Shown piece by piece: positions 1-37,060 of a DNA stretch of 37,060 bases; the first letter of the stretch is position 1, and every line of letters begins with the position of its first letter. A program made the translations under genes and the position numbers. A model generated the notes under the pieces. That model saw only the letters and a list, made by a program, of their open reading frames with translations, was not told where the DNA came from and searched no databases. The stretch covers positions 1 to 37,060 of the forward strand of contig CAIXGS010000084.1 in NCBI GenBank assembly GCA_903919125.1. Reading direction: 5' to 3'. The DNA comes from an uncultured Spartobacteria bacterium. GTDB taxonomy: Bacteria; Verrucomicrobiota; Verrucomicrobiia; Chthoniobacterales; Chthoniobacteraceae.

Positions 1-24
1 ATGATTCAAGAGACCTCAGCACCT

Positions 25-102
25 GGGAGCGCGGAGCCCCAGCTCCGCAATGCCTGTCCGAGCTTTTGGGGCGTCAAAGCGGAGCTAGGGCTCCGCGTTC
101 CC
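25..102. repeat. REP doublet (REPIN-like inverted pair)
   Basis: Two 24-bp arms, at 25-48 and 79-102, are inverted copies of each other with 2 mismatches. Each arm contains its own palindrome (GCGGAGC, 4-nt loop, GCTCCGC). They are separated by about 30 nt. This is the architecture of a REPIN, a pair of REP sequences mobilised by RAYT transposases. No other copy of this palindrome was seen in the window, and it differs from the GGGGACAGACAC repeats at the right end. Confidence 0.65.
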
Positions 103-277
103 GGGAGAGAAGAACCAGTTTTCTTCAAGATTTGGTATAAGTCGGCGAAATGATACGCCGAAGCCCTTGCTGAAAAACAAACATCCCCCAAAGAGCGCCC
201 AAGGGATACCCTCGATCACGGGGAGGAACTTGAGCAACAAGTCGCCATTCATTTTCTCACTTATCACCACCGAGTAA
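85..277 (-). CDS. possible small ORF truncated by the REP doublet
   Basis: A minus-strand frame of about 62 codons starts at a GTG near 274-277 or the ATG near 252. An AGGAAG-like ribosome site lies just upstream, and a TTGGCT / 17 nt / TAGCAT promoter-like pair lies around 290-320. The predicted protein has a hydrophobic middle and ends inside the right arm of the REP doublet, so its stop codon comes from the repeat. No family is recognised. It may be a chance ORF or the 5' remnant of a gene cut by the repeat. Confidence 0.2.
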
Positions 278-530
278 TTCTTCCTTAAATGCTAGCTATG
301 AAACACTAGCAAGCCAAAAACTGCTCAAGGCCCCGCCACGACACGCTGCAAGCAGGAGGTGTCGAAAAACATCGTAAGGCTACAAGCACCAATTCCCCAC
401 CACAACGACCACAATTCCGGCAAAGGAATCAAATGCGTTTACTCCAAACGCCTACTTGCTGATGCCCAAAGATACTCCGTGATTACTTCGATTAGTGTTT
501 CACGCCATTCTGCAGTATACTCCCCCACCC
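103..530. other. intergenic region upstream of rseP
   Basis: No convincing gene is seen apart from the weak minus-strand ORF described separately. An inverted repeat TGCTAG / CTAGCA with a 10-nt loop lies at about 289-311. The dxr gene that often precedes rseP in other bacteria is not in the window. No strong promoter was recognised directly before rseP. Confidence 0.4.
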
Positions 531-1946
531 ATGTTCCCTAAATTCCTCAACAACGCTTTAATCCTGGTAGAGGTGCTTCTCATCTTTAACCTCCTGATCG
601 TGGTGCACGAGTTGGGGCACTTCTTAGCGGCGCGTTGGAGAGGATTAGTCATAGATGAATTTGGAATTTGGTTTGGGAAACCCATCTGGCGCAAAAAGAT
701 CGGCGGCGTATGGTTTTCGCTCGGGAGTATCCCAGCGGGTGGCTTTGTCAAACTGCCGCAGCTCGCTCCCATGGAGGCAATTGAAGGCGATGCAGAAGAA
801 CGAGAGGCCCCTCTGCCGCCCATCTATCCCTTGGACAAAATCATTGTCGCCTTGGCCGGCCCTGTCTTTTCCTTCCTGCTAGCCTTCGCAATGGCCTGCG
901 TCGTTTTCCAAGTGGGCAAACCCATCTCCGAATTCGACAAAACCACGGTTATCGGTTTCGTAAAACCTGGCGGCCCGGCCGACCGAGCCGGCCTCAAACC
1001 CGGTGATCGCATTCTGGAAGTGGACTCCCATCCAGTAGACCGCTTCGCCGGACCCTTACATTCCGTCACTTGGCGAGTCGTGCGCTCCGAGGGCGAGACC
1101 ATCGACTTCAAAATAGAGCGGGCAGGTGAGACGCTTCATATTGCATCGGGCTGGGAGCGGGAGGAAACTCCCGGTTGGAAGCGCAAAAGCCTCCGCAAGG
1201 TTTATATTGGCCAACGGTTTGCACCCTCTGTCGGGAAAGTCGCTCCAAACTCCGTGGGCGAGCAAGCCGGCCTTCGCGCCGGCGATCTCATCACTCAAGC
1301 AGGCGCGATTCCCGTAGATGATCTCAACAAGCTTTACGAAGTGTTGGAAAAGGCGGGGGGCCAAGAAGTCCCTCTGACTGTCCGGCGCGGCGAGGAAACT
1401 GTGGCTCTCAGCTTGAGCACAGGAGACCCCGCACCTGCTGAAAAGGGATTGCAGCTCGGGATTAGTTGGGGGCGCATGACGCTCGTCCATCCCTCACCTA
1501 CGGAGCAAATCCAAGAGGCGGTTCTGACCATTGGCAATATGTTGGACGCCCTATTTTCGCCCAAAAGCGATCTCCGCGCCCAGCATTTCAGCGGTCCGGT
1601 GGGTATTCTTCGTGCCTACTATAACCTATTTGATTCCGAAGAAGGCTGGCGCCTAGCGTTGGCTTTCTCAGTCTTCTTCAACGTAAATTTGGGACTGTTT
1701 AACCTGCTTCCCTTCCCCGTCCTCGATGGAGGCCACGTCACGCTCGCACTGCTGGAAGCCATACGGCGCAAGCCCATCGGAGGAAGGTTTCTGGAGGGCA
1801 TTCAAACCGCCTGTGCGGTCCTTGTGATGACATTCCTCGCTTACGTGACTTTCTTTGATGTCAGTGATTTCTTTACCTCAAAAAAAATCACTCCTCCCGC
1901 CGCACCCGCCGCACCCGCCGCACCCGCTACGCTACCTGCGAAGTAA
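531..1946 (+). CDS. rseP: RseP-type site-2 intramembrane zinc metalloprotease
   Basis: Membrane-embedded protease of the S2P/M50 family that cleaves transmembrane substrates such as anti-sigma factors and signal-peptide remnants. The zinc motif HELGH is at residues 26-30, in the first membrane helix. The second conserved motif, NLLPFPVLDGGH, is near residues 391-402 and supplies the third zinc ligand. Two PDZ-like regions lie between them (roughly 140-210 and 220-310), as in E. coli RseP. At 471 residues it has about the usual length. I prefer the ATG at 531; an in-frame GTG at 495 would add 12 poorly hydrophobic residues. The C-terminus is an unusual Ala-Pro tail encoded by a 9-bp tandem repeat. 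ispG begins 33 nt downstream, so the two are probably co-transcribed. Confidence 0.93.
   Translation: MFPKFLNNALILVEVLLIFNLLIVVHELGHFLAARWRGLVIDEFGIWFGKPIWRKKIGGVWFSLGSIPAGGFVKLPQLAPMEAIEGDAEEREAPLPPIYPLDKIIVALAGPVFSFLLAFAMACVVFQVGKPISEFDKTTVIGFVKPGGPADRAGLKPGDRILEVDSHPVDRFAGPLHSVTWRVVRSEGETIDFKIERAGETLHIASGWEREETPGWKRKSLRKVYIGQRFAPSVGKVAPNSVGEQAGLRAGDLITQAGAIPVDDLNKLYEVLEKAGGQEVPLTVRRGEETVALSLSTGDPAPAEKGLQLGISWGRMTLVHPSPTEQIQEAVLTIGNMLDALFSPKSDLRAQHFSGPVGILRAYYNLFDSEEGWRLALAFSVFFNVNLGLFNLLPFPVLDGGHVTLALLEAIRRKPIGGRFLEGIQTACAVLVMTFLAYVTFFDVSDFFTSKKITPPAAPAAPAAPATLPAK
1899..1925 (+). repeat. 9-bp tandem repeat in rseP 3' end
   Basis: Three perfect copies of CGCCGCACC, followed by a diverged fourth, encode an Ala-Ala-Pro tail after the last membrane helix of RseP. 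The copy number is likely to vary between strains. The tail lies outside the conserved protease fold. Confidence 0.75.
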
Positions 1947-1979
1947 GCCTCCTCCTTCCGAGACTTCTTGCATCCCGCC

Positions 1980-3776
1980 ATGAAGCATTGCCCATCGCTG
2001 TACTCCGCCAGTCGCCGCCCCACCCGCACCGTGGAAGTGGGCTCTTTGGGAATCGGAGGCCCCCATCCCATCCGTGTCCAATCAATGCTCACCTGCGACA
2101 CGATGGACACTGCGGCCTGTGTCCAACAGACCTTGGAGCTGGTGGAGGTCGGTTGTGAGCTAGTTCGCATTACCGCCCCCACGGTAAAGGACGCCGCTAA
2201 CTTGGAGCACATTACAGCTAAATTACGCTCCGAGGGCTGCCGGGTTCCGCTAGTCGCAGACATCCACTTCAAACCCGAAGCCGCTCTCGAAGCCGCGAAG
2301 TGGGTGGAGAAAGTCCGCATCAACCCTGGAAATTACGCCGACAAAAAACGCTTCGACATCCGCGAGTACACAGAGGAGCAGTACAGCGCCGAATTGGAAC
2401 GCATCAGGGAACGCTTTCTCCCGCTGGTGAAGCTTAGCAAAACCAACGGAATTGCGATGCGCATCGGGACGAATCATGGGTCCTTGTCCGATCGGATCAT
2501 GAATCGGTACGGAGATTCCCCATTGGGCATGGTTGAGAGCGCCTTGGAATTTGCACGCATCGCACGAGACTGTGATTACCACGCCTTTGTGTTTTCAATG
2601 AAGGCCAGCAATCCCAAGGTGATGATTGCCGCCTACCGCCTTCTGGTAGCCCGCCTCACTGAACTTGGGCCGGACTGGAATTACCCACTGCACTTGGGTG
2701 TCACCGAGGCGGGCGACGGAGAGGATGGCCGTATCAAAAGCGCTATTGGTATTGGCAGTCTGCTCTCCGATGGCATCGGGGATACCATCCGCGTTTCCCT
2801 GACTGAAGATTCGGTTCACGAGATTCCGGTTGCGAGAGCCTTGGTGGAACGCATCGCACTTTCCAGCGAGACGGATCATTCTCCTCTCTGCCAGGTCAAT
2901 GAGCCCAACGAGCCCAACCCGTTTGACCCTTTCCAATACAAACGACGGGAGGCGGCACCTCTCGATACCCAAGGTTTTTCTCTCGGAAGTACTGCATTGC
3001 TGCGCGTCGCTCTGGCAAAAACACTGCACGAGTCCTTACTCAAGAGACGCGACGATGGCGCAGCTTTGGGAGAATACCAACCGGAGTTGCTTGCCGAGAC
3101 GCTCCCACTCCACTCCGTAGATCCTCAGGACGAAGAAGCTGTTGCGGCCATCAACCGTGCTACGCAACCGCAGTTGGTCACCGTTGCCGATCATCAGGAG
3201 GACGCTCCACATCACCTTGGCATGTCTCCCATCCATGCCTTCCGCCTCCTTGCTACACGACTTGATCCAAGGCATCCCATTCTTCTGAAAGATTCGCTTC
3301 AACCTTCGAAAAAACCGGACTCCGCACTAGACGCCTTACTCGTTTCCAGTGTCGTGCTAGGGAGTTTAATTTGCGACGGGATAGGAGACGCGGTATTTGT
3401 GCGAAACGAACCAGCTCCTGGGGCCGCACTTCGTTTGGGCTATAATATCTTACAGGCGGCAGGAGCTCGGATATTCAAGACAGACTACGTGGCCTGTCCG
3501 AGTTGCGGCCGGACTCTGTTTAATCTTCAAGAGACTACTGGAAGGATTAAAGCGGCGACAGCGCATCTTAAGGGGGTAAAAATTGCGATCATGGGATGCA
3601 TCGTCAATGGCCCAGGGGAGATGGCTGATGCAGACTTTGGGTACGTGGGGGGAGCGCCCAACAAGATTAATTTGTATGTGGGTAAGAAGGCGGTGAAGTT
3701 TAACATTCCAGAGGCCGAGGCGGTGGAGCGGCTTCGAGAACTGATAATCGAGCACGGGAAATGGGTGGATCCCTGA
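1980..3776 (+). CDS. ispG: IspG, 4-hydroxy-3-methylbut-2-enyl diphosphate synthase, long form
   Basis: Iron-sulfur enzyme of the MEP isoprenoid pathway, converting ME-cyclodiphosphate to HMBPP. The N-terminal TIM barrel is recognisable from the region around GGPHPIRVQSMLTCDT and from a stretch reading RIGTNHGSLSDRI. The C-terminal reductase-like domain carries the [4Fe-4S] ligands C506 and C509 (CPSCGR) and C540 (GCIVNGPGE). The product is 598 residues, against about 370 in E. coli. The extra 200 or so residues, roughly 280-490, form the insert domain of the long IspG class found in plants, Chlamydiae and Bacteroidetes/Verrucomicrobia relatives. The ATG at 1980 is preferred over an in-frame TTG at 1968. 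It follows rseP by 33 nt. Confidence 0.93.
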   Translation: MKHCPSLYSASRRPTRTVEVGSLGIGGPHPIRVQSMLTCDTMDTAACVQQTLELVEVGCELVRITAPTVKDAANLEHITAKLRSEGCRVPLVADIHFKPEAALEAAKWVEKVRINPGNYADKKRFDIREYTEEQYSAELERIRERFLPLVKLSKTNGIAMRIGTNHGSLSDRIMNRYGDSPLGMVESALEFARIARDCDYHAFVFSMKASNPKVMIAAYRLLVARLTELGPDWNYPLHLGVTEAGDGEDGRIKSAIGIGSLLSDGIGDTIRVSLTEDSVHEIPVARALVERIALSSETDHSPLCQVNEPNEPNPFDPFQYKRREAAPLDTQGFSLGSTALLRVALAKTLHESLLKRRDDGAALGEYQPELLAETLPLHSVDPQDEEAVAAINRATQPQLVTVADHQEDAPHHLGMSPIHAFRLLATRLDPRHPILLKDSLQPSKKPDSALDALLVSSVVLGSLICDGIGDAVFVRNEPAPGAALRLGYNILQAAGARIFKTDYVACPSCGRTLFNLQETTGRIKAATAHLKGVKIAIMGCIVNGPGEMADADFGYVGGAPNKINLYVGKKAVKFNIPEAEAVERLRELIIEHGKWVDP

Positions 3777-4051
3777 GACCTTAAAAGAGTGCGAAGGATT
3801 GGATGCGAATCAACTTCGGCCTTATTGGCTAAGTTTTAATCAAGATGCGGACTTGCGTTCAGGCCGAACTCTGATAAATTAATAACTTAGGAGTTGGAAA
3901 GGTGTGTAAGTGATTCTTCAAGAGCGCCCGCACCCGCTAGGCCATTGTCAGTCGCCTGCCTACAATTCTGCGGTATTAAATCATCATTTGTAATCATTTC
4001 CGAAACTGTTCGGCTGATAGGGAGAAATCCGCAGCTTCGAATTACTTTCGT
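3777..4051. other. intergenic region between ispG and the RRM gene, proximal part
   Basis: No gene is seen. The stretch is moderately AT-rich and probably holds the promoter of the RRM gene, although no -35/-10 pair with proper spacing stands out. It contains one TGTAATCA half-site near 3989-3996, matching half-sites found downstream of the RRM gene. Confidence 0.35.
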
Positions 4052-4140
4052 AGAAAAAGTCCCCTAGGTCTCGAAAAAGTTCTTGGGATTTAGAAAGATC
4101 CCGTCAGACGAGGAAAAGTCCGTCGGACGTCGAAAAATGA
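4052..4140 (+). repeat. degenerate 20-nt tandem repeats in the RRM gene leader
   Basis: Units begin at 4052, 4072, 4092, 4112 and 4131, each opening with a purine/A-rich GAAAAAGT-like core followed by a C-rich then G-rich half (for example GTCC..GGAC at 4118-4128). The period is 20, 20, 20 and 19 nt. The block lies about 270 nt before the RRM start codon, probably in its untranslated leader or promoter. Binding by the RRM protein itself is a hypothesis. Confidence 0.6.
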
Positions 4141-4276
4141 AGGTTCAACCAGCAGTCTTGGGGGCGGGTCACAGGTTTCGGTCCCCTTGAATGCGAGCAG
4201 GGGACGGCGGGGAAGTGGAGGCGGGAGGGAGGGACGCACACCATCCGCTCCCGGTGGGGGAACATCCCGTTGCGCC

Positions 4277-4389
4277 CCGGATTGTAGCCGCTGCTCAAAC
4301 AGCAGGCTCCCGGAAAAGCGTGGCCTGTTGTTGAGCGGCATGCGTGTGTGCGTGTGCCTGTGCACCAGCCCTTCTACCGGATTGTAACC
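4277..4389 (+). promoter_or_regulatory. structured leader with 13-nt direct repeats upstream of the RRM gene
   Basis: The 13-mer CCGGATTGTARCC occurs at 4277-4289 and again at 4377-4389, exactly 100 nt apart. The second copy ends 14 nt before the ATG at 4404. Between them, 4288-4308 and 4323-4339 form an imperfect but strong inverted repeat (GCCGCT...CAGGC against GCCTG...AGCGGC). This could be an RNA hairpin controlling translation. No known riboswitch class was recognised. Confidence 0.5.
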
Positions 4390-4403
4390 AAGAAAAACGA
4401 GCA

Positions 4404-5015
4404 ATGAACATGCAAGACAGCAAGTCGTCCGGCCGCCGTCGTGGGCCGCGCCGTCGTCGTAATCAAGACAACGGTCACTATAACCATCCGTCCTCTGAGC
4501 AAAGACAGCAAAGCGCAACTGCGCAAAAGCCCACTTTTCTGCAAAAGATCATGGGCTTCTTCGGGTTCGGTCCGAAAAAGAAAACCTACCCCGCTTACGA
4601 AGGTGGCTCCAAACCCACTAAACAAGCTGGGTCCACGTCCAACTCTGACCGTTATGAAAAAACGGATTCGAGTTCGCGAAACACTCCCCGATCGGAGCCT
4701 CGCGCGGAATCCACCCCAAGCCGTCCAGTGCGCAAGCCTGAAGCGGTGGAAGTGAGCTCACCAAAACTGTATGTCGGAAATCTTTCCTTCGACGCCACAG
4801 AAAGCGACCTCACCGAGTTGTTTAACGGAGTAGGTGCCGTTCGAACTGTGGAAATCGTGACCTATAGAGATACCGAGAAATCCAAAGGCTTCGGATTTAT
4901 TATGATGGCTGCCGTGGATGAAGCTAAACGAGCCGTTGCCGAACTCCATGACAAGGAATTCATGGGCCGCCGCCTAGTGGTCAGTGGGGCGAAGACCAAC
5001 GATCGCGCCGCGTAA
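4404..5015 (+). CDS. RRM-domain RNA-binding protein with basic N-terminal tail
   Basis: Small single-RRM protein of the type seen in Cyanobacteria, Verrucomicrobiota and other bacteria; such proteins bind single-stranded RNA and are often cold- or growth-regulated. From the ATG at 4404 the product is 203 residues. An Arg-rich start (SGRRRGPRRRRN) is followed by about 100 polar, low-complexity residues. The C-terminal RRM, roughly 125-198, shows RNP2 (LYVGNLSF) and RNP1 (KGFGFIMM). A GTG at 4344 would add a Cys/Ala-rich stretch unlike the family and is rejected. The gene is monocistronic, with its own terminator 60 nt downstream and a long, repeat-containing leader. It may be autoregulated, but that is inferred only from the leader structure. 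Confidence 0.88.
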   Translation: MNMQDSKSSGRRRGPRRRRNQDNGHYNHPSSEQRQQSATAQKPTFLQKIMGFFGFGPKKKTYPAYEGGSKPTKQAGSTSNSDRYEKTDSSSRNTPRSEPRAESTPSRPVRKPEAVEVSSPKLYVGNLSFDATESDLTELFNGVGAVRTVEIVTYRDTEKSKGFGFIMMAAVDEAKRAVAELHDKEFMGRRLVVSGAKTNDRAA

Positions 5016-5072
5016 AAATTCCTCGCTCAAAAACCAAAGCGCGGGATGGGTTTAAAAGCCGCTCCTGTAAAC

Positions 5073-5105
5073 AAAGGGCACCTGCAAGTCGGGTGCCCTT
5101 TTTTG
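5073..5105 (+). terminator. intrinsic terminator of the RRM gene
   Basis: The stem AAAGGGCACC (5073-5082) pairs with GGGTGCCCTT (5091-5100) around an 8-nt loop and is followed directly by a run of T. It lies about 60 nt after the RRM stop codon. Confidence 0.9.
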
Positions 5106-5138
5106 ATTACTAATTTATTTTGATTACAATCTGTAATC
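5101..5138. promoter_or_regulatory. GATTACA palindrome cluster, possible operator
   Basis: GATTACA (5122-5128) and TGTAATC (5132-5138) form a perfect inverted repeat with a 3-nt spacer. TTTTGATTAC also occurs just upstream at 5101-5110 and again at 5118-5127, giving three half-sites in 38 bp. TTACA..TGTAA dyads are typical of winged-helix repressors such as BlaI/CopY, but no such regulator is nearby. The function is unknown. Confidence 0.35.
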
Positions 5139-5441
5139 ACTGAGTCCTTCACCGAAAAACGGCATACTGATTAGGTGCCAACGACACCCGAGCCGCTATA
5201 CAGCTTTTGGTGAATGTGAAAAAGGTGGCCCCGCCTTTGCCGTCTAGCCGGATTTCCCGTTCCCCAGTTAGGTTAACGGCGGGAGACTTGAGGCGAGCGT
5301 CTGACGTCCAATGAAGGCATGTCATCAACTAGCCCACCCTAGCCCCCTGAATGGACATATCGGATCGGGATTGCCAGCGTATACTCGAACAACGCAGGGC
5401 CATTTTACTAAAAATATAAGAGAACAAACAAGAGAACGCTC
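5139..5441. other. intergenic region between the RRM gene and pheT
   Basis: The two flanking genes converge here. The only plus-strand ORF (5311-5595) runs into the antisense of pheT and has no family resemblance. Apart from the palindromes and terminators listed separately, nothing is seen. Confidence 0.4.
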
Positions 5442-5489
5442 AAAAAAATCTGGAAGTACGGTGTTTGCTAAAGAACTGACGACAAACAC
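5442..5489 (-). terminator. probable terminator of pheST
   Basis: On the minus strand a 7-bp stem GTGTTTG / CAAACAC (5461-5467 with 5483-5489) follows the pheT stop by 12 nt. A run of seven T lies at 5442-5448. The T-run starts about 12 nt after the stem, so the fit is imperfect. Confidence 0.4.
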
Positions 5490-5501
5490 GATACTCACAC
5501 A

Positions 5502-7874
5502 TTACTCTCTGGCTTGCACACCCAATTCAGTGGTCACCCGCTGTTTCAGTTTAGTGTGCGCCGCGTTCACTTCGTTGGCCGTTAGAGTCCTCTGAGAGCA
5601 ACGATATGTCAATGAATAGCCGAGGGACTTTGATCCCACCGGAACCCGTTCTCCTGTTGGGTCGGTGAAAACATCAAACAATTCTACCGCCCGTAAAAGT
5701 GGCTCCTGAGCAGCGTTGAGGACGTCTAAAATCTGTTGATGCGTCAGCCCCGAAGGTGCCAGCAACGCCATATCCCGTGTCACCGCAGGAAACCGGTCCA
5801 CCTCCACGTAAAGCGCTGTGCGCTTGGGCCCGCTCAAAAGCGAGTCTAACGCAATTTCCGCAACGACCACCGTCCCACTCAAGTCCCTCGCCCGCGCCTC
5901 AGAAGGACGAATCTGCCCCGCGATCCCAACAGCCTTTCCCTCAACTAAAACCCGCACCGCCAACCCCAAAAGCGCTGAGGCAGGCAGCGGTTCAAACTCC
6001 ACAGCGACGTTCAAAATTCCCGCCAGCGCGCCCTTCAAATCGAACAAGTCTGCGTCCGCCACCGTCGCTGAACGCCAGTTCGGCGTCCGTGCAGAGCCCG
6101 CGAGAACTACGCCCAAGTGAGTCCGTTCCTCCACTTGCTCCTGGGCAAAAGTACGTCCCACTTCAAAAAGTCGAATACGCTTCACCCCAGCCCGAGCGTT
6201 GCGAGCAGCCGCATCAAGCAAACCAGACAACACCTCCGGCCGCAGCACCACCTGATCTTCATTTAACGGATTCTTCACCCGCAAAACGTTTTCCGACCCC
6301 AATGCCGCCTGCGCCATCCCCTCGGAAACCAGCGTCAAATTCCGAGCCTCAAAAAGTCCCTGCCCCACCGCCGAGCGACGGAGCTGCATCAGATGATCAT
6401 AACGCCGGTCGGCCTCTGAACTCGGGCTGAAATGAGCGCGGGTTCCCGCCGGGAAATGTTCAATCCCAACAACACGAGCGATTTCTTCGATCAGATCCAC
6501 CTCCCTCGTGAGATCAGCGCGGTGCGAAGGCACTTCCCACCCATCCTGCGCCCGACTCAACCCCAGCGCGGTCAGAATCTGCTCCACGCGTGCCTCTCCG
6601 ACAGGAGCGCCGAGTAGCGAAGTGATTCTCTCTAAACGCAATCCGACGTGACGTACCGGTGTGAGCCCCATGAGCAAAGCGCCTACGTCCACCCGCTCGC
6701 CGCCAGAGCCTGCCACCCAACCCGACGCAATGCCCTGCGCGAGTTCCTTCAAAAGTGCGGCGGCGCGTTGCGAGCCCCGAAACACCCCGGCCACATCCAC
6801 GCCCCGCTCGAAGCGATGACTGCTTTCGCTAGAAAGCCCCAACCGCCTCGACGTGCGCCGAATATGCGCGGAGTCGAAGACAGCGCTTTCCAAGGACACG
6901 CGGGTCGTCCCCGCATCCACGGCCGTCGACGCCCCGCCCATGATGCCGGCTAGCGCCACGGGACCAGAATCGTCCGCAATCACAAGATCTGCTGCTGAAA
7001 GCAAATACGTTTTTCCGTCAAGCGCCAAAAAAGGTTCACCTTCGCTAGCGAATCGCACCTGCAACTCACCTCGAAGCTTATCCGTATCAAAAGCATGCAG
7101 AGGCTGCCCCGTCTCCAGCATCACCCAATTTGTAATATCTACGACGTTATTAATGGAACGCACTCCGAGCGCCTCAAGGCGCTGTCGCAGCCAACTTGGA
7201 GAGGGAGAAATCCTCACGCCTTCAAAATGACGCACCGAATACAAGGGACATTCAGCCGCGTGAATGGCTACAGCACCAGTCGCGTCGGTCTCGGGAACAA
7301 ATCCTTGGGACGCTTTCCAAAGCCTCCCCGTAAGAGCGGAAACTTCCCTCGCGATTCCCTCATGCGAGAGCAAGTCCGGCCGGTTCGGAGTGATCTCCAA
7401 ATCGAGCACAGTGTCTGCGGGAAACAGCTCGCCCAGCGGAGTGCCCACAGGAGTCGCTGGGTCCAGGATGAGTAGCCCCTCGGAGTTTTCAGCAAGACCG
7501 AGTTCATCCGCGCCACAAAGCATGCCTTCAGAATCCACCCCACGAAGTTTCCCGACGCGAATTTCGAAGTTGCCTGGAAGTGACGCGCCAGGACGCGCGA
7601 GCAGCACCTTGTCGCCAACCTTGTAGTTTTTCGCTCCGCAAACAATCTGCAACGGGCTGCCGGAGCCATCATCAACGCGGCACACGGAAAGCCGGTCGGC
7701 GTTGGGATGCTGCTCCGATGAGAGCACCTGCGCGGCCACAACGTGAGGAATAGACGCACCCTTGGATTCAATTCCCTCCACCTCGACGCCAGCCTTCGTG
7801 AGCAACTGCGCCAAAGAGGCGGCGTCCTGCTCAAAATCAACGATCTCCCTTAACCAATTCAGAGAAGCCTTCAT
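5502..7874 (-). CDS. pheT: phenylalanine--tRNA ligase beta subunit
   Basis: Beta subunit of the cytoplasmic alpha2-beta2 phenylalanyl-tRNA synthetase, which contributes tRNA binding and editing of misacylated Tyr-tRNA(Phe). At 790 residues it has the normal bacterial length. The N-terminal OB-fold tRNA-binding domain spans about 39-150, the B3/B4 editing region about 210-380, B5 about 400-475, and the C-terminal anticodon-binding ferredoxin-like (FDX-ACB) domain about 695-788, recognisable from VDRFPAVTRDMALLAP. The ATG lies 21 nt downstream of the pheS stop, a normal pheST operon. Nothing is unusual in the sequence. Confidence 0.95.
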   Translation of the reverse strand: MKASLNWLREIVDFEQDAASLAQLLTKAGVEVEGIESKGASIPHVVAAQVLSSEQHPNADRLSVCRVDDGSGSPLQIVCGAKNYKVGDKVLLARPGASLPGNFEIRVGKLRGVDSEGMLCGADELGLAENSEGLLILDPATPVGTPLGELFPADTVLDLEITPNRPDLLSHEGIAREVSALTGRLWKASQGFVPETDATGAVAIHAAECPLYSVRHFEGVRISPSPSWLRQRLEALGVRSINNVVDITNWVMLETGQPLHAFDTDKLRGELQVRFASEGEPFLALDGKTYLLSAADLVIADDSGPVALAGIMGGASTAVDAGTTRVSLESAVFDSAHIRRTSRRLGLSSESSHRFERGVDVAGVFRGSQRAAALLKELAQGIASGWVAGSGGERVDVGALLMGLTPVRHVGLRLERITSLLGAPVGEARVEQILTALGLSRAQDGWEVPSHRADLTREVDLIEEIARVVGIEHFPAGTRAHFSPSSEADRRYDHLMQLRRSAVGQGLFEARNLTLVSEGMAQAALGSENVLRVKNPLNEDQVVLRPEVLSGLLDAAARNARAGVKRIRLFEVGRTFAQEQVEERTHLGVVLAGSARTPNWRSATVADADLFDLKGALAGILNVAVEFEPLPASALLGLAVRVLVEGKAVGIAGQIRPSEARARDLSGTVVVAEIALDSLLSGPKRTALYVEVDRFPAVTRDMALLAPSGLTHQQILDVLNAAQEPLLRAVELFDVFTDPTGERVPVGSKSLGYSLTYRCSQRTLTANEVNAAHTKLKQRVTTELGVQARE

Positions 7875-7895
7875 AAAATAAGATGAAAATGACGC

Positions 7896-8906
7896 TTAAA
7901 ACTGCGACAAAAACCGCTGATCACCATCAGTAAATAAGCGTATATCTGGCACTTGAGACATAATCATGGCAAGTCGATCCAAGCCAAACCCGAAGGCAAA
8001 CCCAGTGTAACGCTCCGGATCCAGCGCCGAATCACCTCGCCTGAGGTTCACCGCCTCGAAAACTGCCGGATCTACCATGCCGCAGCCCGCAATCTCCAAC
8101 CAGCGCCCGCCTCCCAAAGCGGCCGCCTTGATATCCACCTCGAAACTGGGCTCCGTAAACGGGAAGAAATGCGGTCTGAAACGAAACTCCGCATCTTCCC
8201 CAAACAGTTCCCGAAAAAAGAATTCCAACGTTCCCCGAAGATCGCCTAGCGTTACATCTTCATCAACGTAAAGCCCTTCCATTTGAGTAAACTGGGCCAA
8301 ATGCGTCGCATCCACTTCATCCCGCCTGTAGGCCGCCCCAGGAGCAATGATACGCACCGGGGGCGCCATGTGTTCCAAAGTACGAATCTGAATACTGGAA
8401 GTGTGCGTGCGCAAAAGACGGCCATCGGGCATGTAGAACGTGTCGGCCTCGTTGCGAGCAGGATGATCGGCGGGAGTGTTAAGGGCGTCGAAACAATGCC
8501 ATTCCGTCTCAATATCCGGACCGTCAGCCAGAGCGAATCCCATGCGGCGGAAGATTTGGACGGCGCGATCCATCAACTGGGTGATCGGGTGCAACGCTCC
8601 TTGCGAAAAGCCGATACTAGGCAGTGAAACATCCACGCCCTCAAAAGCACGCGTCTCTTGAGCGGCGGTCAAAGCGGCGTTACGCGCTTCCATAGCGGCG
8701 TTTACCGACGCGCGGGTTTCGTTTAACACCTTCCCTATCCGCGGTTTGTCTTCCTTGGAAAGCTCCCGCATCCGATCGGAGAGCGCGGTCAGTTCTCCGC
8801 CTTTTCCAAGGAGGCGCACGCGCAACGCTTCAAGTTGGGATTCGTCTGCACAGGCGGCGATCTCTGCTAATGCTTGAGTGGCGAGGGTTTGAATTTGGGC
8901 TTCCAT
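7896..8906 (-). CDS. pheS: phenylalanine--tRNA ligase alpha subunit
   Basis: Catalytic alpha subunit of phenylalanyl-tRNA synthetase, a class II aminoacyl-tRNA synthetase. It has an N-terminal coiled-coil arm (about 1-85) and a catalytic core. Class II motif 2 is visible around FFPFTEPSFEVDI, and the phenylalanine pocket and motif 3 around GFAFGFGLDRLAMI near the C-terminus. The sequence WLEIAGCGMVDP is typical of the alpha subunit. An ATG at 8906 gives 336 residues; an in-frame TTG at 8927 would add 7. Neither has a strong ribosome site. It is co-transcribed with pheT. Confidence 0.95.
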   Translation of the reverse strand: MEAQIQTLATQALAEIAACADESQLEALRVRLLGKGGELTALSDRMRELSKEDKPRIGKVLNETRASVNAAMEARNAALTAAQETRAFEGVDVSLPSIGFSQGALHPITQLMDRAVQIFRRMGFALADGPDIETEWHCFDALNTPADHPARNEADTFYMPDGRLLRTHTSSIQIRTLEHMAPPVRIIAPGAAYRRDEVDATHLAQFTQMEGLYVDEDVTLGDLRGTLEFFFRELFGEDAEFRFRPHFFPFTEPSFEVDIKAAALGGGRWLEIAGCGMVDPAVFEAVNLRRGDSALDPERYTGFAFGFGLDRLAMIMSQVPDIRLFTDGDQRFLSQF

Positions 8907-8927
8907 CAGGATGTGCGGCTGGGACAA

Positions 8928-9252
8928 AGAAAGTGAGCCGACAAGGATGCCCGCGTGAAATCTGGGTGCAAGCTTCTGCTGCTGCCATTAGTCGTTTACC
9001 GCTTTGGGTTGAATAAACGTCTGGTCGCTAAAAATCAGTCAGCACCACAAAACGCCGTATGCAGAACGGGAACTGATTCTTGGAATTGCAAAATAGAATT
9101 CCCCAATCTATAAGATAGTCGAAGTGTAGACACAGATCTATTACCAGCTTTGAATTACCAGTAAACTATTCTCTCCCAGCAAGTTTACCCCTGTTTTCGC
9201 CACCCTCTCGATTCGTTCTCTATTCTCTCCCTCTTACAGCGACCCCAGTCTT
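8928..9252. other. intergenic region upstream of the TerC-family gene
   Basis: No gene is seen. One short inverted repeat (GGAATT 9082-9087, AATTCC 9097-9102) is the only structure noted. TerC-family genes are often preceded by a yybP-ykoY manganese riboswitch, but its conserved elements were not found. Confidence 0.4.
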
Positions 9253-10068
9253 ATGAGTTTTGGATTTCAAGAATTTCTACCGCAGGACCTTTGGGAGATT
9301 CAATCTCAGTGGCCGGTGCTCGCCTCGCTAGCGATCATTGAAATCCTGCTATCAGCAGACAACTTAATTGAGGTTTCCTCGATCGCAGCGCATCTCCCAC
9401 TCCATCAGAGACTCATGGCGATCCGAATAGGAGTTCTCGGGGCCTTCGTGGCGCGCGGCGTTCTCCTAGTGCTCGCAGCGCCTTATATTGCTCAATATCC
9501 AGCGATCCGATTTATTGGAGCACTTTATCTAATCTATCTTTCCACCGCTCATTTTACAGGGAATCGCGACCGCGAGCCCCGCGGCCCAAAAGAACATTGG
9601 AGCTTTACCAAAACTTTGTTAAGTGTCCTAACCTTAGATCTAGCACTCAGTATAGATAACATCGTAGCGGCTGTCTCATTGAGCAAAACACCTTGGGTGG
9701 TCTGGTCCAGCATCCTTTTCGGCTTCATTTTTATCGGTTTGTTTGGCCGTTTCACCGTACACCTCATCAAGCGCTCTAAGGCTCTGCTCGAAACCGTTTA
9801 TGTTTTGGTCGGGTGTCTCGGAGTCCTGCTTCTCGTTGAGATCATCACCCATACGGCGAATCTCACGCACATTCAGGATGAGGAACGATTCTGGGGATTG
9901 ATTTCCGTGGTGGTGATCACCCTCATTTACGATGCCCAGCGCGGCATCCAGCGCGTAGTGGAACCGATACTCAAAAAGTTTGTAATGCCTGTGCTCCGCG
10001 TCGTGCATTTCCCCCTGAGCTTGCTATTTCTACCGGTGCGCAAATTGGGTAACCTCATCGGCAAGTAG
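9253..10068 (+). CDS. TerC-family integral membrane protein
   Basis: Multi-spanning inner-membrane protein of the TerC family, whose members have been linked to metal (often manganese) export or to tellurite resistance. Two conserved acidic membrane motifs are visible: LLSADNLI near residue 33 and LALSIDNIVAAV near residue 132. They are the inverted-repeat signature of the family. About seven to eight hydrophobic helices are spread over 271 residues. The C-terminal quarter ends in a basic amphipathic stretch. The gene stands alone on the plus strand. Its exact substrate cannot be read from sequence. Confidence 0.85.
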   Translation: MSFGFQEFLPQDLWEIQSQWPVLASLAIIEILLSADNLIEVSSIAAHLPLHQRLMAIRIGVLGAFVARGVLLVLAAPYIAQYPAIRFIGALYLIYLSTAHFTGNRDREPRGPKEHWSFTKTLLSVLTLDLALSIDNIVAAVSLSKTPWVVWSSILFGFIFIGLFGRFTVHLIKRSKALLETVYVLVGCLGVLLLVEIITHTANLTHIQDEERFWGLISVVVITLIYDAQRGIQRVVEPILKKFVMPVLRVVHFPLSLLFLPVRKLGNLIGK

Positions 10069-10293
10069 CCACGCGTCCGAACGCTGTTAGTTGGCTCGGT
10101 GCCCCCAAGCTGCGTTCTTTCGCAAGAGCGGCGGAGCCCCTCAATGTCTCATTGCGCTCCTTATTTCCCACAATACGTTAACGGAATACGCTTGGGTGCA
10201 CGCGCGCCAAACGGTTTGACTCTCTGTAAAGGGCAGCGAAGTGAAGAGGCGAACTTCTCCTGCAAAAATAGAAACCGTCAAGCTGAGCCAAGG
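10069..10293. other. intergenic region between converging genes
   Basis: The stretch separates the plus-strand TerC gene from the minus-strand oxygenase gene. No gene, strong hairpin or repeat was recognised. Confidence 0.3.
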
Positions 10294-10866
10294 CTAAGCC
10301 TGTTGGCGGGCCGTTTTGAACAAATTCATGGAGACCACCACGCGCCGCCCAGAAGTTTCAGGAACCTCATGATTCAAGATTCCAGGAAAGAGCACCAGCA
10401 AGTCGTTAACCGGTTGCACGCTGATATTTCCGTCGAACACAATGGGGGCGCAGTTGTCATCGGCCTCCAGATAAATGGCGCAGCTCAGCTCGGCTGGGTA
10501 ATGATTATGCTTCAAGGTGTGATCGGAGGATTCATAGATCATTCCCCAGCAATCTTTAACGAAGTAATCCATGTTGAGCGCCTCCATGTCTGCGGTGAGA
10601 AACATTTTGGAGACAAAACGCGAGACCGTCACGACCGCCTCGCACAGCGGAGCAAACTTGGGGTTGCGCATGTGGCTATCCCAGGGACTTACGTAACGCG
10701 ACTTTACGTTTGAGACGATGGAAGTGGGATCCAGAGCGCGCAACTCGTCGATGGCTTCCCGCGCGAGTTGCAGAGCCTCCCTGCGTGGCGCAAGGCTGCA
10801 GGTGAAAACGGGCAATTGCGCGGGCACCATCGTTTGACTGACTAAAAGTTGGCCGGATGTGGGCAT
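10294..10866 (-). CDS. putative 2OG-Fe(II) oxygenase-like protein
   Basis: The protein (190 residues) resembles the small family annotated as putative 2-oxoglutarate/Fe(II) oxygenase. A region with two histidines (LKHNHYPAELSCAIYLEA, about 118-135) is followed by LLVLFPGILNHEVPETSGRR (about 156-175), where the histidine and arginine would be the distal iron ligand and co-substrate contact. The middle of the protein (DMEALNMDYFVKDCWGMIYE) is less typical. The substrate is unknown. It lies 115 nt downstream of a Rieske oxygenase on the same strand, so the two iron oxygenases may be used together. Confidence 0.6.
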   Translation of the reverse strand: MPTSGQLLVSQTMVPAQLPVFTCSLAPRREALQLAREAIDELRALDPTSIVSNVKSRYVSPWDSHMRNPKFAPLCEAVVTVSRFVSKMFLTADMEALNMDYFVKDCWGMIYESSDHTLKHNHYPAELSCAIYLEADDNCAPIVFDGNISVQPVNDLLVLFPGILNHEVPETSGRRVVVSMNLFKTARQQA

Positions 10867-10981
10867 ATAGCGGGGAGTTTCGGGTTCAATTAAGACAGGG
10901 AGCCTCGTCGATCAAACTCAAAAAACTCAGAAGCGCCCCAAAATATGGCAGGCAGGCAAGGCAGAGGGAATTTAGGTCAAC

Positions 10982-12031
10982 CTAGGTCACCCAACGCAAT
11001 GTGGCTGGGGCTATCGGATTACTAAAAGGTGTGTTGGTTTCCTGGGCCTGGGACCAATGCCGCTTCAGCTCATAATACCAGCGAGCTTGGGCATCAGGAT
11101 CTCCCATGAGCATGAGCTTCGGATCGCTCTCCAGTCCTTTTTGTAACTTTCGGAATACTTTAACGTCCTGACAGATAAAGGTTCTCCCCAGATGAACAAG
11201 AGGCCACCAAATGTACTTCATCCACCCAAGTGAACTGTAAAAGATATGATTAAGCTCCGTGGTTTTTTCGTCAATCGGCGTGAGCAGCGTCAGCGAGACG
11301 ATGAAGTCCCGTTCCCCAATCTGGATGTGTTCAAGTCGGTGGCCGGGAAGCTGAAAAGTGATCTCAGTGGAAATGGCCCCGCCCAATAACCGATAGCCCT
11401 TGCCGCTAGCAGCAGAACTGGGTTGATGACGTTTCATCCGGAAACCGATCCCCACTGGCTCGAAATTTTTCTCCTTCAACTTCGCAGAATTCCTTGAACG
11501 CCAAAACCACGACTGATGGACAAAGGTCACGTGCGCCGGATCGATGAGCCCGATGGTTGCGTGGTCAATGTTCCCGTCCAAAAGAGACTGTTCCACATGC
11601 AAAAATTGCTTATTTGCAGGAATTAAAAGATCAGGCGGCGGCGGCACCACCCCCAGCGGTTTCTCCGGATTCTGCGGCATGTAAACCCAAATGGTGCCGC
11701 TGACTTCTTCGCACGGATACGCGAAGACCCTGATTTTGTGAAGCTGCGCCATGGCGTCAGCCAAAGCTGGGATTTTCTGACAGACCCCTGAACAATTAAA
11801 CTGCCAACCATGGTAACAACACGCGATAGTTTCCCCGTCAAAGACCCCTTCGGACAAAGGAACACCTCTGTGCGGGCAATTGTCCCGAAGTGCGAAAGCC
11901 TTCCCTGCACGGTCGCGGCCAAGTACGACTTTTTGTCCCAAGATCGTGCGTTGCAAAAGTTTGCCCTTCTTTAATTTGTTCCCGTGCAGGGCAAAATACC
12001 AAAGGTTGCGTAAAAATAAGGCCGATTCCAT
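10982..12031 (-). CDS. Rieske [2Fe-2S] aromatic-ring-type oxygenase
   Basis: Oxygenase component with an N-terminal Rieske domain and a C-terminal mononuclear-iron domain. From the ATG at 12031 the product is 349 residues; a GTG at 12037 would add two. The Rieske ligands are C52 and H54 (CPHRGVPL) and C71 and H74 (CCYHGW). The motif LIDPAHVTFVH near residues 162-172 contains the D/H/H iron-binding residues seen in the pheophorbide-oxygenase/vanillate-demethylase type. No ferredoxin reductase is adjacent, so electrons must come from elsewhere. The substrate cannot be predicted. The gene diverges from the sugar epimerase at 12236. Confidence 0.85.
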   Translation of the reverse strand: MESALFLRNLWYFALHGNKLKKGKLLQRTILGQKVVLGRDRAGKAFALRDNCPHRGVPLSEGVFDGETIACCYHGWQFNCSGVCQKIPALADAMAQLHKIRVFAYPCEEVSGTIWVYMPQNPEKPLGVVPPPPDLLIPANKQFLHVEQSLLDGNIDHATIGLIDPAHVTFVHQSWFWRSRNSAKLKEKNFEPVGIGFRMKRHQPSSAASGKGYRLLGGAISTEITFQLPGHRLEHIQIGERDFIVSLTLLTPIDEKTTELNHIFYSSLGWMKYIWWPLVHLGRTFICQDVKVFRKLQKGLESDPKLMLMGDPDAQARWYYELKRHWSQAQETNTPFSNPIAPATLRWVT

Positions 12032-12235
12032 AAACACGCTGGATCCATCACTGTTTCTTCAACAGAACCAACGCCGACCACTAACGCTTAAAAATCAGGG
12101 AAAGACCACCGCCGAATCTCATTCCTCGCTGGCATCTCCTCTGACAGGCTATCCACGGAAAAGGATCCTCATTCAGATTAGAGATTCTTTCTCGATCACC
12201 TGCCACCGCCAAAACAAGCTTCCCCTCCACTCCCC

Positions 12236-13144
12236 ATGCATTCCCGTCGCTCCTTTTTCCAAAGCGCCGCAGTCCTTCTGGCGACCACGGCCCTCCCTCA
12301 TCCCGGTTCATTTGCAGCGCAGGTAACAGCCCCTGCGCTGGATCTTTCTATTTTTACGAAACATCTCCAAGGCATTCCAGCCGACCAGCTCGGAACCATT
12401 CTGGCCGAGCTCGGCGTGAGTGGCATCGAGGCGGCAATCCGACCCGGTGGCCACATTGAGCCCGTCGCAGTGGAAGACGAATTACCAAAATTTGTCGAAA
12501 CTTTGCGCAAATATGGGGTGCGCATCACGATGCTGACCTCGGGCATCAATTCCGTGAGTGCGCAAACCCGTACCGAAGCGGTCCTGCGCACGGCCAAGAC
12601 GCTGGGCATCCCAAAATATCGCCTCAACTGGTACAGCTACAACAACCAGTCCCCGATATGGCCGCAATTGGACGAAGTGCGCCCCAAGCTCAAAGATCTC
12701 GTCGCGTTGAGTAAGGAGATCGGAATTCAACCCTGTTACCAGAACCACTCTGGGGCGAAAATGGTGGGCGCGGGGATATGGGATATGGCGCTGTTGATGC
12801 GAGATTATACGCCTGCGGAACTCGCCTGGAGCTTTGACATTATGCACGCCACTATCGAAGGCAGCACCTCCTGGCCCACGGAAGTGATGCTCGTGAGTGA
12901 CCGGATTGGGATGGCACTATTCAAAAACTTCATGTGGGAAGGAAAAGGCCACAAACCCGCGCCGTTGGGAGAAGGCGTGGTGGGCAAGCCGTACGTGGAT
13001 CAGCTCAAAAAGCTGGGATACAACGGCCCAGTCTGTTTGCACGTGGAATATTTGAAGGGAAAAGCCAGCGACCCAGCATACCTCAAATCGGCTATAGAGG
13101 CGACTAAGCGGGATATCGCAGTCCTGAGAGAATGGTGGGCATAA
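12236..13144 (+). CDS. Tat-exported sugar phosphate isomerase/epimerase (TIM barrel)
   Basis: Xylose-isomerase-like TIM-barrel protein of 302 residues. It begins with a twin-arginine signal (SRRSFFQSAAVLL, residues 3-15) and a likely cleavage after SFAAQ. Metal-binding residues of the family can be placed at ELGVSGIEAAIRP (about 60), CYQNHSGAK (about 165) and WSFDIMHA (about 197-204), ending with VCLHVEYL. Secreted members are abundant in Verrucomicrobiota and Planctomycetota and probably act on periplasmic sugars or keto-sugars; the substrate is unknown. It diverges from the Rieske oxygenase and is otherwise isolated. Confidence 0.82.
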   Translation: MHSRRSFFQSAAVLLATTALPHPGSFAAQVTAPALDLSIFTKHLQGIPADQLGTILAELGVSGIEAAIRPGGHIEPVAVEDELPKFVETLRKYGVRITMLTSGINSVSAQTRTEAVLRTAKTLGIPKYRLNWYSYNNQSPIWPQLDEVRPKLKDLVALSKEIGIQPCYQNHSGAKMVGAGIWDMALLMRDYTPAELAWSFDIMHATIEGSTSWPTEVMLVSDRIGMALFKNFMWEGKGHKPAPLGEGVVGKPYVDQLKKLGYNGPVCLHVEYLKGKASDPAYLKSAIEATKRDIAVLREWWA

Positions 13145-13183
13145 GCGGCGCGCGGTGGCCGCTTGGGCAGGAGAAAGGAGGAG

Positions 13184-13777
13184 CTATTGGGCGCTCCCGC
13201 CAGTCGGATCGGCGATCAAATCGTCGGATGTGAACATTTTGCGATCGGGACCCGCGGAACGAATTTCAAATGAACCCGGCGCAACCGGGTGCACGAAGTA
13301 AGGGGTTCCCCAACGGTCACGGAGGCGACCGTCTGGGGAAAAGGCAGGATGATTGGCCGGCAATGTGGCGTACTTCATAGGATTTTGGCCGCCGAGCACC
13401 TTCGCCAGGTCGCTGTCGTTACCGATAGGAAGGGCCTCGCGACGCCCGAGTCTGCGCAGATACTGACGCAGAAGGGTATGAAGCACGTCGACGTCGTGTT
13501 GAGCGGGAAAGCGGTCCGAGTTAAGCTCGGGCGCGAGAGGCGAGACGTCTTCTTGGGGCGCATCGGCGGGATCGTCTTGAGCAGCTTTAGGCTTGAAAGA
13601 GGGCGCGCTTGACGGCGCGTTTTGGGCCGCAGTGAGTGACTGGGCTCCGTTAGAATCGACTTGAGGCGCAGAAGACGTGCCCACGCCAGTGCGAGGGGAC
13701 GCAAATAGTAACCACACTAACGCGGCACCCAAGCCAAGCGCGCTGGCAACTAGGGCAATTCGAAGGGGCAGTTTCAT
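13184..13777 (-). CDS. membrane-anchored pseudopilin-like protein
   Basis: A 197-residue protein with one N-terminal membrane segment or uncleaved signal (LRIALVASALGLGAALVWLL), a Ser/Pro/Ala-rich linker (about 28-90), and a C-terminal part (about 130-190). The C-terminal part reads like the end of type II secretion pseudopilins: DRWGTPYFVHP followed by FEIRSAGPDRKMFTSDDL. That Trp-Gly-x-Pro-Tyr and Gly-Pro-Asp pattern is the calcium-binding loop of GspG-like proteins. A prepilin peptidase site (GFTLIE) is absent. It is the last gene of a minus-strand group with DUF1501 and DUF1800 proteins and may be secreted with them. Its function is not established. Confidence 0.65.
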   Translation of the reverse strand: MKLPLRIALVASALGLGAALVWLLFASPRTGVGTSSAPQVDSNGAQSLTAAQNAPSSAPSFKPKAAQDDPADAPQEDVSPLAPELNSDRFPAQHDVDVLHTLLRQYLRRLGRREALPIGNDSDLAKVLGGQNPMKYATLPANHPAFSPDGRLRDRWGTPYFVHPVAPGSFEIRSAGPDRKMFTSDDLIADPTGGSAQ

Positions 13778-13841
13778 TTAAGAGAATCGGAATCCGCAAT
13801 CAACCCTCGCGATTTCACGTACCCAAAAACTTCACCCACCA

Positions 13842-15245
13842 CTAAAGGAGGAACCCTAGAGGAGCGGAAGGACTGTTCGCGGCGTAGAACGTGCCAATAT
13901 TTGGCAGAAGCAGCTTCAAATCGGCACGGGAAACCCCGAGCCAAAGAGCCATTTCAGCAAAATAACTGTCGACGGCGATTTGCGGGATAATTCTCCCGCG
14001 GCCGACATCCAAAGCGCCCCCTACAGCAAGACTTGGGTAATTACCGTATATCTTGCGGCCCTTGACAGCACCGCCAACTACGAAATGGTTGCCGCCCCAA
14101 GCATGGTCCGTTCCGGAAGAATCTGTGGTGAGGGTGCGAGCGAAGTCCGAGGCCGTGAAAAGGGTAACGTTATTAAACAAGCCCAGCGCGGTGAGACTAT
14201 CAACAAAGGCTTTAATGGCGGCATCGACCTCTGGGATCATGCGCGCCTGACTGCTGATGAGGTTATCGTGATGATCCCACCCGCCGTACTCGATGAAAAA
14301 GGTCTGCCGGTTGTGTCCCAGCGCACCTCGACCAGCGATAGTCTTGGCGACGCGCATCAACTGCCTACCGAGATTCGTGCCGGGATAAGCAGCCTCATTC
14401 GGAAGCGTCTGAGCGGTAGCGGTATTAAATAAGGCGAAGGCCTCCATCGCCTTGCCCTTGCTGTGATTGAAACCTTGAGCAATCAGGTTTTGATAATTTA
14501 AAGCGAGTTGTGAATCCACCGCCTTGGTCCGCAGCGTGACCGGATTGGTCGCGTTGGTGCTTGCCGAGTTATAGCCGTCCAAGGCCACTGCGCCACCTGT
14601 ATTTACGGTGTACGCAAAGGCATTTGTCCCAGACTGCCAAATATTTTGGCCAGAAAGAGAGACGTTCATGGAAACTTTATTCTTAGAATTCATTCCCGCC
14701 AACAGGTCTGCCGCCTTCCCCGCCCATCCTTTCGAAGAACGAGCGTTAGGAGTGCTGGTTTGCCACTGTTCCTGCTGATCTGAATGGGAATAAAGTCCTA
14801 GAGGTAAGTGTCTTGCGGTCCCGTTATATTGAACCTTCGTGAGCGGCTCAGTGAGGGTGCCCACATTGGTGACAAACGCAGCCTGCCCCGCTTCAAACAA
14901 GGATTGCAAATTCGCAAATCCCGGATGCACGCCCAACTGCATCCCCGACAAACCTATCGGCGAAATCGGCAGCAAGTTCGCCTGCGGCAGCGCGACCGCA
15001 CCCCGAGCGCCAGAGTACTCGGCGTACTCAGATTTTCCGCGCGGCACCAACACGTTGTACGTATCCATCCCGCCACCCATAAAAAGGCAGACTAGGGCCT
15101 TGTAATCTTGGGTTCCGGAGGTGGCGGCCGCAGCGTCACCAGCGAGCTTTAAATTCAGAAGGGTGCTTAAAATCGGAAGCGAACTAATCGCAGCACAGTT
15201 CACCTGACCGAGGAAACGACGGCGGGAAATATCCTGAGGCATCAT
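13842..15245 (-). CDS. DUF1501 family exported protein
   Basis: A 467-residue protein of the DUF1501 family (alkaline-phosphatase-like fold). It starts with a twin-arginine signal, ISRRRFLGQVNCAA (residues 6-19). Typical family signatures include the start ALVCLFMGGGMDTYNVLVP, FFIEYGGWDHHDN in the middle, and DHAWGGNHFVVGG near the end; the last region carries probable metal-binding Asp and His residues. DUF1501 genes are nearly always next to a DUF1800 gene, as here (72 nt upstream), and the two are thought to act together outside the cytoplasm. The biochemical role is unproven. Confidence 0.9.
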   Translation of the reverse strand: MMPQDISRRRFLGQVNCAAISSLPILSTLLNLKLAGDAAAATSGTQDYKALVCLFMGGGMDTYNVLVPRGKSEYAEYSGARGAVALPQANLLPISPIGLSGMQLGVHPGFANLQSLFEAGQAAFVTNVGTLTEPLTKVQYNGTARHLPLGLYSHSDQQEQWQTSTPNARSSKGWAGKAADLLAGMNSKNKVSMNVSLSGQNIWQSGTNAFAYTVNTGGAVALDGYNSASTNATNPVTLRTKAVDSQLALNYQNLIAQGFNHSKGKAMEAFALFNTATAQTLPNEAAYPGTNLGRQLMRVAKTIAGRGALGHNRQTFFIEYGGWDHHDNLISSQARMIPEVDAAIKAFVDSLTALGLFNNVTLFTASDFARTLTTDSSGTDHAWGGNHFVVGGAVKGRKIYGNYPSLAVGGALDVGRGRIIPQIAVDSYFAEMALWLGVSRADLKLLLPNIGTFYAANSPSAPLGFLL

Positions 15246-15317
15246 ACGGAGGGAATGGTGGTTTTCGAGGGGAATTCTGGGGGTGGGGAAAGTTCCGGAG
15301 GAGGCTGAGCGCTAGAA

Positions 15318-17561
15318 TTAGCGAAGCACCGCGTAATCTGGGGAGGCTACGATGAGGTAGATTGCCATCCGAATGCGTTCATCTTGCCAACGGGCAAGAG
15401 TGGTGGGTATTCCCTGAACGGCTTCCCTGATGAGTTGGTGCTGCGCATTAGGGAGGCTGCCGCCCATGAGAACAAGGTCGAGCCTACGGAGCAAGGCGGG
15501 CACATCGGAAGCCAAGGCGAGCTCAGTATTCAGTTGTGGCATCACCAAGTCCGCCGAATCTTTTGGATTGGAACGGTTAAACCCGTACTGCAGCGCTCGA
15601 AGGTGGTAATTGGGGATGAAGAGGGCCGTCACATCGTTGAGAATCTGAAACTCAGGAGCAACGAGGCCTGCGGCTCCAATGGGCCCCTCAGGCACGTAGC
15701 CCGGCTTGAAGAAGTTGAACACACTTGGCGCAGACAACGGCTGCTGAAAGTGTATGTCTGCGAGGTTCGAGAGCGGAAAGTTTTGACTAGGCGCAATGGC
15801 GCTTAAGGCGTGAGCCAAATTCACAGAGCGTAGATAAGGCTCCTTCATTTTTCCGAAGCTGCTGTTCGCCATCATCTTTGGATCACGCGCCTCCGGATCA
15901 AGCAGAATGGCCTTCACGACCGCCTTCAAATCGCCACGCACTTTGCTTCCGTTGTCCACAAACTTGTCCGCCACCCGCTTGACGTATTGAGGAGAAGGAT
16001 TCGAAGTCACGAGCTTTTGGATGAGCTGCTTGCAGAAAAAAGGTGCAGTATTGGGATGTTGAACCAGCGCATCAATCGCAGCGTTATAATCCGCCAACCC
16101 AGCCGTCCCCACATCGGGTTTGCTTGCCGCACGCGCTGGGAGCGTGATCCCGTTCGAAGCGGGACCGGAGATGATCACCTTCGCATCCAAATCATGGTAG
16201 GCGTCCCACATCCGCATGGGCTCCGTATAATTTTCAGGGGCTGAGTAAAAACTGGTCGCCTTGGGACCGGAGAAGCTGAATCCCGTCATCACTCGGGCCA
16301 TAGCACCCACGGTTTTGTTATCGTAAGTCGGAATGGGCTGCCCTGCGGCATCAAGCGTGCGGGTTCCGTCTGCGTTGAGCTGCCAAAGTCCTATGGAGAA
16401 CAATTGCATAATCTCTCGGGCGAAATTCTCGTCTGCAAAGGTTGCCGACGAGGTCGCTGTAGCGGGTCTACCCTTCGCGTTTTGCAGGTGACTCAAGTAA
16501 GTCCCCATGCACGGGTGAGTTCCTACTGAGTAAAGTAAATCCCGGTAGTTCCCAAAAGCTCCTTTGAGCAACATGTCATAGTAATTCGCCATGGCCACGG
16601 GCCGAGCGGCTAGGGGCGCAAATTGGTCAGAGATCACGAAAATTTCACTCAGAGCAAACCCCACCCGCTGCCGTAAAGAGTCAGCGGTCTCAGATCGGTT
16701 CATCACCTGATTCCACCAAGCCGTTGTCTTGTGAGCACTGGCAACGGCGGTTCCAAGCGACACCAGATATGGCTGGAGAGTCCCCACTGGGCGCGTCATC
16801 TGTGCATCAATCCATCCCTCAAACCCCAACGCACTCACCGAGTCTACATTCGTTAAATTCCCATCCGGCCCGAAAGCCGCCTGATTCAAAAAGCGAACCG
16901 CAGCCTTCCTTCCGGGCTTGCCCGACGCAGGAACCAAGTTGAGCGTCACGCTCGAAGTTGTGGTCGACACTTTGCCCCACGCAATACTGCTCACCAGCAT
17001 GGAAACCGTGATTGTCTTGGGCGAAGGATTGCCAGCCGCGTTTAACGTCGAGGAGGTGACCGTTGAGGATGGCAAAAACTCCATCCACACCTCCCGTTTA
17101 CCATCTGGAATAATGACAAAATTACTTAATAGGATCGGGTTGGATGCGCTGGCGGATCCTGCTGAGAGCAGTCCTCCTGAGGCGGTGCCCGCCGAAACCG
17201 TGTAGTCAATATTGCGCACCGCAGAGCCACTGAGCGCGAAGCTGACGAGGCTGGCGCCCTTGGTGTTTTCACGGCGAAACGCGACCACTCCGGGGTCGGG
17301 CCAGTCCGAGCGCATGTCGCCATCCACGAGGATCATGGAAACGGGGTCCTGAGCTGACAGTGTAACAGGCGGCAAAACCGAGGGCGTTATATTCGAAATC
17401 ACGGTTCCCGCTGCAAGCACGCTTGCTGCCCGAAGCGAGGAGGCAAGCGGCACGGTAAACCACGCGAATAACACTGAAGACAACGCCAAAATTGGAGCGC
17501 AGGAGAACGGAGAACCACGTCTAGCAAGACCAGCACTAGAGAGAATGGGGGAATTTCTCAT
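15318..17561 (-). CDS. DUF1800 family exported protein with N-terminal Calx-beta-like domain
   Basis: A 747-residue secreted protein. It has a signal peptide (about 1-45), a Calx-beta-like beta-sandwich (about 75-190) recognised from a region ending NIDYTVSAGTASGG and from VIIPDGKREVWMEF, then a DUF1800 domain (about 210-745) beginning AVRFLNQAAFGPDGNL. The family motif FADENFAREIMQLFSIGLW, near 375, is intact. It is transcribed first in the group DUF1800 - DUF1501 - pseudopilin-like. In Verrucomicrobiota and Planctomycetota these pairs accompany growth on polysaccharides, but the activity is unknown. Confidence 0.9.
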   Translation of the reverse strand: MRNSPILSSAGLARRGSPFSCAPILALSSVLFAWFTVPLASSLRAASVLAAGTVISNITPSVLPPVTLSAQDPVSMILVDGDMRSDWPDPGVVAFRRENTKGASLVSFALSGSAVRNIDYTVSAGTASGGLLSAGSASASNPILLSNFVIIPDGKREVWMEFLPSSTVTSSTLNAAGNPSPKTITVSMLVSSIAWGKVSTTTSSVTLNLVPASGKPGRKAAVRFLNQAAFGPDGNLTNVDSVSALGFEGWIDAQMTRPVGTLQPYLVSLGTAVASAHKTTAWWNQVMNRSETADSLRQRVGFALSEIFVISDQFAPLAARPVAMANYYDMLLKGAFGNYRDLLYSVGTHPCMGTYLSHLQNAKGRPATATSSATFADENFAREIMQLFSIGLWQLNADGTRTLDAAGQPIPTYDNKTVGAMARVMTGFSFSGPKATSFYSAPENYTEPMRMWDAYHDLDAKVIISGPASNGITLPARAASKPDVGTAGLADYNAAIDALVQHPNTAPFFCKQLIQKLVTSNPSPQYVKRVADKFVDNGSKVRGDLKAVVKAILLDPEARDPKMMANSSFGKMKEPYLRSVNLAHALSAIAPSQNFPLSNLADIHFQQPLSAPSVFNFFKPGYVPEGPIGAAGLVAPEFQILNDVTALFIPNYHLRALQYGFNRSNPKDSADLVMPQLNTELALASDVPALLRRLDLVLMGGSLPNAQHQLIREAVQGIPTTLARWQDERIRMAIYLIVASPDYAVLR

Positions 17562-17820
17562 AAGACTAAGATCGAGGGGTAATTTTGTGGGGCTCTAAGA
17601 ACCAAAGAATCGATGAGTGAACCGAAACTCCACTGATGGAAAGTACAGCAAGATTGCTATTGAGTAAAGAAAGGTTTTGCGCGTTTGTGCACTCAATCCC
17701 ACGCAACCGAACCGTCTCCGTTGCTGTCCGCGCCTTTAAGCTCTCAAAGACGCCTGTAGCCGCCGTTCTAGGGGTGCTTGACGCGAATTTGAATCTCCTC
17801 TTTCGTCTTAGAATGTTTCG
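17562..17820. other. leader/intergenic region upstream of the DUF1800 gene
   Basis: No gene is seen; the short overlapping ORFs on both strands have no family signal. It lies between an orphan minus-strand terminator and the DUF1800 start codon, so the DUF1800 promoter must lie here unless the terminator is an attenuator. Confidence 0.35.
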
Positions 17821-17864
17821 AAAAAAAACCCGCCTCATGAAATTGTCTTCCTTGCACAGGCGGG
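17821..17864 (-). terminator. orphan intrinsic terminator in a divergent promoter region
   Basis: On the minus strand a perfect 7-bp stem CCCGCCT / AGGCGGG (17858-17864 with 17829-17835) is followed immediately by eight T (17828-17821). No protein-coding gene ends here. It therefore terminates either a short non-coding transcript starting at about 17,870-17,990 or a leader of the DUF1800 operon. Confidence 0.6.
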
Positions 17865-17994
17865 CAAGTGACGTAGTGTGATCGGCGGCATGTAATATAT
17901 TGGTAGTATGCTGAATCTGTCCTAGCGCTCACTCCAGATCTGCTGGATCTGTGATGATCTAGACTCAAACCTATTTTCTCAACCTCCCCTTCTG

Positions 17995-20514
17995 ATGTCT
18001 TCTCCTTCCCAATCCAATCCCATCAGCGCGCCCGAAAGCTCTGGTGCAGCCTCGATTTCCGGCAAACCCATTCCACCCCACCCGAAACACTCGGGAGAAC
18101 GCTCCTCGGAGAGCTCCCCGTTTTCTTTATTCGTCGAAACCGTCCGCGCAAACCCGGGCAGAATCCTCGCCCTTGCTCTCTTTCTCTTGGTGGTCGCCGT
18201 CTTCGGCCGCGCCAGCCAGTACGGCTTCCTGAGCTTCGACGACAACCAGTACATTTTGGACATCCCCGCCGTGCGCGAAGGCCTAAGCCTATCCAGTATT
18301 TGGTGGGCGGTTACCCATAGTCACGTTGGTCAATGGCATCCGCTTACCAGTTGGTCCTTTATTTTCGACTCCTCCTTCGCCGGGCTGCCAGCGCAGCTTG
18401 CTGGGAACAAGCCTCTTGATGCCGCAGGTTGGTTTCATTTGCACAACGTCCTGCTACACGCCCTCGCCGCAGCGCTGCTCTTTCTTGCTCTGCGCAAGTT
18501 GACCGGCTCAGTCTGGAGAAGTCTTTTTGCCGCAGCACTTTTTGCTGTCCATCCACTGCGAGCCGAATCTGTAGCTTGGGTGACGGAACGCAAGGACGTG
18601 CTCAGCGGCGTTTTTTTAATGGCAACCCTTTGGGCGTACGGATTTTATGTAAAGAAAACAAGCTCAACCCAGCGCTATGTTCTTCTGTGTGTGCTCTTCG
18701 CATTGGGGCTTTTATCTAAACCGATGTTGGTGACGCTTCCCTTTGTTTTCCTGATGCTCGATGTCTGGCCACTGAATCGCCTCAGCTTGGAGCCCACCGA
18801 ACCCGGCGACTGGAGCTCGGTGATAAAGCGTTCTATTCCATTTATTACCGAGAAGATTCCGTTATTTATTATGGCGTTCGCCTCGGCAGTGGGCGCGGTC
18901 TACGCAGTGGGCAAACCATTCCGCCCCATCCCTATCCTACCAACGCTTACCCGTTTGGAGTACGTTCCAGTTTCTTACACGCTTTACATCCGCCAATTCC
19001 TACTGCCCTTCGACCTTTCTGCCCATTACCCCTTCGTTGTGGACGGCCCACCGGCATGGAAGATCATTTTTTCGATAGGCGTTCTGGCCGCCCTTAGCGC
19101 GGTGGCTTGGGTGTGGAGAAAGAAGCATCCTTCGTTCATGCTAGGCTGGTTGTGGTTTTTGGGCACATTGCTTCCGGTAATTGGATTAGTGCCCGGAGGT
19201 ATTCAAATCGTCGCAGATCGTTACACCTATTTACCGCAAATAGGACTCGGCGTTGCCGCAGCCTGGATTCTCGGCTCTTGGGCAAGCAATCCTGCGCGGG
19301 TCAAAATTGCCGCATTAGGAGCAAGCGTGTTCATTGCATTCCTCTCTGTGCTGGCGTGGAACCAGACGGGAACTTGGAAAGACGACGAATCCCTATGGAC
19401 GCACTCGCTGGAGGCGACAAAGGACAACGATTACGCGAGTGAAAAACTCGCCTCCGCCTATCAGGCTAGAGCTTTGCGTGAATCCCCAGAAAAAGCAGCG
19501 GAACTTCGCAAAGAGGCAGAGCGCCTTTTTCGTGAAGCCGTACGCCTCAACCCGCATTTGGTCGGTTCGCTCAACAACCTGAGCGTCCTGCTGCGAAGCA
19601 AAGGCGAGTTACCGGAGGCCATCGAGCTCCAGCAACGTGCCGTCAACGAGCACCCCACTTGGGGGCTCATGCACCGCAATCTGGCGAGTGTTCTCACCCA
19701 AAACCGCAACTACAAAGAAGCGGCGGTCAGTTTCGAGAAGGCGCTGGAACTGGATCCCAACGATGTTGAATCGCACTACAACCTCGGGCTCATCTTAAGC
19801 GAAACTCAACCGGATCCCGCCAACCTTCAAAAGGCGCTGGATCATTTCGTACGGGCCATCCAACTCCAACCACGCTTCGCCGAAGCGCATTTCAGTATTG
19901 GTAACGTGCTGTACCGCGCCGGCAAAGTGGACGATGCCATCGTTTATTTCCGCAACGCCGTCGCCTGCGATCCACGCCATGCGAGGGCTTGCAACAATCT
20001 GGCGAGTTTGTTGGGAACCAAGGGCGAGAAAGAGGAGCCCATCAAGTTGTATCAGCAGGCCATCGGTATCGATCCAAACTATATCGAGGCCTACCGTAAC
20101 CTAGCCGAGGCGCTTCTGCGCAATGGCAACGCCCCCGACGCCACAAACGTCTGGCGCGCCGCGTTGCAGAAAAACCCCAGCGACCTCCCAAGCATGTACC
20201 GTCTGGCTTGGATCCTCGCAACACACCCAGATGCCTCGGTGCGTAAAGTTCTTGAGCCTATTGATCTTGCCAAAAAAGGCGTGGAAATGACCCAGAGCAA
20301 AGAGCCGGCCTTCCTCGACGCCTTGGCGGCGGCGCTGGCACAGGTGGAGCGATATCCGGAGGCCATCCAACTCGTGGAGCAGGCCCTCAAGGCGCTGCCT
20401 GGGGGCGGGAATCCGCAGCAAAGCGACGCCTTGAAGGCTCGTTTGGAATTGTACAAAAAAGGCCAGCCCTATCGCGAAGCGCTCCCCAACGCAGCGCCAA
20501 ACACAGGCTCCTAA
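17995..20514 (+). CDS. TMTC/PMT-like membrane protein with C-terminal TPR repeats
   Basis: An 839-residue protein. A polar N-terminal tail is followed by about ten membrane segments (roughly 55-470) and a long C-terminal TPR superhelix (roughly 490-820, at least seven repeats, for example EAAVSFEKALELDPNDVESH). The membrane half has GT-C features: an acidic pair after the first helix (GFLSFDDNQY) and the TMTC hallmark HPLRAESVAWVTERKDVLS. Eukaryotic TMTC proteins are O-mannosyltransferases; bacterial relatives are common in Verrucomicrobiota and largely uncharacterised. A role in glycosyl transfer is inferred, supported by the sugar-nucleotide genes that follow 27 nt downstream. Confidence 0.82.
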   Translation: MSSPSQSNPISAPESSGAASISGKPIPPHPKHSGERSSESSPFSLFVETVRANPGRILALALFLLVVAVFGRASQYGFLSFDDNQYILDIPAVREGLSLSSIWWAVTHSHVGQWHPLTSWSFIFDSSFAGLPAQLAGNKPLDAAGWFHLHNVLLHALAAALLFLALRKLTGSVWRSLFAAALFAVHPLRAESVAWVTERKDVLSGVFLMATLWAYGFYVKKTSSTQRYVLLCVLFALGLLSKPMLVTLPFVFLMLDVWPLNRLSLEPTEPGDWSSVIKRSIPFITEKIPLFIMAFASAVGAVYAVGKPFRPIPILPTLTRLEYVPVSYTLYIRQFLLPFDLSAHYPFVVDGPPAWKIIFSIGVLAALSAVAWVWRKKHPSFMLGWLWFLGTLLPVIGLVPGGIQIVADRYTYLPQIGLGVAAAWILGSWASNPARVKIAALGASVFIAFLSVLAWNQTGTWKDDESLWTHSLEATKDNDYASEKLASAYQARALRESPEKAAELRKEAERLFREAVRLNPHLVGSLNNLSVLLRSKGELPEAIELQQRAVNEHPTWGLMHRNLASVLTQNRNYKEAAVSFEKALELDPNDVESHYNLGLILSETQPDPANLQKALDHFVRAIQLQPRFAEAHFSIGNVLYRAGKVDDAIVYFRNAVACDPRHARACNNLASLLGTKGEKEEPIKLYQQAIGIDPNYIEAYRNLAEALLRNGNAPDATNVWRAALQKNPSDLPSMYRLAWILATHPDASVRKVLEPIDLAKKGVEMTQSKEPAFLDALAAALAQVERYPEAIQLVEQALKALPGGGNPQQSDALKARLELYKKGQPYREALPNAAPNTGS

Positions 20515-20541
20515 GCCCTCAGCAGCCCTGTTCTCAGTCTC

Positions 20542-21597
20542 ATGCGCGTTCTCATCACCGGTATCTGCGGTTTTGCAGGTGCCGCAATAGCACGCACGCT
20601 TCTAGAACATCGCGACGGCCTCCAAATCGTCGGCATTGACAACCTCTCCAGACGTGGGGCGCAGAACAACCTCGAGCCCCTGCGCGCATTGGGGTGCGAA
20701 GTGCTAATTGAGGATCTGAGGGATCCAACGGCTCTGGAACTCCAGCCAAAAGCAGACTGGCTCATCGACGCGGCAGCAGACCCCTCGGTGCTCGCGGGAC
20801 TTTCAGGCAGCTCCCCTGCCACAGAGTTACTACGCACAAACCTCTTTAGCACGGTTCCGATGCTTGAGTTTTGCCGGAAACACGGTGCCGCCTTCACGTT
20901 GCTATCGACAAGCCGAGTTTACAGTATCAAAGCGCTGCTAGAGATCCCCCTCACCTTGCACGAAACCGCGCTGCAGCCCGCCGCCGGCTCACCGTTTGAG
21001 GAGGGAGTTGCCGAATCTTTCTCCTGCCAGCCGCCTCTATCACTTTATGGCGCATCCAAATTTTGTGCCGAAACCCTCGCTTTAGAATACGGAAGCGCGT
21101 TTGACTTCCCCGTGTGGGTAAATCGCTGCGGCGTATTAGCTGGTGCCGGACAGTTCGGGAAGGCGGACCAAGGAATCTTTTCCTTTTGGATCCATCGGTG
21201 GGCAGCAAAACGCCCCCTCAAATACATAGGGTTCGGCGGCCTAGGCCACCAAGTGCGGGACTGTCTACACCCCGCCGATCTCGTCCCTGTGCTGCTGCAA
21301 CAATTCGACGCCGGCTTGGCAGCGGACAAACCAAATGTCGTCAACCTCTCTGGCGGAATAGACAGTGCGACTTCTCTGCGCCAACTCAGCGACTGGTGCG
21401 CCTCTAGACTCGGGCAGCACTCTGTGGCCACAGACGGTGAAGACCGCCCCTTCGACCTGCCATGGATGGTCTTGGATTCCCGCCTCGCCCAGTCCGAATG
21501 GAGCTGGTGCCCGAAGAGACCGGTCACAGCCATTTTTGAAGAAATTGCCACTCACGCCGAAACGCATCCCGGTTGGTTGGACTTGTGTGGAGCCTGA
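20542..21597 (+). CDS. extended SDR NAD-dependent epimerase (CDP-paratose 2-epimerase-like)
   Basis: A 351-residue short-chain dehydrogenase/reductase of the extended class. The Rossmann motif is GICGFAG (residues 7-13). The catalytic YGASK follows LSTSRVYSI, giving a Ser-Tyr-Lys arrangement. The segment NLSRRGAQNNL and the spacing resemble CDP-paratose 2-epimerase (TyvE) relatives rather than UDP-glucose epimerase. It would act in the cytoplasm on a nucleotide sugar. It sits in a tight cluster with the TMTC-like protein, a GT2 glycosyltransferase and a second epimerase. The precise sugar is unknown. Confidence 0.75.
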   Translation: MRVLITGICGFAGAAIARTLLEHRDGLQIVGIDNLSRRGAQNNLEPLRALGCEVLIEDLRDPTALELQPKADWLIDAAADPSVLAGLSGSSPATELLRTNLFSTVPMLEFCRKHGAAFTLLSTSRVYSIKALLEIPLTLHETALQPAAGSPFEEGVAESFSCQPPLSLYGASKFCAETLALEYGSAFDFPVWVNRCGVLAGAGQFGKADQGIFSFWIHRWAAKRPLKYIGFGGLGHQVRDCLHPADLVPVLLQQFDAGLAADKPNVVNLSGGIDSATSLRQLSDWCASRLGQHSVATDGEDRPFDLPWMVLDSRLAQSEWSWCPKRPVTAIFEEIATHAETHPGWLDLCGA

Positions 21598-21657
21598 TTC
21601 ACACAGATAGTTACGACTCCCATTGGATTCCGAGTTTTAACGAGACCGCCCCTCTCC

Positions 21658-22467
21658 GTGAACGCCCAACCGCTTTCCCTGCTTTCCATAGTCATCCCCG
21701 CTCGCAACGAGGAAGGTGCGATTCCCTCGACGCTGCGCCATCTGCACCTCGAGCTTTCATTGCGCAAAATCCCACACGAAATCATCGTCGTGGACGACGG
21801 CTCCACCGACACGACTTGGGAGGTGCTTCAAGCGGCGGCCAGTGAAATTTCGGAAGTGCGCCCAGTTCAAAACACGGGACAAAACGGCTTCGGCCGCGCC
21901 ATTCAGTTTGGCCTCGATTGCATGAAAGGCGACGCCGTGGTGATTATGATGGCCGATGAATCCGACGATTGTCGCGACGTCGTACGCTACTGGGACGCGC
22001 TTAATGAGGGGTATGACTGCGTGTTTGGTAGCCGGTTTATGCGCGGCGGGGGCGTGATTGATTACCCACCTATAAAGTTGTTTCTAAACCGAATCTTTAA
22101 CCTCTTTATTCGGCTTCTTTTTGGGATCAAACTCAACGACACCACCAACGCCTTTAAGGCGTACCGCCGCTCAGTCATCACTGGGATTCAACCCATTCTT
22201 TCACAACACTTTAATTTAACCGTCGAGCTTCCTCTCAAGGCCATTGTACGCGGGTACAGCTGGACAGTTATTCCCATCACATGGCGTAACCGCCGATTCG
22301 GAGTCGCCAAACTTAAAATCGCAGAAATGGGGAGCCGCTACCTCTTCATCTGCTTGTACGTGTGGCTAGAGAAAACGCTTTCGCGCGGCGATTATAAGAA
22401 ATCCGTCTCCAGCACGCCCCTCGCACTGCCTGAAGCAGAGAACGCGTCCTCCGCTAAAACATCCTAA
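21658..22467 (+). CDS. family 2 glycosyltransferase (polyprenyl-phosphate type)
   Basis: A 269-residue GT-A glycosyltransferase. Its start, LSIVIPARNEEGAIPSTLRH, and IIVVDDGSTDTTWEVL are typical of the DPM1/ArnC-like GT2 family that loads a sugar onto a lipid phosphate carrier. The catalytic region continues with MMADESDD, the position normally held by DADLQH. There is no C-terminal membrane-helix pair, so the protein is soluble or peripheral. A GTG at 21658 is the only plausible start and has no obvious ribosome site. It lies between two epimerase genes, 8 nt before the second, and may supply lipid-linked sugar to the GT-C protein. Confidence 0.82.
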   Translation: MNAQPLSLLSIVIPARNEEGAIPSTLRHLHLELSLRKIPHEIIVVDDGSTDTTWEVLQAAASEISEVRPVQNTGQNGFGRAIQFGLDCMKGDAVVIMMADESDDCRDVVRYWDALNEGYDCVFGSRFMRGGGVIDYPPIKLFLNRIFNLFIRLLFGIKLNDTTNAFKAYRRSVITGIQPILSQHFNLTVELPLKAIVRGYSWTVIPITWRNRRFGVAKLKIAEMGSRYLFICLYVWLEKTLSRGDYKKSVSSTPLALPEAENASSAKTS

Positions 22468-22475
22468 TTTGATTC

Positions 22476-23537
22476 ATGTCCAATAAGCGCGTCCTCATTA
22501 CTGGCTCCTCTGGGCTGATCGGTTCAGAGATTTGTCTCTACTTTCACCAACAGGGATTTGAACTGCACGGCATCGACAACAACCAGCGCGCCGTCTTTTT
22601 CGGCCCACAAGGGGATACCACGTGGAACCAAAACCGAATCCAGGCGCTTATCCCCAAGTTCACGATCCACACTCTGGACATTCGCGATAAGAACGCCGTT
22701 CTCCAGTGCGTCGATACTCTGCGCCCAGCGGCCATTATCCACACAGCCGCACAGCCTTCCCACGATCTCGCGGCTTCTATTCCCTTTGACGATTTCGAAA
22801 CCAACGCCAACGGTACCCTTCACTTACTCGAAGCCGCGCGCCGCTTTTGTCCGGAATCCCCGTTCATCCACTTCTCGACTAACAAAGTGTACGGAGATCG
22901 CCCCAACTTTATTTCATTGAACGAACTAGACACACGCTGGGACTTTGCGGATCCCGCCTATGCTAACGGTATTTCCGAGGAGTTCTCCATCGACCAATCT
23001 AAACACTCCTTATTCGGCGCCTCGAAACTCGCCTCCGACATCCTGGTCCAAGAGTACGGACGCTATTTCAACATGCCCACCTGCTGCCTGCGCGGAGGCT
23101 GCCTCACAGGGCCAAACCACTCCGGCGTCCAACTGCACGGCTTCCTGAGCTATCTGGTACGCTGCAACCTCGAACGCCGCCATTACACGGTCTTCGGCTA
23201 TAAGGGAAAACAAGTGCGGGACAATATCCACAGCACCGACGTCGCCAGTTTTGTTTGGGAATTCTTTCAAGCGCCGCGCGTCGCTGAGGTGTATAATCTA
23301 GGGGGCGGGAAGACAAATTCCTGCTCGATACTCGAAGCCTTTCAAAAAGTGGAGGCCATCTCGGGAATCCCCCAAGTTTATAGCTATGAGGATGCAGCAC
23401 GCATAGGGGATCACATTTGTTACTACAGCGACTTACGCAAAATACAGACACATTATCCTCGTTGGAATCTCAGCGTTTCCTTGGATCGTTGTCTGAGTGA
23501 AATGGTGGAAAGCTGGCATCACAGATTATCTGCGTGA
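22476..23537 (+). CDS. CDP-paratose 2-epimerase-like SDR
   Basis: A 353-residue extended SDR. The nucleotide-binding motif is GSSGLIGSE (residues 10-18), the acidic NAD-ribose contact is [11 protein letters not shown], and the active site holds [13 protein letters not shown] plus LFGASK, where Phe replaces the usual Tyr position of YxxxK. The long ENRIQ-like start and the [15 protein letters not shown] segment resemble CDP-paratose/CDP-tyvelose epimerases. It probably makes an activated deoxysugar for the neighbouring glycosyltransferases. The Tyr-to-Phe reading should be confirmed by alignment, since a shifted Tyr could serve. Confidence 0.78.
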
Positions 23538-23622
23538 TCTTCATCAAGGACAGGCGGGCCTGCGAACTTGACCCCTCAGGAAGCTAGGCATTATCTTACA
23601 AAACTTAACGGAGGCACTCATC

Positions 23623-24084
23623 TTGGAACTTAAAGACATCAAGGAGCTAATCACGCTCATCCGCAGGAACGACCTATCAGAGTTTTCTCTCGAGCAGGAA
23701 GGCTTCAAAATCACCCTCAAACGTGGGGGCGAATTTCCACCATTCACCCAAAACACTTCGCAGCCCCAGTTTCAACAGGTTCCAACTTACGCGCTGCCCG
23801 GAATTTCGGCGCCAACCTCCCCTGCGCCGACTGCCGCTGAACCCGATCCTTCACGGGATATCACCTCCCCCATGGTGGGCACTTTCTATTCCGCTGCCTC
23901 CCCAGAATCTCCCTCCTTTGTCTCCGTCGGACAAACGATCACCACTGACACTGTCATCTGCATCATCGAGGCTATGAAGGTCATGAATGAAATCAAGGCA
24001 GAGGTCTCGGGGGTCGTCGTCGAAATTCTGGCCGAAAACGGCAAGCCCGTACAATACGGCCAGCCTCTGTTTCGGCTGCGCTAA
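23623..24084 (+). CDS. accB: acetyl-CoA carboxylase biotin carboxyl carrier protein
   Basis: A 153-residue biotin carrier for the first step of fatty-acid synthesis. The C-terminal biotinyl domain (about 80-153) holds the biotin-accepting lysine K119 in EAMKVMNEI. The N-terminal helix (ELKDIKELITLIRRND) and a Pro/Ala/Thr-rich hinge (about 36-78) are normal. The start codon is TTG at 23623, supported by a good GGAGG ribosome site about 8 nt upstream; no ATG precedes the conserved N-terminus. accC follows 123 nt downstream. Confidence 0.93.
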   Translation: MELKDIKELITLIRRNDLSEFSLEQEGFKITLKRGGEFPPFTQNTSQPQFQQVPTYALPGISAPTSPAPTAAEPDPSRDITSPMVGTFYSAASPESPSFVSVGQTITTDTVICIIEAMKVMNEIKAEVSGVVVEILAENGKPVQYGQPLFRLR

Positions 24085-24207
24085 CCTCTCGAAGGCTGTG
24101 CCGTTGCTTAAGAAGCGCAGCCCGGCATTCGTTCCAGTTTCGCGTTCCCGTAGGAAATCCTTCCCCTTCGGCTTCGCTCTTTCCCGCAGATCCACGCTTT
24201 TTCCGCC

Positions 24208-25581
24208 ATGTTTAACAAAGTCTTGATCGCCAACCGCGGCGAAATTGCCCTCCGAGTCATCCGCGCCTGTAAGGAATTGGGGATCAAAACGCTAGCCGTC
24301 TACTCAGAAGCTGACGTCGACTCGCTTCACGTCCAACTCGCAGACCAAGCCGTGTGTATCGGCCCAGCCCTTGCCAGCCAGTCCTATCTTAAAATCGACC
24401 GCATTATTTCAGCCGCGGAAATCGGCAACGTCGATGCCATCCATCCGGGCTACGGTTTTCTCGCTGAAAACGCGCACTTCGCAGAAGTCTGCAGCAGCTG
24501 CAACATCAAGTTTATCGGGCCGCCCCCCTCCGCCATCCGAGCTATGGGCGACAAGAACATTGCCCGAGCCAACGCCCGCGCGGCCGGCGTGCCAGTCACC
24601 CCGGGCTCCGAGGGCCTCGTAGAATCGGAACAGGACGCGTTACGTATCGCCCGCGAAATCGGTTTCCCCGTGATGATCAAGGCGGTCGCCGGCGGCGGTG
24701 GAAGGGGCATGCGTCCCGCCCACAACGACGGCTCATTGGTCGCTGGGTACCATAGCGCTAGGATGGAGGCAGAAAAGTGCTTCGGCAATTCAGGGGTTTA
24801 CATCGAAAAGCTCATCGAAAACCCCCATCACATCGAATTCCAAATCATGGCCGACTGCCATGGAAACGTCGTCCATATCGGGGAACGCGATTGCTCCATG
24901 CAACGACGCAACCAGAAGATTATCGAAGAATGCCCCAGCCCGCTGATGACCGAGGAGCTGCGCGCCAAAATGGGAGCCGCTTCAGTAAGCCTCGCTAAAT
25001 CAGTAGGCTACGAAGGAGCTGGCACCATCGAATACCTCGTCGATGACCATGGAAACTTCTTCTTCATGGAGATGAACACCCGCATTCAGGTCGAACACTG
25101 CATCACAGAAGAGGCCTACGGCATCGACCTTGTTAAGGAGCAGATCAAAGTTGCCGCGGGCGAACCTCTCTCTCATTACGTCAGAGACGCCAAGCGCCGC
25201 TATCACGCCATCGAATGCCGGGTCAATGCGGAGGATCCCGCCCACGGCTTTGCTCCTAGCCCAGGCAAAATCAATCTTTACTACGCTCCCGGCGGGCGCG
25301 GAGTGCGCATCGACTCACACGCCTATACAGGCTACACGGTGCCTCCACATTACGATTCGATGATTGCAAAGGTCATCGCGATGGGAACTTCCCGCGAAAA
25401 CGCCATTGCTCGGATGCGGCGGGCCCTCGGCGAATATATCATTCAGGGAATCAAGACAACTATCCCCTTTCAACAAGCCATCATGCACGACCCAGACTTC
25501 GTCAGGGGCCAGTACGACACGGGGTTTGTCTCTAAGTTAATTGACGCCCGCGGGACTGAGTTCGGGAAAAAGAGCGTGTAG
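24208..25581 (+). CDS. accC: acetyl-CoA carboxylase biotin carboxylase subunit
   Basis: Biotin carboxylase of 457 residues, the ATP-dependent CO2-fixing half-reaction on AccB. It has the N-terminal biotin carboxylase domain ([20 protein letters not shown]), the ATP-grasp with glycine loop [11 protein letters not shown] (about 159-169), the Mg/bicarbonate motif [11 protein letters not shown] (about 287-297), and the C-terminal domain with RVNAEDP. All key residues are present and the length is normal. It forms the classical accBC pair and is the last protein-coding gene of the core block before tRNA-Gly. Confidence 0.96.
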
Positions 25582-25773
25582 AGATCGCTACGAAGAAACG
25601 ATGCACCCTCTGCTGTGGATCATGCACAGAGGCGGTATGAAACTGTCACCAGGCCATCACTGTCACATCGCATTGGGATAGTTTCAAGTAATTGAAAAAG
25701 AGGCGCCAACGCACGCAAAGTTAAAGTTGGCATTCTAAAAAGGAGAGCGGGTTTCACTTTGTTTAAAAAACGC
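25582..25773. other. intergenic region between accC and tRNA-Gly
   Basis: No gene is seen. A hairpin-like sequence (CCTCTG and CAGAGG arms, about 25,608-25,633) may be an accC terminator but lacks a T-run. Confidence 0.3.
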
Positions 25774-25801
25774 TTGGCATCTGACAAAGTTTGGTTACTT
25801 T
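25774..25801 (+). promoter_or_regulatory. candidate promoter of tRNA-Gly
   Basis: TTGGCA (25774-25779) and TACTTT (25796-25801) are separated by 16 nt and end about 20 nt before the mature tRNA. The match to a sigma-70 promoter is fair. Confidence 0.35.
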
Positions 25802-25821
25802 TATTGGACTTCGGCGAAATT

Positions 25822-25897
25822 GCGGGTGTAGCTCAGTTGGTAGAGCACTTCCTTGCCAAGGAAGATGTCGCGCGTTCGAGTCGCGTCACCCGCTCCA
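25822..25897 (+). tRNA. tRNA-Gly (anticodon GCC)
   Basis: A complete 76-nt cloverleaf. The acceptor stem GCGGGTG / CACCCGC, D-arm GCTC / GAGC, anticodon stem CTTCC / GGAAG with loop TTGCCAA (anticodon GCC), T-arm with TTCGAGT loop, and an encoded 3' CCA are all present. It marks the change from core genes to accessory genes. No second copy of its 3' end (attachment-site duplication) was found in the window. Confidence 0.97.
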
Positions 25898-26063
25898 CTC
25901 GTTTAGAAGTCTAACCCAAGGTTTAAGGAGAATGGGTGGTGTCTACGGGCGGCACCTACGGGTCCACTCCAAAGTTAGAGCGGTGTTTTGTAAGTCGTAC
26001 TAACTACTCCCCGCTCCCTCCTTTTCAGCACTCAGCGTTTGGCTTACATCAGTAGCACCAACC

Positions 26064-26345
26064 ATGCCCCTCGCTGAATCCATGCCCGCAGCCAATCTCG
26101 ACTTCGCTTGGGACCGTCCCGAAAGCGCCGAGACTCTGCGCATCCGACTGGCGACCGAAGATCCCTCAACGTGGCTGCAGACAGTCGCCTGGCTCATGAG
26201 GGAAGCGAGAGTAGATCAGGTCTGGGAGTTTCTAACACTGAAGCAGGTTACTGAAGCGTTTCCCAAAGTTAGCCCATTGCTCGGTCGCCGTCGGCCGGTT
26301 TGGGAACATCTTCTCCGGGCTGCTCATGAACTGGGACTAATCTAA
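26064..26345 (+). CDS. small protein paired with AbiEii-like gene (probable antitoxin/partner)
   Basis: A 93-residue, helix-rich, acidic protein with the pattern PSTWLQTVAWLMREARVDQV, then WEFLTLKQVTEAFP and LLGRRRPVWEHLL. This resembles a small conserved family found directly before AbiEii-type nucleotidyltransferase genes. It lacks the winged-helix AbiEi domain, so it would be an alternative partner. It ends 13 nt before the region homologous to the nucleotidyltransferase, suggesting one operon. The start is the ATG at 26064 or 26082. Confidence 0.6.
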   Translation: MPLAESMPAANLDFAWDRPESAETLRIRLATEDPSTWLQTVAWLMREARVDQVWEFLTLKQVTEAFPKVSPLLGRRRPVWEHLLRAAHELGLI

Positions 26346-26391
26346 AGCCTGCACCTCCATAAAGCGCGACTTCCTGCGGGCTTGGTTTGAG

Positions 26392-26997
26392 GTGGATCAA
26401 CGGTTTTTCCTGACCGGCGGAAGTGCTCTGGGGTTGTTTTATTTACATCACCGGATTTCTTACGACCTGGATTTATTTACTACTTGTGAGATCGAGGCCA
26501 TTGAAGTCCGGAACCTAGTCATTCGGGTCGCAAACACAATTGGGGCAGAGTGTCAGGCCATCCGTTCAGCGCCTGACTTTAATCGGTTCCGTCTGACTCG
26601 AGCCGAAGAGCGGGAGCTCATTGATGTCGTGGTTGACCGCGCCCCCCAACTGGATTCACAGAAAGCAGATTTTGAAGGAATTAAGGTCGATACGATCCGA
26701 GAAATTATTGCCAACAAGCTGACGACTCTCATTAGTCGCACCGAATTGAAGGACGTCGTAGACCTCTACTTTCTCCAGCAGGCCGGGCACGATCTTCTCG
26801 CCGCTATTCCCGATGCGAAACAAAAGGACGGAGGCTGGGAACCCGCGGTAGTTTCGATGTTGTTGGATGGCTTAAAAATAACAGAGGTACCGGGTTGGGT
26901 TGTCGCGGACTTGACGCAGGCCGAACTTCAGGCGTTCCTTGAACGGCTCCGTCTTTCCATCGCGAGCCTCGCCCTCCCCAATCCGCCTTCGGAGTAA
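26392..26997 (+). CDS. AbiEii/AbiGii-type nucleotidyltransferase (type IV TA toxin family)
   Basis: A nucleotidyltransferase of the AbiEii family, in which the toxin uses an NTP to modify tRNA and block growth during phage infection. The core signature is GGSAL at residues 9-13, then LHHRISYDLDLF (19-29) with the two catalytic aspartates, and a third acidic site in ELIDVVVD. From GTG at 26392 it has 201 residues. The conserved family start (KRDFLRAWFEV) lies in frame just upstream at 26362-26391 but is preceded by ATA, not a standard start, and by a stop at 26338. Either the protein starts at GTG and lacks 11 residues, or an unusual codon is used. Confidence 0.8.
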   Translation: MDQRFFLTGGSALGLFYLHHRISYDLDLFTTCEIEAIEVRNLVIRVANTIGAECQAIRSAPDFNRFRLTRAEERELIDVVVDRAPQLDSQKADFEGIKVDTIREIIANKLTTLISRTELKDVVDLYFLQQAGHDLLAAIPDAKQKDGGWEPAVVSMLLDGLKITEVPGWVVADLTQAELQAFLERLRLSIASLALPNPPSE

Positions 26998-27245
26998 ACA
27001 TTGGATTCTCCCGCAATTACCGAAGGAACGTGATTAGCCGTAATTTTCTGCCGCTAATGCGTAGAGGAATAACTGTATGATTGGGAACCCGCAGTGGAGC
27101 GCGCAAGAGAGCGGCATTTTGGCACGCAAAAACGGAGAGGCGGCAGAGACAGACACTTTCCCCCATTCACTTGACAAGCCTGAGTCGTAAATTCTTTGCA
27201 TGCTTTTTATTGAGTGCGGCGCACGAATTACGGGATTGTTTGTGG
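26998..27245. other. intergenic region between AbiEii and Fic genes
   Basis: The two genes converge. The stretch contains one copy of the GACAGACAC-type repeat and otherwise nothing recognised. Confidence 0.4.
27132..27165 (+). repeat. repeat C copy 1 (RAYT-type, GAGACAGACAC)
   Basis: The core GAGACAGACACTTT at 27146-27159 is preceded by GGAGAGGCGGCA. It is a slightly diverged member of the family whose consensus core is GGGGACAGACACT. Confidence 0.6.
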
Positions 27246-28004
27246 TCACCCTAACGCTTCTTCGTATCGCTGGAGCGACTCCAAAACTCGCGCTCCGACG
27301 AATGCACGGAATGGCGTGGAATCCCCAGACTCATCTGCCGCCGCAAGAGCGTGATAATAATCCGCTCTCTGGACATTCGCTGCCCGGATAATCGTCAGCG
27401 GATATCCGCCCTGCATCAGATGCAGGTTCATCACCAGACGACAGACCCTTCCATTGCCATCAATAAACGGATGGACCTGCGCCAAACGCAGATGCAAATC
27501 CGCCGCAATCTCAACCTCATGAGACTCTCTCTTTCCTGCGTACCACCCGAACAATTCTTCCATTAATGCAGGCACCTTAAGGGGATTCGGAGGTGTATGT
27601 CGCGAACCCGAAATCCGGACAGCAACATTTCGATATCGCCCAGACCATTCGTCTTCAATTCCGCGCAGGATGATCGAATGCAACTGAAGAAGGGCTGACT
27701 CAGTGAGAGGTGTCCGTTCCGAAACAAGCTTCTGCAACAGGTGAAATGCTTCGAGATGGTTCTTTGCTTCCAAGTGATCTTTCAGCGGCTTACCAGCCAC
27801 CGTGAGCCCACGTCGAATAACCACTTCGGTTTCGGCAAGAGTCAGGGTGTTCCCTTCAATGGCATTCGACTCGTGAATGTATTCCGTTTCCTCCGCCTCA
27901 AAGACTGTCGCTAGTCCTTTGATCTGTTCCGAAGAAAGCGGACGACGGGCGTCGAGCTTTGCCTTCAGTGCGTCAATTTCAGCGAGATATGGAGTGACTT
28001 TCAT
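27246..28004 (-). CDS. Fic family protein (AMPylating enzyme) with inhibitory helix
   Basis: A Fic-domain protein of 252 residues from the ATG at 28004; a GTG at 28019 would add 5. The catalytic motif HPFIDGNGRVCR (178-189) matches the HxFx(D/E)GNGRxxR consensus, with catalytic H178. An N-terminal inhibitory motif S46-N-A-I-E50-G51 matches (S/T)xxxE(G/N), so this is an autoinhibited class II Fic enzyme. No separate antitoxin gene is needed or present. It transfers AMP (or related groups) to target proteins; the target is unknown. It converges with the AbiEii gene and lacks a clear ribosome site. Confidence 0.9.
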   Translation of the reverse strand: MKVTPYLAEIDALKAKLDARRPLSSEQIKGLATVFEAEETEYIHESNAIEGNTLTLAETEVVIRRGLTVAGKPLKDHLEAKNHLEAFHLLQKLVSERTPLTESALLQLHSIILRGIEDEWSGRYRNVAVRISGSRHTPPNPLKVPALMEELFGWYAGKRESHEVEIAADLHLRLAQVHPFIDGNGRVCRLVMNLHLMQGGYPLTIIRAANVQRADYYHALAAADESGDSTPFRAFVGARVLESLQRYEEALG

Positions 28005-28019
28005 ACAAAGGTGACCCAC

Positions 28020-28420
28020 TGCGCTGAGGCAAGAGAGTGGTTTAAGTAAACTTTGGATTTTGCGCTCAGGGGGTGTGTCTCTGTGAGGGGTGATCTATTT
28101 TATCTCAAGTTCCTTCCACTTTTGCCATGTTTTAGCTGGGAGCGGAGATAGAACGGGATTCCGCACATTCTGATGTGGAGCTGGAATTTAGGCCACAGTG
28201 CAAGCTGACGCAACGCATCGACATAAAAAATTACCTTAAAACAACTTATGTTTAGCACCCTAATGGTCAACGTCTCTGTTCACCAGTGCTCGCAGAAAAC
28301 TGAGAGTTGTGAGAAATGCGGCGGCTTAAGGACAAGGCGGGCTCAAAATGGGATAGTTCTTCGACATCGCCGGCACCGCTTCAGCGCGTAAGCCGGCGGC
28401 TGAAAGTTTACCAAGTGAGT
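28020..28420. other. 400-bp non-coding region downstream of truncated toxin
   Basis: No complete gene is recognised. Short frames with no family signal cover parts of it. A GC-rich inverted stretch lies at about 28,370-28,400 (GCCGGC near both ends). It may hold debris of the DUF3368 gene's lost 3' end or of a transposable element, but no clear homology was seen. Confidence 0.3.
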
Positions 28421-28621
28421 TCAACAATTTGGCGACAAAGGGGAGGCGGCAGGGACAGACACTTTCGGCGCCAGCAACGCCTGAACCCCGGCCTTCGAGG
28501 CGTCGTCTGAGGTGATTTCGCGCCAAACAGCCTCAGGCACTATAACTTGTTCGAATATCTCCTGAAGCAGGTGAAGCATGCCGATCCGGCAGAGGCCAAT
28601 CAATGGCGAGGAATCAGCCAC
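28421..28621 (-). pseudogene. truncated DUF3368 PIN-like toxin
   Basis: The frame starts with GTG at 28621 and reads ADSSPLIGLCRIGMLHLL, then QVIVPEAVWREI, the typical start of DUF3368 PIN-domain proteins with the first catalytic aspartate in ADSSPLI. After about 48 residues it runs into repeat C and stops at 66 residues, whereas family members have about 150-170. The acidic residues of the second half of the PIN active site are lost, so it should be inactive as a nuclease. It lies 12 nt behind the UPF0175 gene, the usual antitoxin-toxin order. Confidence 0.75.
28440..28470 (+). repeat. repeat C copy 2, fused to a truncated toxin gene
   Basis: The core GGGACAGACACTTTC begins at 28452, preceded by GGGGAGGCGGCA. 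It replaces the remainder of the DUF3368 coding sequence and provides its last codons. Confidence 0.7.
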
Positions 28622-28633
28622 GACAAGCAGGGG

Positions 28634-28891
28634 CTAAGCAGCGGAATGTACGGCAAGCGTCCGAGCATCTTCAAGCGCATCTTCAACCCCGTAATGCACG
28701 CCAATCTGGCGCGAACACAAAATCTCATGGAATGTCTGAACAGACAATCCAGCAAGTTCAGCCGCCCGTCCCAGAGAAAGGCGTTCGACCCGAAACAAGG
28801 CTACGGCAATCTCCAAACGCACCTCTTCCGCTGAGATGCGGGCGGATTCCATCACGTCTACAGGAAGTTCCACGGTCATTACTGCGCTCAT
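28634..28891 (-). CDS. UPF0175 family antitoxin
   Basis: An 85-residue protein of the UPF0175 family, found as the first gene of DUF3368 toxin-antitoxin pairs. The N-terminus (TVELPVDVMESARIS) forms a strand and a helix, and the middle (RLSLGRAAELAGLSVQTFHEIL) is the helix-turn-helix that binds its own promoter. It appears intact, while its partner toxin is cut short by a repeat. Start ATG at 28891 or an internal ATG at 28879. Confidence 0.85.
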   Translation of the reverse strand: MSAVMTVELPVDVMESARISAEEVRLEIAVALFRVERLSLGRAAELAGLSVQTFHEILCSRQIGVHYGVEDALEDARTLAVHSAA

Positions 28892-28975
28892 GGCTGTGAC
28901 AATAGCCTACCTTTGAACAAAGAGAAATTCAGAACTTCTCCTACTTGCGGGTTTGAAAGTTGCCTGTCGAGTGAA

Positions 28976-29012
28976 GGGACAGAGGTTAGAAGTGTCTGTC
29001 CCCCGCGCTCCC
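28976..29012 (-). repeat. repeat C copy 3 with hairpin
   Basis: GGGACAGA (28976-28983) and TCTGTCCCC (28995-29003) form an inverted repeat; the minus-strand reading of the right part is the core GGGGACAGACAC. It directly adjoins repeat A copy 1. Confidence 0.7.
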
Positions 29013-29013
29013 T

Positions 29014-29040
29014 GCTTCAGCCTAGACGCGGGAGCGTTAA
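29014..29040 (+). repeat. repeat A copy 1
   Basis: CTTCAGCCTAGACGCGGGAG followed by CGTTAA. It supplies the stop codon (TAA at 29037-29039, minus strand) of the kinase-like gene. Together with CGCTCCC at 29006-29012 it can form a stem with GGGAGCG. Confidence 0.7.
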
Positions 29041-29755
29041 GAGTTTTTGTGGCAGACTCGTTGAACGTAATCTAGCAGGGCGCCGCTGAGGGGTTGGACC
29101 CGGAGATCGATCGGGGCCAACAATCCGTCCTCCATGAGAATCAGGTTTCCCTGGTGGGTGTCCGAAATGACAACGCACCGTTCACTGTCAAAGAAAGCGA
29201 CTTCACCTGCCACTTCGAACCGAGTCCAACCGCTTTCCGCAAAGAAGCGATGGATATGCTCCACGGATGCCGGAATCCCCTCAATGGCCGGTTGCTGTAG
29301 ACCAGTCGCATCTTTGTCCCCTCCATCAAGACGCCGACGAATTCGACGTTGTCTCCGAACAGTTCGTTGTGAAGTTGCCATCGTTCCAGATAGGCGATCG
29401 GCGAGGCGTGGGAATCCTCGTCCTGCCGGTAGAGCACTGAGAGGCCGAAAAAATCCGGCCATGTGACTTTGATAAACCTACTCTCCTCTGGGAGGAACCA
29501 AACTTGGTGTTCGTTGCCCTCCTCATCGGGAGGCAGGTTCAAAGAGGCTTTTGAGCGCCGGAGAAGGAAGCGGTGCTCCTCGATGTATTCACGAAAGATC
29601 CTGACTTCTTCGAGGTAATGGGTATGACCGCCCTGAAGACGCGCAACTGTTTGAGCGCGGCGTCGTAGCTCTTCAACCTGTGCTTGGAGCGAGATTCCTT
29701 GAGGAGCAACGACAGAATCATACTCGAACATTGGCTGATGTTGGGGAAAACACAA
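29037..29755 (-). pseudogene. kinase-like protein, frameshifted
   Basis: Two overlapping frames together encode one protein of about 239 residues. The first (from ATG at 29755, also ATG at 29731) covers residues 1-154; the second covers the last 85. They join near 29,300 if one C is restored (AGCAACC read as AGCCAACC), giving LVYSQPAIEG. The C-terminal part has VVISDTHQGNLI followed by APIDLRVQPLSG, resembling a kinase catalytic loop (D, H, N) and metal-binding Asp. It resembles the family called putative polyvalent protein kinase, at moderate confidence. The frameshift may be real or a sequencing error. The stop codon lies in repeat A. Confidence 0.5.
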
Positions 29756-29871
29756 TTCTTACCGGAAGGGATAGCACAGGCGGTGGGGAACAGGCAGTGT
29801 AATTTCCTCCGCAAATCAGAGCCCAAAAAGTGGCTTGCCTATAACAGCGAGAAATAGTGAAGACGGATGGG

Positions 29872-29926
29872 AATTCGCTTTTCACCGCCCGGCACGATTT
29901 CTTCAGCCTGGACGCGGGAGCGTTAA
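29872..29926 (+). repeat. repeat A copy 2
   Basis: The unit runs from ATTCGCTTTTCACC through GGCACGATTTCTTCAGCCTG to GACGCGGGAGCGTTAA. It lies between the Imm/SHOCT gene and the kinase-like gene. Confidence 0.75.
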
Positions 29927-29990
29927 TAATGTTTAGGCCACGGCTTAAATAGCTGAGCTAAGTCTTTAAGGTCTTTAAATAACACTCGCA

Positions 29991-30383
29991 TTAAAGTAAC
30001 CCTGCTTTCAAAGTGTTAAACTCTTCTTCAGTAATAGCGCCAGAAGCTTTAAGATCGCCTAGCTTTTTAAGCTCATCCAACTTGTTAGTAGGAGGTGCTG
30101 CTGCTGCACGAACTTCACCAGCAGTATGACCAACATTGCGTGTGCCTGTACCAGTTACGTTACCAGCAATCGGATCAAGCAAGGACTTTTCTTGTGGCCA
30201 CAGCGCCCAAATTATTGCAATCGCCCAGCTAATACCACCCAATGGAGCAGCTAAACATAACACCAAGATGATCCATTGATAAGCGTGATTGCGTTTCTTA
30301 GCAATTAAAAATGGAATCAATGCTACGCCAATGATAACTGCTGCTAGGATCAAAAACACTACAATACCAAAAAATACTTCCAT
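29991..30383 (-). CDS. small membrane protein with superinfection-immunity-like helices and C-terminal SHOCT
   Basis: A 130-residue protein with two membrane helices (about 5-28 and 37-62), a flexible linker and a C-terminal SHOCT motif (LDELKKLGDLKASGAITEEEFNTLKAGLL region, 102-130). The second helix region (YQWIILVLCL...ISWAIAIIWALWP) resembles the Imm superinfection-immunity family that blocks phage DNA entry; this is a resemblance, not proof. It has its own good ribosome site (AAAGGAGT 7-8 nt before the ATG). Its composition is less GC-rich than the core genes, suggesting transfer. It is flanked by repeat A on both sides. Confidence 0.65.
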   Translation of the reverse strand: MEVFFGIVVFLILAAVIIGVALIPFLIAKKRNHAYQWIILVLCLAAPLGGISWAIAIIWALWPQEKSLLDPIAGNVTGTGTRNVGHTAGEVRAAAAPPTNKLDELKKLGDLKASGAITEEEFNTLKAGLL

Positions 30384-30421
30384 GTTAACTACTCCTTTAA
30401 GTTACTAAGTTAAGGATAGAA

Positions 30422-30465
30422 AATTGCTTTTACCCCCCCCGGCACGATTTCTTCAGCCTGGCCGC
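30422..30465 (+). repeat. repeat A copy 3
   Basis: The unit starts ATTGCTTTTACC, passes through GGCACGATTTCTTCAGCCTG and ends GCCGCGGGAGCGTT, where the usual AA is GG. It lies upstream of the Imm/SHOCT gene. Confidence 0.75.
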
Positions 30466-30693
30466 GGGAGCGTTGGTATTCAGGAATTTTGTGGGAGGAA
30501 AAACTGAGCATGCGGACGCTAGGCAACAGCGTCCAGCTAATCCGGGGATCGGCTTGGTTCGAATTCAATTCAAACTCGAGGTCCCGTAGTTCCTGACCGG
30601 TTGTTCTCGTGGATTTTCACGCAAAAAGCGACCAAGTTTGACCCGGGAAGTAATTCTTCTGTAGATGTGAGATTCCGAGTTCGAATGGTATTT
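30466..30693. other. intergenic region with a perfect hairpin
   Basis: No gene is seen. GGACGCT (30514-30520) and AGCGTCC (30528-30534) form a perfect 7-bp stem with a 7-nt loop. It has no T-run, so it is not an obvious terminator, and it resembles the GACGC/GCGTT arms of repeat A. Confidence 0.4.
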
Positions 30694-31230
30694 TTAACTC
30701 TTTCCTTGTGCCGATAATATAAAAATAACGATCCAAATCCAGAAATATGTTCTAGATTGCTTTGTTAATGTTGCCCTTCTCCATAAATACACGGGTACAA
30801 GTATTACCCATCCGAAATTAGCAGTTTTATGTCCTGCATTTTCTAATTTGTAATCATCCCACGCTGCAAGCCCTGAATTTAAAATAAATTTCAAACAAAA
30901 ACTGTCTGTTGTGCTCATTTCCCCATAATTTTCAGCATAAATTATTTTTATAATTAAACCCAATAATGGAGCAAACGCCAATATCCAGATGACGCTATTA
31001 TCGACACCTGCACCTGTTAGAGGTGGGGGTGTATCATTTAATAAAAAATTTTTCAATTCAGAATCTTGAACTTTGTTCCAGTCACCATAACCTTTTCTCC
31101 AAATTAAAGTTTCTCCGATTAATGTTTTATTTTCAATCAAATTTATTAAAATATCTTGATTAACCGGTCCTGTCTTTTTTCCTTTTACCTCATAGTACCA
31201 TACTGTATTATTTTCCTGAGAATAATTCAT
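30694..31230 (-). CDS. GYF_2-domain (DUF4339) membrane protein
   Basis: A 178-residue protein. The N-terminal GYF_2 domain (about 10-63) shows WYYEVKGKKTGPVNQDILINL and TLIWRKGYGDW, including the conserved W-Y, G-P-V and W residues. Three hydrophobic helices follow (about 79-98, 139-152, 161-174). The gene is strikingly AT-rich (many TTTA/AAAT codons) compared with the GC-rich core, a sign of recent acquisition from another lineage. Function unknown; GYF_2 proteins are typically membrane-associated and bind proline-rich partners. It lies alone between two repeat A copies. Confidence 0.7.
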   Translation of the reverse strand: MNYSQENNTVWYYEVKGKKTGPVNQDILINLIENKTLIGETLIWRKGYGDWNKVQDSELKNFLLNDTPPPLTGAGVDNSVIWILAFAPLLGLIIKIIYAENYGEMSTTDSFCLKFILNSGLAAWDDYKLENAGHKTANFGWVILVPVYLWRRATLTKQSRTYFWIWIVIFILSAQGKS

Positions 31231-31300
31231 TTTTCCATTTAAGTTTTAATATATTAATTCGACATTTTGGATTTAGCTAATTAAAAAAGACAGTTGTCTG

Positions 31301-31342
31301 CCACCAGAACGATAACTTCAGCCTGAGCGAGGGAAGCGGTAA
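31301..31342 (+). repeat. repeat A copy 4 (diverged)
   Basis: A diverged copy reading CCACCAGAACGATAACTTCA, then GCCTGAGCGAGGGAAGCGGTAA. The order of blocks is that of the other copies. It lies 19 nt past the FRG gene's stop codon. Confidence 0.5.
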
Positions 31343-31360
31343 GGCCGGGAGGTTTTCAAA

Positions 31361-32032
31361 TTAAGAGGAGCTACCATCGAGCCGGATAGATTTGGCGAGG
31401 CCGTCGAGATCAGGAAAGACACTTGCGGGATGGATGCCGCAGCGGCGGAGTTGCTCCTTAACGCGTGTGTCGAGCTTGGAGGAAATCTCGAAGCACTGGA
31501 GGGTATTCGAGGTGTATGTCTCGGTGGGATCCGGATGGATAGTGAGCATAGAGGCTTGGGTGGCGATACGTGCTGAGGTATGTGCGGGTTGGAACTTCCC
31601 GACCTTCTTGACGGCGAAGGGATCTGATGTCACCTCGGTATCAATATGGTTCTTGAATCTCTCGGCGTAGACGGCCGCAGTTTTGCCCGACCGATCCCAC
31701 ACCGCAAAATACATAGCAACGAGAGGATTTCGGGTCCAATCGAGTAAGCGCACGGGGAGTCCGTGATGGCGCGCAAGCACCATCCATTCCCACGCAGTGA
31801 GGCTTGCATCCACATGGCGAGCGCCTTCCAAACGGAAGCGCTTGAGCCAATGCTTTTCTTCTTTGTTTATGTCAGCCAGCGTAGCTTTCTGGAATTTCGA
31901 AAGGCGTCCGATACTTGGAACAAGCGTATGCGCTTTAAAATCCGCAACACCTCGAAAAATGTAACCGTTCAACGATTTGGAGCAAACTTGCTCAACGTAG
32001 TCTTTGAAGGATGTTATTTTAATGGATTTCAT
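31361..32032 (-). CDS. FRG-domain protein
   Basis: A 223-residue protein of the FRG family. The name-giving aromatic-Arg-Gly motif is YIFRG (24-28) and the second signature HHGLPVRLLDWTRNPLVAMY is near residues 89-108. FRG domains are of unknown biochemical function and occur often in mobile and phage-defence contexts. The protein appears full-length, with an ATG start at 32032. Neighbouring sites are repeat A copies 4 and 5. Confidence 0.85.
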   Translation of the reverse strand: MKSIKITSFKDYVEQVCSKSLNGYIFRGVADFKAHTLVPSIGRLSKFQKATLADINKEEKHWLKRFRLEGARHVDASLTAWEWMVLARHHGLPVRLLDWTRNPLVAMYFAVWDRSGKTAAVYAERFKNHIDTEVTSDPFAVKKVGKFQPAHTSARIATQASMLTIHPDPTETYTSNTLQCFEISSKLDTRVKEQLRRCGIHPASVFPDLDGLAKSIRLDGSSS

Positions 32033-32119
32033 CAGTTAAATTTTTCCCACATGAACCTGCTGGTCGAAAAATACCGGCTTAAACTTTCTCCCAACCTTTC
32101 TTCAAATTTCTCCTCACTC

Positions 32120-32154
32120 CGGCAACTAAGAGATCGCGGACGCGGGAGCGTTAA
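32120..32154 (+). repeat. repeat A copy 5
   Basis: CGGCAACTAAGAGATCGCGG then ACGCGGGAGCGTTAA. The left half is diverged, the right half conserved. It is followed after 5 nt by repeat B. Confidence 0.65.
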
Positions 32155-32159
32155 GGGAG

Positions 32160-32312
32160 AATTGCTTTTGCCCGATTCCTTGCGTGGCGTACAGCGAAAT
32201 CCGGCCATTATGTGCGATTTTGGCTTTGGTTTCCGGCAAAAGACCGGCTTTGGTTCAAAGCTCGTATCGTTCAACTTGCGCACCAGTTCCTAGCCTCAGT
32301 TTTATCGCCAAT
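32160..32312 (+). repeat. repeat B, left copy (153 bp)
   Basis: About 90% identical (roughly 13 differences) to 36576-36728, in the same orientation. It begins ATTGCTTTTGCCCG, a motif also seen at the left end of repeat A. Frames on either strand have no family signal and contain stops, so it is probably non-coding. Confidence 0.85.
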
Positions 32313-32498
32313 GCTCCGGCGGTGGGCTCAATCCGTGTACACGTTTTCGTAGTCCGGCATCGGGTCGCTCATGTCATAGGGCGAACTACGATGTTCCGTT
32401 TGCTCTACAGGGGAACGGAAGTGTCTGTCCCCTACGCTCAACCTTCGGAGCGCGCGGGGAGAACCAGAGAAGCGTTGCCAACGCCAACCCCCAGACGT
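32313..32498. other. non-coding region with repeat C copy 4
   Basis: Apart from GTGTCTGTCCCC at 32421-32432 (minus-strand repeat C core), nothing is recognised. Confidence 0.4.
32410..32455 (-). repeat. repeat C copy 4
   Basis: The minus-strand core GGGGACAGACAC spans 32432-32421. GGGGA at 32410-32414 on the plus strand pairs with TCCCC, giving a partial hairpin like copy 3. Confidence 0.55.
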
Positions 32499-32850
32499 CT
32501 ACTGCCCTAACTGCAACGTCCATCCACCCGTGGAGAGCGTCGGCAGAACACCCGATTCTACCCAGCCTCGAGCACGTAATGCTTCGTCGGTTTGAGACAT
32601 CAAGCCACAGCCGTAAATATTACGCCGCACATTCTTCCCAGAAATGTTCGTGATGTAGTAACCGGTAAACTCCCCGTTCTGCCTGTTTAAGGTGAGCAAC
32701 AATCTCGGCGATGAAACGCCAGTTTCATCTGTCGTTGATATCGTTAAAACCCTTCCAGTTGCAGTAACGGAAACATTCCACGCAAAGGAAGCCGTGTTCC
32801 CGTCTGAATCAGGCGGATCCTGCGCGTTCAACGTGAATTGGGATGCGAGA
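32499..32850 (-). pseudogene. C-terminal fragment of a large surface/Ig-like protein
   Basis: About 115 codons reading toward lower coordinates: FTLNAQDPPDSDGNTASFAW, then RLLLTLNRQNGEFTGYYIT and a final GGWTLQLGQ. This resembles the last domain of the long beta-rich, immunoglobulin-like surface proteins common in Verrucomicrobiota. The frame extends 5' only through repeat C copy 5 sequence, so the main part of the gene is missing. It is a 3' gene remnant captured between repeats. Confidence 0.55.
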
Positions 32851-32878
32851 CGCAGGGGACAGACACTCCGGTAAAACC
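32851..32878 (+). repeat. repeat C copy 5
   Basis: GGGGACAGACACTCCGGTAA (from 32855) followed by AACC. It is identical over this stretch to copies 6 and 7, and it precedes a transposase fragment. Confidence 0.85.
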
Positions 32879-32909
32879 TTTTCCCCGTCGCATCCGTAGC
32901 AAGGGGTGT

Positions 32910-33005
32910 ATGAGGCGCGCGAGATTCAAGGCCGAGGCTTCGGTGCAGGTCGCTCACTACCATTGCGTTTCCAGAGTGGTAGACAGGAACTTTGTTCTGG
33001 GCGAA
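32910..33005 (+). pseudogene. RAYT (Y1 transposase-family) 5' fragment, left copy
   Basis: The first 32 codons of a REP-associated tyrosine transposase of the IS200/IS605-related type: MRRARFKAEASVQV, then HYHCVSRVVDRNFVLGE, with the strand carrying the conserved histidines. It then runs directly into repeat C copy 6. The catalytic tyrosine and the HuH motif of the full enzyme (about 300 residues in relatives) are missing, so it is inactive. Confidence 0.75.
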
Positions 33006-33012
33006 GGCGAGA

Positions 33013-33040
33013 CGCAGGGGACAGACACTCCGGTAAAACC
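33013..33040 (+). repeat. repeat C copy 6
   Basis: The core GGGGACAGACACTCCGGTAA starts at 33017. Together with copy 5 it brackets the transposase fragment. Confidence 0.85.
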
Positions 33041-33081
33041 CTCAAGCACTGAGATGCGAGTTTCAGCGTAACATAGGCAGG

Positions 33082-34872
33082 TTAACCAAACGAGGCAAAA
33101 CCAGTGCCGTCCAGCGCGTAGAACATTCGCAGGATGCGGCGGGCGGTTTCTGGAAAGCGCCAATCTCCAAATTGAAGCATCGCGGAGGGGTTGGCCCGAG
33201 CGGATTTGGATGCTTCTGCTTTGCGGTCGGGGACGGCACACCATTCCAGCACCATACCCAGAGGCTGTTCGAGTTTACCTCGCGAGCCGTGAAATTTAGG
33301 CAGGATCTTCATCAAAACGGCCCGGTCAAATGCGGTGTCGGGCTCAAGTTCATCGCGAAGGGCTTCGGCGTTGCTGAGGAACATCATGAGTTCATCGAAA
33401 ACGCGGTAACCAAAATGCAGGCTGTAGGGTGCGAGTGCTGTGTTGAGTTCCTGTAACAAGGACGCTTGGTCGGGGTTGTTTTGGATATACGAAGCGATTT
33501 CGGCTTTATCGATGCGCGCGAATTTTCCGCTGCGAGTGAAGGAGTTCAGAAGCTCCTGGCTTTGTCCGCTGCTGAACGTCGTTCTAGCTTGGATGGATTG
33601 ACTGGCAACCCTCGCGTATCGCTCGAAATCGACCCCGATAAATTCCATGCTGAAGGCCCGATCCAGCACCTTGGCACTGAACGCGTGGGTGGTTTCATCG
33701 ATGTTGACGGTGCCGATGAAATACAGGTTGGGGGGAAGGTGGATCTCAGCAGGCGGCATCTCCGATGCTGCGGATTCTTTGCCAATCTGCAGGCGCAATG
33801 GCTCGCGCGTATAACCGTTCTCATCCCGGCCGGATTCGAGCACACTCAGCAGGTCTGCAAAGTAGTATTCGACCCTCGCCAGGTTCATTTCGTCAAGAAT
33901 GACAAACCAAACCGATGCTTTGTCCGTCTCATAGTCGGTGATCGCTTTTTGCATGAAATGCAGGAAAGGGGTCCATTCGTAGGCCCCGGTGAGGGGATTG
34001 TAAAAGCCGAGCAGGCTTTTGCTGTCGCGCCAATCGGGACGCACGGAGATGAACAGGGTGTTGGCGGTGGGTTCTGTGCCAACCTGTTCTGTCTGGGTTG
34101 CATCGGGCGCGGAGGGAACCGGCAGCATTTCCGCAAACAATTGCGCCAGCTTGGTTTTACCGGTTCCGCTGATGCCGCTTAGAATCACGAAGCCTTTGGT
34201 TTGAAGGGCCGTGTAAAACGAGGCGATTTGGACGGAATCGAAATAGTAGTTCCTGCTTTGGACGTATTGTTTAATTTGAGAAATAATAGACATTTTGGAC
34301 TCCGCTGGTTCAGGGGGCAGGCTGCGCGGCGTGTTCGGAGGCAGGCCGTCGCGCTTAAAATATAAGGGGTGAGGCAGGGCTGGATTCTCGGTTGTTTCAC
34401 GCAGGTATTCCGTAATTGCGGGGGTGTATAACTGCGGCCAGTTGTTTTTGGTTCCCGGTCTCAGGACGTTGGAGATGTATTTTTCATGCGCAGGCCTGAT
34501 GCGCTCGAGCGCCTTCGCGAACTGAGCGATATCTGCATAGGGAATGACGATTTCAACGGACCCACCCGGGCCCGTGTTTTTTAGTCCTGTGCCGATTCGA
34601 CAGTTCCATGCTTCCAGGTCCGCTTTCAGCGAGGGGGTCAGCATCGCCTCGGCGGCCATGACGCTGAGGCCTTCGATGCTCCGGCCGTTCAGGTCCACGC
34701 GGTATCTGGTGGTGTAGACATTGCGGAGGCATAAAACAATGGAACCATTCCGTTCAAAAACCGACCACCCCACGGGGCTGATAGTGTGAGAGCACTCAAT
34801 GCTGTGGGCGAAAAAGTTGACCACCCTCCCGTGTGCCTGCGGATGACTCTCGAAGATTTGGGCAACATTCAT
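33082..34872 (-). CDS. mcrB: McrB-like AAA+ GTPase/ATPase of a two-gene restriction system
   Basis: A 596-residue protein. The N-terminal 190 residues are a specificity region of unassigned fold. The AAA+ motor follows: Walker A GISGTGKT (233-240), Walker B FVILDEMN (323-330) with the McrB-type continuation LARVEYYFADLLSVLESG, and a sensor segment FIGTVNIDETTHAFSAKVLDRA. This is the pattern of McrB, which forms rings that drive cleavage of modified DNA by McrC. Its ATG overlaps the upstream mcrC-like stop by 4 nt (ATGA), so translation is coupled. Modified-base specificity cannot be read from the sequence. Confidence 0.85.
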   Translation of the reverse strand: MNVAQIFESHPQAHGRVVNFFAHSIECSHTISPVGWSVFERNGSIVLCLRNVYTTRYRVDLNGRSIEGLSVMAAEAMLTPSLKADLEAWNCRIGTGLKNTGPGGSVEIVIPYADIAQFAKALERIRPAHEKYISNVLRPGTKNNWPQLYTPAITEYLRETTENPALPHPLYFKRDGLPPNTPRSLPPEPAESKMSIISQIKQYVQSRNYYFDSVQIASFYTALQTKGFVILSGISGTGKTKLAQLFAEMLPVPSAPDATQTEQVGTEPTANTLFISVRPDWRDSKSLLGFYNPLTGAYEWTPFLHFMQKAITDYETDKASVWFVILDEMNLARVEYYFADLLSVLESGRDENGYTREPLRLQIGKESAASEMPPAEIHLPPNLYFIGTVNIDETTHAFSAKVLDRAFSMEFIGVDFERYARVASQSIQARTTFSSGQSQELLNSFTRSGKFARIDKAEIASYIQNNPDQASLLQELNTALAPYSLHFGYRVFDELMMFLSNAEALRDELEPDTAFDRAVLMKILPKFHGSRGKLEQPLGMVLEWCAVPDRKAEASKSARANPSAMLQFGDWRFPETARRILRMFYALDGTGFASFG

Positions 34873-36503
34873 TTCATTGAAGCGGGTCGGGAGTTGGGCT
34901 TTTTTCCTGGTTTGAGGCAGATGGCGCCAATGCCATCCAAGTGAATTTTGTCTTGCAGGTCATAGGTGTGTCCAGCGAGGACATCGTGCAGTGTAAAATT
35001 ATGAATGCGTTTCCCTTGCGTGGGCATAAAAACCGGCTGGCTCCCGGGATACACCACCAGGGCCGCCTGCGTTCCTATGAGCGCATCACGATAGGTGTGC
35101 ATTTTGTAGAGTGTTTCGCGTACAGGGTGTTCTTCGCGGATGAGGATTTCTTCGCCATCGATCGCGACAACCAGCTTCTCCTCGCCCACTTGCATGCTGA
35201 ATTTGGCGTCCAGCACCACCTGTCGCCCTCGGCCGATCCAGACAAAGTCGGGACGCAGTTCCATGGAATAGGAACGGGTCGGACGCCTGGGGTGAAACGT
35301 CTGGTTATAGAGTAGTAAACTGCCGTCTTCGAAATCAGCCCGAGCGCCATGCTCGAGTCCGTTTTCATCGGACCAAGGTGCGCTCAGGCGGGAAAGTTGG
35401 GTTTGTTCTTCAATTTCGCCAATCAGGGCAAAGAAAGCCCACAACTCGTAGAGTTGGTAAATGGCGCGCAGGTCCACCGCCTGTTCCCAGCGCTCGAACA
35501 GGGGACTGCGCGCCGTGTGAAATTGCTGCCACAGGCGCATCAGGTCGCGGTAGCCTTCACGGCGCAGGAGCACTTGCGAGTGAAAGGGGATGGAATGCAG
35601 TTCGCCAACTTCGGTAAAGACGGGATGGGAGATGGTTTGGCGAAGGAGCGCGGCCAGCTCGCCCAGCGCCCTCGCTTCTTCCAACTCCTGAACGTGTTTC
35701 CACCAACTGCGCAAGGGCAAGGTGTCGAGCGCCGTTAGTACTTGGCGCAGAAAGTGGAGGACAAAGCGGTTTTCCGGAGTATCGAAGGTTTCTTCTGGCA
35801 GACCTTGCCAGACTTTTTGGGGCGCATAGTGCACTCCATTGACCTGCATGGCTGGAGAAAAAACGAAATCTCGGGACGCGATCCATGTTTCAGGAGCCTG
35901 CAGAATGCTGGAAATCACATCGCCGTCCACTTGCGAGGCTTCATGCAGGAGCACTTGAGCAGCCCGTTCGTGCAGGAGACGGCAGGGGTGGGCCAGCACC
36001 GTTTCAAGGGCGGCACGGAATGCCGCGAGGCTGTGCACCAAGAAGTGGTAAGTAAAGATGGGACTGGGTGGGCGGAGGGCTTCGGAGACACCACGCTGCG
36101 TCTGGTTTGCAAAGTCAAAGGGCAGGTGCGCCGCCCGGTGAAATAGATCGGCAATGAGCGTCTGGCAAAAGTCGAGATGACTTTGGGGCGTGGGAAATTT
36201 GAAAGTGAGGACCTCCACCCAAAGCGGATCGCCCAGCGGTTGGCCGCCCGCCAAAGGCTGAATGCAGGTCAGTCCCAAGTTGTTTTCTATTCGAACACGA
36301 AAAGTAGCGGTGTTTCCGTGCCGCAAAAGGGGCGCTTGGGGTATTCCTGCATTCAGTCGCAACTGTTCCGCCCCTTCGAGAGTGACAAGGTATTCCCGCC
36401 ACTCTTGCAGAAAGTGAGAGGCAGGAACCAGATTGGACCGGAATTCATCCGGTATGGGTTCCAACTGTTGCGCGAAGGAGGCCAGAGTGAGTGGTTCAGA
36501 CAT
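34869..36503 (-). CDS. McrC-like protein with DUF2357 and PD-(D/E)xK nuclease domain
   Basis: From the ATG at 36503 the product is 544 residues. The N-terminal and middle part resembles DUF2357. The C-terminal nuclease shows RPDFVW (D419) and VLDAKFSM (D432, K434), the PD-(D/E)xK signature of McrC. A GTG at 36539 would place the start inside repeat A, and no good ribosome site precedes either start. It is the upstream gene of the pair and overlaps mcrB by 4 nt. The order (nuclease first, motor second) is the reverse of E. coli mcrBC. It is the DNA-cutting partner of a type IV-like restriction system. Confidence 0.8.
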   Translation of the reverse strand: MSEPLTLASFAQQLEPIPDEFRSNLVPASHFLQEWREYLVTLEGAEQLRLNAGIPQAPLLRHGNTATFRVRIENNLGLTCIQPLAGGQPLGDPLWVEVLTFKFPTPQSHLDFCQTLIADLFHRAAHLPFDFANQTQRGVSEALRPPSPIFTYHFLVHSLAAFRAALETVLAHPCRLLHERAAQVLLHEASQVDGDVISSILQAPETWIASRDFVFSPAMQVNGVHYAPQKVWQGLPEETFDTPENRFVLHFLRQVLTALDTLPLRSWWKHVQELEEARALGELAALLRQTISHPVFTEVGELHSIPFHSQVLLRREGYRDLMRLWQQFHTARSPLFERWEQAVDLRAIYQLYELWAFFALIGEIEEQTQLSRLSAPWSDENGLEHGARADFEDGSLLLYNQTFHPRRPTRSYSMELRPDFVWIGRGRQVVLDAKFSMQVGEEKLVVAIDGEEILIREEHPVRETLYKMHTYRDALIGTQAALVVYPGSQPVFMPTQGKRIHNFTLHDVLAGHTYDLQDKIHLDGIGAICLKPGKKPNSRPASMK

Positions 36504-36516
36504 GTATCTTGGAGGA

Positions 36517-36570
36517 GATTGCTTTTTACCTCCCGGCACGATTTCTTCAGCCTGAACGCTGGAGCGTTAA
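36517..36570 (+). repeat. repeat A copy 6
   Basis: The unit starts ATTGCTTTTTACC, passes through GGCACGATTTCTTCAGCCTG and ends AACGCTGGAGCGTTAA, with a perfect palindrome AACGCT-GG-AGCGTT. It lies upstream of the mcrC-like gene and is followed after 5 nt by repeat B. Confidence 0.8.
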
Positions 36571-36575
36571 TGGAT

Positions 36576-36728
36576 AATTGCTCTTGCCCGATTCTGGGCG
36601 TGGTGTACAGCGAAATCCGGCCATTATGTGCGATTTTGGCTTCGGTTTCCAGCAAAAGACCGGCTTTGGTTCAAAGCTCGTCCCGTTCAACCTGCGCACC
36701 AGCTCCGAGCCTCAGTTTTATCGTCAAT
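36576..36728 (+). repeat. repeat B, right copy (153 bp)
   Basis: The direct partner of 32160-32312, about 90% identical and of equal length. With repeat A copy 6 it repeats the A-B order seen at 32120-32312. Confidence 0.85.
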
Positions 36729-36813
36729 TTGGGCAATGGATGCTCGGGCGGCGAACTGGCTTTTAGAAGGAGAGAAGGCACCGGTCTCTGACTTTCACTT
36801 TAAAAAATAAGGA

Positions 36814-36854
36814 ACGGGGGAGCGAGCGCAGGGGACAGACACTCCGGTAAAACC
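36814..36854 (+). repeat. repeat C copy 7
   Basis: GGGAGCGAGCGCA precedes the core GGGGACAGACACTCCGGTAA at 36831. It is nearly identical to copies 5 and 6. Confidence 0.85.
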
Positions 36855-36885
36855 TTTTCCCCGTCGCATCCGTAGCAAGGGGTAT

Positions 36886-37060
36886 ATGAGGCGCGCGAGA
36901 TTCAAGGCCGAGGCTTCGGTGCAGGTCGCTCACTACCATTGTGTTTCTAGGGTAGTAGACAGGAACTTTGTTCTGGGCGAGTTGGAGAAGGAAACTTTTG
37001 TAAAACTGATGCGGCGTTACGAGACCTACTGTGGATTTCGAATTTGGGAGCGAGCGCAGG
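36886..37060 (+). pseudogene. RAYT (Y1 transposase-family) 5' fragment, right copy
   Basis: The same N-terminus as the left fragment, extending to 52 codons (continuing ELEKETFVKLMRRYETYCGFR). It then changes to GGGAGCGAGCGCAGG, the start of another repeat C (copy 8), cut by the window end. Over the 95 shared nucleotides it differs from the left copy at four positions, all silent third-codon changes. Confidence 0.75.
37046..37060 (+). repeat. repeat C copy 8, cut by window end
   Basis: GGGAGCGAGCGCAGG matches the left edge of copy 7 (36819-36833), so a further repeat C presumably continues beyond the window. Confidence 0.55.

Follow-up and report, generated by a model that had tools for sequence, protein, structure and literature searches.

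A predicted McrBC-type operon flanked by copies of two dispersed repeat families in a hypervariable island

Introduction

Does the similarity of the repeats on both sides of an operon mean that they delimit it as a mobile or excisable unit, or can such bracketing arise simply because the region is rich in repeats? The question is raised by a two-gene restriction operon which an earlier note on this DNA had described as lying between two clusters of repeats A, B and C, in the same order and direction on either side, with the suggestion that the clusters brought the module in or can delete it. The window, i.e. the whole stretch of DNA analysed here, is the complete contig C84 (1–37060) of an 87-contig, 4.34-Mb genome (G000), and we compared it with 11 relatives from the same genus.

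Results

The McrB-like and McrC-like genes (Table 1) overlap by 4 bp, both on the minus strand, and form an intact two-gene operon; the nuclease reading frame opens with GTG at 36539, the likelier start being the ATG at 36503. The AAA+ protein matches Pfam AAA_5 above the cut-off (E = 2.8e-5), shows a weak match to the restriction GTPase structure 6ut3 (E = 6e-4) and is called PDC-M26A by PADLOC, and the nuclease matches PF09823 (DUF2357, E = 9e-30) and PF04411 (PDDEXK_7, E = 1.2e-9). An McrB-like AAA+ GTPase with Walker A/B and the Nx(x)D motif is thus found in one operon with an McrC that combines DUF2357 with a PD-(D/E)xK nuclease, and the assignment to mcrBC made earlier stands on these Pfam domains, though none of the NCBIfam models was matched by the operon proteins. 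Judged by its domains and motifs the operon is of the McrBC type and predicted to function in type IV restriction, that is, GTP-dependent cleavage of modified DNA. A published census (PMC11090510) describes McrBC systems with AAA_5 and DUF2357-PD-(D/E)xK, one branch of which has the GTPase motif NxD, usually followed by E or D. Our operon resembles this branch in joining an AAA_5 GTPase-like protein to a DUF2357-PD-(D/E)xK nuclease, and its NIDE corresponds to NxD followed by E, a likeness of motif rather than of phylogenetic placement.

Table 1. Features of the island and of the repeat clusters around the operon (window positions).
Feature	Position	Strand	Remarks
tRNA-Gly(gcc)	25822..25897	+	last genus-conserved element; island starts beyond
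FRG-domain gene	31361..32032	-	left neighbour of operon; PADLOC PDC-S15
A, 3' remnant	32140..32156	+	17 bp
B, left copy	32157..32312	+	matched 173 nt including A remnant = 32140-32312
B2, downstream part of A-B element	32306..32411	+	~57 nt between B and B2 missing here
REP, inverted	32415..32439	-	GGGGACAGACACT core
Relic of Ig-domain protein gene	32498..32845	-	last 115 aa; intact homologue at G000:C24
C, left copy	32845..33004	+	REP + RAYT gene 5' fragment
Second REP unit past C	33007..33040	+	
McrB-like AAA+ protein	33082..34872	-	596 aa; Walker A GISGTGKT, Walker B ILDEMN, NIDE (NxD-E)
McrC-like nuclease	34869..36503	-	DUF2357-PDDEXK_7; PDF...DAK catalytic residues present
A, right copy	36513..36571	+	near full length; just upstream of operon
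B, right copy	36556..36728	+	
C, right copy	36821..37045	+	REP + RAYT gene 5' fragment, longer than left
Further REP unit	37046..37060	+	start only, cut by contig end

The operon sits within a hypervariable island which begins at tRNA-Gly(gcc). The gene accC is kept in all 12 genus genomes, with the tRNA next to it in 10 relatives out of 11 (it is absent from the stretch of the other one), while to the right of this pair nothing is common to the relatives' stretches that were checked, several of which are little informative because their contigs stop soon after the tRNA. No close homologue of the nuclease was found in the genus relatives checked, and none of them has the operon; among 57 genomes of the order only three others matched the nuclease, all partially and at 28–32% identity, one of the three within the genus, and the best homologues come from Chloroflexi (~45% identity) and Abditibacteriaceae (42%). 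For the neighbouring FRG gene the 11 relatives likewise offer no close homologue, only one match at 31%, and both this gene and the nuclease gene are single-copy in the genome. The same island contains an AbiEii-like gene and a Fic-domain gene (window 26392–28019).

Repeat A is a 64-bp, partly palindromic element ending in GCGTTAA, often with B attached and sometimes present as tandem A-A units. Nearly every genomic B directly follows an A, so that A and B in the same order represent one element. Matches to A-B are found in 9 of the 12 genus genomes (43 in G003, 23 in G009 and 15 in G001). Neighbouring A copies on one contig agree in orientation in 56 pairs and are opposite in 7, as counted over loci picked for holding A, a few of them overlapping; the bias would be explicable by lagging-strand insertion via a Y1-type transposase. 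We looked for an unambiguous empty site for A by genome search and junction reading and found a mosaic instead, 98% identical to G001 on the left of A and 92% to G007 on the right. A reading of A and B as structured RNA was dropped, as Rfam gave no match and both fold no better than shuffled sequences. A promoter-like site, a consensus match only, lies on the minus strand at window positions 36623–36651, within right B and upstream of the operon.

Repeat C is dispersed, with copies genome-wide, and corresponds to the 5' part of the gene for a REP-associated (RAYT) transposase; the earlier note had recorded C together with a RAYT fragment. A full-length gene of this kind in the same genome (G000:C36, L251:9490-10686) has PF01797 at E = 5e-11 and the REP core on its 5' side, and scores 61 bits against NF047646, under the cut-off of 80. 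The genome therefore contains a Y1 HUH transposase gene with associated REP sequences. It resembles the described REP/RAYT systems (PMC2817692, PMC3116915) in having a full RAYT gene with a Y1_Tnp domain and short REP sequences that are abundant, tandem and clustered, with C made up of a RAYT fragment plus REP. In contrast to those systems, A, 64 bp long and ending in GCGTTAA, differs from the local REP in sequence and has no RAYT linked to it here.

What remains, then, of the symmetry between the clusters? B and C are indeed direct repeats, and their spacings of 4416 and 3976 bear out the ~4.4 and ~4.0 kb given before. The rest does not hold in the form described: left A is just the end of the element, fused to unrelated sequence, A-B counts once, and the left cluster has B2, an inverted REP and a gene relic, all of which the right one lacks. 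Nor is A, near full length on the right, a property of the pair, since further copies lie in the window at 28983, 29867 and 30415 and over 40 matches to the family occur genome-wide. The flanking copies are not mutually nearest, as those of a composite transposon would be: left B shares 95.7% identity with copies on C26, C52 and in G003, compared to 90.8% with right B, and left C is 98.7% identical to a copy on C69, compared to 96.8% to right C. Right C does have left C as its nearest relative (96.8%), though the margin to the next copies (96.3% and 96.2%) is just half a percent. Since the left copies are closer to copies elsewhere and the contents of the clusters differ, the clusters do not form a duplicated pair and are best read as separate events.

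The Ig-protein relic stops exactly where left C starts, hence a rearrangement with an endpoint at C took place here, which suggests that left C was involved in one or more rearrangements at the locus. Insertion of the operon into the Ig-protein gene between C copies was also considered and dropped, as no contig with the missing 5' part at high identity was found.

Comparisons between species link the repeats to breakpoints more generally. We collected blocks shared across species that were 400 bp or longer and 93% or more identical, and compared the positions of their ends with random placement on the same loci. Of 16 informative ends, seven have an A, C or REP no more than 10 bp away in at least one of the two genomes, against 0.76 on average for random placement, which never exceeded 4 in 2000 trials. 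Two of the seven share one C29 junction (leaving about six independent), and the loci had been gathered by looking for A. The clearest block is shared by G000:C57 (L131 4781-9645) and G003:C164 (L180 1377-6241), 4865 bp at 99.86% identity, while accC DNA between the species is ~80% identical; A stands at its left edge in both genomes and at the right edge in G003. A/REP repeats thus mark module breakpoints, as their cause or as later insertions. The coincidence with block ends could also stem from mis-binning of contigs, or from repeats that entered older junctions afterwards.

A second block, between G003:C145 (L181 428-7431) and G009:C71 (L211 3767-10770), spans 7004 bp at 99.54%, with its left edge in G003 falling at the right-hand end of a copy of A. 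Positions 9305–13296 of L295 (G000:C29) form a mosaic: a gene that breaks off at a REP and is 98.5% identical to G003 is followed by 195 bp that occur at two places in G001 (98%), and beyond these come A and DNA with 92% identity to G007.

Discussion

In our opinion the most probable explanation, to which we assign a probability of about 0.72, is that the operon belongs to the island and that the A-B and C copies beside it arose independently, as insertions or remnants from two dispersed families, and mark breakpoints rather than the matched ends of a mobile unit. The operon would then be a module acquired horizontally. The 64-bp element family (A-B) and the REP/RAYT material (C) would both accumulate in variable regions, A presumably moving by a single-strand (Y1/RAYT-like) route, and the repeats would mark sites where modules were joined, lost or exchanged. 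Bracketing of the operon is on this explanation ordinary for a repeat-rich variable island and probably incidental, and the reading as matched flanks falls away. Against the explanation, the repeat-bounded interspecies blocks (4865 bp at 99.86% and 7004 bp at 99.54%) would fit active exchange sites too, the relic ends at left C, and the true right flank lies beyond the sequence seen, as the contig stops inside right C.

Alternatively, A may be a true recombination site, integron-like or otherwise site-specific, with the A-to-A intervals acting as mobile cassettes that the species of the genus exchange. The 56:7 orientation concordance, the tandem A-A units, the excess of block ends at A/REP (7 of 16 against 0.76 expected) and the A-edged 4.9-kb block between G000 and G003, so much more similar than accC DNA, are all consistent with this. 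However, REP sequences form boundaries as well, several blocks have A at one end only, the contigs are possibly mis-binned and genes are oriented both ways relative to A, and we consider such a role unlikely. The likeness to integron cassettes is that short, partly palindromic elements stand as direct repeats between small accessory modules. An attC site has R'' (RYYYAAC) and R' (GTTRRRY) boxes; the right end of A, GCGTTAA, fits loosely, but the left end, AAGGATAGG, has no AAC and thus no R'' box. In G000 (~95% complete) no IntI scores above the family cut-off (best 85.6 bits against 265), and one short fragment with stops is found at C79:32005-32136. An integron array as the main reading was dropped on these grounds. 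Elsewhere in the genus, G005:C3:3-824 (L089) encodes an integron integrase that passes the family cut-off and is truncated by the end of its contig; this member has no A-B matches. It also seems improbable to us that restriction and other accessory modules move between species as A-bounded cassettes through an undescribed exchange system of the genus, based on an ssDNA transposase or a recombinase, that recognises A.

The remaining alternative is the one proposed originally, in which the clusters work as flanks, the defence module being gained or lost through homologous recombination between the directly repeated B or C copies. The B copies (32140–32312 and 36556–36728) are 91% identical over 173 nt and the C copies (32851–33004 and 36827–36980) 97% over 154 nt, with longest shared exact runs of 38 and 57 bp, respectively, and the contig end in right C has a 101-bp exact match to C69, so that it could reflect a real assembly branch. 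Recombination is therefore mechanically possible and excision between the copies may occur, perhaps at a low rate. A contig with the deleted form did not turn up in the genome, however, where the FRG and nuclease genes occur once each, and the import of the module by matched flanks finds no support in the affinities of the left copies or the differing composition of the clusters. As an account of this locus it has little chance of being right.

Returning to separate insertions as the preferred explanation, the presence of A/REP at the edges of recently exchanged blocks would offer, if it holds in isolates or long-read data, a testable handle on the swapping of accessory and defence modules in the genus. 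The notion that modules between A copies serve defence only was dropped, as the A-bounded intervals hold many kinds of genes (ABC transporter, esterase, FAD oxidoreductase, cytochrome, kinase). The 4865-bp block carries genes for an ABC transporter, a PBP-like protein and a rhodanese, and at L136 (G000:C70, 3410–5881) an 823-aa protein with a caspase-like peptidase domain (PF00656) is encoded between two A copies.
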